Assembly (NCBI GenBank): GCA_028282785.1
Contig: JANQHE010000006.1
Span: 1-64,000 of the forward strand
Direction of reading: 5' to 3'
Length of the DNA stretch: 64,000 bases
From: Bacteroidales bacterium
GTDB lineage: Bacteria > Bacteroidota > Bacteroidia > Bacteroidales > UBA12077
The position numbers and the translations under genes are program-made. The notes below the pieces were generated by a model, which worked only from the letters and a program-made list of their open reading frames with translations, was not told the DNA's origin and ran no database searches. Below, one piece after another: positions 1-64,000 of this stretch (positions are counted from its first letter, which is position 1; every line of letters starts with the position of its first letter).

Positions 1-1323
1 GCAAATTTCAATCCCTTCTCGAATTCTTTTTACAGCCAAAGGGTATTCTGCCCTTATGTAAAAAATACCTTCTGTTGCACCAACTGCATAACTTGCAATT
101 ATTAAGCCCTCGATTATTCTAAATGGGTATGATTCCAGCAACATCCTGTCCATAAAAGCACCAGGGTCGCCTTCATCTCCATTACAGATAATATATTTTG
201 TTTCCGATTCATTATCTTTTACCAGCTGCCATTTTTGGCCAGATAAGAAACCTCCACCACCACGCCCTTTTAGGCCACTATTCTTAATTTCATCAATTAC
301 AGCTTGAGGAGGCATATCATTCAAACATTTACGAAGGGCTTCAAAGCCACCAAGCCTTTTATATTCCTCAATATCGAAAGGTTTTAATTCTCCTCGGTAT
401 TCTGTTGCAATATTTATTTGCCCGTCCAGGAATTGAGAAATTGGAGTATCAACTTCATCTTGAGTATATTTCTTGGTTAGTTTCGGAATGTTTTCAAAAA
501 CAAAGCTATCAACAAAATAGTTAAACTTGCTTTTAAATTTATCGATGAAACTGGTGGGTTGAAAGTGGTTTAAAACTATATCCCGTACTTCCTCTGAGTT
601 GATTTTTGTATAAAATGAAGGTGTTTCGTCTGGTTTATGTATTTCAAGCATAGGTACCTGGTTGCAAACACCAACACAGCCAACCTGTTTAACATCAACC
701 TTTATGTGGTTTCTATCTAAAGTTCGCTCTAATTCCTCCTTTATGTCTGAACTTCCACTTGCAATGCAACAAGAGCCCAGCCCAATTCTTATTTCGCCCT
801 GGGTTTTTTCATCAACGGCAAGTTTTGAGTTTCTCTGAGATTTTGGTTTGTCTTTATTCTCCAGGTAATCTTTTATAACTTCGGAAACTTTCTCTGGAGT
901 TACATGTCCGTAAGTGGTTTCATTGATTTGAACAACAGGGGCAAGTGTACAACAACCTAAACATGCTATTTTTTCTACTGTAAAGACACCATCATTGTCG
1001 GTATCCTCAATGCCCTCAATATTTAATTCCCTTTTAAAAGCATCATAAACCAACATTGCGCCTTTTACATGGCAGGCTGTGCCCACACAAACTTTTATAA
1101 TGTGTTCACCAACTGGTTTATGCCTAAACTGGGAATAAAATGTTGATATTCCATAAATCTTTGAAGGTGTGATATCCGTTGTATCACAAACTCGCTGAAG
1201 AGCTTCTTCGGGCAGGTAATTAAAATTGTCCTGAATTGCCTGAAGAATTGGAATAACCATATCAACGGTTTTTCCTTTTTCTTCAATTATATTATCAACT
1301 ATCTGTATTAATTCGCTGTTCAT
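1..1323 (-). CDS. Fused NuoE-NuoF-like NADH-oxidising flavoprotein subunit, 3' part outside window
   Basis: Open frame from an ATG at 1323 to the window edge (441 residues visible), read by hand translation. Residues 1-155 form a NuoE/HydC-like thioredoxin-fold [2Fe-2S] domain (IYGISTFYSQF near 56; ligands C79, C84, C121, C125 with CLGCCTLAP). Residues 178-250 form a second [2Fe-2S] thioredoxin-like domain as at the N-terminus of HndC/HydB (C185, C186, C216, C220). After about 310 comes the NuoF FMN/NADH domain (GLKGRGGGGF, then GDEGDPGAFMDR). Such proteins move electrons between NAD(P)H and an FeS partner such as an [FeFe] hydrogenase or complex I. NuoE and NuoF are normally separate proteins, so the fusion is notable. 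The partner would lie beyond position 1. It follows the redox locus on the same strand, separated by the GxxExxY gene. Confidence 0.9.
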   Translation of the reverse strand, partial: MNSELIQIVDNIIEEKGKTVDMVIPILQAIQDNFNYLPEEALQRVCDTTDITPSKIYGISTFYSQFRHKPVGEHIIKVCVGTACHVKGAMLVYDAFKRELNIEGIEDTDNDGVFTVEKIACLGCCTLAPVVQINETTYGHVTPEKVSEVIKDYLENKDKPKSQRNSKLAVDEKTQGEIRIGLGSCCIASGSSDIKEELERTLDRNHIKVDVKQVGCVGVCNQVPMLEIHKPDETPSFYTKINSEEVRDIVLNHFQPTSFIDKFKSKFNYFVDSFVFENIPKLTKKYTQDEVDTPISQFLDGQINIATEYRGELKPFDIEEYKRLGGFEALRKCLNDMPPQAVIDEIKNSGLKGRGGGGFLSGQKWQLVKDNESETKYIICNGDEGDPGAFMDRMLLESYPFRIIEGLIIASYAVGATEGIFYIRAEYPLAVKRIREGIEIC

Positions 1324-1390
1324 TTTTATTATTCTTTGCGCTCCTGCAATTTATTTTTTATTAACCGCAGAGACGGTAAGGCGCTAAGTT
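1324..1390. repeat. Dispersed GCxxAAG-type intergenic repeat, left of GxxExxY gene
   Basis: This short spacer contains ctttgcgctcctgc and ccgcagagacggtaaggcgc, variants of the word family (accgcagag.cg..aag.cgc) seen again at 1780-1912 and 6940-7014. Together with 1780-1912 it brackets the GxxExxY gene. Such words are common in intergenic DNA of Bacteroidota and other phyla. I see no coding sequence here. Confidence 0.55.
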
Positions 1391-1777
1391 TTAAAAACCA
1401 TTTACAAATCGTTTAAATCCATTTTTTAATAATGGTACATTGAAATTTATTAAAAATCCTAATCTTTTATCTGCAAGTTTTAAATAAGATATAATTTGAG
1501 CTTCATGTACTGGTAATAAAACTTCAACTGCTTTTATTTCAATAATTATCTCTTTTTCAATTAAAAGGTCAATTCTAAAATCTTTGTTTAATTCATACCC
1601 TCTATAGTGTAATGGTAGAAAGACTTGTTGTTCTGTTTTTATTCCTCTTAAGCCCATCTCTTTTTGTAAACACATTTCATAAACTGATTCTAACAAACCT
1701 GGGCCCATTTCCTTATGAACTTGGATTGATGCATCTAATATTTCTTTCGATAACTTATTATATCGTTCTTTGTTCAT
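1391..1777 (-). CDS. GxxExxY family protein
   Basis: 128 residues, the usual full length of this family. The signature G-x-x-E-x-x-Y occurs as GLLESVYE (about residues 27-34). A later D-x-(9-10)-E-I-K pattern (FRIDLLIEKEIIIEIKAVE, about 67-85) resembles a PD-(D/E)XK nuclease core, to which the family is distantly related. Its biological role is not established. It lies between the membrane PQQ-like gene and nuoEF on the same strand, flanked on both sides by dispersed repeat words. It therefore looks like an insertion into the locus, not a functional part of it. Confidence 0.88.
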   Translation of the reverse strand: MNKERYNKLSKEILDASIQVHKEMGPGLLESVYEMCLQKEMGLRGIKTEQQVFLPLHYRGYELNKDFRIDLLIEKEIIIEIKAVEVLLPVHEAQIISYLKLADKRLGFLINFNVPLLKNGFKRFVNGF

Positions 1778-1779
1778 TT

Positions 1780-1912
1780 TTAATTATTTATATTCACCGC
1801 AGACCTGCCTGTCATGCCTACGGCAGATAAATCGGCAGACATCGGCACAAAGGCACTAAGCACTCTTATATTTTCAATTCTTTGCGGCTCAGCGCCTTTG
1901 CGGTTATTTTTT
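1780..1912. repeat. Composite dispersed repeat right of GxxExxY gene
   Basis: Two word families are visible: cctgcctgtcatgcctacggcag (1806 onward, a GGCAGGC-type palindromic family also at 5631-5659 and 25022-25040) and cacaaaggcactaagcac/tttgcggctcagcgcctttgcgg, the rRNA-like GCxxAAG family also at 1324-1390 and 6940-7014. No coding capacity beyond shadow frames. Confidence 0.55.
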
Positions 1913-3751
1913 TCACTTCCCAATGCAATACAAATTTTTATCTGTACGGATATATATTCTGCCATCTGCAAATCCCGGTGTACTAACAACGCCTTCACCC
2001 AGGCTGGCTTTTCCAATAGAAACATATTCCTTGTCTGGTTTGAAAATGTGCGTTACACCCTTTTTATCTATAAGGTAAATTTTATTGTCAACCAGAATAG
2101 GAGATGAGTAAAAACCTTCCTGAAACTCCTGTTCCCATAAAAGCTCTCCGGTTTTTGCATCGTGGCATACAACAACACCATAACTAGTGGCAAGAAATAA
2201 ATATTTATCTGTAGCAACCGGGCTGGGAACATCAGATAAATAATCATATTGTTCCCAAAGTTTTTCAGGCTGTGCACCGGCTTTTATAGCTACCAGGCTC
2301 GCATATTCGTTTGTTGCAAAAACAATTCCATCAGCATAAGCAACGGATGGCCCGATTTCTCCAAATAAACAATCAATTCTCCATAATTCTTTCCCTGTTT
2401 TAGCGTCATATGAGGCTAAAAATGGGTCGGTTAATAGTAAAATTTCTACTCCATTATTCGTTTGTACTAAAACTGGTGATGCCCATGAAATTTTACCATT
2501 TCTTTCTGTTGTCCATATTGCTTCTCCGGTATTTACAGATAATGCCATAACTTTTGAAGCGGACCTGTGGTCATATTGTATTATTAATTTATCTTCATAA
2601 ATATATAGTGAAGATGAATAGCCATAGTGATTTTCGGGAACTCCCAAATTTTTAGCCCATACTCGTTTTCCATTCATGTCTAATGCAATAACATCACCTG
2701 TGGAGTAAATTGCAAAAACCTTTTTTCCATCAGTTGTAACGGTTGGTGCAGAGTGCCCCGTGTCTCCAGTTACCGCGGGAGCTGTTGTTGGCGATCCCGG
2801 AATATTGTCAGCAACAGCTGTCCAAATTAAGTTGCCGGTATTTGCATCATAACAATAAACTTCTTGTTTGTTGGCAATAGCACCTGATAAAAATACTTTA
2901 TTGCCCCAGATAACAGGCGAGTTATAACCTTGCAACGGGATTGAAGCTTTCCATAAAATATTGTTGCCACTTGGCCCATCCCAACTTTCAGGGATATTCT
3001 TTTGGTAAGCAATGCCATTTCCTCCGGGCCCTCTGAAAGATGGAAAATTAGCTTTCATCTCGGCTGTCGGGTATATATCTTTAATTTCCTGAACATTTGT
3101 TTCAATTTCTTCGGTTTGTGGCTCTTCAACCGCCTCTTGTACATTATCCACTTCCTCCGATTCTTCCTGTACTATAGGATTCGCAGTTTCCTGTTCAACC
3201 GCGGGTACCTTAGTTGTTAGTTCTTCATTACCTGAGTTTTCTGCAATAATTGCCTGGTTAAAAGTTTCTTCCAATTTATTGTGTGATAAAAATGCAAAAA
3301 GCAATGCAAGCACAACAATTCCAGCCCCACCAATTGACACCCATTTTCTGGCAGTTTTTTGTATAAACAGGTTATTTTCATCTTTATCTCCAACTTCAGG
3401 AGTTATTTTTTTTGCTGAATTCATTAATTGAATGGAAATAACAAATATAATAACTCCAATAAGCAAAAAATATCCGCCAGTGCGAATTTGCCATTGGTTT
3501 GTAAAATATGCTTTGCGAGCTAACAGGTCAATTTCTCGTATTTCTTCCCTTAAGGCTTCATCATTTGGGTTTTGGTTAAGCCTTTCAACCAAATTGTTAA
3601 TTATTTCAGTATTTACCGGGTCAATCCGGTTAATCTGAAAGTAATTAGCTATAATTAGAAAACATATTATAAATGAAAATATAGCAGCAACATACGAAAT
3701 TGCTTTCCATAATTGTACATTCGCTATAATCAACTTTCTGATTTTTTCCAT
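1913..3751 (-). CDS. Membrane-anchored PQQ-like beta-propeller protein
   Basis: 612 residues. Three predicted membrane helices (about 17-37, 91-110, 137-156) are followed by an acidic Glu-rich linker (165-225) and then a PQQ-like (BamB-type) propeller from about 235 to the end, opening with FPSFRGPGGNG. Repeated blade motifs include NTGNLIWTA, TGKELWRI and TGELLWEQ. The topology suggests that the membrane anchor holds the propeller outside the cytoplasmic membrane. It starts 1 base after the NapH-like stop, so the two are co-transcribed and probably coupled. Canonical quinoprotein ligands are not obvious, so PQQ binding is uncertain; a scaffold or sensor role is equally possible. Confidence 0.85.
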   Translation of the reverse strand: MEKIRKLIIANVQLWKAISYVAAIFSFIICFLIIANYFQINRIDPVNTEIINNLVERLNQNPNDEALREEIREIDLLARKAYFTNQWQIRTGGYFLLIGVIIFVISIQLMNSAKKITPEVGDKDENNLFIQKTARKWVSIGGAGIVVLALLFAFLSHNKLEETFNQAIIAENSGNEELTTKVPAVEQETANPIVQEESEEVDNVQEAVEEPQTEEIETNVQEIKDIYPTAEMKANFPSFRGPGGNGIAYQKNIPESWDGPSGNNILWKASIPLQGYNSPVIWGNKVFLSGAIANKQEVYCYDANTGNLIWTAVADNIPGSPTTAPAVTGDTGHSAPTVTTDGKKVFAIYSTGDVIALDMNGKRVWAKNLGVPENHYGYSSSLYIYEDKLIIQYDHRSASKVMALSVNTGEAIWTTERNGKISWASPVLVQTNNGVEILLLTDPFLASYDAKTGKELWRIDCLFGEIGPSVAYADGIVFATNEYASLVAIKAGAQPEKLWEQYDYLSDVPSPVATDKYLFLATSYGVVVCHDAKTGELLWEQEFQEGFYSSPILVDNKIYLIDKKGVTHIFKPDKEYVSIGKASLGEGVVSTPGFADGRIYIRTDKNLYCIGK

Positions 3752-3752
3752 T

Positions 3753-5048
3753 CTATATCGATTTATTTAATTCAATTTTATTTTCGGGCAAAACCGGGCA
3801 GTAATCCACGCACCTTGCACAACTTAAACATGAACCTTTATTAGGGGTGTAATCTTCTTTATACCTGAAAATTGTTAAGCTTACAAGTGTTAATCCAAAT
3901 ACAAGCCCAATAAACCCGCCAAGCATCCAACCTCCATAATAAAATTGTTTGGTGATTTTTGCTGCTTCTGTATATAATTCAGTTTTGGTTTGCCCCGATG
4001 CTTTAAAAGCTGTTATTTCAAAAGCTTCTTTTTCTGTCTCGCCAAAGTTTGTTTCGTTTATTAATTCATTGGCTAACCTTACTTTTGAGTTTGCCGATGC
4101 TAAATTCTCGTGAAACTGAGAACCTGTAAATCCTCCAATCAATATTAATACTGGTATTATTATGGTATACATTAAAAACCTTCTAACCGCGATTGGGCGT
4201 TCTTCTTTTTCTTTTAATAATACAGGTTTATCGATTGCCTCAAAAGGGCAGGAGTTTTCACATAACCTGCATTGAATGCACTCAGTAGGAGTAATAGTTA
4301 AATGTTTTTTTGAAAACCTGCTAACTAAATTTAGTAAAGCCCCATAAGGGCATAAAAACCTGCAGTAGGGGCGGGCTATAAAAACGCCAATTAAAAGCAT
4401 TATACCTCCAATGGCAAACATCATAAAAGTAGCATCGAGCCTAAAAAATCCAATAAAAGGGTCGTAACGGCAAATAACAAAATCGGTACTCGTTGCTGCG
4501 TATAATATGGCTAAACCAAGATAAATAAATGGGATTATACCTAACACTTTTTCGAGCCATGTTTTTATTGGTAACGGGCGCAAAGCAAAAATATCCTGTA
4601 TTGTTCCTAACGGGCAAACTCCTGCACAGAACGTCCTTCCAAAGAATAATGTATAAACAATGGGTAAAACAAAAAATGCAGTAACTGTTATGGGAATGCT
4701 ATATTCCGGGTTAAATAGTGCTAATGTGACATTTTGCAGTGAACCAACAGAACATACACAGCCTTCCCTGAAAAATCCAAAATACAATACGGCAAATACC
4801 GACATCCAGAATACACCATTTCTGGACCTTTTTTTAAGAACCAACCAGGTAACAACAGTTAAAGCTGCCGCTAAAACAAATACATCTAATACAGCTAATG
4901 CATGAGACCTTGGATCAGGCGTAATTGTTGGTGGCTGGGTATGCCCGGATTCAAATTCAGGTTTTGGAAAGCGCTGAACAGCAAATGAATTATATATCTG
5001 TAGAGATATTATAGTAAGTAAAAATATGATTGCAATTTTCTTTTTCAT
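3753..5048 (-). CDS. NapH/NosR-like membrane polyferredoxin
   Basis: 431 residues with several hydrophobic helices. The two CxxxCP motifs typical of NapH, RdxA and NosR are present (FCAGVCPLG, C141/C145; YCRFLCPYG, C229/C233). Two [4Fe-4S] motifs follow: C257, C260, C263, C267 (CIQCRLCENSC) and C407, C410, C413, C417 near the C-terminus. An extra GCVCSVGSLQ (C97/C99) sits before the first CxxxCP. A non-cytoplasmic insertion of about 60 residues lies between helices after 305. NapH-type proteins take electrons from menaquinol and pass them to an exported ferredoxin, and the gene upstream encodes one. No NapA, NapB or cytochrome is in the window, so the terminal acceptor is unknown. Confidence 0.85.
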   Translation of the reverse strand: MKKKIAIIFLLTIISLQIYNSFAVQRFPKPEFESGHTQPPTITPDPRSHALAVLDVFVLAAALTVVTWLVLKKRSRNGVFWMSVFAVLYFGFFREGCVCSVGSLQNVTLALFNPEYSIPITVTAFFVLPIVYTLFFGRTFCAGVCPLGTIQDIFALRPLPIKTWLEKVLGIIPFIYLGLAILYAATSTDFVICRYDPFIGFFRLDATFMMFAIGGIMLLIGVFIARPYCRFLCPYGALLNLVSRFSKKHLTITPTECIQCRLCENSCPFEAIDKPVLLKEKEERPIAVRRFLMYTIIIPVLILIGGFTGSQFHENLASANSKVRLANELINETNFGETEKEAFEITAFKASGQTKTELYTEAAKITKQFYYGGWMLGGFIGLVFGLTLVSLTIFRYKEDYTPNKGSCLSCARCVDYCPVLPENKIELNKSI

Positions 5049-5061
5049 TCAATTTTAGTTT

Positions 5062-5685
5062 TTAGCCTTCCTTTTTTTGTTCAAACCCAGCAAATAAATA
5101 CGGATCGTCAATCGATACTCTTTGGTATGCATCAGCCGGGCAATCCCGTGCTATTGCACATTCATTGCAATTAACACAAAGCCTATGGTTTACCTGTAAC
5201 TGAAGTGAACCATTTCCAAAAGCACCACACCCTTTAACACATTTAGCACACCCGATACATAAATCCTCAATTATATGGTATTCAAAAAAAGGTTCTTCGA
5301 TAAATTTTCGTTCAATTGCGCTTGTAGGGCATAATTGGTTTTCTGCTGCTGTAGTTAAGTTTTTAGATGATGGTCTAAAATACCCTCCGCATAAATCGCA
5401 ATAACCACACATATCATAGACATGAAAGCATTTAACGGCAGAAGGCGTTAGGACGCAACTAGTGGCACACCTTCCACAATGAGTGCATTTTGAAGGGTCG
5501 AGCTGCCAAACATATTCTTTGGCCTGGGATTTTTTAAATAAGGAGCCTACAATTCCAATTAAACCAACAGCAATTGAAAACCTAAACCCTTTATCAATAA
5601 AATCTCGCCTATTTAATCCCGCCTTTCGGCCCTGCCTGTTTGGCAGACTGGCAGGCAGGCCTTTCTTTTTTTCCTTCTTTGCCAT
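5062..5685 (-). CDS. NapG-like Tat-exported polyferredoxin
   Basis: 207 residues. A Tat-type signal (LNRRDFIDKG, then a hydrophobic stretch to about 48) precedes a Cys-rich body of 17 cysteines (67, 70, 73, 77, 86, 93, 96, 99, 119, 143, 146, 149, 153, 170, 173, 176, 182), enough for about four [4Fe-4S] clusters as in NapG. It probably relays electrons outside the cytoplasmic membrane with the NapH-like protein encoded 13 bases downstream. Oddity: residues 9-20 (GLPASLPNRQGR) before the twin arginines are encoded by a palindromic dispersed repeat (5631-5659). No later Met precedes the Tat motif, so ATG 5685 is kept. Confidence 0.85.
   Translation of the reverse strand: MAKKEKKKGLPASLPNRQGRKAGLNRRDFIDKGFRFSIAVGLIGIVGSLFKKSQAKEYVWQLDPSKCTHCGRCATSCVLTPSAVKCFHVYDMCGYCDLCGGYFRPSSKNLTTAAENQLCPTSAIERKFIEEPFFEYHIIEDLCIGCAKCVKGCGAFGNGSLQLQVNHRLCVNCNECAIARDCPADAYQRVSIDDPYLFAGFEQKKEG
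5631..5659. repeat. GGCAGGC palindromic repeat inside a coding region
   Basis: Arms CCTGCCTG (5631-5638) and CAGGCAGG (5652-5659) flank a loop that itself contains GGCAG. Related copies occur near 1806 and 25022. It lies in frame in the pre-Tat region of the NapG-like gene, where it encodes Gly/Pro/Leu/Arg-rich residues. Confidence 0.7.
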
Positions 5686-5687
5686 GG

Positions 5688-5930
5688 CTAAGCTGTTTTT
5701 TGCTTATTCCCAGCCTGCGAAAATCTTCGGCTGGCAAGCTTATTTCTTTTGAATATAATAGCTTCGGGCTGCTTGCAGGATTTTAATTCATTACAATTGT
5801 TACAAATGAAATCAAAATTACAAGGTTCAGTAACTTTTGCCCGTTTATGGATTAATACTCCTGTTATGGAGGCTAATCCAGCTAATATGGTTCCCCTGCC
5901 TATCGAAGCCAAAAACTTTCTTCTGTCCAT
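5688..5930 (-). CDS. Small Tat-signal Cys-rich protein
   Basis: 80 residues. The start MDRRKFLASIGRG is a strong Tat motif followed by a hydrophobic segment to about 27. After it come four cysteines (C37, C43, C46, C52) in a CxxxxxCxxCxxxxxC arrangement that could bind one FeS cluster or a metal. The family is unknown to me. It is 1 base from the NHL gene upstream and 2 bases from the NapG-like gene downstream, so it is almost certainly a component of the same exported redox module. Its last 17 residues (KLASRRFSQAG onward) come from a second palindromic repeat at 5710-5734, so the original C-terminus may have been replaced. Confidence 0.75.
   Translation of the reverse strand: MDRRKFLASIGRGTILAGLASITGVLIHKRAKVTEPCNFDFICNNCNELKSCKQPEAIIFKRNKLASRRFSQAGNKQKTA
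5710..5734. repeat. CCAGCC...GGCTGG palindromic repeat at a gene 3' end
   Basis: Arms CCAGCC (5710-5715) and GGCTGG (5729-5734), with an inner CGAA/TTCG pair. The word (gccagccgaag...cgcaggctgg on the minus strand) resembles a dispersed palindrome common in Bacteroidota genomes. It is read through in frame at the end of the small Cys-rich Tat gene. Confidence 0.65.
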
Positions 5931-5931
5931 A

Positions 5932-6894
5932 TTATTTCATTTTAAAAATTCTAACAATCTTTTTTACAGGGTCCAGCACATATATCCTGTCTTTCGAATC
6001 AACTGCTAAGTCAATTCCTTGTGTGCCTTCCTCAAATAGGGATGGTGCAGCCACAACAGATTTAAAGTCACCATTTGGAGAATGAACCTTAACTCTTTCT
6101 ATTCCTTTTTCACTAGTAACAAATGAACCATCCGATAATATAGCGATGTTTGAAGGGTTACAGCACCCACTAAAACCTTCTAATTGCATTGAAGTGCGCT
6201 CCCAGGATGAAATTAAATTCCCTTTTGCATCGTAGTTTTCAAAAGCATGCCTTCCCGGGTTTACAACCCATAATTTGCCGTAACTGTCAATTAACAAATC
6301 AAAATAAGGGCTTGGAATTATGAATCCAGGTATGCTTCTTATAGTATCTTTCTTGCCAATTTCATTAAGTAATTCTCCATTATGGTTGTAATGGTAAACA
6401 ACTTTATTTCCAGCATCAGCAACAAAAACAGAATTATCATTTGATGCAATGCTAGTTATTACAACATCATAATTTAATGTTTCCCAAATAGCTTTTTGAA
6501 CTCCTTCCTGTGAATAAACCTCAATGTGGTTAAGCATACCAAGAAGTATGCCACCGGTATTAGTTACATTTATACTGTAAGCCGTAGTATCTATATGGAA
6601 TGAAGATATTTCAGTTAATGAATTATCATAAATAATTACCTTTTGTTTTCCGGCTAAATAGATATTATCATTCTTATCAATAGTAATTGCCAATAATTCT
6701 TCAATTTCCGGTTCGATTTGGCCAATTTCTTCATGGCTAATCAAATCAGGGTCAATAACTTTTAATTTATCAATATTGTACTCGTAAGGATTCTCCTGTG
6801 ATTTATTTTTATTCTTATAAAAATCAAACCACATAATCGCTATTATTCCAATTAATAGAACAAGAGCAAAACCAACTATTACCTTTTGTTTCAT
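5932..6894 (-). CDS. Membrane-anchored NHL-type six-bladed propeller protein
   Basis: 320 residues. One N-terminal hydrophobic anchor (about 6-23) precedes repeats with NHL-like blade sequences (ITIDKNDNIYLAGKQKVIIYD near 70, VFVADAGNKVVYHYN near 156, LLIDSYGKLWVVNPGRHAFENYD near 200, LAVDSKDRIYVLDP near the end). A vicinal cysteine pair lies in blade 5 (GFSGCCNPSN, C244-C245), echoing the CC pair in the PQQ-like proteins upstream. It is the first gene of a tightly packed run (gaps of 1-13 bases) to 1913. Its substrate is unknown. The location, fused by operon to exported ferredoxins, suggests binding or electron transfer on the extracytoplasmic side. Confidence 0.8.
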   Translation of the reverse strand: MKQKVIVGFALVLLIGIIAIMWFDFYKNKNKSQENPYEYNIDKLKVIDPDLISHEEIGQIEPEIEELLAITIDKNDNIYLAGKQKVIIYDNSLTEISSFHIDTTAYSINVTNTGGILLGMLNHIEVYSQEGVQKAIWETLNYDVVITSIASNDNSVFVADAGNKVVYHYNHNGELLNEIGKKDTIRSIPGFIIPSPYFDLLIDSYGKLWVVNPGRHAFENYDAKGNLISSWERTSMQLEGFSGCCNPSNIAILSDGSFVTSEKGIERVKVHSPNGDFKSVVAAPSLFEEGTQGIDLAVDSKDRIYVLDPVKKIVRIFKMK

Positions 6895-6939
6895 CTTTTT
6901 AGATTTGAGTATTAAATATCAAGATAATATTTTTAATAT

Positions 6940-7014
6940 TCTCTGCGTCTTTGTGTCTCTGCGGTGTGTTTTTTATTTAGGTTAATTTACCGCTAAGTCG
7001 CTAAGACGCTATGA
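6940..7014. repeat. Dispersed GCxxAAG-type intergenic repeat
   Basis: Contains ctctgcgtctttgtgtctctgcgg and ccgctaagtcgctaagacgc, the same word family that flanks the GxxExxY gene near 1.3-1.9 kb, but here without an inserted gene. It separates the NHL-led gene run from the PQQ-like gene upstream. Confidence 0.6.
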
Positions 7015-8439
7015 TTATTCTCTTTTTATATCTAAACAAACCATTGTTTTTGAATCTCTCATTAGCAAATAGCCATCAGCAATTGCAATTGGCCCCCAGG
7101 CATCCACGCCATCAATAATTTTTGCTTTATCAAGCAAAGTAAATTTTTCGGTACTAGCTTTTGCAATTGTTAATGTTCCATCGTCGTTAAGTATAAAGAA
7201 TTTATCATCTGCAATTGTGTAAGGGCCTAATCCATAACGCTCATCTTTTCCACTTGTCCAAAGTATTGTTTGGCAATCGTTAGGGTCAACACAAACAAAC
7301 TGGTTGCGCATTCCACCGGCATCTTTTGGCAATATAGAAAACATACGCCCCTGGTATAAAATGGGTGTTTGTTGTTCGCTAGCCACTCCTTCGATTGGTT
7401 TGTATTTTTGTAATATATCAACGGAATAATTACCAGCACTCTCTTTGACTTGAAATAGAATTGCACCTGCACCATAACCAGCAGTCATAAATATTTTACC
7501 GTTATCCATAACAAGTGGGGAAGGTGCTATAACAGTCGGGGCGAAATCAATGGTTTTCCATAGTACCTGCCCACGGTCAGCTCCCTCAGCTGAAATTCCG
7601 CATATTCCGCCAACTGCCACATAAACATACATTTTCTTACCATTTAATTCCATTGGCATAACTGATGAATGAGACATTTGCCAGTTATCTGGGTTTGGAG
7701 TTTCCCAAATTACCTCACCTGAGGCCAAGTCAACGGCTATCAATAAGGATGTTCCTCCCGGAGCAATTATTGCTACATCACCATCAATTATTGGGCACTG
7801 CCCGGTATACCAGAATGGAACTTCTGTGTTGTATTCTTTTACTAAATCAATGCCCCAAAGAAAATCGCCGGTATTTGGGTCAGTACACATTACATGGCAC
7901 CTGGGCCCCATAGTAATTAAGTATTTATCATTTATTGCCGGAACTGTTCGCGACATTCCATGATTCCTTTTAATATGCACATTGTAAGAACGCCTCCATA
8001 ATTCTTCGCCTGATTCTAATGAGAAACAACGTAATGCATCTCTCTTTTTAAATTCATTATAATCGAGAATATAAACTTTCCCGTTATAGATTACCGGAGC
8101 GGCATGGCCTTCGCCCAGTTCAACTTTCCAAACGATTTTAGGCCCGTCTCCCCAACTATCAATTAAAGGGATATTTTCTTTATTAATGTTATCAAAATCC
8201 TCTCCTCTAAACCTTGTCCATTTACCGGTAAGTGTACTATTAATCGATACATATTCATCAAATCGTTCGCCAATTATTACATTATCAGATGTTTCGCTTT
8301 TAGGAGGGCGGTTATCTAACCCTGGTATGCTTGCAGTTAAATCTTTTACCGGGTCGTTTGTAAACCACCATAAAAACGAAGAAACACTAATTAAAATAAT
8401 AAATAATATTATAACCTTAATAAATCCCTGTTTTAACAT
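7015..8439 (-). CDS. PQQ-like beta-propeller protein, divergent copy
   Basis: 474 residues with an N-terminal membrane anchor (about 7-27) and a PQQ-like propeller from about 73 (KWTRFRGEDFDN in place of the WRGxNRDG of its neighbours). Blade motifs such as SLESGEELWRRSY, DPNTGDFLWGID and LASGEVIWETPN recur through the protein. It is less similar to the four upstream genes than they are to each other and lacks their WCC motif. It lies 49 bases after the four-gene array and 120 bases before the NHL gene, on the same strand. An extracytoplasmic propeller is clear; bound cofactor and partner are not. Confidence 0.83.
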   Translation of the reverse strand: MLKQGFIKVIILFIILISVSSFLWWFTNDPVKDLTASIPGLDNRPPKSETSDNVIIGERFDEYVSINSTLTGKWTRFRGEDFDNINKENIPLIDSWGDGPKIVWKVELGEGHAAPVIYNGKVYILDYNEFKKRDALRCFSLESGEELWRRSYNVHIKRNHGMSRTVPAINDKYLITMGPRCHVMCTDPNTGDFLWGIDLVKEYNTEVPFWYTGQCPIIDGDVAIIAPGGTSLLIAVDLASGEVIWETPNPDNWQMSHSSVMPMELNGKKMYVYVAVGGICGISAEGADRGQVLWKTIDFAPTVIAPSPLVMDNGKIFMTAGYGAGAILFQVKESAGNYSVDILQKYKPIEGVASEQQTPILYQGRMFSILPKDAGGMRNQFVCVDPNDCQTILWTSGKDERYGLGPYTIADDKFFILNDDGTLTIAKASTEKFTLLDKAKIIDGVDAWGPIAIADGYLLMRDSKTMVCLDIKRE

Positions 8440-8488
8440 GCTTCCCTTACAAATCGAGTATTATTATATATGTTGTAAATTTAGTTAA

Positions 8489-9727
8489 TTATTGAATTTT
8501 CTTAATATTAAATGCCATTAAAGCATCCATATGCCTGATATATAAAATACCATTGTGTATAACCGGGTGTGACCAGTGTGGGCCTGTTCCTAGCGGGACT
8601 TTAAAAGAGCTAATTATTTCAAACTTTTCAGGATTTACATTTACCAATGCAATATATCCGGTTTTTTCCTCATAACAATATAACTTCCCGTCAGCTGATA
8701 TTATGGAGCCCTTTGTTTTCCATTTGGTTTCATAATTGGCTTCTCCAGTATCCCAATTTATACAACACCAGTTTCCTTGCCCGTTATTAATCCAATTAGC
8801 TCCATAAATATGCCCATCAACCAAAACTACTCCACCATGGTGAACATCCAACACAGTATCAACCCATGCTAATGATACAGACTCCCAATTTTCATTAAGG
8901 TTTAACTTTACACTTTTATGGTTATACCCATTTGTTATGTATAAGCTATTTTCATAGTATAGTGGAGTATTAGTCTGGTTTTTTCTTCTTTCTCCGGCAT
9001 AAGGCCGGTTATCAAATTTCCAAACTATTTTTCCATTGCCTGGAGAAACTCCAATAATATGGTTTGGCGTAACAGAAACAATCAATTGTTTATCGCCATC
9101 TTTTATTAGCAATGGAGATGAATAAGATGGATTTTCGTTTAAACTTTCAGATGACCAAATATTTTCTCCAGTGTTTTTATTTAAGGCAATCATATTGGTT
9201 TTGCCACCACCTGTTGTATAAATAAGCTTATCATCTAGTATTAAGAGTGATTCAGATATTCCCCACCTGCCAATAGTTCCATCGTATTTTTCAATTGCTT
9301 TTAAGTCCCATATAATTTCACCGGTAATGGCGTTTATACAAGCAATGTCGCCTTGCCCACTTGAAACATATGCTTTGCCTCCTTCAATAGTTGGTGTCGA
9401 CCGGCTGTCAGGGTAACCTTTTGTCCTAGCTCTCCCATAAGGAGTTTGCCATTTAATTTTACCATCAAGGTTAACAGCAATTAGAACATCAAGTGTATCA
9501 CTAATTCCTGTGAAATAGATGGTATTATTTGCAACAGAAACGGATGAATACCCTTTATGCAAGTTTTCAACGGACCATATTAGTTCCGGCCCTTTTTCAG
9601 GCCACTTATCTAATAAACCAACTTCGTTGAAAACTCCAGTCCTTCCTGGCCCTCGCCATTCAGCAAGTTCTTGCCCCAGTAAAACTTGACAAAATAAAAT
9701 AGATATTAAGAACAACATACTTTTCAT
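8489..9727 (-). CDS. Secreted PQQ-like beta-propeller protein, array copy 4
   Basis: 412 residues. A Sec signal peptide (about 1-19, ending LLGQ) is followed by WRGPGRTGVFNEVGLLDKWP, the family opening, and about eight propeller blades. Array-specific motifs are LDVHHGGVVLVDGHIYG (about 293-309), WCCINWDTG (320-328, vicinal Cys 321-322) and the C-terminal GPHWSHPVIHNGILYIRH. It is strongly similar to the next two genes upstream, so local tandem duplication is likely. It lies 3 bases from its upstream neighbour. Annotation pipelines call such proteins BamB-like or PQQ-binding-like; enzymatic activity is not shown. Confidence 0.86.
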   Translation of the reverse strand: MKSMLFLISILFCQVLLGQELAEWRGPGRTGVFNEVGLLDKWPEKGPELIWSVENLHKGYSSVSVANNTIYFTGISDTLDVLIAVNLDGKIKWQTPYGRARTKGYPDSRSTPTIEGGKAYVSSGQGDIACINAITGEIIWDLKAIEKYDGTIGRWGISESLLILDDKLIYTTGGGKTNMIALNKNTGENIWSSESLNENPSYSSPLLIKDGDKQLIVSVTPNHIIGVSPGNGKIVWKFDNRPYAGERRKNQTNTPLYYENSLYITNGYNHKSVKLNLNENWESVSLAWVDTVLDVHHGGVVLVDGHIYGANWINNGQGNWCCINWDTGEANYETKWKTKGSIISADGKLYCYEEKTGYIALVNVNPEKFEIISSFKVPLGTGPHWSHPVIHNGILYIRHMDALMAFNIKKIQ

Positions 9728-9730
9728 GAG

Positions 9731-11005
9731 CTATTTCGATTTAATATCAAAAGCCATTATCGCATCCATATGCCTGATATATAAAATACCGTCATTTATA
9801 ACAGGATGCGACCAGTGAGGCCCTGAGCCCAAAGGCACCTTAAATGAACTAATTAATTCAAACTTCTCAGAATTTTGGTTTACTAAAGCTATATTTCCTT
9901 TTGATTCATCATAACAATATAGTTTTCCATCAGCAGCAATAATGGACCCTTTGGTTTCCCAATTTGCTGTATATTTTGTTTCACCAGTTTCCCAATCAAT
10001 ACAACACCAATCTCCCTTTCTATTATTAATCCAGTTAGAACCGTAAATATAGCCATCAACTAAAACGGCTCCACCATGGTGTACATCTAAGGTATTGTCG
10101 ATCCATTTTACCTCAACTTTAGAAAGGTCTTTTGATAATTGGAACATAACGCCCACGTGGTCATACCCGCTTGTTACATAGATATTGTAGTCTTTATAAA
10201 TTGGGTTATTCGTGTTGGTAAACGGGCCGCCTTCCCAAATTGCTACGGAAACTTCATTGCTGATAGAAGCATAATCTTTATGAAATAGTATTTCGCCGTT
10301 TTCAGCATCAACACCTATGAGGTTTGTAGCCAGCACATTAATTATTACCTTTTGATTATTGATCTCAGCTACAATAGGCGAAGCATATCCGGGTTTATCA
10401 TTAAGCGGTTTGCTTTGCCAAATAGTTTTTCCGGTATTTTTATCTAGCGCAACCATAGTTGTTTTATTGCCACATGGCGTAAAAATAATTTTATCGCCAA
10501 TGATTAAAGGAGATTCAGCTATTCCCCACTCACCAAAGTTGCCTTCGAATTTTTCGCTTGCATTAAATAACCATATTTTCTCACCCGTAATGGCATTAAA
10601 ACATCCAATATCACCGGTACCACTGGTAACCCATACTTTTTCGCCTTCAACTGTTGGAGTACAACGGCTAGGAGGAAAGGATTGTGCCCAACCTTTACCG
10701 ATTGGTACTTCCCACTTTTTATTACCATTATTATCTAAAGCAAATAAAACATCCATTTCATCTTTTAACCCGGTTGAATATATTAAACCATTCGCAACTG
10801 ATACTGTAGAATAACCCTGAGGTAATTCTTCTGCTGACCATAACATTTCCGGGCCATCTTCCGGCCATTCTGACAGAAGGCCAATTTCATTGTAAATGCC
10901 ATCTCTGTTTTCACCTCTCCACTGGCTTTGTTTTGTTGGATTATCAGTGCTAAATAAGGTTGATAAAAATATTATTGCGATTAAAAATATTTTTGTTGGA
11001 ATCAT
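9731..11005 (-). CDS. Secreted PQQ-like beta-propeller protein, array copy 3
   Basis: About 424 residues from the chosen ATG at 11005. A longer frame opens at 11101 but would overlap the preceding gene by 85 bases and bury the signal peptide (MIPTKIFLIAIIFLSTLF). The mature protein opens with QWRGENRDGIYNEIGLLSEW, then propeller blades, LDVHHGGAVLVDGYIYG, WCCIDWETG (vicinal Cys) and GPHWSHPVINDGILYIRH. It resembles copies 2 and 4 across its whole length. It is probably exported or surface-exposed, and translated with its neighbours (gaps of 11 and 3 bases). Confidence 0.86.
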   Translation of the reverse strand: MIPTKIFLIAIIFLSTLFSTDNPTKQSQWRGENRDGIYNEIGLLSEWPEDGPEMLWSAEELPQGYSTVSVANGLIYSTGLKDEMDVLFALDNNGNKKWEVPIGKGWAQSFPPSRCTPTVEGEKVWVTSGTGDIGCFNAITGEKIWLFNASEKFEGNFGEWGIAESPLIIGDKIIFTPCGNKTTMVALDKNTGKTIWQSKPLNDKPGYASPIVAEINNQKVIINVLATNLIGVDAENGEILFHKDYASISNEVSVAIWEGGPFTNTNNPIYKDYNIYVTSGYDHVGVMFQLSKDLSKVEVKWIDNTLDVHHGGAVLVDGYIYGSNWINNRKGDWCCIDWETGETKYTANWETKGSIIAADGKLYCYDESKGNIALVNQNSEKFELISSFKVPLGSGPHWSHPVINDGILYIRHMDAIMAFDIKSK

Positions 11006-11016
11006 GTTAATAATTG

Positions 11017-12276
11017 TTAAGTTTTTGAAATATTGTAAGCCATTAAAGCTTTCCCATGCCTTATATATAAAATACCATCGTTTATTACCGGGTGCATCCA
11101 ATGTGGGCCGGTTCCTAATGGAATTTTAAAAGAGCTTATTATTTTAAATTCATTTGGGTTAGCTTCAACTAATGCCAAATTGCCCTTCATTTCGTCGTAG
11201 CAATATAACATGCCGTCGGCATAAATAATTGAACCTTTAGTTTCCCATTCCGCTTCATACATCTTTTTCCCGGTTTCCCAGTTTATGCAGCACCAGTTCC
11301 CTTCACGGTTGTTTAGCCAGTTTGACCCATAAATATACCCGTCAACTTCCACAACACCACCATGGTGTGTGTCAAGAATTGTATCTGTCCACAAATGTTC
11401 AATGCTAGAGCCATCTGAGCTTAGCTTAAACATAGCCCCAACATGGTTATACCCGCTTGTTACGTATAATTGGTTATTATTATAAACCGGTGTAACACAA
11501 TTAATAATTGGTGCGTTTGGATGCCATACCGGAGTATTTATATCGTAATAACTATGGCTCCATTCCAGCTTTCCATTATCGGCATTAACACCAATGATAT
11601 TACTTGCTGTAATATTTACAATAAGCTTTTTATCCGGATATTCGATAAGAATGGGAGAAACATAAGCCGTAGAGTCATGGATCGTTTCGCACACCCATTT
11701 TTCATCACCCGTTAGTTTATCGAATGCAACCATGGTTGACTTTTCACCAACCGGAGTTAGAATTACTTTATCATCAATTACTAGTGGTGATTCAGCTATA
11801 CCCCAAAGTTCCAGGTGAGCTTCATATTTTTCTGCTGCATTAACTTTCCAAATAATATCTCCTGTTAATGCATTAATGCATGCAATATCGCCAAGCCCAC
11901 TTGTTACATATAACCTATCTTCATCAATGGTTGGAGTACATCGAGCTTCAGGAAAAGATTGATTCCAGGTTCTTCCGTAGCTTGTCCTCCATATAATATT
12001 ACCATTTAAATCCAATGCTATTACTTCATCAAGAGTGTCTTTAGTTCCTGTTAAATAAATTGAATTATGGGCAATAGATATTGATGAATTTCCCATAGAT
12101 AATTCTTCGGTAGACCACAATAATTCCGGGCCATTTTCTGGCCATTCTTTTAATAGGTTGGTTTCCTGAAATTTACCATCTCTGTTATTTCCCCTCCATT
12201 GTTTTATTTCATTCGATGGCCTATTACATTGAGTAAAAAATGCAACAATTACAAGTGCAGTGATTTTTAATCTCAT
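11017..12276 (-). CDS. PQQ-like beta-propeller lipoprotein, array copy 2
   Basis: 419 residues. The N-terminus MRLKITALVIVAFFTQCNRP carries a lipobox-like FTQC (Cys17), so this copy is probably lipid-anchored, unlike copies 3 and 4. The propeller opens QWRGNNRDGKFQETNLLKEW. It contains ILDTHHGGVVEVDGYIYG and WCCINWETG (vicinal Cys), and ends GPHWMHPVINDGILYIRHG. It lies 23 bases after copy 1 and 11 bases before copy 3. The mix of anchored and soluble paralogues in one array suggests subunits of one complex or a relay, but that is inference. Confidence 0.86.
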   Translation of the reverse strand: MRLKITALVIVAFFTQCNRPSNEIKQWRGNNRDGKFQETNLLKEWPENGPELLWSTEELSMGNSSISIAHNSIYLTGTKDTLDEVIALDLNGNIIWRTSYGRTWNQSFPEARCTPTIDEDRLYVTSGLGDIACINALTGDIIWKVNAAEKYEAHLELWGIAESPLVIDDKVILTPVGEKSTMVAFDKLTGDEKWVCETIHDSTAYVSPILIEYPDKKLIVNITASNIIGVNADNGKLEWSHSYYDINTPVWHPNAPIINCVTPVYNNNQLYVTSGYNHVGAMFKLSSDGSSIEHLWTDTILDTHHGGVVEVDGYIYGSNWLNNREGNWCCINWETGKKMYEAEWETKGSIIYADGMLYCYDEMKGNLALVEANPNEFKIISSFKIPLGTGPHWMHPVINDGILYIRHGKALMAYNISKT

Positions 12277-12299
12277 AGCTTTTCTAGTTGTTTGTTAAC

Positions 12300-13511
12300 T
12301 TATTTTCCAATATTATAAACCATTAGTGATTCTCCATGGCGTACATATAACCTCTTATTCCCGATAACAAGGTGGGCCCAGTGTTGATTGCTTCCATAAG
12401 GCACCCGGAATTGCCCCTTAACTGCAAACTTGTTTTCTTTTGGTTCCAGCAATGCAATTTCTCCTGCCTCGCTGTAACAGTATAACATTCCATCTGAATA
12501 AATAATGTTTCCACTTTTAAATATATTGGCTGAATACAATGTTTTACCTGTATTCCAATCAATGCAACTCCATTTATTGCCCCTGTCAACAGAACCGTAA
12601 ATACGCCCATTTGCAACTACAAAACTTCCGCTTTTATGGTCTATATCTGTATTTCTCCATAATTCTGTTACTTTTTTGCCATCATCGGATAATTTAAGCA
12701 TAACTCCACCCTTACCATATCCACTAACAATATAAATTTGACCATTACGGTAAATTGGGGTATTAGCATGAACAGAATAACGGTTGGTTTGCGTATGTTT
12801 CCAAAGTAGTTCTCCTGTATTTACATCAAAACCCAGAATTGAGTTAGCAGTTTGTGTAACAAAAATATTTTTGCCTTTGTGGTTTATAACAGTTGGTGAG
12901 CAATAGGCACTTGTTTCGGCATTTCCCTTATTACTCCAAATCAATTCGCCCGTGTTTTTGTTTAGTGCAATTACATTATGTTCGTTTCCGCCTATTGTGC
13001 AAAATAGCTTGTTTTCATGAAAAGCTAAGTTTTCTGTTATTCCCCATTTTATATTAACGCCACCATACTTTTTCATAACATCAACTTTCCATATAATTTC
13101 ACCATTATCTTTATTCATACAGTATATAACTCCATAGGCACTCATTAAATACAACTTATTATCAATTATTAGGGGAGTCGTCCTTACTCCATCCCAACTT
13201 TCAACCCATTCCTTGCCATATTCTGTTTTCCAGATTTGTTTTCCATTATGATCGAAAGCTATAACAAAACCTGTGCCTCCGATGGTTCCGGAAGTATATA
13301 CTGCTTTTTCAGTTACAGCAGCAGATGCATGCCCTACACCAAGCCCATCATAATGCCAAATTAATTCGGGGCCATTTGAAGGCCATTCTTTCAATAAACC
13401 AGTTTCATTGTAGGTGCCATCACGGTTTTCGCCACGCCACTGGACAATATTTTGAGAAAAACAAAAAATAGATATGAATAATGCTACTAAAAGTGAACTA
13501 ATTTTTTTCAT
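12300..13511 (-). CDS. Secreted PQQ-like beta-propeller protein, array copy 1
   Basis: 403 residues, first gene of the redox locus. A signal peptide (about 1-19, ending FCFSQ) is followed by VQWRGENRDGTYNETGLLKE and propeller blades to QHWAHLVIGNKRLYVRHG. It is the most divergent of the four-gene array: the motif equivalent to WCC is WSCIDWNTG, with a single Cys, and the paired His motif is DIDHKSGSFVVANGRIYG. It could therefore be the ancestral or a functionally separate member. The 376-base region upstream should hold the promoter, but I found no exact Bacteroidota promoter match there. Confidence 0.86.
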   Translation of the reverse strand: MKKISSLLVALFISIFCFSQNIVQWRGENRDGTYNETGLLKEWPSNGPELIWHYDGLGVGHASAAVTEKAVYTSGTIGGTGFVIAFDHNGKQIWKTEYGKEWVESWDGVRTTPLIIDNKLYLMSAYGVIYCMNKDNGEIIWKVDVMKKYGGVNIKWGITENLAFHENKLFCTIGGNEHNVIALNKNTGELIWSNKGNAETSAYCSPTVINHKGKNIFVTQTANSILGFDVNTGELLWKHTQTNRYSVHANTPIYRNGQIYIVSGYGKGGVMLKLSDDGKKVTELWRNTDIDHKSGSFVVANGRIYGSVDRGNKWSCIDWNTGKTLYSANIFKSGNIIYSDGMLYCYSEAGEIALLEPKENKFAVKGQFRVPYGSNQHWAHLVIGNKRLYVRHGESLMVYNIGK

Positions 13512-13887
13512 AATTATAAGTTTAATTAAGGTACATAAAGAGTCTCAATTTACAGAAAATTATAAAGCCCTATCCATATTTAGATTGTTTTTTTACAGAT
13601 ACCTAAAAATAAATATCAATTCCAAATATTGAATAATACATGCGTTTAGAAGTTTAAATATAGTTAATGTACTATTTAGAATGATACTATATAGACATAA
13701 TACTTTTAAGCGTAGATAGACTACACTTAATTATTGCTTAAAAGTAATTGTGTGGAAAAACTAATGAATTACTAGAAATAGGATTTTTCAGCTTTATTAC
13801 TCTGGCCTTAAAGCCTACTTACCGGCAACGTAGGGGAATAAGTGTATGGGTTGATTTTAATTTAGGTACCTATCTTTTAAAGTGGAG
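13512..13887. other. Intergenic region upstream of the propeller array
   Basis: 376 bases between two minus-strand operons. It should contain the promoter of the PQQ-like array on the right-to-left strand and the 3' untranslated region of the eanBA genes. The only clear structure is the nested inverted repeat at 13701-13746. An 84-codon plus-strand frame across it has no recognisable protein character. Confidence 0.5.
13701..13746. repeat. Nested inverted repeat
   Basis: Perfect 11-base arms TACTTTTAAGC (13701-13711) and GCTTAAAAGTA (13736-13746) enclose a 24-base loop, which itself starts with GTAG (13712-13715) and CTAC (13721-13724). It could be a terminator for the eanBA transcript, an operator, or an old element end. 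No long T-run follows on either strand, so an intrinsic terminator is doubtful. Confidence 0.6.
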
Positions 13888-14886
13888 TTATTTTACAAAT
13901 AACACCAATGCAAACCACTTTTTGCTGTCGGTATATATTTTTTTGATTGTTAGATTAGTTGTTTTTTCAAAATCCTTAATTTGTTCAAAAGAAAATTTAT
14001 GAGAATTTTCAGTGTGAATGTATTCTCCTTTTTTTATTGAGATACTGGAACTATGGAAAGGTGATTTAACTGAAATATCTTTTTTAGCTTTAAGATGCAT
14101 TTCAATTCTTGATTCTGAGGTATTGAAAAAGGCATAATGTTCAAAATCATTCGGATCCCAATTGGTTTCAATGATTTCATTTACCGCATTTAATATATTT
14201 TTATTAAATTCTGCCGTAACACCTTGTTCATCATTATATGCATCATAAAGAATATGTATAGGCTTTACCAAATCCAAACCAAGTAAAAAAGTATCTCCCT
14301 GATTCATATTCTGACTTAAGTTTTTTAAGAAGGTATTTGCAACTTCAGCATTAAAATTCCCAAGGGTACTCCCTAAAAAACAGAACATTCTTTTACTTTC
14401 AGACGGTATTAGATCAATCTGATTAATGAAATCGGCAACTAACCCATTGATGGTTAATTCAGGAAACTTTTTCACCAATTCTTCGGCTGATTCCTGGATT
14501 GCTGATTGACTAACATCAACCGGTAAATAATTTATGGTTTCAATATTTTCCGGATTTATGGCTTTTAATAAAATACTGATCTTTGAACAATCACCGCTTC
14601 CTAACTCGACAATATCAACATATTTGAGGTCTTTCATCAATTCCGAAGCAATCTTTTTTAAAATACTTTTTTCTGTTCTGGTAGGGTAATATTCCGGTAA
14701 TCTTGTAATTTCTTCAAATAGTTTTGAACCCTTATCGTCATAGAAGAACTTACTTGAAATTTGTTTTTGTTTGGAAGTTAATCCATCAATGATTTCTTTG
14801 CGAATATTATCAATACCTAAATCCCGTAAATGATTTGAAATTGTTATTTGATCAAGAATGGTTACTTCAGTTTCAGGGTAAGCCAT
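13888..14886 (-). CDS. eanA: L-histidine N-alpha-methyltransferase (EgtD/EanA family)
   Basis: 332 residues, the normal EgtD length. The family opening is clear (LTSKQKQISSKFFYDDKGS, then LPEYYPTRTEKSIL), followed by the SAM-binding DIVELGSGDCSKISIL (about 95-110) and FLGSTLGNF (about 168-176). These enzymes trimethylate histidine to hercynine with three SAM. The gene lies 48 bases after a rhodanese-type sulfurtransferase. This matches the EanA-EanB pair described for anaerobic ergothioneine synthesis in Chlorobium limicola, not the oxygen-dependent EgtD-EgtB route. No EgtB-like sulfoxide synthase is in the window. Without the neighbour the call would simply be EgtD. Confidence 0.85.
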   Translation of the reverse strand: MAYPETEVTILDQITISNHLRDLGIDNIRKEIIDGLTSKQKQISSKFFYDDKGSKLFEEITRLPEYYPTRTEKSILKKIASELMKDLKYVDIVELGSGDCSKISILLKAINPENIETINYLPVDVSQSAIQESAEELVKKFPELTINGLVADFINQIDLIPSESKRMFCFLGSTLGNFNAEVANTFLKNLSQNMNQGDTFLLGLDLVKPIHILYDAYNDEQGVTAEFNKNILNAVNEIIETNWDPNDFEHYAFFNTSESRIEMHLKAKKDISVKSPFHSSSISIKKGEYIHTENSHKFSFEQIKDFEKTTNLTIKKIYTDSKKWFALVLFVK

Positions 14887-14934
14887 AATGCCTATTTTTA
14901 ATTATAACAACAAATAAAGTGTTTTGTTAAATAT

Positions 14935-16242
14935 TTAGTTGTTTACTTTAGCTATCGCCTCCGGAATACCTTTCTCAAAAGGATTACTTTCATCGTTGCT
15001 CCATTCAAACCAACCACCATCGAAAACTGAAACTCTCGGCCATCCCATTAGCCATGCGTTGTAAAACGCTTCGCTACCACGCCATCCTGTTCCGCAATAA
15101 AATGCATTATGTTTATCAGGAGTTATTCCTACTTCATCCCAGATTTCTTTAAGCTCGTGAAATTCACGTGTGGTATGGTCCAGATTTCTGTAATTTTCCA
15201 TGTGGTATGCATCCGATCCGCAATTTCCAAATACAGCACCCGGAATACGGCCTGTTTTTTCAATGTAATTATATCCGCTTACTTCACCAATGTATTCCGG
15301 CCAGCTACGAACGCATACCAAATTGGCATCATCGGATTTTATCATTTCCTTAGCTTTTGGGACATCAACAATTAGTTCGGGTTTCGAAGGAATATTTGCC
15401 CCAAAATTATCTGCCGGATTTTTTGGCTCATCAATTGTACTGATTTCGAAACCTGCATCTTTCCATGACTGAAAACCTCCATTTAGCACTCGCACATCTT
15501 TAACACCGGCATACATCATTATCATTGAATTTCTAATGGCTCCGATATGCCCGGCAGCACTACCGGGAAATTCATCAGTATTATCAGGCGACATATATTT
15601 ACCATACATTATAACGGTTGTGTCTGAAGTTACTCCATGCTCCTCAAGAGCTTTTTTCAGTTCTTCAGCACTTCGACGATTCCAGGTCTCAGGTGCTTCC
15701 AATGCCAATGTATCCATATCGATGGCTCCGGGAATATGGCCGGTTAAGTATGCAACGCGATTGCGATAATGTGAATGAACAATGACAAACTTATCATTAT
15801 TATATTCAGGCGGTGTTTTACCATCCAATAAATCTTTCACCCATTTTGCAGAAACAAGATTTTTGTATCGCGCAAGCTGCTCCATAGGATATTTTTCATT
15901 GGCAGACCATTCATCAATAAAATGATTATATATTTTTATATCCGAATAACCGGCTTTTTGGAATACATTTGCTACTTTTTCAGAATCTTCTAGCCGGTAT
16001 GCATAAATAACTAATGAATTCTCTGGTACAATGTGTTTTGAGCGAACTATTTCAATCCAGTCAATATAATTACTCCACTTAATGGGTAAACTTTTAGCTC
16101 CTTTTATATGACCACCGCGTTTTTCATTTTGTTCTTTCCATCCATTGTATGAATTAACCGAACGGACATCAATAATTTTTAAGTTTTTGTTATTTAATAA
16201 GGAAAATAGTTCTTGTGTTGAGATTTCATTAAAGTTATGCAT
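14935..16242 (-). CDS. eanB: Rhodanese-type sulfurtransferase, likely EanB (hercynine to ergothioneine)
   Basis: 435 residues with three rhodanese-like segments (about 1-115, 130-270, 285-425). The final active loop is YCGTGWRGSEA with C383; the earlier domains lack an active Cys in the loop (for example VIMYGKY). The C. limicola EanB residues I recall from the literature (persulfide C412, C370, C339, and active-site Y353) all fall at a constant offset of 29 here: C383, C341, C310 and Y324. EanB transfers persulfide sulfur to an unactivated C-H of hercynine without oxygen. It is upstream of eanA on the same strand. The alternative is an ordinary thiosulfate sulfurtransferase, made unlikely by the offset match and neighbour. 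Confidence 0.8.
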   Translation of the reverse strand: MHNFNEISTQELFSLLNNKNLKIIDVRSVNSYNGWKEQNEKRGGHIKGAKSLPIKWSNYIDWIEIVRSKHIVPENSLVIYAYRLEDSEKVANVFQKAGYSDIKIYNHFIDEWSANEKYPMEQLARYKNLVSAKWVKDLLDGKTPPEYNNDKFVIVHSHYRNRVAYLTGHIPGAIDMDTLALEAPETWNRRSAEELKKALEEHGVTSDTTVIMYGKYMSPDNTDEFPGSAAGHIGAIRNSMIMMYAGVKDVRVLNGGFQSWKDAGFEISTIDEPKNPADNFGANIPSKPELIVDVPKAKEMIKSDDANLVCVRSWPEYIGEVSGYNYIEKTGRIPGAVFGNCGSDAYHMENYRNLDHTTREFHELKEIWDEVGITPDKHNAFYCGTGWRGSEAFYNAWLMGWPRVSVFDGGWFEWSNDESNPFEKGIPEAIAKVNN

Positions 16243-16318
16243 GCGATTTAATTTTTGAGATTTAATAGATTTTCTATGAAGTTACGATTTTAATGATCGC
16301 AATTCAATTAAATAAGTT

Positions 16319-17167
16319 TTAATTGTTTTTATAATCACTAAATAGTTCGGCAACCGTTTTATGTTTTCTTCCAACAACCTTTTCATAATTTGATTCCAGG
16401 TTGAATTCATTATTCCTGATTTTTTTATAAATACCCGCAATAACACTTCCCAAAAATTCACCGTTTATTTTTTGTTGAACTTTTAAATATTCTTCAGGCG
16501 TTAATGATTCATAAACCAGATTTGTGTCGAAATATTTATTAAAATATCCTGTAAGTTCTGTTTGTGTAATGGCTTCACCCACAAGATTGTATACCTTACC
16601 ATTAAGTGAGTCGTTTTTTAGAAGTGAAACATATGCAATCGCAAGCTCGTCCCTTGATGTGTAGGAGCATTTACCATCACCAGCACAGTTGGAGATTTTA
16701 CCATCCTTAACATAATTATCGAGATACTCGATATCCGGTTCAATATATAATCCGTTTCTGCCAATGGCATAATTCAATCCGCTATTTTTAATGTCTTCTT
16801 CAGTCTGACGGTTTGAATTTACAATAGCATCAAAAGTTGATTCACCTTTTTTGCCTATAATGCTTGTGTAAACAATTTTTTTTACACCTGCTTCTTTTGC
16901 AGCATTAATAACATTTTTGTGTTGTCCGATCCGTTTATCGGGAGCATCCATTCCTGAAACCAGAAGTACAGCATCTATTCCTTGAAAAGCATTAAGAAAT
17001 CCATCTTTTTCATTGTAATCAGCCTTGAAAACCGCAATCTCCGGTTCTTTTACTTTTTCAGGAGTTCTGGCTGTTCCAGCAACATTTTTTTTCCCAAATT
17101 CTTCAATTGCCCTTTTTGCTATTGCAGATCCTAATTGTCCGCTTACTGATGTTATTGCTACTTTCAT
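16319..17167 (-). CDS. NmrA/QOR2-like NAD(P)-binding reductase
   Basis: 282 residues from ATG 17167. An upstream ATG at 17206 adds 13 residues with no family character before MKVAITSVSGQLGSAIAKRA. The dinucleotide-binding Rossmann motif is VSGQLGSAIA (8-17). KIVYTSIIGKKGES and NGLYIEPDIEYLDNY follow, as in atypical SDRs related to NmrA and NAD(P)H:quinone oxidoreductase 2. It may reduce quinones or sense NADP. It lies 76 bases before eanB and could share its transcript. A divergent AraC regulator is not adjacent on the other strand; the next gene upstream is AraC on the same strand after 270 bases. Confidence 0.85.
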   Translation of the reverse strand: MKVAITSVSGQLGSAIAKRAIEEFGKKNVAGTARTPEKVKEPEIAVFKADYNEKDGFLNAFQGIDAVLLVSGMDAPDKRIGQHKNVINAAKEAGVKKIVYTSIIGKKGESTFDAIVNSNRQTEEDIKNSGLNYAIGRNGLYIEPDIEYLDNYVKDGKISNCAGDGKCSYTSRDELAIAYVSLLKNDSLNGKVYNLVGEAITQTELTGYFNKYFDTNLVYESLTPEEYLKVQQKINGEFLGSVIAGIYKKIRNNEFNLESNYEKVVGRKHKTVAELFSDYKNN

Positions 17168-17437
17168 AATTTTATGTTTAAAATTAATACAATTATTTGC
17201 CAACATATTTTAAGTTCAGTTTTTCTTTTTCACTATTTTACCAGTTCGTCTTGCCTGTTGATAACTAACAGTGCCGATTTTGCGGGATTAATATGAAATT
17301 TTATATCTCTATTTTGATATGCATTCTTTACTGCTTAATACTGTCTCTTTTGCATATTTTATGTTGTAATTGAAAAACCGATTACAAAGAAACATTATCT
17401 GCAGAATGATGTTTAAATCAATATGATTTTATAATTG

Positions 17438-18292
17438 TCATTTTGAAAACTCAACACGAAATTGATGAGGTGTGACAGATGTTTGTTGCTTGAAAAACCG
17501 ATTAAAATTTGCTGGTTCAGAAAAGTTTAAATTGTATGAAATTTCTGACACTGTAAGATCAGTGTAAAGAAGTTCTTTTTTTGCTTCAACAAGAATACGT
17601 GCTTTTATCAATTCGGAAGCAGAGCTACCAAAGGATTTAAGTTTCCGATTAAGGTAAGTTTTACTTATTCCAAGCATCTCCGTATAATTATTTACATGAT
17701 GTTTTTCTTTAAAATTCCTGTCCAATAGTCTGATAAACTTCAGCACTTCAATATTTTCGAACAATTCACCTTTTATAGCGTGTTGATTTACATATTGCCG
17801 GTTAAGAATAATTAAGAGATAATATAAAATTGAACGCAATAAATGATCACTATCGTTTATCAGGTTATTTATTTCATGTTTAATTTCAAGAACTTTTTCC
17901 AAATACGAGTCGAATTCTTTTTCCTGTGCCTTTAAATGAAAAGGTGTTGTGTAATTATGAAAATAGTGGAAACGATAAACAAAAAAGTTATCATTAAAGA
18001 AGCGTTCGATAAATTCACCTTCGAACAAGATTACATAAGCATCGGTTTCTGTTTCGGCAAGCCACTCTCTACGTCTGTTGGGGGGAACGAACATAACTGT
18101 TCCCTTTTCATAGGGTATCTTAATATCATCAAGCAGGAATATGCCATTCCCTTTAATAATGAAGAAAATTTCATAAAATGATATAATAAATGGCCTACGA
18201 TTAACTAAAAAATTTTTTGTTTCTGAAATTTTCAAACAATCAATCAGAAGTTCTTTTCCGTATTTGGTTTTATGGAAACTCAGTTCTTTCAA
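17438..18292 (-). CDS. AraC-family transcriptional regulator
   Basis: 284 residues. The N-terminal cupin-like sensor (about 20-110; FEIFFIIKGNGIFLLDD-type strand pattern, VMFVPPNRRREW) is followed by a linker and a C-terminal AraC double helix-turn-helix (about 185-284; LGISKTYLNRKLKSFG, then FSEPANFNRFFKQQTSVTPHQF). The ligand is unknown. The ATG overlaps the stop of the truncated membrane gene upstream by 4 bases, so the two are translationally coupled. The NmrA-type reductase downstream is a plausible target. No operator could be assigned in the 270-base gap. Confidence 0.9.
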   Translation of the reverse strand: MKELSFHKTKYGKELLIDCLKISETKNFLVNRRPFIISFYEIFFIIKGNGIFLLDDIKIPYEKGTVMFVPPNRRREWLAETETDAYVILFEGEFIERFFNDNFFVYRFHYFHNYTTPFHLKAQEKEFDSYLEKVLEIKHEINNLINDSDHLLRSILYYLLIILNRQYVNQHAIKGELFENIEVLKFIRLLDRNFKEKHHVNNYTEMLGISKTYLNRKLKSFGSSASELIKARILVEAKKELLYTDLTVSEISYNLNFSEPANFNRFFKQQTSVTPHQFRVEFSK

Positions 18293-18654
18293 ACCAGAAT
18301 GATTTTATTTTCTTTATCCCATCTGATGATGATCAGAACCCAGAGAAACACTGAAACTCCCATTATAGTTAATAAAACAATTGGGGTAGCAATCATGATC
18401 AAACTCCATTTTACTGAAGCTCCAAAAAGAGAATATTTAGTTGGTCGTTGTTTTTTTAATAATTGAAGTGATATTATGGATCCTAATGATATACCGATTG
18501 CTTGAAGCGGTCTTAATAAGATTTGAACCCATTGAGGTATATTATTTTCCAGTTCTTTTAAACCAAATAAATGAAATCTGAAAATGTTGGAAAGGGTTAT
18601 TGCAACTACATAAAAGATAACTATTCTGGTAATTGAATTTGTTTTCATAATCAT
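18289..18654 (-). pseudogene. Truncated CPBP-like membrane protein
   Basis: 121 residues with three hydrophobic segments (about 7-24, 45-62, 82-112). The stretch RPLQAIGISLGSIISLQLL through WSLIMIATPIVLLTIMGV resembles the first third of CPBP intramembrane proteases. After MGV the sequence continues with an unrelated hydrophobic tail and stops, with no EExxxR catalytic motif. I read it as the remnant of a gene of about 280 codons joined by a deletion to the AraC gene. The alternative is a genuine small membrane protein partner of the regulator, since the reading frames overlap by 4 bases. Confidence 0.45.
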
Positions 18655-18713
18655 TAAGGAGTTTGCTTAAAACAAATATAGCTAAAACCGGGAAGAGATT
18701 TGCTAAGAAAAAA

Positions 18714-19076
18714 TTAAGAATCTAACCATTTTAGAGCAGCCTCTCTTGAAGAAAATATTTTTCGGGTTGTCCTTTTATTAAGTACTGATTCAGAAAACAA
18801 CGAGGAATATGCGGTTACTTTAGGTTTGTTTACAATAAAAGCTGTTTTAACAGATTTGTAGTTTTTTGTGGATAATTCGGCAGCATGAGAGATCATTTTT
18901 ATTTCAGCCATCGTAAATTCAAATTCGACATTTTCTAAATCGTAAAGTAATTGTAAATCCGAAGGAAGGTTTTCTATTTCAGTAAAATCTTTCAGGTAAT
19001 TAATGATCTCTTCGAAATCGATCTTACCTGAAAGTTTCACTTCAAAAATACCATTTTTATACGAGTATGTAATCAT
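18714..19076 (-). CDS. SpoIIAA/STAS-like protein
   Basis: 120 residues. The start MITYSYKNGIFEVKLSGKID, the central LLYDLENVEFEFTMAEI and the C-terminal IFSSREAALKWLDS match the SpoIIAA-like (STAS/SEC14-related) fold of small cytoplasmic proteins. The family has no settled function and is often linked to lipid binding or regulation. It stands alone on the minus strand, 59 bases before the truncated membrane gene. The start is the only Met near the beginning of the domain. Confidence 0.75.
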   Translation of the reverse strand: MITYSYKNGIFEVKLSGKIDFEEIINYLKDFTEIENLPSDLQLLYDLENVEFEFTMAEIKMISHAAELSTKNYKSVKTAFIVNKPKVTAYSSLFSESVLNKRTTRKIFSSREAALKWLDS

Positions 19077-19456
19077 TAGAGTGCCGGGTGTTTAAATCGT
19101 ATGTAAATTACGGAAAATTAGAACATAATTCAATAGCAACTTAAGTGCCGGGCCCATTCAGTTAATTCAAATTATTAGCAGTATCGGGATTTAATTATGT
19201 TTCAATTGTACTGTGAAGGCTGTTGTCAATAAGTTAGGGGTCCTATGTCAATTTCGAGTCCTGACACTTATCGTCAGGGTGAAAGAATCTTTAATTATGG
19301 CCTTAAAGCGTTTGCAATGCCAATTCCCTTTTTCTTAAACAATTGACATTGTAAAAAGATTTACAAGATGATTATAAATGAATAAACTTGTGTTTGATGT
19401 TTTTCTTAAAAAAAATGTACATTCACGAGATAATTAGAGTTAAAAATGACAAGATA
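19077..19456. other. Intergenic region with IS-end-like direct repeats
   Basis: 380 bases between divergent genes. At 19213-19262 two TGTCAAT words, 22 bases apart, each lead into a GGTCC/GTCC-type word, and the second runs into CCTGAC-7-GTCAGG (19259-19277). This recalls the repeated terminal motifs of IS21-type elements, but no transposase is nearby. A gccttaaagc word at 19298 also occurs near 13808 and 51604. No coding region is seen. Confidence 0.35.
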
Positions 19457-20404
19457 ATGAGATACTTTAAATTTATAATAGTGTTTTTAATAATTCTTGG
19501 ATGCCAAAAGAAAATGCCTGACGAATATATTATACGGGAATTACACCTTGTTCCGGAAGGAATTGACTATTCTCCTGGCAAAGATGCATTTTACTTATCA
19601 AGTATAGCACAATCCAAAATCATAAAAATTGACAGAAAGACAGGCAAGCAAGAAGATTTTATCGGGACCGGGGAATATGGATATACACCTGGAGTAGGAG
19701 TTTTTATTGATAATAAAAAAAGTATTTTATACGCAATAGGAGGTTATTATATGTTCAGCGACTCCTTATCGTCTTTGTTCGCTTTTGATTTAAATTCCGG
19801 ACAGCTCATAAACAGATACAACGTTGAAGATACTGGTGAGCATTTCTTAAATGATATGGTAATGGACAAGAACGGAAACATATATCTGACTAATTCAAAA
19901 GATTCATCAATATACATTTTAGAACAAGGAAGTAATTCGCTGAAGTTATTTTTTAAATCGACAGAAATTCAATATCCAAATGGAATCGCCATATCAGATG
20001 ACAATACAAAATTATATATAGCTACCTATTATAAAGGTATTCGTTCATTAGATATTGAAAAGAGGGCCATACTGAATGAGATAGATACTGTAGGTTATTC
20101 TCAGCGGATAGATGGATTGGAGTTTTATAAAGGGCATTTATATGGTATTCAAAAAGGGAGCGGAGATGTTACCGACAATTTTAGGAAACTTATTCTTAAT
20201 GAAAAGCAAAATAAAATTATTAAGGAAGAAATAATTGACAGCCACAATCTTGATTTAAGTAAACCACTTACTTTTTGTATTGTAGATAATCGGGCAATTG
20301 TTATCGGGAATTCAAACCTTGAATACCTGGACCAGGTAAAATTTACGTTTAAGGAAACCGGCTCAATGCTGAAAACGAAACTTCTGGTGTATAATTTGGA
20401 ATAG
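19457..20404 (+). CDS. SMP-30/gluconolactonase-like propeller lipoprotein
   Basis: 315 residues from ATG 19457. An earlier ATG at 19388 is in frame but would put 23 polar residues before the signal. The start MRYFKFIIVFLIILGCQKK has a lipobox (ILGC, Cys16). The body resembles the SMP-30/SGL six-bladed propeller: VPEGIDYSPGKDAFYLSS, FLNDMVMDKNGNIYLTNS and YPNGIAISDDNTKLYIATY are the typical metal-site strands (E, N, N/D). It may be a lactonase-like hydrolase or a ligand-binding lipoprotein in the periplasm or outer membrane. It precedes the LanC gene on the same strand, without clear functional linkage. Confidence 0.8.
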   Translation: MRYFKFIIVFLIILGCQKKMPDEYIIRELHLVPEGIDYSPGKDAFYLSSIAQSKIIKIDRKTGKQEDFIGTGEYGYTPGVGVFIDNKKSILYAIGGYYMFSDSLSSLFAFDLNSGQLINRYNVEDTGEHFLNDMVMDKNGNIYLTNSKDSSIYILEQGSNSLKLFFKSTEIQYPNGIAISDDNTKLYIATYYKGIRSLDIEKRAILNEIDTVGYSQRIDGLEFYKGHLYGIQKGSGDVTDNFRKLILNEKQNKIIKEEIIDSHNLDLSKPLTFCIVDNRAIVIGNSNLEYLDQVKFTFKETGSMLKTKLLVYNLE

Positions 20405-20502
20405 AAAATTACGATTCTGTACAGAACTTGCCTATTACTGTATACTGGCAAGATGGTTTACCAACGGCACAGAAATTTTTGCCTTATTTACCGATGGCTT
20501 GA
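20398..20502 (+). pseudogene. Possible C-terminal remnant of a lost gene upstream of lanC
   Basis: Between the lipoprotein stop and the LanC start, one frame (after a TAA at 20392) reads without an ATG into a protein-like end, LPITVYWQDGLPTAQKFLP, and stops at 20500-20502. The composition (Pro, Trp, Gly, Tyr) is unlike random AT-rich sequence. It could be the tail of a deleted gene, perhaps a biosynthetic partner of LanC, whose 5' part was replaced by the lipoprotein gene. I cannot identify the family. Confidence 0.3.
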
Positions 20503-20515
20503 TGATAAAAAATAT

Positions 20516-21706
20516 ATGATTATGAAAAATGACCTAAAAGATCAAATTGAAGAAAAAATTGATGAGATTGCATTATACATGGAAAAATCAAATTCAGAAC
20601 TGCCGAGTTTGGTAGAAGGGCGAACGGGTGAAATACTGTTTTGGTTTTATTATGCCAAATACAAAGACGATAATAAGTATGCGGAAAAGGGAATGGAGTT
20701 ATTATTGGATCTTTTTGAAAAAATTGAAAAAGGATTTACCTATCCGGCATTTGCAGGCGGGTTGGCCGGAATCGGATGGGCTATAAACCATCTGTATAAA
20801 TACGAATTTATTGAAGCAGATATTGATAATGTTCTGAAGTCAATTGATGAATACCTGTATCCATTCATGATGGAATCTTTTAAAGAAGGCAATTACGATT
20901 ATTTGCACGGAGCACTTGGATTATCGTTATACTACATTGACAGGTTGCCCAATCCGGATGCCAAAGTAGCAATAGAGAAAACCGTTGAAGAGCTTAATAA
21001 ACTGGCAATCAGATTTGATAATGAAATTGCATGGAGAGAAAAATATAAGGATAAAATAAGTTATAATCTTAGTATGTCGCATGGTATCGCCAGTATAATT
21101 ACTATTTTAAGTTTTATTGTTGATAAAAAAATCTCCGTTGAAATAGCTTCTGATTTATTAAATGGTGCAGTTAACTTTTTATTGGGCAGCATGAAGAATA
21201 ATATCGAACCATATTACTTCCCAAGCAGAATTGTTGATGGTACTTATTCAACCAAAGGGCATAGATTATCATGGTGCTATAACGATCTTGGAATAGGAAT
21301 GGCAGTATATCTTTCAGGATTGAAAACAAATAATACGGCATGGAAGAATGCCGGCGAAGAAATTTTGTTAAATACTACAAAAATAAAAGAAACAAACATT
21401 GCTCGTACCAAGGATGCAAGTTTGTGCCATGGTTCGGCAGGTAATAGCCATATTTATAATCGTATATTTCAATATACCCAAAATGACAGGTTCCTCGAAT
21501 CATCGGAGATGTGGATAAAAAAGACAATTGAATATGCCAGATATAATGATGGCCTGGCAGGATATAAAGTCTACTCTCCGGAAAGTTATAAAGGAATGTA
21601 TAATGATTTTGGGTTCCTGGAAGGTATATCCGGTATTGGATTGGCACTTATATCTTTTGTTTCGGATATAGTACCGGATTGGGACAGAATATTATTATTG
21701 AGTTAA
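20516..21706 (+). CDS. LanC-like lanthionine cyclase
   Basis: About 396 residues from ATG 20516 (another in-frame ATG is at 20522). An upstream frame from 20453 adds 21 residues that overlap the remnant above and lack family character. Repeats of the LanC toroid are visible (LVEGRTGEILFWF, FAGGLAGIGWAINHL, LHGALGLSLY, SMSHGIASI, FLEGISGIGLAL). The zinc ligands are all present: Cys in SWCYNDLG (254 from this start) and Cys-His in LCHGSAG (304-305), plus the catalytic-type His in SMSHG. LanC joins Cys thiols to dehydrated Ser/Thr. No dehydratase or transporter lies in the window, and a precursor-like gene faces it 117 bases downstream. Confidence 0.88.
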   Translation: MIMKNDLKDQIEEKIDEIALYMEKSNSELPSLVEGRTGEILFWFYYAKYKDDNKYAEKGMELLLDLFEKIEKGFTYPAFAGGLAGIGWAINHLYKYEFIEADIDNVLKSIDEYLYPFMMESFKEGNYDYLHGALGLSLYYIDRLPNPDAKVAIEKTVEELNKLAIRFDNEIAWREKYKDKISYNLSMSHGIASIITILSFIVDKKISVEIASDLLNGAVNFLLGSMKNNIEPYYFPSRIVDGTYSTKGHRLSWCYNDLGIGMAVYLSGLKTNNTAWKNAGEEILLNTTKIKETNIARTKDASLCHGSAGNSHIYNRIFQYTQNDRFLESSEMWIKKTIEYARYNDGLAGYKVYSPESYKGMYNDFGFLEGISGIGLALISFVSDIVPDWDRILLLS

Positions 21707-21823
21707 CAGGTTGTACAAAAAAGTTGTCCAAGTTTTTATATTTTTCATTTAACTTAATTATAACCTAGTTAATCCATAAGTTTGTTTAAATATAAACGCT
21801 TGAACAACCTAAAATTATTAGAT

Positions 21824-22009
21824 TTAATCTAATTCATGATCATTTTTGCATTTCGGGATGTTGTCATCAGTTGCACATATACATGTTCTGTTACAAATGT
21901 TAACACTTGTACCTCTGGGAGCTTCACCGCCCATAACTTTTGATAAAGACAAATTTGAAATAGTACTTTTGTTCAAATTCAGTTTTTTGTTCAATTTTTG
22001 TTTTTTCAT
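21824..22009 (-). CDS. Lanthipeptide-type precursor peptide
   Basis: 61 residues. The leader contains KKLNLNKSTISNLSLSKVMGG, very like the LNLNKxTISNL box and Gly-Gly cleavage site of Bacteroidota class I lanthipeptide precursors. The core after GG has four cysteines (in ICNRTCICATD and PKCK) and several Thr/Ser that could form lanthionine rings. It is convergent with the LanC gene, 117 bases away, which supports the pairing. A dehydratase (LanB type) would have to be supplied from elsewhere. The alternative is another GG-leader peptide with disulfides. It is probably missed by most gene finders. Confidence 0.65.
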   Translation of the reverse strand: MKKQKLNKKLNLNKSTISNLSLSKVMGGEAPRGTSVNICNRTCICATDDNIPKCKNDHELD

Positions 22010-22060
22010 TTTATTCTGACTTTTAGTTTTTATATTTCTATAGATGAACTATCTTTTTTA

Positions 22061-22414
22061 AAATGGACATTTTTAAAGTTTTTTTTTGAAAAATTGAATA
22101 AAGGCGTAGATTTCTTATTACAACATTGGGAAGTTCAAGAGTCAGTTGGACCATACAATTCTGGAATTGGTTCATAATTTATGAAAATTGAATATCCTTT
22201 TCTGCGATACAATTTATTCTACTATATTTTGTCGATTTATGATAAAGTAAAAGAAGACAAAAGATATCAGAAAGCATACAAGCAGCTTAAGGATAAAGCT
22301 ATAAACAACAAACTTATTCCCGAGAATCCGCATAGGGCACGTTTTGCCAAAAAAGGGCAAATAAGTGAAATTGGAACAAAACGCTTGTATGAAAAAAATA
22401 ATGTCGAAAAGTGA
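22061..22414 (+). pseudogene. Decayed gene of a prenyltransferase/squalene-cyclase-like conserved family
   Basis: One frame reads FEKLNKGVDFLLQHWE and ESVGPYNSGIGS, then an in-frame TAA at 22175-22177, then FMKIEYPFLRYNLFYYIL and KRYQKAYKQL to a stop after 22411. The two halves join as one protein (a GIGSLFMK-type stretch where one codon became TAA). This recalls a conserved bacterial family sometimes annotated as prenyltransferase-like. The 5' end is missing, so only a C-terminal part of about 115 residues remains. The 77-codon frame starting at 22181 is therefore not an independent gene. Confidence 0.6.
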
Positions 22415-22573
22415 ATAATGCAGGCGTTAAGACCTGGTCATATGCAATGAAAGTAATCCCAACAAAGATAGTTGTTTAACAAAAGATAAAAAGCAATCGT
22501 CCTGATGATTCTTTTTTTCATTTATATTTGGAGCCGGAATAGGATTTGGTACGAAAAATTTACTGGATAGAAA

Positions 22574-22921
22574 ATGAGTGAATTAATAAAAGAAATAGAA
22601 AATGGACGAATTCTAAAAAATAATGGAAGTTGGATGTATTGCAACAATTGCAATAAGACTGTTGGATATTTAGTTTACTCAACGTATCAGGATTTTGAAT
22701 TTAATTTTAACTGCAAATGTGGAAATCAGGGTTCATTCAAGTTGGGTTATCAAACAGGTGTTTTGGTTAAACCGTCACTTGACAAACTGAAAATGATAAA
22801 GAACAGGTTATGTTGTCCGAATGACGATTCGCCATTGTTTACAATCGTAGATAAAAATATTAAAAAAGTGAAATATTCCGTAATTTGTAAAAAATGCCTG
22901 ACTAAATATGCAAATGGATAA
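22574..22921 (+). CDS. Small zinc-ribbon-like protein of unknown function
   Basis: 115 residues, family not recognised. Cysteine pairs suggest two zinc ribbons: CNNC (about 23-26) with CKC (about 46-48), and CC (about 76) with CKKC (about 109-112). The spacing CxxC...CxC...CC...CxxC fits two treble-clef or ribbon knuckles in a cytoplasmic protein. It overlaps the DUF3795 gene by 14 bases (8 if the second ATG of that gene is used), so the two Cys-rich proteins are probably co-expressed. Confidence 0.6.
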   Translation: MSELIKEIENGRILKNNGSWMYCNNCNKTVGYLVYSTYQDFEFNFNCKCGNQGSFKLGYQTGVLVKPSLDKLKMIKNRLCCPNDDSPLFTIVDKNIKKVKYSVICKKCLTKYANG

Positions 22922-23243
22922 TATAGAATTAAAATATTCCGGATTTGTTCCACCTTGTGGTATTTATTGCGGAGCTTGTCCAAATTTCAAACGAGAGAAA
23001 AATAAATGCGAAGGTTTGGAAAACGGATGCAAAGCAAGGAAATGTAAAGGAATTTACATTTGCTGTATCGAAAAGAAAGGTTTGGAGTTTTGTCATCAAT
23101 GCAAAATTTATCCGTGCAGTAGATTTAAGAAATTTGCTGAAACCTGGAAAAAATACGGACAAGATTTAATGCAAAACCAGGAATTGATTAAAACTATTGG
23201 AAAAGAAGAATTTATAAAGAAAATGAATAAAAATGAGGCATAA
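22908..23243 (+). CDS. DUF3795 Cys-rich protein
   Basis: 111 residues (or 109 from the Met at 22914). It has the DUF3795 pattern: PPCGIYCGACPNF, C-x(n)-C in KCEGLENGCKARKCKG, ICCIEK, and FCHQCKIYPCSRFKKF. These cysteines probably bind zinc or an iron-sulfur cluster; the family role is unknown. The C-terminus is helical and charged. Its stop codon is part of the GCATAAC word that starts the cassette-like segment downstream. Confidence 0.8.
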   Translation: MQMDNIELKYSGFVPPCGIYCGACPNFKREKNKCEGLENGCKARKCKGIYICCIEKKGLEFCHQCKIYPCSRFKKFAETWKKYGQDLMQNQELIKTIGKEEFIKKMNKNEA

Positions 23244-23412
23244 CAATGTAAACACAAATAACCGGTTTATTAGTAAATTTAAAGTTTGTAGCCTCTGCCT
23301 ATGATGCCGTTTCGATAGGCAGTCGTTCAAACTTCATCATGATTTGACAGGAAGGCACTACGCTCCCGAAAGTTTTCGGGATTCACAAAACCCATACAAT
23401 TTGCCGTTATGC
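23238..23412. repeat. attC-like imperfect element between accessory genes
   Basis: GCATAAC (23238-23244) and its exact reverse complement GTTATGC (23406-23412) lie about 160 bases apart, as do the outer arms of integron attC sites. Between them is an internal hairpin CCCGAAAGTTTTCGGG (near 23370). The 10-mer GCATAACAAT recurs at 25003-25012, after the serine hydrolase gene. The arms deviate from the classical RYYYAAC/GTTRRRY core, so this is only a resemblance. Confidence 0.3.
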
Positions 23413-23455
23413 CGTATATTAAGAATCCGACAATGATAATTTAAACAAGAAAATT

Positions 23456-24985
23456 ATGAATAGAAATAAGCTCATTTTTTTGTCAATAATTGTGCTAGGG
23501 TTATTATTTGCTTGCAATAAAAAAGAACCAAATATTACTAAGCAAGATACCGACCAAAAAAGGGTTGATTATGTTTCAATAGACGGTTTATGGAAAAGTA
23601 CGCCTGAAACAGTATTAGAACTTGAAAACTTGACTTTGGAACCGGTTATTAAAATATCAGGTGAAATATCAAACAAATTATCGGTTGAAGGTTGTTTTAC
23701 CTGGGATGGGCAATTTCGTGATTATTGGTGGCTTTCTGAAATTGAATACTGCGATCGTTCAAATCAAATAACAATTCTGGACGAAGATGGAAGCACATAC
23801 ATTGGAAAAATTGATAAAGCTAAACAAAAGATAACGGGAATGATGTACTCTAATGATGGAGGTAAATTGGTTCCTGAAGACAAACTTGATTTTATTAGAG
23901 CATCAAACTTGAATGTTGAACGTTTATTTGTACCAAGAAAACCAAATGAAGATGGAAGTATTCGTTATAGTTACCAAACTCCTGAAATATTAAATGATGA
24001 ATTGGAAACAGCATCTATATTTAAGTTTGTCAACGACACAACCGCATTATATGAATTGATGATGGATGTGATCAGCCAGGAATATGGACGGCTTGAATCG
24101 TTTTTAATCATAAAAAATGGAAAGTTAGTGTTGGAAGAATATTTTTATGATTATTCTCACACAGATTTACACAACATCTTTTCTTGTACCAAAAGTATTG
24201 TTTCATTGGCATCAGGAATAGCACTGGAACAAAATGGAATAGTAAATACAGAACAGCGTATTTTCGATATTTTTCATCAGTTCAAAAACCTGCAAAACGA
24301 AAAGAATAAAGGAATTACACTGAAGCATATTCTTACAATGACAGCAGGTTTTGTGCAAAGTGAAGAATATAAAATGGAAAAACCGGAAAAATTGGTTGGT
24401 AATATCCTTGGTTTGCCAGTTGAGGCAAAACCTGGAGAACAGTTTCGTTACAATAGCGAAAGCCCTTATTTATTAGGAGGAATAGTATATGAGTTGTCAG
24501 GAAAAACAATAAGTGAGTTTACAAAGGAAAACCTATTTGCACCAATGTGTATAATAGACTACAACTGGAAAGAAGAAAATGGCAATCCTCATTGTGAAAG
24601 TGGACTGTATATGCAGGCAAGAGACATGGCAAAAATTGGATTAATACTTGCAAATAATGGAAATTGGAAAGGGAAACAACTTGTACCGGAACAATGGATA
24701 AGAGAATCGATAAAGCCTCATGTAGCCGAGAGTGATTTCTTCAATTATGGTTATCAATGGTGGCACAGGTCAAAATCTAACAAATCATGGTGGAAAGAAT
24801 CCACTGAAAAATCAATGGAACATGATATGCTTTTGGCATTGGGCTATGGTGGACAATATATATTTGTTGTTAAAGACTTGGATTTGGTTATAACCATGAC
24901 ATCATCGGACTATAATGAAGGAAATGGAATGGCTTTTAAGAAAATCCCAATGGTAATTGAAGAAATTATACCATTATTTGAGTAG
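23456..24985 (+). CDS. Class C beta-lactamase-family serine hydrolase lipoprotein
   Basis: 509 residues. The signal peptide ends in a lipobox (LLFAC, Cys20). Residues 40-160 are an extra N-terminal beta domain; 195-505 are the serine hydrolase (Pfam Beta-lactamase). The catalytic SxxK is SCTK (S243, K246), the YxN-type motif is RYNSESPYLLGG, and a GYGGQYI motif near the C-terminus stands in the KTG position. Such proteins are esterases or D-alanyl peptidases more often than lactamases. It is flanked by GCATAACAAT direct repeats 1765 bases apart and has no functional link to its neighbours, so a mobile-cassette origin is possible. Confidence 0.88.
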   Translation: MNRNKLIFLSIIVLGLLFACNKKEPNITKQDTDQKRVDYVSIDGLWKSTPETVLELENLTLEPVIKISGEISNKLSVEGCFTWDGQFRDYWWLSEIEYCDRSNQITILDEDGSTYIGKIDKAKQKITGMMYSNDGGKLVPEDKLDFIRASNLNVERLFVPRKPNEDGSIRYSYQTPEILNDELETASIFKFVNDTTALYELMMDVISQEYGRLESFLIIKNGKLVLEEYFYDYSHTDLHNIFSCTKSIVSLASGIALEQNGIVNTEQRIFDIFHQFKNLQNEKNKGITLKHILTMTAGFVQSEEYKMEKPEKLVGNILGLPVEAKPGEQFRYNSESPYLLGGIVYELSGKTISEFTKENLFAPMCIIDYNWKEENGNPHCESGLYMQARDMAKIGLILANNGNWKGKQLVPEQWIRESIKPHVAESDFFNYGYQWWHRSKSNKSWWKESTEKSMEHDMLLALGYGGQYIFVVKDLDLVITMTSSDYNEGNGMAFKKIPMVIEEIIPLFE

Positions 24986-25126
24986 AGAAAATGAAATATA
25001 ACGCATAACAATATATATTCAAAGCCTGCCTGTCTGGCTGACTTAAAGCGATTTTTAGGAAAGGGTTCGAAAAAAAATCTATGAACTTCTTGATATTATA
25101 AATAACCTGCTTGTTAATAATTTTTA

Positions 25127-25157
25127 TTTGCTTATATGAAAATAATGCATATTTTTG
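25127..25157 (+). promoter_or_regulatory. Bacteroidota-type promoter of argR operon
   Basis: An exact match to the Bacteroidota consensus: -33 TTTG (25127-25130), a 19-base spacer, and -7 TATTTTTG (25150-25157, TAnnTTTG). The transcript would start near 25164, about 20 bases before the argR ATG. The -7 element lies inside ARG box 1. Confidence 0.7.
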
Positions 25158-25182
25158 CATCTTTGAATGCATATTTATACAT
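25145..25182 (+). promoter_or_regulatory. Tandem ARG boxes (ArgR operator)
   Basis: Two similar 16-base palindromes, ATGCATATTTTTGCAT (25145-25160) and ATGCATATTTATACAT (25167-25182), have centres 22 bases apart, close to two helical turns. Paired ARG boxes bound by an ArgR hexamer have this size and spacing. Box 1 covers the -7 element and box 2 lies between the transcript start and the argR ATG, so arginine-dependent autorepression of the whole operon is likely. Confidence 0.7.
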
Positions 25183-25183
25183 T

Positions 25184-25657
25184 ATGAAAAAAGAAGGCAG
25201 GCACGATACAATAAAGGAAATCATCACAAATCATAAAATAAGTTCGCAGGAAGAGCTTCTTTCAAGGCTTATTGATTTGGGGTTTGAACTAACCCAGGCT
25301 ACTTTATCACGCGATTTAAAAAAGTTAAAAGTTGGCCGTATTCCTTCGGAATCAGGGTTTACTTATGTTATCTCCGAAGATGTGGTAGGCTTGCAGGATA
25401 ACGGGGCTTCTTCTCCTATTGCTTACGGGTTTTTAGCTATTGAGTTTTCCGGTAATATGGTTGTAATTAAAACTTTACCGGCTTATTCCCATACAATTGC
25501 CGATGCAATTGATAAAGCTGAAATGAATGAAATACTCGGCACTATTGCAGGAAACGATACTGTTTTTGCTGTAGCAAGGGAAGGATGCCGCCCTAAGGAT
25601 ATAAAAAAAGCGTTTATAAAAGCCATACCGGAATTAAAGGAAAGTTTAGAGAATTAA
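25184..25657 (+). CDS. argR: Arginine repressor ArgR
   Basis: 157 residues from ATG 25184. A longer frame from 25136 would translate the ARG boxes. An N-terminal winged helix (about 6-70; RHDTIKEIITNHKISSQEEL, then TQATLSRDLKKL) binds DNA. The C-terminal hexamerisation/arginine domain (about 80-155) contains ILGTIAGNDTVFAVAR, matching the conserved GTxAGDDT motif with Asn in place of the first Asp. ArgR uses arginine as corepressor. It is the first gene of the arginine/carbamoyl-phosphate operon, 29 bases before carA, and has its own operator. Confidence 0.93.
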   Translation: MKKEGRHDTIKEIITNHKISSQEELLSRLIDLGFELTQATLSRDLKKLKVGRIPSESGFTYVISEDVVGLQDNGASSPIAYGFLAIEFSGNMVVIKTLPAYSHTIADAIDKAEMNEILGTIAGNDTVFAVAREGCRPKDIKKAFIKAIPELKESLEN

Positions 25658-25686
25658 AGTAAAATATAAATAAAACAACAATTGAA

Positions 25687-26742
25687 ATGGAACTAATTTT
25701 GGAAGACGGAACTACTATTAAGGGTATATCATTCGGTTACGAAAAATCTGTAGCTGGCGAAGTTGTATTTAATACTGCTATGACAGGGTACCCTGAGAGT
25801 TTGTCAGACCCTTCTTATAAAGGGCAAATACTTGTCCTTACTTATCCGCTTATAGGAAATTATGGTGTTCCTAAAAATACCGTTAAAGATAAATTGTTGC
25901 AGTCGTTTGAATCTGATAAAGTGCAGATTGGAGGATTGATCGTTTCTGAATATTCCGAAAGTTATAATCATTGGAATGCTGAAAAAAGCTTAGGCGATTG
26001 GTTAAAGGAACACAAGATACCAGGTATGTTTGGTGTTGATACCCGAATGCTAACTAAAATTATCAGGGAAAAAGGAGCGATGCTTGGGAAAATGCTCTAC
26101 AATAACAAAGACATTGAAAGTTATGACCCTGATAAGGATAACCTGGTTGACCAGGTTAGTACAAAAGAAAAAATCATATATGGCAATGGCAAAACCAGGA
26201 TCGTACTAATCGATTGTGGCGTAAAAAACAATATTATACGTAATCTTTTAAAAAGAGATGTTAAAGTAATACGTGTACCATGGAATTATGACTTTTTTAA
26301 AGAAGAGTACGATGGAATATTAGTTTCCAACGGGCCTGGTAACCCAAAGCAATGTGAAGCTGCAATTAATAATTTGGCTAAAGCACTGCACCAAACAAAA
26401 CCTATAATGGGTATATGCTTGGGGAACCAGTTAATGGCTTTAGCATCAGGAGCAGATACATATAAACTTAAATATGGGCATAGAAGCCATAACCAACCGG
26501 TTATAATGTCAAATTCAAACAGGTCATTTATAACATCTCAAAATCATGGGTATGCCATAGAACGGCGTAGCTTACAAGAAAATTGGGAGCCCTTATTCAT
26601 AAACCTTAACGATGGAACAAACGAAGGAATAAGGCACAAAACGTTGCCTTTTTTTTCTGCCCAATTTCATCCTGAGGCTTCCAGTGGGCCAACTGATACA
26701 GAGTTTTTATTTGATGATTTTTTGAATCTTGTAAATAAGTAA
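25687..26742 (+). CDS. carA: Carbamoyl-phosphate synthase small subunit
   Basis: 351 residues, normal length. The N-terminal CarA domain (1-150) includes FNTAMTGYPESLSDPSY. The class I glutaminase (about 170-350) carries the triad C244 (GICLGNQ), H328 and E330 (FHPEAS). It supplies ammonia from glutamine to CarB. In the motif GICLGxQ the usual His is Asn, a known natural variant that does not remove the triad. Its partner carB lies at the end of the same operon, five genes downstream, an unusual split for subunits normally encoded side by side. Confidence 0.95.
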   Translation: MELILEDGTTIKGISFGYEKSVAGEVVFNTAMTGYPESLSDPSYKGQILVLTYPLIGNYGVPKNTVKDKLLQSFESDKVQIGGLIVSEYSESYNHWNAEKSLGDWLKEHKIPGMFGVDTRMLTKIIREKGAMLGKMLYNNKDIESYDPDKDNLVDQVSTKEKIIYGNGKTRIVLIDCGVKNNIIRNLLKRDVKVIRVPWNYDFFKEEYDGILVSNGPGNPKQCEAAINNLAKALHQTKPIMGICLGNQLMALASGADTYKLKYGHRSHNQPVIMSNSNRSFITSQNHGYAIERRSLQENWEPLFINLNDGTNEGIRHKTLPFFSAQFHPEASSGPTDTEFLFDDFLNLVNK

Positions 26743-26746
26743 TAAA

Positions 26747-27298
26747 ATGGATTTAATTGAAACAGATGTTATAAAAATTACAATAGCAACAAAAGAGCAC
26801 TTAAAATACATACATAAAATTGTACATTTAATTGAAAAAGCAGCTGAATCTAAGAATTCAGGAATTGCTTTAAGAAGCTATGATTATATTAAAAAGAAGA
26901 TTTCAGAAAGAAAAGCAATATTAGCTTTCAGTGAAGATAAACTTGCCGGGTTCTGTTATATTGAAACATGGGACTATAAGAAATACATTGCGGTTTCGGG
27001 TTTGGTTGTTGAGTCATCTTATAGAGGGCAGGGCATTGCAAAAAAAATAAAAAAGCGCGCTTTTGAGGTGGCAAGAGTTTACTTTCCTGATGCAAAGATA
27101 TTTGGCTTAACAACAAGCCTTGCCGTTATGAAAATTAACTCATCACTTGGATATGTTCCTGTTACTTTTTCAGAGCTTACTAAAGACGAACAATTCTGGA
27201 AAGGATGTGAAACGTGCAAGTATTACGACATTTTGGTAAGAACCCAAAAGGAGAAATGCTTATGTACCGGAATGATATTTAACCCTGATAAAAGCTAA
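26747..27298 (+). CDS. GNAT acetyltransferase, probable N-acetylglutamate synthase
   Basis: 183 residues. The GNAT fold is visible: KAILAFSEDKLAGFCYIETW (strand 3-4), VSGLVVESSYRGQGIAKKIKKRA (acetyl-CoA loop V-x-x-x-x-R-G-Q-G-I/A), and the strand 5 region with IFGLTTSLAVMKINSSLGY. A C-terminal Cys cluster (GCETCKYYD, KCLCTG) may bind metal. It lies 4 bases after carA and 4 before argG. This position in the arginine operon and the GNAT size fit the short ArgA-type synthase that starts arginine synthesis in many Bacteroidota. The substrate is inferred from context only. Confidence 0.7.
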   Translation: MDLIETDVIKITIATKEHLKYIHKIVHLIEKAAESKNSGIALRSYDYIKKKISERKAILAFSEDKLAGFCYIETWDYKKYIAVSGLVVESSYRGQGIAKKIKKRAFEVARVYFPDAKIFGLTTSLAVMKINSSLGYVPVTFSELTKDEQFWKGCETCKYYDILVRTQKEKCLCTGMIFNPDKS

Positions 27299-27302
27299 TA
27301 AA

Positions 27303-28505
27303 ATGGAAAAAAAGAGAAAAGTTGTATTAGCTTATAGTGGAGGCTTGGATACCAGTTTTTGTGCTAAATACCTTTCTGTTGAAAAGGGCTTGGAAGTATA
27401 TTCTGTGATAGTTAATACAGGAGGCTTTGAGATGGACGAATTAATATCCATTGAAGAAAAGGCTTATGCTTTGGGAGTTAAAAAACATAAAACGATTGAT
27501 ATCACGGATGATTATTATAATAAGTGCATTAAATATTTAGTTTTTGGCAATATTTTAAAGAATAATACATACCCGCTTTCTGTAAGTTCGGAGAGAACAT
27601 TTCAGGCAATAGCAATTGCCGAATATGCTAAAGAAATTGAGGCAGGTTATATTGCACATGGAAGTACCGGCGCAGGTAACGACCAGGTACGTTTCGATTA
27701 TGTTTTTAACATCATTGCACCGGAGATCAATATCTTAACTCCAATTAGAGATTTGCTTCTGAGTAGGGAACAGGAAATTAATTACCTAAAAAATAATGGA
27801 GTTGATGAAGATTGGAAAACAAAGGCTTATTCAATTAATAAGGGTTTATGGGGAGTTAGTATAGGAGGAAAAGAAACCTTAACATCCAATGAGACCTTAC
27901 CCGGAGAAGCTTATTTAAGCCAGCTTACGGCTCATGAGGAAAAAGAGATCAGGCTTAATTTTAATAAAGGGGAAATCTCAGGATTGAACGGAAACTCTTA
28001 TACAAGCAAAGTAAACCTTATCAAAAAATTAAATGAAATAGCATCTTCATTCGCGATTGGGCGCGATGTGCATGTTGGCGATACTATTTTAGGTACTAAG
28101 GGAAGGGTTGCATTTGAGGCTGCGGCTCCTTTAGTTATTATCAAGGCACACCATGCTTTGGAAAAGCATACTTTAACAAAATGGCAGTTGCATTGGAAGG
28201 AACAATTGGCTAACTGGTACGGAATGTTTATGCATGAATCGTTTTACCTGGAGCCTGTAATGCGTAACATCGAAAAATTTTTGGATGATACACAAAAATC
28301 GGTTAATGGAGAAGTAATAATAAAGCTAGCTCCTTACAGGTTTTCTATTGTGGGGATAAATTCTCCGAATGATTTAATGCAAAGCGAGGTGTGCGAATAT
28401 GGAGAAATGAATAAGGCATGGAGTTCCGAAGACGTTAAAGGATTTACAAAAATCATGTCTAATTCGCTTTTAGTTTATAATAATGTAAATAAAATGGAAC
28501 ATTAG
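27303..28505 (+). CDS. argG: Argininosuccinate synthase
   Basis: 400 residues. The ATP pyrophosphatase motif is AYSGGLDTSFC (9-19), and the family segments HGSTGAGNDQVRFDY (near 119) and SIGGKETLTSNETLPGEAY are present. The enzyme joins citrulline and aspartate with ATP. Length and motifs are normal. It sits between the GNAT gene and the M20 peptidase gene with gaps of 4-5 bases, so it is one translationally dense operon. Confidence 0.95.
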   Translation: MEKKRKVVLAYSGGLDTSFCAKYLSVEKGLEVYSVIVNTGGFEMDELISIEEKAYALGVKKHKTIDITDDYYNKCIKYLVFGNILKNNTYPLSVSSERTFQAIAIAEYAKEIEAGYIAHGSTGAGNDQVRFDYVFNIIAPEINILTPIRDLLLSREQEINYLKNNGVDEDWKTKAYSINKGLWGVSIGGKETLTSNETLPGEAYLSQLTAHEEKEIRLNFNKGEISGLNGNSYTSKVNLIKKLNEIASSFAIGRDVHVGDTILGTKGRVAFEAAAPLVIIKAHHALEKHTLTKWQLHWKEQLANWYGMFMHESFYLEPVMRNIEKFLDDTQKSVNGEVIIKLAPYRFSIVGINSPNDLMQSEVCEYGEMNKAWSSEDVKGFTKIMSNSLLVYNNVNKMEH

Positions 28506-28510
28506 TTAAC

Positions 28511-29572
28511 ATGATGAAAAAGATAAGAGATGCATTGGAACTACTTAAAGAATTAATAGCAATTCCCTCTGAAAGTAAAAGGGAAGGAGCTCTTGCCGAT
28601 TTTTTATTTAATTATATTAAAGGTAAAGGTTTTGACCCATTTAGAAAGGGAAACAATATTTGGGTTAAGAACAAACATTTTGCACCCGGTTTACCTGTGT
28701 TATTATTAAATAGCCATATTGATACCATAAAGCCGTGTGATGGATGGACAATTGATCCGTATAAACCCTTAATTAAGAATGATAAACTTTATGGTTTAGG
28801 AAGTAACGATGCAGGAATATCTTTGGTTTGTTTGTTTTTTGTTTTTCAAATTCTTCATAATAAAAACAATTTAGGTTTTAATTTAATCTTTTCTGCAACA
28901 GCCGAGGAAGAAGTCTCCGGTGAAAATGGTATCCAGTCAATTATTCCGGAAGTTGAAAATATTGATTTGGGAATTATTGGAGAACCTACCAGCATGAAAA
29001 TGGCTGTTGCAGAAAAAGGATTAATTGTTTTGGATTGTTATTCAAAAGGGAATCAGGGGCATGCTGGGCATTCCGGGCAGGATAATGCAATTGCAAATTG
29101 TCTTGAAGATTTACAGTGGTTTAATGATTACAAATTTGAAAAGGAATCTTCTCTGTTGGGGCAAACAAAAGCAACCATTACACAAATTAATGCGGGTACA
29201 CAGCATAATGTTGTTCCGGATACATGCCATTTTGTTGTTGATATAAGAGTAAATGATCAATACACGAACGAAGAAATTGTTGATTTTATAAAGAGATCAG
29301 TAAAATCCGAAGTAAAAGAAAGGTCATTACGGTTGAACTCATCTTCGATACCTTTGGATCACCCTGCAGTTAAAAAAGGAAAAGAACTGGGGTTGGATAT
29401 GGTTGGATCAAACACATTATCGGACCAGGCTTTATTGGATTTCCCGACTATAAAAATAGGTCCGGGCGATTCAGTAAGGTCCCATACTGCAGACGAATAT
29501 ATTAAGACAGAAGAAATTGGACATGGCATAAAAATGTATTTAGATTTATTAGATGGATTAAACTTAAAATGA
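28511..29572 (+). CDS. M20-family deacylase, probable ArgE-type deacetylase
   Basis: 353 residues. Metal ligands of M20 enzymes are visible: H69 and D71 (NSHIDT), D100 (GLGSNDAG), E132/E133 (ATAEEE, catalytic base and ligand) and E158 (IIGEPT). A dimerisation lid is inserted at about 170-275. ArgE, DapE and N-acetylcitrulline deacetylases share this fold. The arginine operon context supports removal of an acetyl group from acetylornithine or acetylcitrulline. Which of the two cannot be told here because argF is not in the window, and some Bacteroidota use acylated citrulline routes. Confidence 0.82.
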   Translation: MMKKIRDALELLKELIAIPSESKREGALADFLFNYIKGKGFDPFRKGNNIWVKNKHFAPGLPVLLLNSHIDTIKPCDGWTIDPYKPLIKNDKLYGLGSNDAGISLVCLFFVFQILHNKNNLGFNLIFSATAEEEVSGENGIQSIIPEVENIDLGIIGEPTSMKMAVAEKGLIVLDCYSKGNQGHAGHSGQDNAIANCLEDLQWFNDYKFEKESSLLGQTKATITQINAGTQHNVVPDTCHFVVDIRVNDQYTNEEIVDFIKRSVKSEVKERSLRLNSSSIPLDHPAVKKGKELGLDMVGSNTLSDQALLDFPTIKIGPGDSVRSHTADEYIKTEEIGHGIKMYLDLLDGLNLK

Positions 29573-29743
29573 CCGGGAATAATTATGAACAGTGTTGATA
29601 AGCAGCAGTATGCAGTTGGCACTTGACAGTAAAATTGCAATATGAAACCTGAAATTTGAAATTTGAAACCTGGAACGTTGAACTGAAAGCTAAAGCTCGG
29701 TAAACAATTACAAAGAAATAAAATAACAAAATAACCTAAACGG
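29573..29743. repeat. Spacer with low-complexity direct repeats inside the arg operon
   Basis: The only long gap (171 bases) in the operon. It contains iterated gaaaCCTGAAATTTGAAATTT-type words (29642-29670), a low-complexity family frequent between Bacteroidota genes. No terminator-like hairpin is visible, so argH and carB are probably still transcribed from the argR promoter. Effects on message stability are possible. Confidence 0.5.
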
Positions 29744-31084
29744 ATGAAACTTTGGGAAAAAGGGTATACATTAAATAAACAGGTTGAGAAATTTACTATT
29801 GGCAATGACAGGGTTATTGATATGGAGCTTGCTCAATACGATATAATTGGTTCTCTGGCGCATGTAAAGATGCTGTTAACTGTTGGGTTTTTAAATAATG
29901 ATGAATATCGAACTTTGCATAAAGAGTTGATAAGTATATATAAAGAGGTTATATCTCCAGATTCACCATTTAAGATAGAAACAGAAGATGTACATTCGCA
30001 GATTGAACTGATGCTGACAAATAAGTTAGGTGGTTTAGGTAAAAAGATACATACGGCACGTTCACGAAACGATCAGGTATTGGTTGATATATTTATGTTT
30101 TCGCGAAATAAGATTAAGCTAATTGTAAATAGTGTTGAAAATTTATTTGATCTTTTCATCTTTTTAAGTAACGAGAATAAGGATGTGCTAATGCCCGGTT
30201 ATACTCACTTACAGGTGGCTATGCCATCATCATTCGGATTATGGTTCGGTGCCTATGCCGAATGTTTAACCGATGATATGTTTACGTTGCAGTTAGCCTA
30301 TAAAATGATTAACCAGAATCCTTTAGGATCGGCAGCTGGCTATGGTTCTTCGGTTCCAATCGACAGAAACCTTACAACTGAACTACTTGGATTTGATACC
30401 CCTGTTTATAATTCCTTAAAAGCTCAGTTAGGTAGGTCTAAAATTGAAGAAGCTGTTGCTTTCGCATTATCTTCTATTGCAACAACATTGTTAAAGTTAT
30501 CTTCTGACGTTTGCTTATATATGAGCCAGAATTTTGGGTTCTTAAGCTTTCCCGATGAGTTTACAACTGGCTCGAGCATAATGCCTCATAAAAAGAATCC
30601 AGATATTTTTGAGCTGGTAAGAGCTAAATCAAATAAAATAAAAACACTGCAAATTCAAGTTTCACAAATTACAGGAAACCTTACATCAGGTTATTTCAGG
30701 GATTATCAAATAATTAAAGAATTAATTATTTCTGCTTTTGATGAAGTACTTCAACTTTTGGAAATTGTAACGCTTGCATTCAAAGATGTGAACATCAATA
30801 AAGAGATTTTAAAAGATAAAAAATATAAATATATATACAGTGTTGAAAATGTGAATGCTTTGGTAAAACAGCGAACCCCTTTCAGAGATGCATATAAAAT
30901 TGTAGCAAAAGAAATTGAGGAAGGGAAATTTAAACCGTTAATTAACCTTGAACATACGCATATTGGAAGCATTGGAAATTTATGTAACGATGAAATTATT
31001 AAAAAAATGAGGTTAATAAAGGATCAATTTAATTTCGAAAAAGTAGAAAGAGCAATTAATAACTTACTTGATAAAAATCTATAA
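29744..31084 (+). CDS. argH: Argininosuccinate lyase
   Basis: 446 residues. The fumarase/aspartase superfamily signature GSSIMPHKKNP is at 276-286. Earlier conserved blocks are KIHTARSRNDQ (101-111) and MPGYTHLQVAMPSSFG (150-165). The enzyme cleaves argininosuccinate to arginine and fumarate. The start lacks a few residues of the usual N-terminus but keeps LWEKG at the expected distance. It is 5 bases from carB, so the two are coupled. Confidence 0.95.
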   Translation: MKLWEKGYTLNKQVEKFTIGNDRVIDMELAQYDIIGSLAHVKMLLTVGFLNNDEYRTLHKELISIYKEVISPDSPFKIETEDVHSQIELMLTNKLGGLGKKIHTARSRNDQVLVDIFMFSRNKIKLIVNSVENLFDLFIFLSNENKDVLMPGYTHLQVAMPSSFGLWFGAYAECLTDDMFTLQLAYKMINQNPLGSAAGYGSSVPIDRNLTTELLGFDTPVYNSLKAQLGRSKIEEAVAFALSSIATTLLKLSSDVCLYMSQNFGFLSFPDEFTTGSSIMPHKKNPDIFELVRAKSNKIKTLQIQVSQITGNLTSGYFRDYQIIKELIISAFDEVLQLLEIVTLAFKDVNINKEILKDKKYKYIYSVENVNALVKQRTPFRDAYKIVAKEIEEGKFKPLINLEHTHIGSIGNLCNDEIIKKMRLIKDQFNFEKVERAINNLLDKNL

Positions 31085-31089
31085 TATAT

Positions 31090-34000
31090 ATGCAAGAAAA
31101 AATTAAAAAAGTACTAATATTAGGTTCCGGAGCTTTAAAAATCGGCGAAGCCGGCGAATTTGATTATTCGGGGTCACAAGCACTTAAAGCCTTAAAAGAG
31201 GAGGGTGTTGAAACTGTTTTGATTAACCCTAATATTGCTACGGTACAAACATCCGAAGGAATAGCCGATAAAATATATTTTCATCCGGTAACTCCATATT
31301 TTGTCGAAAAAGTTATTAAAAAGGAAAATCCGGAAGGAATTCTGTTATCTTTTGGCGGGCAAACTGCATTAAACTGTGGAACTGAGTTATATAAGTCCGG
31401 TATCCTCGAAAAGTATAATGTAAAAGTTTTGGGAACTCCTGTTAGGGCAATAATGGATACCGAAGACAGGGAATTATTCGCCAATAAACTGAAAGAAATT
31501 AATGTAAAGACTCCTAAAAGTATAGCTGTTAATTCTGTACCAGACGCAATAGAAGCAGCTAAAGAAATAGGATTCCCCGTTATTGTCCGTGCTGCTTATA
31601 CATTAGGAGGAATGGGGAGTGGTTTTTGTTCAAATAACGAAGAGCTTGAAAAATTAGCAAATAATGCTTTTTCATATACCAGCCAGATTTTAGTAGAAGA
31701 ATCTATTAAAGGATGGAAAGAGGTTGAATACGAGGTTGTACGTGATAAATATGATAACTGTATAACCGTGTGTAATATGGAGAACTTCGACCCACTTGGG
31801 GTTCATACCGGAGAGAGTATTGTTGTCGCTCCATCGCAAACCTTAACAAATGCAGAGTATCATAAACTGCGTGCCTTATCAATAAAGATCATCAGGCACA
31901 TTGGAATTGTGGGAGAGTGTAATGTTCAATACGCTTTGGATCCTGATTCCGAAGATTACCGTGTTATTGAAGTAAATGCAAGGTTATCGCGTTCAAGTGC
32001 GTTGGCATCAAAAGCTACAGGTTACCCGCTGGCATTTGTAGCTGCTAAGTTAGGTTTGGGTTATGGTCTGCACGAACTTAAAAACTCCATAACCAAGACA
32101 ACAACAGCGTGCTTTGAACCTGCATTGGATTATGTAGTTTGTAAAATCCCCCGTTGGGATTTGAATAAATTCGTGGGGGTTTCCAAACAAATTGGGAGCA
32201 GCATGAAAAGTGTCGGTGAAATTATGTCTATAGGGCGAACGTTTGAAGAAGCAATTCAGAAAGGTTTACGAATGATAGGGCAGGGGATGCACGGTTTTGT
32301 TGCTAATAAGGATATTCAAATTGATGATATAGATAAAGAACTTAAAGAACCTACGGATAAAAGAATTTTTATTATAGCTAAAGCCATAAGGAGTGGTTAT
32401 ACAGTCGAAAAAATTCATGAGTTAACCAGGATTGATCACTGGTTTCTATATAAACTAAAAAATATTTATGATATAGAAGATCAGTTGTCAAAATTTAATA
32501 ACCTGGAGGATCTATCACTTGACTTATTGATCAATGCTAAAAAAGCAGGATTTTCAGATTTTCAGGTTGCTAGATTGATATTTAATAGTGCAGATAAGGA
32601 TATTGAATCGGACCTTTTAAAAGTAAGGAAATTCAGAATCGAAAATAATATAACTCCTGTTGTTAAACAGATTGATACTTTGGCTGCAGAATATCCCGCG
32701 CAAACAAATTACCTTTATTTAACTTATAACGGAACCGGGCACGATATTGAATTTCAAAAAGATGAAAAATCCATAATAGTGCTGGGTTCAGGAGCATATC
32801 GAATTGGTAGCAGTGTGGAGTTTGACTGGTGTAGCGTAAATGCTATTAATGCCATCAAAAAGAATGGTTTAAGGTCAGTTATGATAAATTATAACCCCGA
32901 AACTGTAAGTACGGATTACGATGAGTGTGACAGGTTATATTTTGATGAACTTACGTTTGAAAGAACAATGGATATAATTGAACTTGAAAATCCCAAAGGA
33001 ACAATTGTATCCATGGGAGGACAAATTCCGAACAATCTGGCAATAAGATTAGCCAAAAACAATGTAAGTATTTTGGGTACATCGGCAAACAGTATAGATA
33101 ATGCTGAAGACAGGCATAAGTTTTCAAGTATGCTTGACAGGTTGCAGATTGACCAACCACGATGGAAAGAGTTAACAACGATAGGCGAAACCCATCAGTT
33201 TGCTGATGAGGTTGGATTTCCGGTGTTAATTCGTCCTTCTTATGTACTTTCAGGAGCAGCCATGAATGTTGTTTCCAACAAAGATGAACTTGAACACTTT
33301 TTAACATTAGCAGCCAATGTTTCAAAAAAATACCCGGTAGTAGTTTCTGAGTTCATTGAACAGGCAAAAGAAGTTGAAATGGACGCTGTGGCTAAGGACG
33401 GAGATATTATTGCTTATGCAATCTCGGAGCATGTAGAATTTGCCGGGGTTCATTCGGGCGATGCAACCATTGTTTTTCCGGCACAAAAGATATATATCGA
33501 AACTATTAAGCGTATAAAAAAGATAACCCGACAAATTGCAAAAGAGCTCAATATTACCGGGCCATTTAATATTCAATTTCTGGCAAAAGATAATGATATA
33601 AAGGTTATTGAATGTAATTTACGAGCTTCAAGAAGTTTTCCTTTTGTATCAAAAGTACTTAAAACTAATTTTATTGATTTGGCAACTAAGGCTATGTTGG
33701 GTTTACAAGTCAAAAAGCCTAACAAATCAATTTTTGACTTGGATTATGTAGGAGTAAAGGCACCACAATTTTCTTTCGCACGTTTGTTAAAAGCTGACCC
33801 GGTTTTGGGAGTTGAGATGGCATCAACAGGTGAGGTTGGATGCATAGGTGAGGGGTATTATGAGGCAATACTTATTGCAATGCTATCGGTAGGCTATAAA
33901 ATTCCCAAAAAGAATATTCTGATTTCTTCCGGACCGCCACGTTCTAAGGTTGAGTTATTAAAAAGTGCTGAAATGCTATACAAAAAGGGGTATAACCTTT

Positions 34001-34308
34001 ATGCAACAGGAGGTAGCCAAAAATTTTTAGAGTTACATGGAATTCCGGTAACTATGCTGCACTGGCCTGATGAAAACCAAAAGCCCAATGTGTTGGATTT
34101 CTTAAAAGCAAAAGAGATTGATTTGGTAATAAATATTCCAAAGGACCTTTCAAAAAACGAATTGTATAACGATTATACTATCCGCAGAAGTGCTATTGAT
34201 TACAATATCCCGCTTATAACTAATGCACGTTTGGCAAGTGCATTTATTTACTCAATCTGTAAAGTTGATATTGACAATATGGAATTAAAAAGTTGGGATG
34301 AGTATTGA
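31090..34308 (+). CDS. carB: Carbamoyl-phosphate synthase large subunit
   Basis: 1072 residues, full length. Two ATP-grasp halves are evident: the first (about 1-400) with FDYSGSQALKALKEEG and FPVIVRAAYTLGGMGSG; the second (about 555-935) with FDWCSVNAINAIKKNG and FPVLIRPSYVLSGAAM. An oligomerisation segment lies between them. The C-terminal MGS-like allosteric domain (about 935-1072) includes YATGGSQKFLELHG. It makes carbamoyl phosphate for arginine and pyrimidine synthesis from bicarbonate, ATP and CarA-derived ammonia. Last gene of the operon, ending just before a strong hairpin. Confidence 0.96.
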   Translation: MQEKIKKVLILGSGALKIGEAGEFDYSGSQALKALKEEGVETVLINPNIATVQTSEGIADKIYFHPVTPYFVEKVIKKENPEGILLSFGGQTALNCGTELYKSGILEKYNVKVLGTPVRAIMDTEDRELFANKLKEINVKTPKSIAVNSVPDAIEAAKEIGFPVIVRAAYTLGGMGSGFCSNNEELEKLANNAFSYTSQILVEESIKGWKEVEYEVVRDKYDNCITVCNMENFDPLGVHTGESIVVAPSQTLTNAEYHKLRALSIKIIRHIGIVGECNVQYALDPDSEDYRVIEVNARLSRSSALASKATGYPLAFVAAKLGLGYGLHELKNSITKTTTACFEPALDYVVCKIPRWDLNKFVGVSKQIGSSMKSVGEIMSIGRTFEEAIQKGLRMIGQGMHGFVANKDIQIDDIDKELKEPTDKRIFIIAKAIRSGYTVEKIHELTRIDHWFLYKLKNIYDIEDQLSKFNNLEDLSLDLLINAKKAGFSDFQVARLIFNSADKDIESDLLKVRKFRIENNITPVVKQIDTLAAEYPAQTNYLYLTYNGTGHDIEFQKDEKSIIVLGSGAYRIGSSVEFDWCSVNAINAIKKNGLRSVMINYNPETVSTDYDECDRLYFDELTFERTMDIIELENPKGTIVSMGGQIPNNLAIRLAKNNVSILGTSANSIDNAEDRHKFSSMLDRLQIDQPRWKELTTIGETHQFADEVGFPVLIRPSYVLSGAAMNVVSNKDELEHFLTLAANVSKKYPVVVSEFIEQAKEVEMDAVAKDGDIIAYAISEHVEFAGVHSGDATIVFPAQKIYIETIKRIKKITRQIAKELNITGPFNIQFLAKDNDIKVIECNLRASRSFPFVSKVLKTNFIDLATKAMLGLQVKKPNKSIFDLDYVGVKAPQFSFARLLKADPVLGVEMASTGEVGCIGEGYYEAILIAMLSVGYKIPKKNILISSGPPRSKVELLKSAEMLYKKGYNLYATGGSQKFLELHGIPVTMLHWPDENQKPNVLDFLKAKEIDLVINIPKDLSKNELYNDYTIRRSAIDYNIPLITNARLASAFIYSICKVDIDNMELKSWDEY

Positions 34309-34322
34309 TGTAAAATGCAACG

Positions 34323-34364
34323 ATGTGTTTTAGTTCCTTTTTGTGTGCTAAAACACATTTTTAT
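34323..34364. terminator. Intrinsic terminator after carB
   Basis: Perfect 11-base arms ATGTGTTTTAG (34323-34333) and CTAAAACACAT (34348-34358) followed by TTTTTATT. It lies between the ends of carB (+) and the convergent response regulator gene (-). The T-run favours the plus-strand operon, and the A/T symmetry may serve both directions. Confidence 0.8.
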
Positions 34365-35095
34365 TATGTTATTTTCTGTAATAAGCTCATAAAATTTCCT
34401 TTATAGTTTCTTCCAATAGGAATTCGATTTTTTCCAATTATAATTTGATTTCCTTCTATGGAGTCTATTTTAGAAATAGAAACCAAAAATGACCGATGTA
34501 CTCTTGGATACGAATTTGAAGGTAACAGTTTTTCAATATCTTTCAAATACATGTATGTAATCAATGATTTATCAGTAGTAATAACTTTGACATAATCACC
34601 AACGGCTTCAATGTATAATATTGAATTTAAATCTATACGATAAGATTTTTTGTCTGATTTGATGAAAACATAAGGGTTTACATTAGTTATTTCGGGAGTT
34701 TTAGTCTTTATATTTGAATTTTGCAAAGTATTTTCAAGCTTTATTCTGTTAATAGTTTTATTAATGGCTGCTAAGAAACGTACAAAAGAAAAAGGTTTAC
34801 ATAAATAGTCTGTAACATCAAGTTCATAACCCTCAACGGCAAAATCTCTATAGGCGGTTGTAATAATAACCTTAGGTGGATTTTTTAAAGTCTTTAAGAA
34901 ATTTAATCCATCCATCTTTGGCATGTTAATGTCTAAAAACATTATATCTATATTCTTATGGTTAAGAATGTTTAGGGCTTCCACTGCACTGTTACAACTG
35001 TCAGAAATCTCTATAAAATTTATATCTTTTAGAAAAGATTCAATCAATTGTCTAGCCGGATCTTCATCATCAACTATTATACAGGTAAATTTCAT
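34364..35095 (-). CDS. LytTR-type response regulator
   Basis: 243 residues. Receiver domain (1-120) with phospho-acceptor D55 (MFLDINMPKMDG), acidic pair D9/D10 and the switch residues TTAYRDFAVEGYELDVTDYLCKPF. The C-terminal LytTR DNA-binding domain (about 140-243) has VFIKSDKKSYRIDLNSILYI and RVHRSFLVSISKIDSI. It lies 5 bases after the LytS-type kinase gene. Direct repeats at 36240-36272 upstream of the kinase gene are candidate binding sites. Confidence 0.93.
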   Translation of the reverse strand: MKFTCIIVDDEDPARQLIESFLKDINFIEISDSCNSAVEALNILNHKNIDIMFLDINMPKMDGLNFLKTLKNPPKVIITTAYRDFAVEGYELDVTDYLCKPFSFVRFLAAINKTINRIKLENTLQNSNIKTKTPEITNVNPYVFIKSDKKSYRIDLNSILYIEAVGDYVKVITTDKSLITYMYLKDIEKLLPSNSYPRVHRSFLVSISKIDSIEGNQIIIGKNRIPIGRNYKGNFMSLLQKIT

Positions 35096-35100
35096 TTTTA

Positions 35101-36162
35101 TTATTTTAATTTCAGTTTGAGTTCAACAATAAATATATCTTTATTATCTGTAATTTTAAGATCATGTTTTTTATTATATAGTAAAGAAAGCCGCTTTTTT
35201 ATATTTCCTAATCCAACACCTTTATATTTTTTATTTGCCGAATTTGATTTGTGTCCTTTGTTATTCTTACAATAAAAATACAAATCAGAATTCTTATTGG
35301 TAGTTAAATCGATTTTAATATTTGAGTCTTTTGAATTACTTTTAGAATGTTTAAATGCGTTTTCAACAAACGGAATAAAAAGTAAAGGAGCAATCATTAA
35401 TTCGGGCGAATCTATATTTCTATTGAATACGATATTTATCCTTTTTGACCTTATCTGTTCAAGTTCAATATAATTGTTTAGAAAGTCAATTTCTTTCCGG
35501 ATATTAACATAATCCTCTTTACATTCATAAAGAATATAACTCATTAGCTCGGATAATTTTAAAACTACTTCGGGTGTTTTATCTGATTTTGTTATACTAA
35601 ATGAATATATATTGTTCAATGTATTAAATAAAAAATGGGGGTTTAATTGTGCTTTTAAGGCATTATGTTCAGATACAATTTTTTCTTTTTCTGATAAAAC
35701 TAATTTGTTAGCAATATCTTTTAATTTGTACCACTCTTTAGCAAAATAAATCAAAGTAGATACGATAATAAAAAACACAACATATAAAATGGAAAATGTG
35801 AAAATGATATGATGTTCAAAACCTTCTCCACCATGAATTGTAACATTTTCATAAGATGAAACGGTAACCAGGAATATGAAAAAACTAAAAATAGCAATAT
35901 TGAGAATGTTTCCTATTGTAAATAAAATATACTTACGCTTTTTCAGAAATTTTGGAATTAGAATTAAATAGTTTATGTAAGTGGTAAATATGACAATCAA
36001 TATTTTTAGCAATAGATTCAAAACAAAATTTGATGTTAAAAAACCGGCAGCATAGCTTTCCGATAATGTAAATGCTTCTATGATTATGACAACTGTCCAT
36101 ACAAAAATATGTTGTATTGGTCTTTTACTTAATAAATTTGATAATGTATTTATTCTATTCAT
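35101..36162 (-). CDS. LytS/YehU-type membrane sensor histidine kinase
   Basis: 353 residues. Four predicted membrane helices (about 15-33, 44-66, 75-95, 118-142) are followed by the His_kinase domain opening ALKAQLNPHFLFNTLN (phospho-acceptor His in NPHFLFN). An HATPase_c end (VPFVENAFKHSKSN, then GVGLGNIKKRLSLLY) completes it. The short membrane sensor without a large extracytoplasmic domain suggests that it senses a membrane or lipid cue. Partner of the downstream LytTR regulator. Confidence 0.92.
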   Translation of the reverse strand: MNRINTLSNLLSKRPIQHIFVWTVVIIIEAFTLSESYAAGFLTSNFVLNLLLKILIVIFTTYINYLILIPKFLKKRKYILFTIGNILNIAIFSFFIFLVTVSSYENVTIHGGEGFEHHIIFTFSILYVVFFIIVSTLIYFAKEWYKLKDIANKLVLSEKEKIVSEHNALKAQLNPHFLFNTLNNIYSFSITKSDKTPEVVLKLSELMSYILYECKEDYVNIRKEIDFLNNYIELEQIRSKRINIVFNRNIDSPELMIAPLLFIPFVENAFKHSKSNSKDSNIKIDLTTNKNSDLYFYCKNNKGHKSNSANKKYKGVGLGNIKKRLSLLYNKKHDLKITDNKDIFIVELKLKLK

Positions 36163-36239
36163 ATTTTTATTTTATCATAATAAAATTAAGAATAATATAA
36201 CCATTAATAATCAAATTGGGTTAATCTGCTAATTTCTTC

Positions 36240-36272
36240 GGTAAACTACAATTTTAACAAGGTAAACTACAA
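36240..36272. promoter_or_regulatory. Direct repeats, candidate LytTR operator
   Basis: Two identical 12-mers GGTAAACTACAA (36240-36251 and 36261-36272) are exactly 21 bases apart. LytTR regulators bind pairs of direct repeats on one helix face with about this spacing. They lie 78 bases upstream of the kinase gene and 160 bases upstream of the divergent methyltransferase-like gene, so either or both could be controlled. Confidence 0.55.
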
Positions 36273-36432
36273 ATATGTTATGTATAATCTTGGAATTGGT
36301 ATTTAAAGCTTTCCTGTGTTAGTAATCGAATAAATTTTTACTTGAAAATTCCACCACATAATTTAGACATGAGATCAGATAAATTTTTAAATACTAAGAT
36401 TGAATTATAGATCATCAAAATAAGGTTAAATT

Positions 36433-37572
36433 ATGAAAACGAATTCTAAAATAGCAAAGAGAACATTTTGGACAGTTGCAGCATTCTATTTTATAATAGC
36501 ATTTGAGTTTTTTTATATGGCAAGCCCTTTTGCAGCATACTTTTACTCAGTATACAAGCCGGGACTAAGTTTCTTAAATGAGTTTCCTGCCATATCATGG
36601 CTAACAGGATTTTTCCTTCCACATATAGTTGAATCTACAAATTCATCCTTTTTAAACTCAGTTAAAATAGCCGGTGCTAGTTTTGTAGCAGCAGGACTAT
36701 TGGTGTTCTTAGTTTGTGCAATTCAGGTTTATTATGCTAAGATATTTAAAAGAGGAGCAGTAACAGGTGGATTATATAAATTTATAAGGCATCCTCAATA
36801 TACTGCTTTTGCAGTTTGTAGTTTTGGGTTACTTCTTTTATGGCCAAGATATTTAGTTCTTATTATGTTTATCACATTATTATTTGCCTATTACTTGTTG
36901 GCAAAAGCGGAAGAAAAAGAGTGTAGTCGTAAGTTTGGAAAAGATTATGATGATTATTTGAAGAGAACTAACCGTTTTATTCCATTTAAAATTCAAGTTT
37001 TTGATAAACTAAATAAATTATATAATAATCGAATTGAAAAAGTAGTATTTATATCGTTACTATATGTGTTGTGTATAGTAAGCTCTTTATTAATAAGTAA
37101 GGGCTTTAAAAAGATTTCTGTTAACAATCTTCATACAGTTTATAAAGACCATAACGTATGTATCTCGGTTTTGAAAAAATCTCCTTCTGAAATAGAAGAT
37201 GCAATATTAATAGCTGAGAACAATTCAAAAATAAAGAGACTAATATCTAACAGGCAAAAAACAGATAAGTTAATTACATATTTATTGCCTGCAGATATGT
37301 ATATATCGGAAATTCCTATGGAACGTCCGGAAAATGCTACCAGTCATGTTTTTAACAATACATATGAATCAAATAAATATAAATTGATTTATACCATAGC
37401 TAATTTTAAGAATGAAGCTATTGTTAAATCAGGTAATGATATACTTATGAACGCACTGAGCACAACTCCTTTACTTGAAGTATGGATAGATTTAAGTAGA
37501 AAACAATTAATTAAAATAAGTCCATTAAAAGGAACACAGCGTTACGAAAATATTCCGGAACCAATATTTTAA
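36433..37572 (+). CDS. Isoprenylcysteine-methyltransferase-like membrane protein
   Basis: 379 residues. Helices at about 12-32, 76-97, 128-148 and 206-224. The ICMT/PEMT-type motif is GLYKFIRHPQYTAF (about 113-126) with AEEKECSRKFGKDYDDYLKRTNRFIP (about 157-182), which fits SAM binding at the membrane. An extra extracytoplasmic domain (about 230-379) without recognised relatives follows a fourth helix. Substrates of bacterial ICMT homologues are mostly unknown. It is divergent from the LytS/LytT pair and shares the direct-repeat region, so it may be their target. Confidence 0.75.
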   Translation: MKTNSKIAKRTFWTVAAFYFIIAFEFFYMASPFAAYFYSVYKPGLSFLNEFPAISWLTGFFLPHIVESTNSSFLNSVKIAGASFVAAGLLVFLVCAIQVYYAKIFKRGAVTGGLYKFIRHPQYTAFAVCSFGLLLLWPRYLVLIMFITLLFAYYLLAKAEEKECSRKFGKDYDDYLKRTNRFIPFKIQVFDKLNKLYNNRIEKVVFISLLYVLCIVSSLLISKGFKKISVNNLHTVYKDHNVCISVLKKSPSEIEDAILIAENNSKIKRLISNRQKTDKLITYLLPADMYISEIPMERPENATSHVFNNTYESNKYKLIYTIANFKNEAIVKSGNDILMNALSTTPLLEVWIDLSRKQLIKISPLKGTQRYENIPEPIF

Positions 37573-37573
37573 C

Positions 37574-37618
37574 AAAGAATCTTTGCTACTTTTTAGGAAG
37601 AGATGGCAAAGATTCTTT
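37574..37618. terminator. Inverted repeat after the methyltransferase-like gene
   Basis: Perfect 13-base arms AAAGAATCTTTGC (37574-37586) and GCAAAGATTCTTT (37606-37618) with a 19-base loop, 1 base after the stop. No long T-run follows on the plus strand, so termination efficiency is uncertain. It could also be a boundary of the decayed gene on the other strand. Confidence 0.6.
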
Positions 37619-37619
37619 A

Positions 37620-37890
37620 ATCCTATATTCCACATACATATAGCCAGGAATGATAATTTCTTAGTTTTTTGTCCCATTAAGTTCATATCTAATAAAACTT
37701 CCGGCACAAAAATTTCATTTTGTAATTTATCCCATTCAGAGTTATCCGTGTAAACAAAAAGTTTATTAACAGTTTCAACTATTTGTTCACGAGGTGTAAA
37801 TTCAGTTATTTTAGGTTCCTCTTGGTTTTAAACGCAACATCCTGCAACAAAAAATGCAAGTACAACTAATAAAAGGTATAACTTTTTCAT
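37620..37890 (-). pseudogene. Decayed NTF2/SnoaL-like lipoprotein gene
   Basis: From ATG 37890 the minus strand reads MKKLYLLLVVLAFFVAGCC, a lipoprotein signal, then a stop codon at 37828-37830 (codon 21). The same frame resumes with PREQIVETVNKLFVYTDNS, EWDKLQNEIF and PEVLLDMNLMG, matching the start of NTF2-like proteins of Bacteroidota. Similarity is lost after about 90 codons, and the frame runs out into the inverted repeat. So there is a premature stop and a 3' truncation. The family is inferred from the pattern EQIV..NKLF.YTD...W..L. Confidence 0.65.
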
Positions 37891-37985
37891 GTTTTGATAG
37901 TGTTTGATATCTTATACAAGCATTAAATAATGTAGGTTTAAATTCAAAAGCTTATAAGCTTATTTTTAACTTAGAACACAAAACT

Positions 37986-38858
37986 CTAAGCTTTCAATTT
38001 AAGCATATCAGCCATTCCAAAGGCATTGTATATACCATTTGTTATTTGATTTAACTGGTCATTATATCCATTAATCGGATCACCCATACCCATGTTATCA
38101 ACAACTGTTCTTACCGGTCTTCCCCCTGCAGGAGTTTGAATTAATTTTAAAATAGCATCTGCAACTTTTTGAGGTTTTTGTTCCGGATTTCCTGCTAGTG
38201 CCCCTTCGAATCCTTCAAACAGAGCTTTGGGTGCATTCATAAAATCTCCATAACTTTCATTTCTTGTTGAATCTGATGGAGTCATTAGGTTTTCCATAAA
38301 TGTGGTAGGGTAACCACCTGGTTCAACAATGCATGAATCAATACCAAATCCGGATAACTCAACCCTGTAATTTTCTGCTAATGCTTCAACAGCCCATTTC
38401 GAAGCGTTGTATGGACCATAAAATGGAAGTGAAATTCTTCCAAGCAGGCTTGAAACATAAATAATTAGTCCTGAATTTTTCTCACGAAGATAAGGAAGTG
38501 CTGCCCTGTTAATTCTTTGAATTCCAAATACATTTATATCAAATAGCTTTTGAAAATCTTCAGGCGTAAAATGTTCCTGCATTCCAATTACACCTACACC
38601 TGCATTATTAATAACTACATCTAACCCTCCAAGTAATTGAATTGCATCGCGGATACCCTTATTAACGCTATGATCATCCGTTACATCAATGTCAATGACA
38701 TGTGCTCCCAGGGATTCTAGCTCCTTCGCAACCTTTTCATTTTTACCTTGTGTATTGCGCATAGAAGCAGCAACATTAAAATTGTTTTCAAGTAAAGTTC
38801 GAACAGTAAGGTTTCCAAAACCACCACTTGCTCCTGTTATTAAAACATTTTTTTTCAT
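37986..38858 (-). CDS. SDR-family oxidoreductase
   Basis: 290 residues. Cofactor motif TGASGGFG (8-15), NNAGVG (about 85-90), the catalytic Ser in YVSSLLGR and Tyr/Lys in YNASK (about 154-158). The C-terminal segment is longer than in minimal SDRs (FGIDSCIVEPGGYPT through the C-terminal helix), as in classical SDRs acting on bulky substrates. The substrate is unknown. It is a single gene on the minus strand with no operon partner; the next gene upstream is 63 bases away. Confidence 0.92.
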   Translation of the reverse strand: MKKNVLITGASGGFGNLTVRTLLENNFNVAASMRNTQGKNEKVAKELESLGAHVIDIDVTDDHSVNKGIRDAIQLLGGLDVVINNAGVGVIGMQEHFTPEDFQKLFDINVFGIQRINRAALPYLREKNSGLIIYVSSLLGRISLPFYGPYNASKWAVEALAENYRVELSGFGIDSCIVEPGGYPTTFMENLMTPSDSTRNESYGDFMNAPKALFEGFEGALAGNPEQKPQKVADAILKLIQTPAGGRPVRTVVDNMGMGDPINGYNDQLNQITNGIYNAFGMADMLKLKA

Positions 38859-38921
38859 AATTACTTATTTTTCATTACAATTGCGCATAAATACCAATTA
38901 CTTATACATAACAAATTGTGC

Positions 38922-39320
38922 TCAAATAAGTTTTATGGAGTTTATTTTATTTGTCCGTTCAAGAGAAAATGTTTTACTTGAATTGTCAATATATTCATAC
39001 AGTTCTAACGCTTTGTTCAAATACTTTTGACTATCGGAAAATTGATCATTACCAAGCGTAAGAAATAAATCTGCCAGGAGTTCAATATTTTCGAAACTAA
39101 ATCCATTTGATTTAATTAATTCCTTTTCAAAATCCTTTGGGTCAATATTAAAAAAATATTCGAGTTCTTTTTCATGTTTTTCTTTAAACTCTTCTCTAAT
39201 AAGTTTTTCGGTTGTTTGGTATTCTTCTTTTGATCTCGAGGGTTTGTATTTCCCCAACAAGTATTGAATAAGTATGGTAATTTTCTCAATTTCACGCAGA
39301 ATATAATCTCTTCTTTCCAT
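38922..39320 (-). CDS. Helical TPR-like protein of unknown function (DUF6483-like)
   Basis: 132 residues, entirely helical. The start MERRDYILREIEKITILIQYLLGK is typical of a family of small Firmicutes/Bacteroidota proteins (DUF6483-type). The C-terminus has one TPR-like unit (QKYLNKALELYEYIDN). Cytoplasmic, no catalytic motif seen. The gene stands between the SDR and a divergent small protein. The assignment rests on the N-terminal pattern only. Confidence 0.55.
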   Translation of the reverse strand: MERRDYILREIEKITILIQYLLGKYKPSRSKEEYQTTEKLIREEFKEKHEKELEYFFNIDPKDFEKELIKSNGFSFENIELLADLFLTLGNDQFSDSQKYLNKALELYEYIDNSSKTFSLERTNKINSIKLI

Positions 39321-39419
39321 ATTTTTTTTGTTAAAACTGTAATTGATAAAACTATATAGATATCTTTAAATTATAACAATTAAGCTTAAATTTGTTTAAA
39401 TATTTACATACCTCAAACT

Positions 39420-39800
39420 ATGTATAAATTTTTATTATGTCTTTTTTATTTAGCTTTATTTACAATTGATGACACCAGTATTCAAAAAAACATTAATAAT
39501 CAGGATTCTTTGGTAACAAAAGATTTTACTGGAACCTGGGAAAGAATTGATTATTGGTGGACAGGAGATACAAATAGGGATACTTTACAGCTTATTCAAA
39601 ATCAGGATTCAATTTTTTTTTACGATTCTGCGAATTGTATAGCGAAAGCTTATATAAAGAAAGATTTTATAATAATAAGTAAAGGTTTTAAAGCTGATGG
39701 AATTGATTATTTTACAATTTATTCAGTTAATAATTTCTATAAAAAAGCTCCATTGATTGAATCTGTCGATAAAATAGAGTTTAGGAGGTTAGAAAAATAA
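39420..39800 (+). CDS. Secreted small beta-rich protein, lipocalin-like
   Basis: 126 residues. Signal peptide about 1-16 (MYKFLLCLFYLALFTIDD). The mature part has the FTGTWERIDYWWTGD opening and alternating strands seen in small lipocalin-like or extracellular lipid-binding proteins, but no family could be named. It runs into the hairpin at 39800-39825, shared with the convergent protease gene. Confidence 0.55.
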   Translation: MYKFLLCLFYLALFTIDDTSIQKNINNQDSLVTKDFTGTWERIDYWWTGDTNRDTLQLIQNQDSIFFYDSANCIAKAYIKKDFIIISKGFKADGIDYFTIYSVNNFYKKAPLIESVDKIEFRRLEK

Positions 39801-39825
39801 AAAAGGCCTTGAAAAGGCCTTTTTA
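39800..39825. terminator. Bidirectional intrinsic terminator
   Basis: Arms AAAAAGGCC (39800-39808) and GGCCTTTTT (39816-39824), loop ttgaaaa. The A-run and T-run on either side make it work in both directions, between a plus-strand gene and the convergent C25 protease gene (stop at 39846). Confidence 0.85.
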
Positions 39826-39845
39826 TCTTGAATGTGGATTTATTA

Positions 39846-42800
39846 TTATTCTTTGATAACACGTTTTGTTTCAACTTTATCATTACTTTGAACAACAATT
39901 AAGTATACCCCTGAATGATAATGTTCTATACTTAGGTTCTTATGATCTCTTTCCATTAAAAATTCATCCATTACGCGTCCATTTACATCAATAACCTTAA
40001 CAATTGTATTATCTCCGTAACCGGTTAACTCAATATTAAGTTCCTTTCCTGCAGGATTTGGATATACATTAAACTGCTTAGCTATTGGTTCTAATTCCAT
40101 ATTCTCAACTTCATCAGTAGAAGAATTTGAATTATCAATCGCATCGGTACCGGTGCTAACCGTATAATCTTCCACTTCACCATAAGAGAACGATTCACAA
40201 GGAGTTGGCACTCCATTCCATTTCATGCTTATACGCATGCGGGTTTGCCCTGAGAATGATGATGGAACATTAAATGTACCACTTACAGCAGAAGAAGTTG
40301 CTGCTGGCGCAAACACTTCCTCGTCCGCATCTTCAAAATCACCATCTTTGTTAAAGTCAATCCATATTCTCCAGTTTTCATTATATGTTGAACCTGGGAA
40401 TACAGGAGTTAGTGTTACACTATTGCTCCCAACAACTACAGACACAATTTCGCTGGTATAATCTGTATAGTATGATCCGCCGGATGTATTAGTATAACTA
40501 CCAATTTCTACTGTTCCAATATATTCATAGTTATAGTTGCCGCTTTCCGAAGTACAATAGCTTACAGTACCTTCCTGAACCGTGATATATCCGGTTTTAG
40601 TTATAGAATTACTCCCGGCGCTGTTAGTAACTGTTAATGATACATCATATGTTCCCGCTGCACTATAAACAACGGTTGGATTTTGATCAGTGCTTGTAGA
40701 AAGGGTGCCTCCGCTAAATGTCCATGACCAGGAAGTAGGATTATTTAATGAAGCATCTGTAAATATCACACTCTCACCTTCGTACACGGTTGTTGAGCTA
40801 GCAGTAAATTCTGCAACAGGTGCTATAACAACATTATCTTTAATTTCAAATGCATCAATGCAAATATCACTTGTATAACTACTTCCGGTAATTCCGTTTA
40901 AGCGTACCAGTACATTTGAACGCCCTATGTAAGCAGACATATCAATGTTTGCTGTATACCAACTATTTCCCTGATCTCCAGACATGGTCCATTCGGTTGT
41001 CCAGTTTGCACCACCATCAGTACTAATTTGAACATTTAAAGTACCCATAGCGGAACCATACATATGATATTGGAATTCTATAACAGGGTTAGTAATACCT
41101 ACTAAATCAAAACATGGTGAAGTAATATTAGCTACTTTACCAGGATAATTTGGACTTGAGGCTTCAATGTAAATATAATAGCTTCCATCTACAGCTCCGG
41201 ATGGGCCGGTATTAGAAGATGTAGTAGAACCGGTTTGAACAGTCCAGTCAATATCATCATTCGTTTCCTGAACCCAATTTCCGGTTGTATTTTCAAAACT
41301 TTCGTTATAAGGCAAATTAGTACATGTAACCGGAGGATTAACAGTAATATGAGCTGTTTTAGTTTCAGTATCGCTACCTACACTATTAGCAACGGTTAAT
41401 GATACATCATATGTTCCGGCAGTATTATATACAACACTTGGATTCTGGGCAGTACTTGTTGAAGGATCACCTCCTCCAAATATCCATGACCAGGATGTTG
41501 GGTTGTTTGTGGATTGGTCGGTAAACATAACACTTTCACCTTCATATACGATAGTTGCATTTTCAGTGAATGCTGCATTGGGTGGTGCCACATTTACAGT
41601 AATATAATTTGATTTGGTTTCTGTATCCGACCCTGCACTATTTGTAACGGTAAGTGAAACTTCATATGTTCCTGCAGTATTGTATGTTATAACTGGATTT
41701 TGATCAGAGCTTGTAGCCGGGTTTCCACCGTTTAATGTCCATGACCAGGATGTTGGAACGTTTGTTGATTGGTCCGTGAACGTAATACTTTCACCCTCGT
41801 AAATAGTTGTTGAACTAGCCGTGAAATCAGCTACCGGAGCTACCACAGTGCCTGTAACAGGAACGGTTGAAGAATACCTGTAATAATTTTGTTTCGTTAT
41901 CGTAACAATTAGGTTATTTCCAACTGCTTGAGCAGGTATGGTAATAGCAACGGATGAACCTGTACCTTCCGCGGTTCCAATTATATTTCCATCAACAGTT
42001 AGCGCTATAAAAGAACCATTATCCGCAGTAACACTGAATGTAGTTTCTCCGGTAAGAAGTTCACTGGCGTGCGAAACATTTAAGTTCTGAGGTACCTCTG
42101 AATATAGCATTGTAAAAGCATCGCCATGTAAATGGAATAAATCATAAGTAATAGCTTTATTACTCGTATTATATGGCCAACTTGACTGATATAAGAAATA
42201 TTTACCATTAACACTTGCAAAACCTGGCAATAAAGTTGCAGGTGTTACATTTAAGTTTGTTTCCGAATAATCAGGCATAAAATCCGACCACATATAATCA
42301 TACATTCCCCACGTAAATGCATCGTTTACGAATGAATAAGACACTTGTGTTGCAGCTATTAATCCTAAGGCACCGGAATTATTGCCGTTATAAGTATATC
42401 TATGGAACTTCTCCGCAAAACACTCAGAAGTATAATCAAATTGGCCGGTTAAACAATTGATAGAGAAAACGAATGGTAAGTCAGTATTTGTTAAATTGTC
42501 TATATCTGCAGACCGAAAATCTGGCTCACCCCAACCATAATATGCTCCATGGTCACGGTGTTGTAACATAAATGCTCCGCTATTAATTGCATTGACAACA
42601 TCATTTGTTGTACCTCCTGTCCAACCACCTAAGCTAGAAGGACTAGCCGGGATATATCCTAAACCGTTAGGTCCAAAATAGTTTACTACATCATCAGTAT
42701 TGGTCGCTGTGGACCAAATTGATCCCGGAGTTCCGCTATATACTTCATTTATTCTAACAGGACTTTTACCATGTACTTCTTTTAAGTAACCACCAACAAT

Positions 42801-44027
42801 TTCAGAACAAAGTTGGAACCATCTTTCTGTTTGCCATCCACAGGCGGTTATTGGGTTATTGTAAAAATTGGTGCTTGTAGGAGGGGTCATTTCATAATTT
42901 ATGAATTTGGTTACCATTGTTTCCAGGTGAGTGGCATTTTGTGCAGTCATCCTTGCAAAAGCTATATCAGGTAAACCATCATTATTTACAACATCAGCAT
43001 AATAATTATCGGTAATATATGTCCCTGAATAAGGGTGTGAATATTCCTGAGAAGTAATTCCTACTCCTGAAGTTCCATAATCAGCCATGATTAATACAGC
43101 AGCAGGAGGGATGCTCCAGTTATTATATGCGTTATCAATATAATTTTTTATTGTTGAAACATTGTTTCCACCAATATCGGTAATTGTTACAACACCGGTA
43201 TTGATTCCTTGTAGGGTCCTGAATTTTTTTATTGTATCAGCCCATGCAATAAAATCCGCATCGTCCGGAACAATTATTAGGTACTCATATCCCGTACTTT
43301 TACCTATAGCTTTATGGTTATAGTCTACTTCGGGAAGAGAACTGTAGTTTAAGAAAGTGTTTTTCAAAATGGGGTCAAACCAACGGCTTCTTAAACGCTC
43401 ATCGCCATAAGTTCCTTTCCCTCCAGAAAAATTAACTTTCAATTCAATATCTCTATAAACAATCAATTCCTTGGTTACAGGGTTGTATTGAAAAGGTGTA
43501 ATTCCTAAGGTTACCATTTCAACTCCTCTTATCACAGATTTTTTAGAGATTTGAAAAGGTTTTTCAGGATAAAAAGCATCTTTAGAATAAATACTTTGAT
43601 CTTTTTCATACTTTAATGCTTTATCCTCAATAACAAAAGGAATGTCGGGAGCAGGAGCCAAATCAACATTTTTGATAATTTCCTTTCGGAAATTTACTAT
43701 TTCCAGCACTGCTGTTGCACCATCGGGTAATGCCACATAGGTTGCATAACTTGGTAAATCAGGAGCTCCTTCATCGTTAGGAAGCAAATTGCCATAGATT
43801 TCAATCGATTTTAAAACATTTTTTTCAATGGCTTTGTCAACTAATGCAAAGTCATTAATTGAAAAATTCACATCAACGCCTGACGATTTAGAATTTAACA
43901 GAGTCATTCCCTGGTTTCCCCAGGAATCCGAGAAGGTGTAAGTTTCTTTTTGCCCATAGCTATAAGCACATAAAACTATGCTTATGATTAGCAAAAACAT
44001 TCTTTTTTTTAATAGTTCTTTTTTCAT
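39846..44027 (-). CDS. Gingipain-type (C25) secreted protease with PKD, MAM-like, GEVED and T9SS domains
   Basis: 1393 residues. Signal peptide 1-25; a propeptide-like beta domain about 30-240; peptidase C25 domain about 245-640 with catalytic H493 ([10 protein letters not shown]) and C525 ([10 protein letters not shown]). Then an Ig-like linker (645-728), PKD domains at 730-812, 816-897 and 1069-1151 (each with YEGES...FTD and NPTSWSW), a MAM-like domain 900-1064, a GEVED domain 1155-1291 (YGEVEDY) and a T9SS C-terminal sorting domain from about 1318 ([16 protein letters not shown]) to the C-terminus. A cell-surface or secreted cysteine protease, anchored through the type IX system. The T9SS genes themselves are elsewhere. 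Confidence 0.93.
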
Positions 44028-44535
44028 AGAAAATAAGTTAGGTTAATAAATTTAAAATTTTATTCTATTGAGAAATTGAATAAAATTCAGTGATTAGAGT
44101 GGTATTTAAGTTATAATTCATAATTTGATAACTCAATTCTAAATATATCAAAATCTCGGGGCCAGTTATTGGGTAACAACCAGATTTGAATTTAGAAAAG
44201 AGTATTTAAGATAAGAAAAAATATTTAATTATAAAACAAAATGTGAAAGATTTATTGAAAAAAATTAAACAAAGAGTCGCGAGTTTAATGCTTAATTCTT
44301 TAATTTTTTTAAGTTTCATATGTTTATAATCGTATAATAAGATATTGTAAGAATTTAAGGTTTGGAAGTTTAATTTTCTATGATCGGTGTTTAACTTACT
44401 ACGAACATATTAACATATCAAAATATTTTAATATATTACGGATGCATTTTAACTGAACATATTTATAACAAATTTTGTCTTAAATACAACTGTGGATATT
44501 AAATAAATACTTGTTATTAATTAAAATCATAAAAT
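44028..44535. other. AT-rich divergent intergenic region
   Basis: 508 bases between the start of the C25 protease gene (-) and the solitary pxpA (+). Very AT-rich with long A and T runs. No coding frame, hairpin terminator, exact promoter consensus or operator stands out. It should carry both promoters. Confidence 0.5.
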
Positions 44536-45294
44536 ATGAAAATAGATCTTAATGCAGATTTAGGAGAAAGTTTTGGTAGGCATATTAAAGGGAACGATGC
44601 TGAAATAATAAAATATGTTACGTCAGCGAGTATTGCTTGTGGTTATCATGGAGGTGACCCCCTAACAATTGAAAATACTATTAAGTTAGCTTTAGAGAAT
44701 AATGTAGCAATCGGGGCACACCCTAGTTATGACGATTTGGTAGGTTTTGGGCGACGTTCGATGAAAATTAGTGATGATGATCTATTTTCAATGATTTTAT
44801 ACCAGGTAGGTGCATTGAAAGCAATGACCGAAGCATTAGGTGGAAATCTAAAACATGTTAAGCCACATGGCGCAATGTATAATGATTTGGCGAATAGCTT
44901 ACCAAAAGCAAAAGTTGTTGCAGAAGCTATGTACAAAATTGACCCTGAATTGATTTTTGTTGGATTGGCAAATTCGGAAATTCAACATGCAGCTCGTGAA
45001 ATTGGATTAAAAAGCGCGTGCGAAGTTTTCGCAGACAGGGCTTATAATGATGATGGTTCTCTTGTTTCGCGCCATAAATATGGTGCAGTTTTTGAAGATG
45101 GAGAAGCTTGTATGAACCAGGTTAAACAGATTTTAACGGAACAATCAGTTACCTCAATAAATGGAAATGCCGTTGAAATGTGTATAGATACTATTGGTAT
45201 TCATGCTGATAACTATGAAGCTCTTGATTTTGTTAAATCATTTCACAAATATTTGAAAGAAAATAATATTGAAGTAAAAAGCTTACAACCTTAA
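44536..45294 (+). CDS. pxpA: 5-oxoprolinase subunit A (LamB/YcsF), solitary copy
   Basis: 252 residues. Opens with MKIDLNADLGESFGRH and contains ACGYHGGDPLTIE, HPSYDDLVGFGRR and HVKPHGAMYNDL, as expected for PxpA. PxpA works with PxpB and PxpC in ATP-dependent opening of 5-oxoproline to glutamate. This copy stands alone, 7.7 kb before a second pxpA that sits with pxpBC, so it may be a spare or specialised subunit. The closest features (HPSY in place of HPGY, a CGYHGG in place of CGFHAG) differ from the operon copy. Its end overlaps the convergent methyltransferase gene by 4 bases. Confidence 0.88.
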   Translation: MKIDLNADLGESFGRHIKGNDAEIIKYVTSASIACGYHGGDPLTIENTIKLALENNVAIGAHPSYDDLVGFGRRSMKISDDDLFSMILYQVGALKAMTEALGGNLKHVKPHGAMYNDLANSLPKAKVVAEAMYKIDPELIFVGLANSEIQHAAREIGLKSACEVFADRAYNDDGSLVSRHKYGAVFEDGEACMNQVKQILTEQSVTSINGNAVEMCIDTIGIHADNYEALDFVKSFHKYLKENNIEVKSLQP

Positions 45295-46100
45295 TTTACT
45301 TTTTTTAATACGAAACTCATATAAATGGAATTACCCGAAAGCAATGATTCGGAAGTTTCTATATCCTTTGTTTTTAGAAATGGACTAAAAGCTTTTTTCA
45401 TAAACCCGGGAATTCGTTCTTTCCTGGACCTGATTTGCTGGATATCTGTATCTTTTATAAAAGAGGTAATATTCTTTGTTATATCATTTTTATACTCTAT
45501 GGTAAACCCGGCCATTCGTAGATGATGTTTGACTGTTTCCAGTTTTCTTTTTTCGATAATATCGGCAAATATAAAAGTAGAATCTTTTCTTAAAACACGG
45601 TACACCTCATTGCAAAATTTAGGTAAATCATGATAAAATCTTGCTGATCCTATATTTATTACAAGATCGAAACTTTCTTTTTTAAATGGTAGATTTTCTT
45701 CGATTCCTTTTATAAAAGATAAACCGGGTTCATCGTAATAACTATTGCAAAAATTAATAAGGTTATTAACACTTTCTAAACCAGTATATGTTTTAGGAGA
45801 GTAATAACGGTTTATATACGAAGCTCCACCTCCTCTTCCCGAACCTACTTCCAAAATATCCTTGTAATACAAATCGACTTTTGAAATAGCATGGTCATAT
45901 AACTGGATAAAGTATCTGTTTTTTTCGTCATCATGTAACAGGTTAATTTCTTCATGTTCCGATAAAGACTTGTAACCATAATTCATGAATTTGGTTGCTT
46001 TTTTCGTATCTGTATGATTCATTATTTTATTTAATATATCCCATCTAAGCTTTTTGCCGGTTTCACAGTCTTGACAAGTACTTTGATTACTTGTATTCAT
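45291..46100 (-). CDS. Class I SAM-dependent methyltransferase
   Basis: 269 residues. SAM motif DILEVGSGRGGGASYI (about 79-94), acidic residue after the next strand (YTGLESVNN) and a post-motif region FDLVINIGSARFYHDLP as in phthiotriol/sterol-type methyltransferases. The N-terminus has CQDCETGKK (C9, C12). The substrate is unknown; small-molecule or polyketide/lipid methylation is typical. Single gene, tail-to-tail with the solitary pxpA. Confidence 0.8.
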   Translation of the reverse strand: MNTSNQSTCQDCETGKKLRWDILNKIMNHTDTKKATKFMNYGYKSLSEHEEINLLHDDEKNRYFIQLYDHAISKVDLYYKDILEVGSGRGGGASYINRYYSPKTYTGLESVNNLINFCNSYYDEPGLSFIKGIEENLPFKKESFDLVINIGSARFYHDLPKFCNEVYRVLRKDSTFIFADIIEKRKLETVKHHLRMAGFTIEYKNDITKNITSFIKDTDIQQIRSRKERIPGFMKKAFSPFLKTKDIETSESLLSGNSIYMSFVLKKVN

Positions 46101-46243
46101 TACTGGTAAATTTTAATTTTTAGTAGCAATGATAGAAACTGAAGTGGAAATAATGAAATAAATGGTGTAAGTGTCTAAAACCGGGGATAAATCAGTTATA
46201 AAATGGGTAAATGAAACTTATTCCGGGGTGAGTGGCACTAATT

Positions 46244-47089
46244 TTAAACACTGTTTAATTGCTCTTTTACTTTTAATAAGTAATGTCTGGAAACAGGAAT
46301 TTCCTCATTATTAGTTAATTCGAGGATATTTCCTTTATAATTTTTAACTAACCTGTTAACATTGTTAAGATTTACGATGTAGGTCCTGTGACAACGCACA
46401 AAATTCGGATAAGATTCTAATTGTAATTCAATATTTTTCAGAGTGTTGCGTAAAAGTTTTTTATGAAAACCTTCTTTGTGCATATAGTTTATCTCTACAT
46501 AATTGTCTGCCGCTTTAATAATAAAAACAGTATTAAAACTTAGTTCAACTTTTTCAGATTTATTTTCAGATTTAAGCTCAATTTTGTTTGGAATTTTATT
46601 TTGTTCAGTATCAAGATCGGAATAGGGTGGTTTAATCTTTAGTTCTTTTAGTTGATAGTATTGTGATCTAAGTCTGTATAATAACCTTATTAAAACAACA
46701 ACAGAAAGGCAGATTACAACAATCTTAAAAACAACATAAAATGATATACTTATTTTTCCAACATACCTTAAATAAAATGTAAAAGCTACCGAATTAAAGG
46801 ATAAAGCAAGAGAACTTAAAAAGATTGGTGGCCCGGATTTCCATTCGGTAATTCTAAACGATTTAGAAAAAATAGTTGGAATACCAACATAAAATAAGTT
46901 ATTAAATATAAATAAGATTCCGCTGAAACCTGAAAAAAATATAATAAGACTGTTTAAATTGTTATAACTGGCTTCAAACGGGCGAAAGAATAATATAAAT
47001 AAAAATACTCCTATACTAAAATTGAAATTTAATTTAAGGTTGTATCTAAGTTCTCTGTTATAAGAAGTCATATAATCAAGAGTTTCCAA
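46244..47089 (-). CDS. Membrane LytTR transcriptional regulator
   Basis: 281 residues. Four membrane helices (about 22-40, 46-66, 85-105, 114-135) replace a receiver domain, and a LytTR DNA-binding domain (about 180-281; VFIIKAADNYVEINY, RCHRTYIVNLNNVNRL) follows. This one-component architecture senses a membrane signal and binds DNA directly. Divergent from the metal locus at 47263, with a perfect 10-base palindrome at 47143-47167 in the 173-base gap that could be its site or that of another regulator. Confidence 0.88.
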   Translation of the reverse strand: METLDYMTSYNRELRYNLKLNFNFSIGVFLFILFFRPFEASYNNLNSLIIFFSGFSGILFIFNNLFYVGIPTIFSKSFRITEWKSGPPIFLSSLALSFNSVAFTFYLRYVGKISISFYVVFKIVVICLSVVVLIRLLYRLRSQYYQLKELKIKPPYSDLDTEQNKIPNKIELKSENKSEKVELSFNTVFIIKAADNYVEINYMHKEGFHKKLLRNTLKNIELQLESYPNFVRCHRTYIVNLNNVNRLVKNYKGNILELTNNEEIPVSRHYLLKVKEQLNSV

Positions 47090-47142
47090 TTGTGAAGTGA
47101 AGATACTATTAATTATGGTTACTTCAAATACGTAACATAAAC

Positions 47143-47213
47143 TTTAAATTATTGGATATAATTTAAACTATCTCAGTTCGAAAAAGTCTTTATAAATGTT
47201 AACAAAGTGTTAA
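47143..47213. promoter_or_regulatory. Palindromes between a LytTR gene and the metal locus
   Basis: Two inverted repeats: TTTAAATTAT-5-ATAATTTAAA (47143-47167) and TTAACAaagTGTTAA (47199-47213). They lie in the divergent region of 173 bases and are candidate operators; LytTR proteins usually prefer direct repeats, so a different regulator may be involved. Confidence 0.45.
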
Positions 47214-47262
47214 AGCCGAATTGAACTAAACATTTTCGGATCAAAAGTGTTAAATTTATTGC

Positions 47263-47649
47263 ATGAAAAAGTTTATTTCCATCATATTGGTTTTAATTTA
47301 CTTTTCACTCTCAACGGGTGCAATAGTTACTTTGCATTATTGCGGAGGCAAACTGGAAAGTGTCAAATTAAATTCTGAAGCTCAAGCTTGCTGTTGTGGT
47401 ATTTCCGGAATGACAATAGACTGCTGTGAGAATGAGGAATTTAGGTTAGATATTGACATTGATGAAAATGTGGCTTTTTCTTCGGATATAGCTTTTAAGA
47501 ATTTTTCACAGGTTGTTTATTCAAATTTAACTTTACTTATTTTAAATGAAGTAGAGATTGAAGATGAACAACTGGCAAAATATAATTTACCACCTCCTAA
47601 GCCGGAATCCATTTGGCTTATGAACTGCACTTTCATTTTTTACGGATAA
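47263..47649 (+). CDS. HYC_CC_PP family secreted protein
   Basis: 128 residues. Signal peptide about 1-19. The family motifs are HYCGGK (about 28-33), the cysteine cluster QACCCGISGMTIDCCENE (about 43-60), and the PPPKPESIW near the C-terminus. Members are small, Cys-rich, exported Bacteroidota proteins found next to copper/heavy-metal TonB loci; their function is not established, though cysteines suggest metal binding. First gene of the locus with the HMA protein and the TonB receptor. Confidence 0.85.
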   Translation: MKKFISIILVLIYFSLSTGAIVTLHYCGGKLESVKLNSEAQACCCGISGMTIDCCENEEFRLDIDIDENVAFSSDIAFKNFSQVVYSNLTLLILNEVEIEDEQLAKYNLPPPKPESIWLMNCTFIFYG

Positions 47650-47757
47650 GATTTAATTGTTATAAATACTAATTAGGAAATGAGTTTCTGGTTACTCATT
47701 TCTGATTATCTGTTATAACCAGTAACTTTTAACAAAAAACATGTAACAATTAAAATT

Positions 47758-48108
47758 ATGAAAACATTATTATTAATATCAATATTTACAGTTTTTACGT
47801 TTATTTCATTTTCTCAAGATAGATCTTCAAAGGTAGAAACGACTAAATTCGAGGTAAAAGGTGTTTGTGATATGTGTAAAGAGCGTATCGAAAATGCTGC
47901 ATTATTAAAGGGTGTTAAATGGGTAGAATGGGATAAAGCAACCGATACATTAACCGTTATTTATCGTAAAGACAAGCTTGATATTTTGGATGTTCATAAA
48001 TCAGTTGCGGAAGTTGGACATACTACCGATAAGGTTGACTGTAATATGGAAGCTTACAATAAGTTGCCTGCATGCTGCGCTTACATGGGCGATGTTGAGA
48101 AACATTAA
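47758..48108 (+). CDS. Secreted heavy-metal-associated (HMA) domain protein
   Basis: 116 residues. Signal peptide (about 1-20, SFSQD end). The HMA ferredoxin-like domain holds the metal motif GVCDMCKERIEN (CxxC, about 38-49), followed by the VKWVEWDKATDTLTVIY strand pattern. Extra cysteines lie in KVDCNMEAYNKLPACCAYM at the C-terminus. It probably carries Cu or another soft metal in the periplasm. It ends 2 bases before the TonB receptor start. Confidence 0.88.
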   Translation: MKTLLLISIFTVFTFISFSQDRSSKVETTKFEVKGVCDMCKERIENAALLKGVKWVEWDKATDTLTVIYRKDKLDILDVHKSVAEVGHTTDKVDCNMEAYNKLPACCAYMGDVEKH

Positions 48109-48110
48109 GC

Positions 48111-50348
48111 ATGAACCGGTATTTATTGTTGATTTTGCTGGCTTTGAATTTTCAGGTTATTCTGGCGCAGCAGAATATTAGTTACTTGAAAGGTAAGATT
48201 GTCGAGCAAAATCAAGAGGCAGAAATTCCTGTTATTGGCGCAAATGTTTATTGGAGCAACACAACAGTCGGTACAACTACTGATGCAAACGGGAATTTCA
48301 AGTTAACCAGGCTAAAAACTAATAACCGATTAGTAATAAGCTACGTGGGCTACCAAAGCGACACGATTATTGTGGACGGTCGGGACTATTTAAAAGTTGC
48401 GTTGAAAACTTCCACCGAGTTAGATGAAGTGGTTGTTTCCTATAAACGTAATACAACCGAAGTTTCATTACTGGAGCCGGTAAACACAAAAGTGATGGGA
48501 GAGAAGGAACTTCTAAAAGCTGCCTGTTGTAATCTAAGTGAAAGTTTTGAGACTAATCCTTCTGTTGATGTCTCATTTACAGATGCAGTTACCGGAACCC
48601 GCCAAATTCAAATGTTGGGGTTGGCAGGGCCGTATACTCAAATTTCACGTGAGAATATGCCTGATATTCGTGGCTTATCATCAATTTATGGGTTGACCTA
48701 TATTCCCGGAACGTGGATAGAAAGTATTCATTTAAATAAAGGTGCGGGAACAGTAATTAATGGATTTGAAAGTATTGCCGGGCAAATTGATGTTCATTTA
48801 AGAAATCCTACAAATATGGATAAATTGTATTTAAATGTTTATGGGAATCAACGTGGGCGAGTTGAAGCAAATGCAAATATTCAGGCTGATGTTGGTAAAA
48901 ACTTAGGTACTGCTATCTTGCTGCATGGAATGAATAATTCCTTTGAAGAGGACCATAATAACGATAATTTTTTGGACCACCCAACAGGTGAACAGTATGT
49001 AGTTCTTAATCGATGGGAGTTATACAGTGATCAGGGACTACATTTCCAGGTGGGAATTAAAGGAACTTATATTGATAAATATGGAGGAGAATCTGAATTT
49101 GATAAAAATGTTGATAGGGGAACAACAAACGCCTGGGGATTAAACATCAAAACTGAACGTTATGAGGCATGGTCGAAATTAGGCAAAGTTAATTTAAATA
49201 AACCATGGCAAAGTGTAGGTTTTCAGATTTCAGGAGCACTTCATGACCAGGAGTCCTATTTTGGATTGACAAACTATAATGCACAACAAAATAGCTTTTA
49301 TTCAAACCTGATTTTTCAATCACATATTAATAACACCAATCATCAGTTTAAAACAGGATTAAGCTTTCAATATGATGATTATAAGGAAGATTTGAATTAT
49401 TCAAATTATGACAGATTGGAATATGTGCCTGGGGTGTTTTTTGAGTACACATATAAACATTTGGAGAAGTTTGATGCTATTTTGGGTATAAGAGGAGATT
49501 ATCATAATGAATATGGTTCTTTTTTAACTCCAAGAGCTCACATAAGATACTCGTTAACGGATAAGATAACTTTAAGAGCTTCTGGTGGCCGGGGTTTAAG
49601 GTCAGCAAATATAATTTCCGAAAACATTGGAATACTTGCCAGTTCGCGCCAAATTATTATTAATGGTGATGGAAGCGCAAAGCCTTATGGGCTGGAACCT
49701 GAAATTGCCTGGAATTATGGTTTAAACCTCACATATAAATTTGTTTTGGATTACAGAAATGGAAGTGTAAGCGTTGACTTTTACCGGACTGATTTCCAAA
49801 ATCAGATAGTATTAGATTTGGATCAGGACCCACAACAGGCTTTATTCTATAATCTGGATGGTGAATCATATTCAAATAGTTTTCAGGCACAAGTTGATTA
49901 TGAGTTAATTAACCGTTTGGATGTACGTATTGCATATCGGTGGTATGATGTAAAAACAACGTATAATGATGAATTGTTAGATAAACCATTAACATCAAAC
50001 CATAGAGCGTTTATTAATCTGGCATACAGTTCAAGGAAAGATTGGAGTTTTGATTATACTATTAACTGGCAGGGAGAAAAACGAATTCCTGGAACAGAGA
50101 CAAATCCTGTAGAATACCGGTTAGATGAGTATTCTCCTAATTTCTTTTTAATGAATGCTCAAATTAGTAAAAGCTGGCAACAAAAGTTTGATGTTTATGT
50201 AGGTGTTGAAAATATCTTGAGTTATAAACAAGAAGACCCAATTATAGCAAGCAATGATCCGTTTAGTCAATATTTTGACAGTTCATTGATTTGGGGACCT
50301 GTAACCGGGCGAAACATTTATTTTGGGTTAAGATATAAAATTAAATAA
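48111..50348 (+). CDS. TonB-dependent receptor, metal-locus type
   Basis: 745 residues. Signal peptide 1-19; a carboxypeptidase-regulatory-like domain (about 23-108); plug (about 120-230) with a vicinal Cys pair (KAACCNLSESF) and TGTRQIQMLGLAGPYTQISR; a beta-barrel to a C-terminal YFGLRYKIK ending. Receptors of this group occur with HMA and HYC_CC_PP proteins and are thought to import or export soft metals, or their chelates. The substrate is not shown. The terminal hairpin at 50346 follows the stop directly. Confidence 0.88.
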   Translation: MNRYLLLILLALNFQVILAQQNISYLKGKIVEQNQEAEIPVIGANVYWSNTTVGTTTDANGNFKLTRLKTNNRLVISYVGYQSDTIIVDGRDYLKVALKTSTELDEVVVSYKRNTTEVSLLEPVNTKVMGEKELLKAACCNLSESFETNPSVDVSFTDAVTGTRQIQMLGLAGPYTQISRENMPDIRGLSSIYGLTYIPGTWIESIHLNKGAGTVINGFESIAGQIDVHLRNPTNMDKLYLNVYGNQRGRVEANANIQADVGKNLGTAILLHGMNNSFEEDHNNDNFLDHPTGEQYVVLNRWELYSDQGLHFQVGIKGTYIDKYGGESEFDKNVDRGTTNAWGLNIKTERYEAWSKLGKVNLNKPWQSVGFQISGALHDQESYFGLTNYNAQQNSFYSNLIFQSHINNTNHQFKTGLSFQYDDYKEDLNYSNYDRLEYVPGVFFEYTYKHLEKFDAILGIRGDYHNEYGSFLTPRAHIRYSLTDKITLRASGGRGLRSANIISENIGILASSRQIIINGDGSAKPYGLEPEIAWNYGLNLTYKFVLDYRNGSVSVDFYRTDFQNQIVLDLDQDPQQALFYNLDGESYSNSFQAQVDYELINRLDVRIAYRWYDVKTTYNDELLDKPLTSNHRAFINLAYSSRKDWSFDYTINWQGEKRIPGTETNPVEYRLDEYSPNFFLMNAQISKSWQQKFDVYVGVENILSYKQEDPIIASNDPFSQYFDSSLIWGPVTGRNIYFGLRYKIK

Positions 50349-50373
50349 AGCTCTTTTAAGAGCTTTATTTTTT
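50346..50373 (+). terminator. Intrinsic terminator after the TonB receptor gene
   Basis: Perfect 10-base arms TAAAGCTCTT (50346-50355) and AAGAGCTTTA (50358-50367) followed by TTTTTT. It overlaps the stop codon and separates the metal locus from arsR. Confidence 0.88.
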
Positions 50374-50374
50374 A

Positions 50375-50409
50375 TTTGTATTTTAGAATAATTATCGTAC
50401 ATTTGCGAT
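50375..50409 (+). promoter_or_regulatory. arsR promoter with ArsR operator
   Basis: Consensus promoter: -33 TTTG (50375-50378), 19-base spacer, -7 TACATTTG (50398-50405). A 16-base palindrome ATCGTACATTTGCGAT (50394-50409) covers the -7. A matching 16-mer, ATCGTATATTCACGAT, lies upstream of arsM (50738-50753), sharing 12 of 16 positions. Confidence 0.7.
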
Positions 50410-50422
50410 GAACGATTGATTT

Positions 50423-50719
50423 ATGAAAAAAGAAGATTTTAAATATCAGGAAGACCACCTTAAATTAGCCAGGTTTGCTAAAGCTCTTTCACACCCTGCG
50501 AGATTACATATCCTAAATTTTTTAAGTTGCTGTGATAGATGTTATACAGGTAATATTGTGGATGAATTGCCAATAGCACAGTCATCGGTTTCTCAACATT
50601 TGAAAGAATTAAAGGAGGCAGGATTAATTCAAGGTACTATTGAAACACCTAAAGTTTATTATTGTATTGATAAAGAAAACTGGAAATTAGCAAAGGAATT
50701 ATTTAAAGAGTTCTTTTAA
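50423..50719 (+). CDS. arsR: ArsR-family metalloregulator
   Basis: 98 residues. Winged helix with HPARLHILNFL, a helix-turn-helix (QSSVSQHLKELKEAGL) and wing. The metalloid-binding motif in the recognition region is SCCDRCYTG (C-C-x-x-C, about 30-34), comparable to the ELCVCDL site of ArsR. It derepresses on arsenite or antimonite binding. First gene of an arsR-arsM unit with its own operator in each intergenic region. Confidence 0.88.
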   Translation: MKKEDFKYQEDHLKLARFAKALSHPARLHILNFLSCCDRCYTGNIVDELPIAQSSVSQHLKELKEAGLIQGTIETPKVYYCIDKENWKLAKELFKEFF

Positions 50720-50737
50720 AATTTTTTAATTAAAACC

Positions 50738-50753
50738 ATCGTATATTCACGAT
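50738..50753 (+). promoter_or_regulatory. Second ArsR-type operator, upstream of arsM
   Basis: ATCGTATATTCACGAT is a palindrome with ATCGT/ACGAT arms. It shares the end sequence and the TA.ATT core with the operator before arsR. Position of the TATATTCA within it corresponds to the -7 of the arsR promoter. So arsM may have its own, weaker ArsR-controlled start. Confidence 0.65.
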
Positions 50754-50771
50754 TAACTATAATTATACATA

Positions 50772-51584
50772 ATGTTAAATTTAATTATTGATGAAATGGA
50801 TAAATCAGAAAAGTTAAAAAAAACAGTTAAAGAAAAGTACGCTGAAATAGTTCGTGACCAGAATAAATGTTGTTGTGGTAGTAAAAATGAACATGCCGAA
50901 TATACTGTTTTTAATGAGAGCTACGAAAATCAACCTGGATATGTTAAAGAGGCAGACTTAAATTTAGGTTGTGGAGTCCCAACTGAATATGCCGGAATGA
51001 AACCCGGAGATTCAGTTTTGGATTTGGGTTCCGGAGCAGGAAATGATTGCTTTGTAGCCAGGTCAATAGTTGGGGAAAAAGGTCATGTAACAGGGCTTGA
51101 CTTTACAAATGAGATGGTTCGAAAAGCAAATGCCAATCTTCTTACGCTGGGTTATAAAAACATAGATTTTGTGCTTGGCGATATAGAAAATATTCCTTTG
51201 AAAGATAAAACATACGATGTCGTTATAAGCAATTGCGTTTTAAATTTAGTACCTGATAAAGTAAAAGCATTTAAAGAAATCAAACGAGTATTGAAGTCCG
51301 GAGGACATTTTTGTGTATCTGATATAGTTTTAAAAGGCGAATTGCCTGATAATATCAAAGAGGTAGCAGAATTATATGCCGGATGTGTTTCCGGAGCTTT
51401 ACAGATGGAGGAATACATTGGAATTATTAAAGACTCAGGATTCACACAAGTTGAAATTAAAAAAGAACGACAAATTGATGTTCCGGATGAAATGTTTTTA
51501 AAACATATTTCTCAAGATGATTTGAAAAAATATAAATCATTAGGTACTGGAATATACAGCATAACTGTTGTAGGAACAAAATAA
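50772..51584 (+). CDS. arsM: Arsenite methyltransferase
   Basis: 270 residues from ATG 50772 (an in-frame ATG at 50796 is equally possible). SAM motif DLGSGAGND (84-92). The three As(III)-binding cysteines of ArsM are all present: C67 (LGCGVP), C155 (SNCVLNL) and C205 (AGCVSGAL). A further Cys cluster lies at 33-35 (NKCCCGS). The enzyme methylates As(III) to methylated species, as a detoxification step. No arsenite pump or arsenate reductase is in the window, so methylation seems to be the local response. Confidence 0.92.
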   Translation: MLNLIIDEMDKSEKLKKTVKEKYAEIVRDQNKCCCGSKNEHAEYTVFNESYENQPGYVKEADLNLGCGVPTEYAGMKPGDSVLDLGSGAGNDCFVARSIVGEKGHVTGLDFTNEMVRKANANLLTLGYKNIDFVLGDIENIPLKDKTYDVVISNCVLNLVPDKVKAFKEIKRVLKSGGHFCVSDIVLKGELPDNIKEVAELYAGCVSGALQMEEYIGIIKDSGFTQVEIKKERQIDVPDEMFLKHISQDDLKKYKSLGTGIYSITVVGTK

Positions 51585-51670
51585 TAAATAAGAAGTATGC
51601 TGCCTTAAAGCCTATTTGTTTTTCTGAAATCAGTATTACTTACTTTTTGGCAACCTCTTTTCTTTTTTTC

Positions 51671-51714
51671 TTGCTTAGAGTATTTGCTAAGCAAAATTAA
51701 TATACCTAATTTTC
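51671..51714 (+). promoter_or_regulatory. Promoter and palindromic operator of the Nramp-pxpABC operon
   Basis: Near-consensus promoter: -33 TTTG (51683-51686), 20-base spacer, -7 TAATTTTC (51707-51714). A palindrome with 8-base arms TTGCTTAG (51671-51678) and CTAAGCAA (51687-51694) covers the -33. It is a candidate operator for control of 5-oxoproline use; the regulator is unknown. Confidence 0.5.
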
Positions 51715-51727
51715 TGGTTCATTTTTA

Positions 51728-52987
51728 ATGAACATAATGAAAAGCAAAAGCATATTAAAAAAAATCAGATCAATTGGTCCGGCGGCTTTAGTTACAGCTG
51801 CGTTTATCGGACCTGGTACCATAACAACTTGTTCCATTGCAGGAGCAAAATTCGGATACGCCCTTTTATGGGGTCTGTTATTTTCAATTATTGCAACCGT
51901 GGTGTTACAGGAAATGTCTGCACGATTGGGGATTGTAGCACGGAAAGGATTAGGCGAAGCTTTACGCGAACAGGCACGCAATCCAATTACTAAATTCATA
52001 ACAGCATTTCTTGTCTTATCGGCAATTTTAATAGGAAACGCTGCATATGAAACCGGTAATATTTTAGGAGGTGCACTGGGCCTCGAAACTATTTCAGGAA
52101 TTTCTTCCATATCAATTACAGATTCATTTAAAATAAACATTTGGGGGCCATTAATTGGATTATCGGCATTTATTCTGATGATTATAGGCAGTTATAAGTC
52201 GATTGAAAGGATGCTAATAATTCTGGTTATTTTAATGAGCCTGGCTTTTATTACAACTTCAATTGTAATTATGCCGGTATGGAAGGAAATATTCAAGGGA
52301 ATTTTTGTTCCATCCGTTCCCAAAGGTTCTGTTTTGACTATAGTAGCATTAATTGGAACAACTGTTGTTCCTTATAATCTATTCCTGCATTCTTCCGCAG
52401 TTCAGGAGAAATGGAAAGATAAATCAGGGCTGAATGAGGCAAGGACAGATATTTTTGTATCAATCATAATTGGAGGATTAATCTCTATGTCTATTGTTGT
52501 GACATCTGCAGTTGCATTTTGGGGATCGAACCATGAAATAAAAGGTGCGGGAGATTTAGCAATCCAGCTTGAACCACTTTTAGGAAACTGGGCCAAAATA
52601 TTTTTAGCATTTGGTTTATTTGCAGCTGGTATATCATCAGCTGTAACAGCTCCACTAGCTGCAGCATATGCAACTTCAGGAATTTTAGGCTGGAAAAAGA
52701 ACTTAAAGGATAAAAAGTTTAAATTAGTTTGGATCTTTATACTTTTAATTGGGATTATTTTTTCAGCATTTGGATTTAAACCTATCCAGGCTATTGTTTT
52801 TGCACAAATTACAAATGGAATATTATTACCTATAATTGCCATATATTTGCTTTGGGTGATGAACAGTAAGAAAATCCTTGGAGATTTTAAAAATAATTTG
52901 ATTTCAAATATTATTGGCTTTGCCGTTGTTATAGTTGCAGTCGGACTAGGAGTAAGAAGTATTTTAAGCGTACTTGGTTTAATATAA
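51728..52987 (+). CDS. Nramp-family transporter (YcsG-type) lacking metal ligands
   Basis: 419 residues with about 11 membrane helices. The family is recognisable (IGPAALVTAAFIGPGTITTC; TTVVPYNLFLHSS). The metal-site motif in helix 1, DPGN in true Mn/Fe Nramps, is GPGT (28-31), and helix 6 has VPYN (214-217) in place of MPHN. Both key ligands on each helix are lost. It is followed after 6 bases by pxpA, pxpB and pxpC, the same order as ycsF-ycsG-kipI-kipA in Bacillus subtilis has in part. Transport of 5-oxoproline or a related solute is the most plausible role; it is inference. Confidence 0.88.
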   Translation: MNIMKSKSILKKIRSIGPAALVTAAFIGPGTITTCSIAGAKFGYALLWGLLFSIIATVVLQEMSARLGIVARKGLGEALREQARNPITKFITAFLVLSAILIGNAAYETGNILGGALGLETISGISSISITDSFKINIWGPLIGLSAFILMIIGSYKSIERMLIILVILMSLAFITTSIVIMPVWKEIFKGIFVPSVPKGSVLTIVALIGTTVVPYNLFLHSSAVQEKWKDKSGLNEARTDIFVSIIIGGLISMSIVVTSAVAFWGSNHEIKGAGDLAIQLEPLLGNWAKIFLAFGLFAAGISSAVTAPLAAAYATSGILGWKKNLKDKKFKLVWIFILLIGIIFSAFGFKPIQAIVFAQITNGILLPIIAIYLLWVMNSKKILGDFKNNLISNIIGFAVVIVAVGLGVRSILSVLGLI

Positions 52988-52993
52988 TTTGCA

Positions 52994-53761
52994 ATGTTTA
53001 TAGATTTAAATTCGGACCTGGGAGAAAGTTTTGGAAATTATAAAATAGGAGATGATGCAGAGGTTATGAAATATATAACTTCTGCAAATATTGCCTGTGG
53101 TTTTCATGCCGGTGATCCCTTAATTATTGAAAAAACCATAAAGTTAGCTATGGAAAATAATGTAGCTCCGGGAGCACATCCGGGATATCCTGACTTAGTT
53201 GGTTTTGGAAGGCGATCTTTAAAATTAAGTGATGAAGAATTATCTTCTACGATTAAATATCAGGTTGGAGCAGTGAAAGCAATAACAGAATCTTTAGGAA
53301 TAAAATTGCAACATGTTAAGCTACACGGAGCAATGTATAACGATATGGCTTTTAACTATAACAAAGCAAAAGTTGCGGCCGAAGCAATTGTAAGAATAGA
53401 TCCGGATTTAATATTTGTTGGCCTTGCAGGATCGGAAATGATTAAAGCGGCTGAAGATACCGGACTAAAAACGGCAAATGAGTTTTTTGCGGATCGAGCC
53501 TATAATGACAATGGAACATTAGTGTCCAGATCAATTGAGGGTTCAGTAATTCATGATACAGAGGTTTGTTTAAACAGAATAGAAAAACTAATCAAATCAA
53601 ATTCTGTATTATCAATAAATAAAAAGGAAATAAAAATTATTGCAGATACAATTTGTGTACATGGTGACAATGAAAATGCAGTTGATTTTGTGAAAAACCT
53701 CAATAGATTTTTAAACGATAAAGGGATAGAGCTGAGAAATCTCAAAGATCAGAATTTGTAA
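52994..53761 (+). CDS. pxpA: 5-oxoprolinase subunit A
   Basis: 255 residues. MFIDLNSDLGESFGNY, ACGFHAGDPLIIE, HPGYPDLVGFGRR and HVKLHGAMYNDM are the PxpA motifs. It is the catalytic-type TIM-barrel-like subunit of the ATP-dependent 5-oxoprolinase. It lies 6 bases after the Nramp-like gene and 3 bases before pxpB. Clearly related to the solitary copy at 44536. Confidence 0.93.
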   Translation: MFIDLNSDLGESFGNYKIGDDAEVMKYITSANIACGFHAGDPLIIEKTIKLAMENNVAPGAHPGYPDLVGFGRRSLKLSDEELSSTIKYQVGAVKAITESLGIKLQHVKLHGAMYNDMAFNYNKAKVAAEAIVRIDPDLIFVGLAGSEMIKAAEDTGLKTANEFFADRAYNDNGTLVSRSIEGSVIHDTEVCLNRIEKLIKSNSVLSINKKEIKIIADTICVHGDNENAVDFVKNLNRFLNDKGIELRNLKDQNL

Positions 53762-53764
53762 GAT

Positions 53765-54487
53765 ATGCTAAAATACTTTCCATTAGGTGATACTGCTTTC
53801 TTAATTAAAATTGGAAATGATATCTCCACTGAGACACATTTTAAAGTTCAGTATTTTACTAAGCTTCTGGAAGATAAAAACTTAAAAGGAATTATTGAAG
53901 TTACGCCGGCCTACAATGAAATATTGATTTCGTATGATCCGGATATTATGAATTATAAAGAGTTAATCGGAGAACTAAAAAAACTGGAAAAAAAAGAAAT
54001 AACTCAAAATAAAGAATCTAAACGTATACTTTATATACCGGTTTGTTATGAAGCAGAATATGCATTGGATATGGAAATAGTGGCTTCCGAAAACAGTATT
54101 TCAATTAATGAAGTAGTAAAAATTCATACTTCTGGTGAGTATTTAGTTTACATGTTGGGATTTACCCCTGGTTTTTGCTACCTCGGAGGTATGGATCAAA
54201 AAATTGCTACTCCCAGAAAGGAAACCCCAAGAGTTTTGATCGAAGCGGGATCGGTTGGTATTGCCGGAAAACAAACTGGTATTTACCCTATTGATAGTCC
54301 TGGTGGGTGGCAGATTATTGGCAAAACTCCATTGGAACTTTTTAATCCTGAAAGTGAACCGTATTTTTTTATTGAACCGGGGAATTATTTAAAATTTTAT
54401 GGAATATCAAAATCCGAGTTCGAAACAATTAAAAAGCAAGTAGAACAGAATAGTTTTGTTATAAAAACTGAAATAAGAGATGAATAA
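53765..54487 (+). CDS. pxpB: 5-oxoprolinase subunit B (KipI-like)
   Basis: 240 residues. Opens FPLGDTAFLIKIGNDIS and contains LGFTPGFCYLGGMD, TPRVLIEAGSVGIAG and PIDSPGGWQIIGKT, the KipI/PxpB signature. It forms a complex with PxpC. Gene overlap of 8 bases with pxpC shows coupling. The name KipI comes from a B. subtilis kinase-inhibitor phenotype; the enzyme role is now preferred. Confidence 0.93.
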   Translation: MLKYFPLGDTAFLIKIGNDISTETHFKVQYFTKLLEDKNLKGIIEVTPAYNEILISYDPDIMNYKELIGELKKLEKKEITQNKESKRILYIPVCYEAEYALDMEIVASENSISINEVVKIHTSGEYLVYMLGFTPGFCYLGGMDQKIATPRKETPRVLIEAGSVGIAGKQTGIYPIDSPGGWQIIGKTPLELFNPESEPYFFIEPGNYLKFYGISKSEFETIKKQVEQNSFVIKTEIRDE

Positions 54488-55367
54488 AATTACGATCAAA
54501 AAACCGGGATTGTTGAGCACCATTCAGGATGCAGGGCGTTGGGGTTTTCAGAAATACGGAATGCCGGTATCAGGTGCTATGGATCTTTATTCATTACGGC
54601 GGGCAAATGAACTGGTAGGAAATGGGTCGAAAGAAGCGTGTATTGAGGCTACTATGGATGGTCCTACCATTGAATTTTTTAACGATGGTTTTATAGCTAT
54701 TTGCGGCGCAGATATGCAAGCTACTTTAGATGGGAACGATATTGAAATGTATAAGACAGTTCGTGTTAATAAAGGAAGTAATTTATCATTTAAAGGATTA
54801 AAAACAGGATTGAGGACTTACATTGCATTTTCTGGCGGGATTAACGTACCCGTGGTTATGGGAAGTAAATCAACCTATTTAAGAGGTAAAATTGGTGGAT
54901 TTCAAGGACGAAAATTGCAAAAAGGAGATGAAATTGAAATCGGTACATTTAATAAAAACCTGGACTTTAAAAAGGTACCAAAAAATAAAATTCCTTTTTA
55001 TAAAGAGTATTTTACGGCTCGTATAATCCCGGGACCAGAGGCAGGCCATTTTACGGTAAAAGGATTAGCTGATTTTTTAAACTCGGAATATACCCTAACA
55101 GAACAATGCGATAGAATGGGGTATAGGCTTACCGGAACAAAAATCAGGCATAGATTATCGGCTGATATAATCTCTTCCGGAATTGCTTTCGGAACCATAC
55201 AGGTTCCATCTCATGGCGACCCTATAATCATGATGGCTGACAGGCAAACAATTGGAGGTTATACCAGGATCGGAAACATAGTTTCAGAGGATTTACCTTA
55301 TATAGCCCAGTTAAAACCGGGAGACAAAATTAGTTTTAAAGAAGTAAAATTGAATGATATTTATTAA
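54480..55367 (+). CDS. pxpC: 5-oxoprolinase subunit C (KipA-like)
   Basis: 295 residues. KPGLLSTIQDAGRWGFQKYG and GMPVSGAMDLYSLRRANEL at the start, GPEAGHF in the middle, and QVPSHGDPIIMMADRQTIGG at the end are typical of the biotin-dependent-carboxylase-like/allophanate hydrolase 2 domain of PxpC. Completes the pxpABC operon. Its stop overlaps the end of the convergent TPR-like gene by 4 bases. Confidence 0.93.
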   Translation: MNKITIKKPGLLSTIQDAGRWGFQKYGMPVSGAMDLYSLRRANELVGNGSKEACIEATMDGPTIEFFNDGFIAICGADMQATLDGNDIEMYKTVRVNKGSNLSFKGLKTGLRTYIAFSGGINVPVVMGSKSTYLRGKIGGFQGRKLQKGDEIEIGTFNKNLDFKKVPKNKIPFYKEYFTARIIPGPEAGHFTVKGLADFLNSEYTLTEQCDRMGYRLTGTKIRHRLSADIISSGIAFGTIQVPSHGDPIIMMADRQTIGGYTRIGNIVSEDLPYIAQLKPGDKISFKEVKLNDIY

Positions 55368-56137
55368 TCTTTCGAAGTATAATATATTTTGCTTATCGAT
55401 TCGTTTTGTAAGATCTTAGGATACAAATTATCCTTTACCCAAACGAATTCAGGTTCTTGTTTTAATAGTTTTTGTAAAACATTTTTAGCTTCGGTACTTT
55501 CACCTTTTCTATCTAATGAAATAGCTAACCAAACCATTGCATTTACATACTGCCAGTTATTGGAACTTTGATTTGTAAGTTCAAATAATCGAATGGCATA
55601 TCTATAATATTGTATTGCATCATCAATGTCACCACCTAAAAGAGCAGGGGTATGATATTTATAGTTTGCCATTTCTATTAAAACCGAAGGAGTAATTTCC
55701 TTAAGTGAGGTAGCTTTATTTAAATATAATTTTCCTTTGGGCCCGTTCAATATTACCTGATTTGGATAAAGTATTATTTTAAATCCGTATATACCGGCTC
55801 TAAGCCCTCGTACATCGGCCCAATCTTCATTATAATCTAATAATTCTTCAATGTTTTTTTTGGCTTTTGGTAATATTAATTTGGCGGTTTTATAATCACC
55901 TTTATCAATTAACATCCCTATATAACCATATTGGCTTTTTGTTAACTCATGCAATGTAAATACATTCTTTGTTTTTTTATATGATTTTTCCAAATCGTTC
56001 ATAACTTCTATCCAAAGAGGGTCATTCCCTTCAATGTAGGCATCATAAAGTTTTTCTCTTGCTTCGCTTATACCTGAAGAATATAAATTTGTGGAAGCAA
56101 TTAAGACAAATGGTATTATGATAACTAATCTTTTCAT
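55364..56137 (-). CDS. Secreted TPR-like helical protein
   Basis: 257 residues. Signal peptide about 1-20 (MKRLVIIIPFVLIASTNLYS). Helical hairpins follow, with TPR-like units such as DAIQYYRYAIRLFELTNQ and WLAISLDRKGESTEAKNVLQKLL. The role is unknown; such proteins are periplasmic or outer-membrane scaffolds. Single gene, convergent with pxpC. Confidence 0.6.
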   Translation of the reverse strand: MKRLVIIIPFVLIASTNLYSSGISEAREKLYDAYIEGNDPLWIEVMNDLEKSYKKTKNVFTLHELTKSQYGYIGMLIDKGDYKTAKLILPKAKKNIEELLDYNEDWADVRGLRAGIYGFKIILYPNQVILNGPKGKLYLNKATSLKEITPSVLIEMANYKYHTPALLGGDIDDAIQYYRYAIRLFELTNQSSNNWQYVNAMVWLAISLDRKGESTEAKNVLQKLLKQEPEFVWVKDNLYPKILQNESISKIYYTSKD

Positions 56138-56218
56138 GGCTTCACGTTTTTTAGTTTTAACTATGAAACAATAAAAAGATAAAAATGTTTAAAAAATAAT
56201 TAAAAAGTTTAAACAAAA

Positions 56219-58066
56219 TTATTTTAACGGAATTGTGAAATAGAATGTACTTCCTTTATCCTCTTCACTATCAGCTCTTATTGAGCCACCATTTTTTTCT
56301 ATTAATTCTTTGCATAAAATTAACCCAAGGCCTGTTCCCTTTTCCTTATCAGTTCCGTACGTTGAGAATGTAGATCCTATTTTAAACAGCTTGTCAATAT
56401 ATTCTTTAGGAATACCAATACCGTTATCTTTAACAGAGATTTCAACAAATTTATTATTCTCTATCACATTAGAATTAATTTCTATTTTGCTATCCTGGTA
56501 AGAAAATTTAAGAGCGTTAGAAAGTAAGTTTCTAATAACGGTTTTAATAGAACTTTTATTTATTTCAAGTTCAATGTCACCTACATTTGAGATTATTTTA
56601 ATATTTTTTTCTTTGGCTTTTTCTTCGAGTAAGAACAAGGTGTTTTCCGTAAGATCTTTAAGACTAATTTTTTCTATGTCAAATTCAAGAGTGTTCATCT
56701 GAATCCTAGCCCATAATAACAAGTCATCTAAAAGGTTGTTTGTTTTAGAAGATAAACCCATAAGGATATTAATGTAATCCAGTTTTTCATCATTTGAAAT
56801 ATCACTAAAGTTATCTTTTAATAACTTAAGTAATTGGGAAATATTTCCAACAGGCCCTTTTAGGTCATGAGCTATTATAGAGAAGAAAACGTTTTTCGTA
56901 GCGTTAGCTTCGGACAATTCTTTTTCAGAATCTATTAGAGCCGATTCTGTATTTTTTCGATCTGTAATATCTTCTTTTACAGCAAGATATTTAATTGTTT
57001 TTCCCTTTTCGTCTATAATAGGAGATATAGAAGCTAATTCCCAGTAGAGCGTACCATCTTTCTTCTTATTTAAAAATTCACCTCTCCAGGTTTCTCCTTT
57101 TACGATGGTTTCCCAAAGTTCTCTATAATCCTCAGATTCTGTATGTTCAGATTTTAAAATATTGGGATTTTGTCCAACGGCTTCTTCAAACGTATATCCG
57201 GTAACCTCTGTAAATTTGGGGTTAACATACTCTATAATGCCATTTGTATCTGTAATTACAATAGATGAAGGACTTTGCTTTACAGCAGTATATAGTGATA
57301 AAATTTCTTCTTCAATTCTTTTCCTGTCTGTTATATCTCTAAATGCAACAACTCTTAACTCTTTTCCATCAATAAACACATCCTTAGCTTCTACTTCCGC
57401 AATAAAAGCAGTATTATTTTTTCTCATTAGTTTTAACTCATAAGGACCTGGAATTTTATTGCTCATGTTCTCCATTGCCAGATTTCTTAAGTCCGGATGT
57501 ATAAATTCCAATACATTTTTTCCTTTAATAAAATCTAAGCTATATCCGGTTAACTTATGTGCAGACGGATTTATATCTATCACAACACCCTTATCATGAA
57601 TTATGATACCTTCTATCGTAAGGTCAGTTAGTATCTTATATCGCGCCTGGCTTTCTTTTAATGCATCCTCAGCTTTTTTCTTTTCTGTGATGTCTTCTAA
57701 TATTCCATCAAAATAAATAACCTTGTTGCTTTTATCTTTAACAACTTTAACTGTATCTTCTACTATAATTTCTTTATTGTTCCTAGTTTTAAGATGGATT
57801 ATTTGCTTTGTGGTGTTTTGGTCTTTATCAGCAAGCATGTCAATTTCTGCATTTCTTTCCTTTCTGTTAAAATAGAAGTCATATACAGACATATTAAGAA
57901 TTTCATCTAGTGTATATTCAAGCATCCTTGCTAAAGCAGAATTAGCATAAAGAATCCTTCCTTCAACAGTTGTGCGGTATATTCCTACCGGAAGATGGTC
58001 AGTGAGTTGTATAACCAGGTCTTTTTCCTGATTTTCTTGATTTGTATTCATCGATTGACCGGACAT
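56219..58066 (-). CDS. Cytoplasmic triple-PAS sensor histidine kinase
   Basis: 615 residues, no membrane segment. Three PAS domains (about 20-130, 142-252, 258-375) each end in a VxFxDITDRK-type PAC motif. The HisKA segment has FFSIIAHDLKGP with phospho-acceptor H400; the HATPase domain (about 500-615) has NLLSNALKFSYQDS and KDNGIGIP, and GTGLGLILCKELI. No receiver domain is attached and no cognate regulator is adjacent. An in-frame second ATG at 58051 is possible. Signals could be redox or small ligands through PAS. Confidence 0.9.
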   Translation of the reverse strand: MSGQSMNTNQENQEKDLVIQLTDHLPVGIYRTTVEGRILYANSALARMLEYTLDEILNMSVYDFYFNRKERNAEIDMLADKDQNTTKQIIHLKTRNNKEIIVEDTVKVVKDKSNKVIYFDGILEDITEKKKAEDALKESQARYKILTDLTIEGIIIHDKGVVIDINPSAHKLTGYSLDFIKGKNVLEFIHPDLRNLAMENMSNKIPGPYELKLMRKNNTAFIAEVEAKDVFIDGKELRVVAFRDITDRKRIEEEILSLYTAVKQSPSSIVITDTNGIIEYVNPKFTEVTGYTFEEAVGQNPNILKSEHTESEDYRELWETIVKGETWRGEFLNKKKDGTLYWELASISPIIDEKGKTIKYLAVKEDITDRKNTESALIDSEKELSEANATKNVFFSIIAHDLKGPVGNISQLLKLLKDNFSDISNDEKLDYINILMGLSSKTNNLLDDLLLWARIQMNTLEFDIEKISLKDLTENTLFLLEEKAKEKNIKIISNVGDIELEINKSSIKTVIRNLLSNALKFSYQDSKIEINSNVIENNKFVEISVKDNGIGIPKEYIDKLFKIGSTFSTYGTDKEKGTGLGLILCKELIEKNGGSIRADSEEDKGSTFYFTIPLK

Positions 58067-58193
58067 AAATTAAGAGATCAAATTTATGCCATTTTACGTA
58101 GAAAAAAAATACCGGTTTGGGTGTTAATGTTAGAAAACATACTATTTATCAAAAATTAGTAATAGATGGTGGATGTATTATAACAATCCATGG

Positions 58194-59516
58194 TTAAGGA
58201 AACAATAAAATAAAGCTTGATCCTTTATTTACTTCGGATTTAACTTCTACTATTATTTTGTGGTAATCACAGATCTTCTTGGATAATGCTAACCCCAGAC
58301 CATAACTATCCTTAGTTTCATTTGAATTTTTAAATCTGGAAAATATTTGAGGAATTTTTTCCTTTTTAATCCCTGCGCCGGTATCATTAATTTGTATTGA
58401 AAACTGATTGTTCTTTTGTTTAGAAACTATTTCAACGTGTCCTTTGTCTGTATAACGAATTGCATTATTTACAAAATTGTAGAAAAGAGTAAATAACAAA
58501 TTATCATTTCCTTTAAAAATAAAGTTATTTGCTTTCAGTTCCATTTTTATTTCCAATTCTTTGGCAATGGCCTTATCCTCGATTTCTTCTACTACATTTT
58601 GTAGAACTTTATTGACATTAACATCTTCGGTTAAAATATATTCTTCGTTTTCGATTCTGGACATCATTAAAAGTGTCCGAACCAGATTAGTTAATCTTCG
58701 CAATGTTTTTTTAGATTCAAAAATCTTCATCATATCTGCTTCAGAAAGATTACTTTCATAAAGGATATTGTCTAGCTTACTTTGGATAATACTAACGGGA
58801 GTAAGCAATTCATGAGATACGTTACTTATATATTCCCGTTCGTCGTTAAAAGCGGCTTCAATTTTACGCATTAACGAATGAATGGTCTCATCAAGATAAA
58901 TAAAATCGGAAGTATTGGTATTTACCGGTTGATAATTGAATGAAGTTGGATGTTTTGTGTATTTAAGTTTGCTTACTATTCTTTCGAATGGTCGAAGTAG
59001 ATATTGAATAAATGATAAATCAAAAATAAATGTTAAGGTTATGATAAAGATTAAAAATATAAATGCAAACTGTTTAAGGTTATGCTCAAAGCGAAGAATG
59101 ACTGAAATACTTTTACCTATTTCAATAAGATAATTATTGTCATTCTCTTCTATGGAATAACTTAACACACGGTAATCAACCAATTCATCTTCAATAATTC
59201 TTTCCGAATATTGAATAATATTTATGGTCGTATCTGTCCGGATTGGTTCAATTGAAATATATTCTTCCTTTAAAATATTATAACTCCCGAAGGCTTGAAA
59301 TTCAGCATCCATATCGATATAGGTTTCAATTCCCAAACTGTCAACTAATTCAATTACCTGATCAAGTTTCTGAATTAGTAGCTTATCAGTATCCTGAATT
59401 GATATACGACTAACTAGCCATGGGATCAAAAAAACAAGTAATGTGATAATTAATGCTTTGGAAAATGCATTAAACAGGGCTAACTGACTTTTTAGCTTTA
59501 GGTTTGGTATTTTCAT
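58194..59516 (-). CDS. Membrane sensor histidine kinase
   Basis: 440 residues. Two membrane helices (about 17-36 and 148-169) with an extracytoplasmic sensor of about 110 residues between. HisKA with SNVSHELLTPV (phospho-acceptor H235) and HATPase with NFVNNAIRYTD and SYGLGLALSKKI. The extracytoplasmic part has no recognised domain. Its ATG overlaps the regulator stop by one base (TAATG), so the two are coupled, like many RprX/RprY-type pairs. Confidence 0.92.
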   Translation of the reverse strand: MKIPNLKLKSQLALFNAFSKALIITLLVFLIPWLVSRISIQDTDKLLIQKLDQVIELVDSLGIETYIDMDAEFQAFGSYNILKEEYISIEPIRTDTTINIIQYSERIIEDELVDYRVLSYSIEENDNNYLIEIGKSISVILRFEHNLKQFAFIFLIFIITLTFIFDLSFIQYLLRPFERIVSKLKYTKHPTSFNYQPVNTNTSDFIYLDETIHSLMRKIEAAFNDEREYISNVSHELLTPVSIIQSKLDNILYESNLSEADMMKIFESKKTLRRLTNLVRTLLMMSRIENEEYILTEDVNVNKVLQNVVEEIEDKAIAKELEIKMELKANNFIFKGNDNLLFTLFYNFVNNAIRYTDKGHVEIVSKQKNNQFSIQINDTGAGIKKEKIPQIFSRFKNSNETKDSYGLGLALSKKICDYHKIIVEVKSEVNKGSSFILLFP

Positions 59517-60190
59517 TAAAACTCAAATTTATATCCTATACCACGAACAGTTTTTATCCAATTGGTATTATCAAACTCAGCGAGTTTTTTTCTAACATTC
59601 TTTATATGAACATCAATATAATTCGAATCATAATCATCTTCATAAAACTCGCCCCAAATATGCTCTGTTAACTGTAAACGATCTAATACACGATTTTTGT
59701 TTAGCACTAAATAGCTTAATAGTTTATACTCTTTCTTTGTTAAACTAATAGATTTATCCTTAAATTGAAAATGCTTCTTATTTGTATCTAACGAAAAACC
59801 TCCAAATTTGATAACAGACTCCTGGTGCCCGAATTTTCTTCTTGTAATAGCTTGTATTCTTGACAAAAGTTCTAATAACGAAAATGGTTTAGGTAAATAA
59901 TCATCAGCACCGAGATCAAAACCCTTTATTTTATCTTCTAATTCCCCACGGGCGGTAATTACGATAAAATATGCTTCGGAATTATATTTCTTAGCTTCTT
60001 TAATTAGGTCTAAACCATTATAATCGGGTAACCCAATATCAAGTAAAATAAAATCATATGGATTTACGGATATAAGTTCTGACGCTTCTTCACCGGTATG
60101 TGCCAAATCAATATTATAATCTTCTTTTACAAGAAATTGTTTTATTTCTGATGCTAAACTTTTTTCATCTTCTACAATTAATATTCTCAT
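59516..60190 (-). CDS. OmpR-family response regulator
   Basis: 224 residues from ATG 60190. A longer frame from 60292 adds 34 residues that overlap the outer membrane protein gene. Receiver domain with D51 (LLDIGLPDYNG) and a C-terminal winged helix (LTKKEYKLLSYLVLNKNRVL, then DVHIKNVRKKL). Pairs with the membrane kinase downstream, and follows an outer-membrane-protein gene by 11 bases. Confidence 0.93.
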   Translation of the reverse strand: MRILIVEDEKSLASEIKQFLVKEDYNIDLAHTGEEASELISVNPYDFILLDIGLPDYNGLDLIKEAKKYNSEAYFIVITARGELEDKIKGFDLGADDYLPKPFSLLELLSRIQAITRRKFGHQESVIKFGGFSLDTNKKHFQFKDKSISLTKKEYKLLSYLVLNKNRVLDRLQLTEHIWGEFYEDDYDSNYIDVHIKNVRKKLAEFDNTNWIKTVRGIGYKFEF

Positions 60191-60201
60191 ATTACTTCGT
60201 A

Positions 60202-61155
60202 TTAGAAAATAAATGATAAAGAGATTATATAACCTGTTTGATCTTTCATACCAAATACTTCCAGCTTTTCGGATGGAATATAATACATCCATGAAAATGT
60301 AGCAGAAACACTTCCAATTCCAAAGGTAACAGGCACAAGAAAGTCAACTCCCTGATACGAAAAGGTATTTGTTGAAACATCTTGATTTTCAAGATATCTT
60401 TTAATGATTTCTTCCGTGGAAATATTAAAAGTCTGATACCCTTTAAACCTTAAATAAGGAATTAGCACATTATTGATATATGGCTCGTATATATCATATA
60501 AGTAATGGTCGGTTCCAAAATTAAAAGATACAGAAGGCATAATATACAGGTAGTCATTCTTAAAAAATATATCTTCAAAATCAACATTTATGGTTGCTCC
60601 TGCATCTGTAAAATAATTTTCATTATCAAGAAGAAAGAAACCATCACCATATAAATAGAGCATTTTATAAGTAAATCCTGCAGAAACGTTTAAAGCATGA
60701 TTATAATTTAAGCCTTCATAATTATATTCACCTTTATAATAATGATAAATGTAACTTGCATCAACATCAAATAAATCTTTATGGAAACTTTTTTGATACC
60801 CTAATAAAAAGTCAAGATCATAACTTAAGGTATCTGCATCTGAATAATTAGTTATCATTAATCCTGTTTGGATTCCTGACTTATGTAAAAAAGAAAGATT
60901 TGTTATATAAGCAGGAATAATAATATCAGAAATTTTACCTTTGGTTTTTATTTTATTATTGGTATAATTAAAATCCATCATAAAAAAACTAAACTCAACA
61001 TCAGAATAGTCAATTGAATCTGTTGTCGAAATAGAATCAGCCTCGATAATTTGTCCGAAGCTGTATGTACTGGTTGTTAATAAATAGAGTAATAATAGGT
61101 TAAATAATCTCAAATAAAATCTTCCACAGAGATTTTTGTTGGTTATTTGAATCAT
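60202..61155 (-). CDS. Predicted outer-membrane beta-barrel protein
   Basis: 317 residues. Signal peptide with a long polar n-region, cleavage near TSTYSFGQ (about 34). Alternating hydrophobic strands and aromatic residues continue to the C-terminal LSFIF, typical of outer-membrane barrels with a terminal aromatic residue. No named family. First gene of the unit before the OmpR/kinase pair, so the regulator may control or sense surface changes tied to it. Confidence 0.65.
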   Translation of the reverse strand: MIQITNKNLCGRFYLRLFNLLLLYLLTTSTYSFGQIIEADSISTTDSIDYSDVEFSFFMMDFNYTNNKIKTKGKISDIIIPAYITNLSFLHKSGIQTGLMITNYSDADTLSYDLDFLLGYQKSFHKDLFDVDASYIYHYYKGEYNYEGLNYNHALNVSAGFTYKMLYLYGDGFFLLDNENYFTDAGATINVDFEDIFFKNDYLYIMPSVSFNFGTDHYLYDIYEPYINNVLIPYLRFKGYQTFNISTEEIIKRYLENQDVSTNTFSYQGVDFLVPVTFGIGSVSATFSWMYYIPSEKLEVFGMKDQTGYIISLSFIF

Positions 61156-61172
61156 ATAAAGTTGATCATCCG

Positions 61173-61415
61173 TTAACGCTTTCTCCTAATAGCCTTTGCT
61201 TTGCGAACAACTTGTTTTTTCTTCTTATTTTGTATTTGTGCATTTCTAATCTGTGCTTTTTTAATTTGGGCTTTTTTCTGTGTGGCCCTGGGCACAGTTT
61301 TTATTGTTTCTTTTTTTGGCGGATCAGTAGTCTTTTTCTCTACTTTTTTTGGTTCCTGTGCAAAAGAAACTAACACAACAAAAACAAAAACAAATACGAT
61401 CGCAATTCTTTTCAT
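61173..61415 (-). CDS. Small exported Lys/Arg-rich protein
   Basis: 80 residues. Signal peptide about 1-19 (FVFVVLVSFAQ). The mature part is extremely basic: PKKVEKKTTDPPKK, then iterated QxKKAQI/RNAQI units and KKKKQVVRKAKAIRRKR. A strong Shine-Dalgarno-like AGGAGG lies 6 bases before the ATG, rare in Bacteroidota. Possibly binds polyanions (LPS, nucleic acid, polyphosphate) in the periplasm. The gene is 18 bases before the outer membrane protein gene on the same strand, so it may belong to the same unit. Confidence 0.6.
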   Translation of the reverse strand: MKRIAIVFVFVFVVLVSFAQEPKKVEKKTTDPPKKETIKTVPRATQKKAQIKKAQIRNAQIQNKKKKQVVRKAKAIRRKR

Positions 61416-61487
61416 AAATCCTCCTATGTTTTCGTTGTTAAAATTAAATAATTATTCAGAATATATAAAGTGCTAATTTATATAATG

Positions 61488-61736
61488 CTAATCAGAGAGT
61501 TTCATTACCTTAGAAAAAGCCTTAATACCGTTGTCTTCGTAACTAATATTAAGTTTTAATGAGAATACGGAAGCTTCATAATAATCGCAGAATTGATGAA
61601 TTAATTTACCGTCATCACGAACAACTGCAAATGGTTTATTCATATCAAAGAAAGTTTGGTTGTTTTTTGAACTGATTGTTGAGCATTTTTCGTTCATTTT
61701 TCCTGATATTAAACTGAAAATTCTTGTTTTAAACAT
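61488..61736 (-). CDS. Small hypothetical protein
   Basis: 82 residues, no signal, no family recognised. The sequence MFKTRIFSLISGKMNEKCST, NKPFAVVRDDGKLIHQFCDYYEASVFSL and NISYEDNGIKAFSKVM has a beta-hairpin/helix character and two cysteines. It may be a small cytoplasmic protein. It is supported by a plausible start and by protein-like composition only. Confidence 0.45.
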   Translation of the reverse strand: MFKTRIFSLISGKMNEKCSTISSKNNQTFFDMNKPFAVVRDDGKLIHQFCDYYEASVFSLKLNISYEDNGIKAFSKVMKLSD

Positions 61737-61803
61737 GACCCTAAAAGTTTAAAATGATCCCGGGTTGTAAAATACTTCCCGGGATCGAAACAATTACTAA
61801 CCA

Positions 61804-62709
61804 TTACCAGCCAAAACGGCGTTTTCTTTTAATTTCAATAGTTTCAGTAACACCATCACGAGTGATTTCTGCCAGGTTATCGCAAGTTCCATCACCATAA
61901 TCTATTATTATTTCTTCTTCATCTATCATAATAACTCTTGTACCTGAAACAAAGTACCTGTAACATCCCTCTGCATGATTCTTTACTAATGGAGATGTTA
62001 TTTCACTTGTAATTTCTGTTCCATCAGCTAATGTAGCACTTGAAGTACCGGTTACTTCTATTACATCATCATATTTGTAACGTGTATCAGACCCCTCAAC
62101 TACTTCGCGAACACGTTCTCTTTGCCACGTGATTGTACCCGCATCTTCAGCTAAAATTATTGATCCATCGGCAATAACTTCACTTACACGATTATCTTCT
62201 TCATTGATATAACGATACACTGTTCGGGTACCTAATAATTGGTTATCATCAACAAAATAATTATCAAATGTATATACGATTTCTGTTTCTCCATCACCCC
62301 AATAATATCCATAATGAGTGATCAAAATTCTTCCTCTACGATAACGTCCATCATTACATAAACAGTTTTCATCACCGAAATCGATGGTTACTTCAACAGT
62401 ATCTTCTTTGTAAATTTTGGTTACTGTTGCGCATGGACTTAATCTATGATATTTATTCATTCCATCGGTTTCAGTTGCGGATTTAGTTGAAAGACCTTCT
62501 AAATAATCAACAGCTTCGTCTCCTAAATCTTCAACTTCGTCGAATAGTTCAGAAGCATATGATTCATTGATTATATCAGCGTTTTGATCTTCAATTGAGA
62601 GATTTTCTGTTTCTTCACAAGAAACCAGGATCAAACCAAATATTGCCAAAGTTATTAAGGCAATGGATTTGTAAAACTTTGTCGTTTGGTTAAATAATTT
62701 TGTTTTCAT
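61804..62709 (-). CDS. Lipoprotein of unknown function
   Basis: 301 residues. The signal ends in a lipobox (LILVSC, Cys31). The mature protein is acidic at first (EETENLSIEDQNADII), then beta-rich with pairs such as CLCNDGRYRRGRILITHYGYYWGDG and CYRYFVSGTRVIMIDEEEII, DYGDGTCDNLAEIT. Four to five cysteines may form disulfides. No family. Isolated on the minus strand. Confidence 0.6.
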   Translation of the reverse strand: MKTKLFNQTTKFYKSIALITLAIFGLILVSCEETENLSIEDQNADIINESYASELFDEVEDLGDEAVDYLEGLSTKSATETDGMNKYHRLSPCATVTKIYKEDTVEVTIDFGDENCLCNDGRYRRGRILITHYGYYWGDGETEIVYTFDNYFVDDNQLLGTRTVYRYINEEDNRVSEVIADGSIILAEDAGTITWQRERVREVVEGSDTRYKYDDVIEVTGTSSATLADGTEITSEITSPLVKNHAEGCYRYFVSGTRVIMIDEEEIIIDYGDGTCDNLAEITRDGVTETIEIKRKRRFGW

Positions 62710-63001
62710 GGTTGTCGATTTTTGATTTAATAATTTTTATCGATTAATTTCTGATCAGTTTTAATTTTTAATGAGAACTAAATTTCTTATCCCATTTTCT
62801 GGAAACAAATCTAAAATGACAACATGAAGTGAAAATGAAGAAATCTTTTACAGGATTAATTAAGTCATATTTAGAAATTATATTATAAAAAATATCAATA
62901 AACTAATATTTTTTTAAGGTTTATTCACTTTTTCTTTTTTTGTGAAACTAATTCACATAAATTATCGTTTGAAGAATTAATTTACTTTAAAAAAAACAAC
63001 A
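62710..63001. promoter_or_regulatory. Divergent region with Crp/Fnr-like palindrome
   Basis: 292 bases between the lipoprotein (-) and bacteriohemerythrin (+) genes. TGTGAAACTAATTCACA (62941-62957) is a 17-base odd palindrome with 6-base arms, near the Crp/Fnr consensus but with one extra centre base. It ends 45 bases before the hemerythrin ATG. No exact promoter consensus was found for the hemerythrin. On the minus strand TAGATTTG (62806-62813) is a -7 candidate for the lipoprotein. Confidence 0.4.
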
Positions 63002-63409
63002 ATGGCATTAATTAAATGGACCACAGAACTTAGTGTTAATATTAGTTCAATTGATGAGCAACACAAAATATTAATCAATATGATTAACGAATTTTATGAA
63101 AAAATTAGTGAGAAATCAAATAATGAATTAATTTCTAATTTAATAACTAAAATGAAAGATTATACAATACTTCATTTTAGTGTAGAAGAAAAATTATTTG
63201 AACAATATAATTATGCTGATTTTGAACAACATAAAAAGCAGCACGATGGGTTCATAAAGAAAGTGTCAGATTTAGAAGAAAGGTTTAATAAAGGAGAAAT
63301 CATACTTTCATTTGAGATCACAAAATTCTTAAAAGATTGGCTTATAAATCATATTCAAGGTACTGATAAAAAGTACACAAAATTCTTTATTGAGAAAGGA
63401 ATAAGTTAA
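63002..63409 (+). CDS. Bacteriohemerythrin
   Basis: 135 residues. All seven ligands of the diiron site are present: H21 (IDEQHK), H58 and E62 (HFSVEE), H77 and H81 (HKKQH), H117 and D122 (HIQGTD). The four-helix fold binds oxygen reversibly and is thought to buffer or deliver oxygen, or sense oxygen or NO. No fused domain. Followed after 94 bases by a small lipoprotein gene. Confidence 0.95.
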   Translation: MALIKWTTELSVNISSIDEQHKILINMINEFYEKISEKSNNELISNLITKMKDYTILHFSVEEKLFEQYNYADFEQHKKQHDGFIKKVSDLEERFNKGEIILSFEITKFLKDWLINHIQGTDKKYTKFFIEKGIS

Positions 63410-63503
63410 TTAATTGGAAACAATTTTATTGGATTTTAGTTGGTATGTAAATGATTTTTGTATGTTAATTGTTTAAATTTGGAAGCTAATAAATTTCATA
63501 ACT

Positions 63504-63866
63504 ATGAAAAAAATATTTATAATATTTTTAATTATATCCTATTTTGGATTTAATTCATGTGTTTCCAATACCAAAAATGAGAAAAAAACTCAAACGGAAA
63601 AGAGCTCTGAAAATAAAATATGCGATGAGTTTATGAAAAAATATGAAGATATGATGAACGAATATCTTCATATAATTGATGAGTACTTCAATAATCCTAC
63701 TGACGAAACTACGGCTGCTCATTACATGGAGTTGATGCAGGAAACACTTGAATTAAGTGAAGAGTGGGAGAAATTGATCGATTGCACAGATGATAAAAAA
63801 TATAAAGACAAATTTGAAGCTATTTCTGAGGAAGTAGAAAATAAAATATCAGAATTGGGGCTGTAA
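63504..63866 (+). CDS. Small lipoprotein of unknown function
   Basis: 120 residues. Signal peptide with lipobox FNSC (Cys19). The mature part is helical and acidic (DEFMKKYEDMMNEYLHIIDEYFN, EKLIDCTDDKKYKDKFEAIS-type sequence) with two more cysteines. No family. TAAATTTG at 63473-63480 could be a -7 element. Confidence 0.55.
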   Translation: MKKIFIIFLIISYFGFNSCVSNTKNEKKTQTEKSSENKICDEFMKKYEDMMNEYLHIIDEYFNNPTDETTAAHYMELMQETLELSEEWEKLIDCTDDKKYKDKFEAISEEVENKISELGL

Positions 63867-63870
63867 ATTT

Positions 63871-64000
63871 TCATTTATCAGCTTCCATATATTTTTTAAT
63901 TAATCCGAATAATTTTTCTTCTTCTACAGGTTTTGATAAGAAATCGGTAAACCCTGATTCAATAATTATTTTTTGTTCGGGGATCATTGCAAAAGCAGTT
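63871..64000 (-). CDS. Receiver-domain protein, C-terminal end only
   Basis: The minus strand enters from the right edge and reads TAFAMIPEQKIIIESGFTDF, then LSKPVEEEKLFGLIKKYMEA, DK and stop (63871-63873). This is the end of a phospho-receiver domain (switch Thr, then the conserved Lys-Pro in FLSKP). The receiver at the C-terminus suggests a hybrid sensor kinase, but the rest lies outside the window. Confidence 0.75.
   Translation of the reverse strand, partial: TAFAMIPEQKIIIESGFTDFLSKPVEEEKLFGLIKKYMEADK

Follow-up and report, generated by a model that had tools for sequence, protein, structure and literature searches.

A conserved Bacteroidota operon may join an electron-bifurcating Bfu core to a membrane iron-sulphur wire and extracytoplasmic propellers

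The window, the whole 64,000-nucleotide stretch of DNA that was analysed, carries ten minus-strand genes at 1913..13511. Six of them code for PQQ-type propellers, and the other four for an NHL propeller, a small Cys-containing Tat protein, a NapG-like ferredoxin, and a NapH-like ferredoxin. This composition, proposed in the original prediction, was borne out by the Pfam matches and the coordinates. All six PQQ-type proteins exceeded the Pfam gathering score for PQQ_2 (27.6 bits), with scores from 55.7 to 106.4 bits. The operon's first gene (12300..13511) codes for a 403-aa propeller of the Pq group with a Sec signal assigned by eye (95.2 bits), and is followed by three further Pq genes, coding for proteins of 419 aa (11017..12276; 91.6 bits), 424 aa (9731..11005; 67.0 bits), and 412 aa (8489..9727; 81.5 bits). 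The 424-aa propeller, listed as 9731-11101, begins at ATG 11005 and not at TTG 11101. The propeller P6 (7015..8439, 474 aa) has an N-terminal helix at residues 2-28 followed by a BamB-like beta-propeller (55.7 bits; model pLDDT 90.6). The NHL protein (5932..6894, 320 aa) is over the cut-offs for NHL and SBBP, and has an N-terminal anchor, assigned by eye, and an invariant GCCNP motif at 243-247. Similar GCCNP-type NHL proteins probably occur in Planctomycetes.

The redox proteins lie immediately downstream. The small Tat protein (5688..5930, 80 aa) has a four-Cys motif (C37, C43, C46, C52); 5 of 100 loci carry this motif as a fusion to NapG. The NapG-like Tat polyferredoxin (5062..5685, 207 aa) has 16 Cys that are invariant across 32 aligned relatives and likely form four [4Fe-4S] sites. 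The polytopic NapH-like ferredoxin (3753..5048, 431 aa) matches Fer4_5 and Fer4, and contains two CxxxCP motifs and two [4Fe-4S] motifs (C257-267 and C407-417). It is followed by Ptm (1913..3751, 612 aa; 106.4 bits), in which about three N-terminal transmembrane helices, assigned by eye, precede a PQQ_2 propeller. From 6894 to 1913 the intergenic gaps computed from the coordinates are 1, 2, 13, and 1 bases, in agreement with the predicted range of 1-13.

A fused NuoEF gene (1..1323) and a gene for a PD-(D/E)XK protein (PF13366; 1391..1777) complete this end of the window, both on the minus strand. Because the window starts with the first base of its contig, NuoEF is cut to its N-terminal 441 aa. 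The first 99 bases of this contig (C30) are identical to the last 99 of contig C1 (locus L086), which carries the remainder, and the joined gene codes for 782 aa. The operon goes on in C1 with a GltD/NuoG-type protein (BfuA), a further propeller, a GT4 glycosyltransferase, an ABC ATPase, and FtsX. NuoEF had originally been described as a gene following on the same strand; the fusion and the strand were correct, and our results place it within a larger operon rather than as a mere neighbour. The PD-(D/E)XK gene occupies the same place in L088-L090. It is not listed at this position in the remaining 77 loci, some of which do not extend over it, and is probably an insertion outside the machine.

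Across 113 distinct loci the genes keep a strongly conserved order. Among loci with enough flanking DNA, NapG is followed by NapH in 100 of 102, by Ptm in 85 of 91, by NuoEF in 75 of 81, and by BfuA in 63 of 71, and it is preceded by NHL in 87 of 91 and by P6 in 75 of 81. This linkage is far beyond chance, and chance neighbourhood was rejected as an explanation. The genes are thus kept together in relatives rather than scattered, as expected of the single redox locus originally proposed. Of 295 genomes, 44 have NapG, P6, and NHL together, and each of the three taken singly is found in 46-49, although the Fisher p-values for co-occurrence take no account of shared ancestry. The association is kept where the P6 block sits on a separate contig between other ORFs (G037, L191). 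The short BfuA is present in 38 of the 295 genomes, 37 of them NapG-positive. In nine of the 46 NapG-positive genomes no BfuA match reaches E 1e-80; the flavinless form is present in five of the nine and is not seen in the other four. Exceptions include G167 (97% complete), with Pq-P6-NHL and no NapG match, L081, with a tRNA methyltransferase gene after NapG in the place of NapH, and L129, in which NHL and BfuA are relocated.

The operon is common to many bacteria of one Bacteroidota order. In a draw of 394 genomes from across the phylum, the only match was the genome studied here; members of the order were few in this draw, so that the order is the only group in which the system is known here. 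The scan of named genomes covered the best 80 of 497 relatives. The operon is present in three Labilibaculum records (L095, L099, L100), L. manganireducens itself not being among the loci seen. A viral or plasmid origin was rejected, since viral contigs contained no NapG relative and plasmids no P6 or NHL relative. The original prediction knew of no described system of this composition, and likewise we found no description in the literature searched, including passages of PMC11406978 and PMC9012536; the operon is apparently undescribed.

The domain content of NuoEF points to the electron-bifurcating Bfu family. The two pieces of the gene together code for a thioredoxin-like [2Fe-2S] domain, the FMN-binding NuoF part, and a C-terminal ferredoxin with two [4Fe-4S] clusters. 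In the L111 homologue, residues 178-780 can be aligned with solved Bfu B subunits, and the best solved relatives of this protein include 9n5u (NfnB), 7q4v (HydB), 7t2r (NiFe hydrogenase B), and 8oh5. Of 77 distinct sequences of at least 650 aa, 76 have the B2 signature H-x4-C-x4-C (69 with a stricter first pattern), the sole miss being the broken L104. In the gene studied here the signature reads YEAHINGVCPTGKC. The B2 His is stated, in the part of PMC9304861 consulted, to be absent in 8 of 1558 BfuB and from non-bifurcating homologues. By these sequence criteria, NuoEF is a fused BfuC-BfuB core of the family. In that paper, 17 BfuB clades have no assigned function and some Bacteroidetes BfuB are placed in Nfn clade 53.

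The cassette BfuA is a shortened form. Its residues 2-291 and 276-517 match 4-293 and 426-672 of 9bov_A, and residues 2-298 and 291-519 match 4-300 and 441-674 of 8oh5_C. Compared with both and with a full-length paralogue encoded separately in the same genome, no NADP(H)-binding domain was found in the cassette protein. The paralogue retains GGGNTA at 335, inside the segment of about 292-460 that the cassette BfuA lacks together with this motif. Among the homologues, 66 have 480-558 aa and six have 323-399 aa, and the FAD domain is missing in five loci. Judged on domain content, BfuA resembles the Stn/Nfn subunit minus its NADP(H) domain and, in those five loci, also minus its FAD domain. BfuA is fused to a propeller in one locus; the gene fusion in L069 could have arisen from a lost stop codon.

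With these features, the locus probably, though far from surely, codes for a membrane-linked Bfu (HydBC-type) electron-bifurcating enzyme whose iron-sulphur wire would cross the membrane to extracytoplasmic propellers, most likely in the outward direction. NuoEF would be the cytoplasmic core acting on NAD(H) and ferredoxin. BfuA, which no longer has the NADP(H) domain and in some lineages has no FAD domain either, would serve mainly as an iron-sulphur wire leading to the cytoplasmic clusters of NapH. This contact is suggested by gene order, as no BfuA-NapH fusion was present among the loci examined. From there, NapH would carry electrons through the membrane to the polyferredoxin NapG and to the small Tat protein, and the anchored propellers (NHL, P6, Ptm) may hold, or be, the extracytoplasmic acceptor. 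We infer that NADH and reduced ferredoxin would be confurcated and low-potential electrons exported, perhaps as an overflow for fermenters. An electron wire does not account for the GT4, ABC, and FtsX proteins; Marinifilum-type loci lack GT4.

The original prediction saw in NapG and NapH a quinol module. The two ferredoxins are indeed present, but a quinol source is less supported, given the missed curated cut-offs and the BfuBC-BfuA genes in the locus. In its developed form, a menaquinol dehydrogenase would feed periplasmic redox reactions run by the propellers, with Bfu as a co-regulated neighbour balancing cytoplasmic NADH and ferredoxin. NapGH is described as a quinol dehydrogenase in the part of PMC5449189 consulted, and NapH-like modules serve several partners according to a part of PMC8238504. 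However, NapG reached 17.9 of the 178.85 bits set for MauM/NapG (TIGR00397) and NapH 55.7 of 213.05 bits (TIGR02163), and NapH carries an extra C-terminal ferredoxin motif. Moreover, BfuA without its NADP(H) domain needs another partner, and its conserved neighbour is NapH. We regard the menaquinol explanation as rather unlikely. A detached half of a Nap system was also rejected, and no canonical reductase adjoins the locus or its relatives, as had been proposed: NapA was not found in this genome, and no more than 3 of the 46 cassette genomes had a match above the cut-off, on contigs other than those of NapG in these draft assemblies, the E. coli control genome being positive.

It is quite unlikely that electrons flow inward, with the propellers oxidising an outside substrate and NapG-NapH supplying BfuABC, which would bifurcate to NAD+ and ferredoxin. 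Bfu enzymes are reversible (a part of PMC9304861), and NapH-like clusters occur with the alcohol oxidase ExaA in 172 genomes (a part of PMC8238504). Nevertheless, none of 37 genomes (G136, G216, and 35 of the 46 cassette genomes) had PqqB or PqqE above the cut-off, a search without a positive control since none of 14 control genomes was over either. Electrons of PQQ enzymes are also too oxidising to reduce NAD+ or ferredoxin; a low-potential donor other than PQQ may still allow inward flow. Slightly less likely again is a locus devoted mainly to envelope assembly or to glycoconjugates, with BamB/YxaL-like propeller scaffolds, GT4 and ABC-FtsX building or moving a product, and a redox part reducing its disulphides or metal, because assembly alone leaves the 16-Cys ferredoxin, NapH, and the bifurcating core unexplained.

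The suggestion that the propellers are new quinoproteins is also made unlikely by the PqqB and PqqE result, and sub-cut-off matches were seen in 31 (PqqB) and 35 (PqqE) of the 37 genomes. Five of the six propellers were scanned against the PQQ-dependent alcohol dehydrogenase family TIGR03075 and scored 23-56 bits, far under its cut-off of 480.05. PQQ-dependent dehydrogenases were rejected on these scores and on the biosynthesis genes. The VIA list for P6, with 50 rows, contains no quinoprotein dehydrogenase, which excludes nothing. Mean column identity is 62% for P6 (40 sequences) and 49% for NHL (37 sequences). In P6, positions conserved to 95% or more are over-represented in the loop segments that follow the Trp motifs (50/152 versus 47/253, p 0.0017), and as the segment borders were set by eye, we make no claim of a catalytic site.

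If the outward Bfu wire is correct, the operon would provide one Bfu variant with a membrane exit, a potentially novel path by which electrons could leave the cell, and a redox context for a large group of uncharacterised "PQQ-like" propellers. It would also be a testable candidate for how fermenting Bacteroidota hand some electrons to metals. In the Labilibaculum description the candidates named are a ferric reductase and a cytochrome, and its authors call for more detailed studies (a part of PMC5760507). A bolder version, which we offer tentatively as a possibility, is a new Bfu type with a third substrate beyond the cytoplasm: NADH and ferredoxin would be co-oxidised and the NapH-NapG wire would serve propeller-based acceptors, a cytochrome-free export that could account for how fermenting Labilibaculum reduces Fe(III)/Mn(IV).

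Several known systems share parts of this architecture. The propellers BamB, YxaL, and tetrathionate hydrolase have the same fold as P6, but show 11-17% identity in the listed rows, and P6 has its own invariant residues and N-terminal helix anchor. NapGH, the donor to periplasmic nitrate reductase, similarly combines a polytopic NapH-like protein bearing Fe-S motifs with a Tat-exported four-cluster NapG-like protein, whereas the locus proteins score far under its curated models, NapH is extended, and NapA is absent from the genome. Modular NapH-like transmembrane electron transfer, in some cases with the quinoprotein ExaA, is also found in flavinylated systems (a part of PMC8238504); the window genes, in contrast, have no FMN-binding domain match, and the cytoplasmic partner would be the Bfu core. 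The Nfn-Bfu/Stn transhydrogenase of Sporomusa ovata (StnABC) has the same kind of BfuBC core and an N-terminal NuoG-type plus GltD-type BfuA region. The cassette BfuA differs from it in having no NADP(H) domain and, in five loci, no flavin domain; BfuB and BfuC are fused, and the cassette Bfu is coupled to propellers and a membrane polyferredoxin by its operon. Nuo-Bfu and Mbh-Bfu, predicted in a part of PMC9304861 to be membrane-bound, likewise have BfuABC genes within a membrane-complex operon; their membrane arms are complex I-like or hydrogenase, whereas the arm of the cassette is NapH/NapG-like and would face the periplasm.

The original prediction of ten minus-strand genes joining six PQQ-like propellers and an NHL propeller to a NapGH-like module (1913..13511) was borne out on re-reading of the window. 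All six propellers score above the Pfam gathering score for PQQ_2, and the genes from NHL to Ptm are tightly spaced, with gaps of 1, 2, 13, and 1 bases; one propeller (9731-11101) was given the wrong start, the true one being 11005. P6 (7015-8439) and the anchored propeller Ptm (1913-3751) flank the genes for the NHL propeller, a Tat protein of 80 aa, and the NapG-like and NapH-like ferredoxins. The gap between NHL and P6 (6895-7014) contains repeat-like text, CCGCAGAGACACAAAGACGCAGAG, at 6941-6964, the core of which has one additional 1-mismatch copy in the same genome. Upstream of the operon are genes for a histidine-specific methyltransferase (PF10017, 13888-14886) and a rhodanese protein matched over three stretches (14935-16242). 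A PD-(D/E)XK gene (PF13366) lies within the operon at 1391-1777, likewise in L088-L090, and elsewhere in the operon in L101, L114, L118, and L147.

The operon extends further than first described, through NuoEF and onto contig C1. Base 1 of contig C30, where the window starts, falls inside NuoEF, and the last 99 bases of C1 are identical to the C30 start, giving a joined NuoEF of 782 aa. C1 continues with genes for a 522-aa GltD/NuoG-type protein (BfuA) and a secreted propeller of BamB type (Pbam), then for a GT4 glycosyltransferase, an ATPase resembling LolD/MacB, an FtsX permease, and finally another propeller. GT4, ABC, and FtsX genes were consecutive in 11 of 20 additional downstream stretches; ABC and FtsX occurred together in three more (L170, L185, and L169, where other ORFs come first), part of the set in L171, L173, and L178, and none of the three in L180, L184, and L186. 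Marinifilum-type loci have Pbam and then ABC, without GT4.

A NapG-like protein was found in 48 of the 295 genomes of the order (E 1e-15 or better), and setting aside G216 and G136, whose NapG is only 36 and 39% identical, leaves 46 NapG-positive genomes. The window's genus is represented by three more genomes, and all three lack it. Among the matches listed from named genomes (best 80 of 497 relatives) were Marinifilum, Labilibaculum, Ancylomarina, Mariniphaga, Sunxiuqinia, Gaoshiqia, and Perlabentimonas. Removal of duplicates and two distant loci reduced 127 loci to 113, and neighbours were counted in those with sufficient flanking DNA. Linkage proved to be conserved across relatives: NHL (87/91) and P6 (75/81) lie in the neighbourhood of NapG, as do NapH (100/102), Ptm (85/91), NuoEF (75/81), and BfuA (63/71). 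One to five extra upstream propellers were present in 62 of 69 loci with more than 7.5 kb upstream and none in the other 7, while the small Tat motif occurred in 81 of 100 loci, joined to the NapG N-terminus in 5 of them. Per genome (n = 295), NapG was present in 46, P6 in 49, NHL in 46, and all three in 44, with G136 and G216 excluded from the NapG and NHL lists; the Fisher p for co-occurrence (at most 3e-44) ignores ancestry and is a guide only. The link between NapG and P6 does not depend on adjacency alone, because genome G037 keeps the two blocks on different contigs, with other ORFs flanking the P6 block on both sides. Two counter-examples were observed: locus L081 is without NapH, and G167 (L188), 97% complete, carries Pq-Pq-P6-NHL without a NapG match, so the propeller block may exist on its own. 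L083 and L084 hold a distant NapG-NapH-NHL module (30-35% identical) with a PhnD-like binding protein (PF12974), and GCCNP is retained in their NHL proteins. In L192 (821-6439, minus strand), NHL is separated from the gene of the small Tat protein by genes for a C25 peptidase and a PorZ-like protein with type IX secretion tails.

By its sequence, NuoEF is a core of the bifurcating (Bfu) family and not a common piece of complex I. Among solved structures, those nearest to the L111 homologue are 9bov, labelled NADH dehydrogenase (quinone), 9n5u (NfnB), 8oh5, 7q4v (HydB), 7t2r (NiFe hydrogenase B), 8a6t, and 7p5h. Although 8oh5 is labelled HoxF, we read it as Stn, since its chain C, at 1172 aa, is as long as StnC (passages of PMC10482914). 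The Bfu family is defined by its BfuBC core, and the histidine that ligates the B2 cluster is reported to be lacking from 8 of 1558 BfuB and to be absent from non-bifurcating homologues (passages of PMC9304861). The corresponding motif, H-x4-C-x4-C, was found in the joined NuoEF of the window and in 76 of 77 distinct NuoEF sequences of at least 650 aa, the sole miss (L104) being a broken gene; an earlier, stricter pattern caught 69 of 77. In L153 (Pfam) and L164 (by eye), where BfuA was not found, the gene after NuoEF encodes a coproporphyrinogen III oxidase.

The 522-aa BfuA aligns with 9bov_A at 4-293 and 426-672 and with 8oh5_C at 4-300 and 441-674, the intervening stretch being missing in both cases. 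An NADPH site is described in the corresponding GltD-like region of StnC (passages of PMC10482914), and these alignments indicate that the cassette BfuA has lost its own NADP(H) substrate site. The same genome also encodes a separate, complete Stn-type transhydrogenase set of 172, 592, and 1232 aa on contig C54 (L194, 1281-7352, minus strand), with the B2 histidine present. In the 1232-aa protein the NADP(H) region carries GGGNTA at 335, and BfuA matches only residues 5-291 and 461-701 of this protein. Of the cassette homologues, 66 have lengths of 480-558 aa; those outside the length filter were six shorter ones (323-399 aa) and two longer ones, of 867 aa (L069, where BfuA continues into the Pbam propeller) and 1135 aa. 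In L074, L077, L078, L080, and L082 (323-366 aa), the flavin domain is gone as well. Short BfuA (E below 1e-80) occurred in 38 of 295 genomes, 37 of them NapG-positive; at this threshold it was missing in 9 of 46 NapG-positive genomes, and five of these nine carry the flavinless form instead. Full-length BfuA is found in the window's own genome and among genomes negative for NapG. With the NADP(H) site lost, electrons should therefore go to another protein, and NapH is the conserved candidate partner.

We propose an electron chain that would link, in this order, NAD(H) and ferredoxin, BfuBC, BfuA, NapH, NapG with the small Tat protein, and a propeller-associated acceptor; the first two links draw on family knowledge, and the remaining ones on the order of the genes, their fusions, and the lost domains. 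For inward flow, a PQQ-type donor would be too oxidising for NAD+ reduction. Among 37 genomes, of which 35 carry the cassette, none had a PQQ synthesis gene (PqqB, PqqE) scoring over the cut-off, in a search run without a positive control; sub-cut-off matches occurred in 31 and 35 of the 37. For these two reasons, outward flow is favoured, and it might serve as an electron overflow in fermentation. In Labilibaculum isolates, 2-16% of the electrons from glucose end up on Fe(III) or Mn(IV), and the authors' candidates were a ferric reductase and an NrfHA-annotated cytochrome, with further study called for (passages of PMC5760507); a cytochrome c has been presumed by others (passage of PMC9765461). 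The cytochrome route is thus the standing guess, and a tie between the operon and this metal reduction would be speculative and at genus level only.

Searches of the main texts in an open-licence library gave no description of a Bfu core that is combined with propellers and an arm of NapH/NapG type. Bfu cores, NapH-like wires (passages of PMC8238504), and propellers are each already a known kind of part. The membrane-bound Bfu complexes predicted in passages of PMC9304861 have complex I or hydrogenase arms, whereas the arm here would be NapH/NapG-like.
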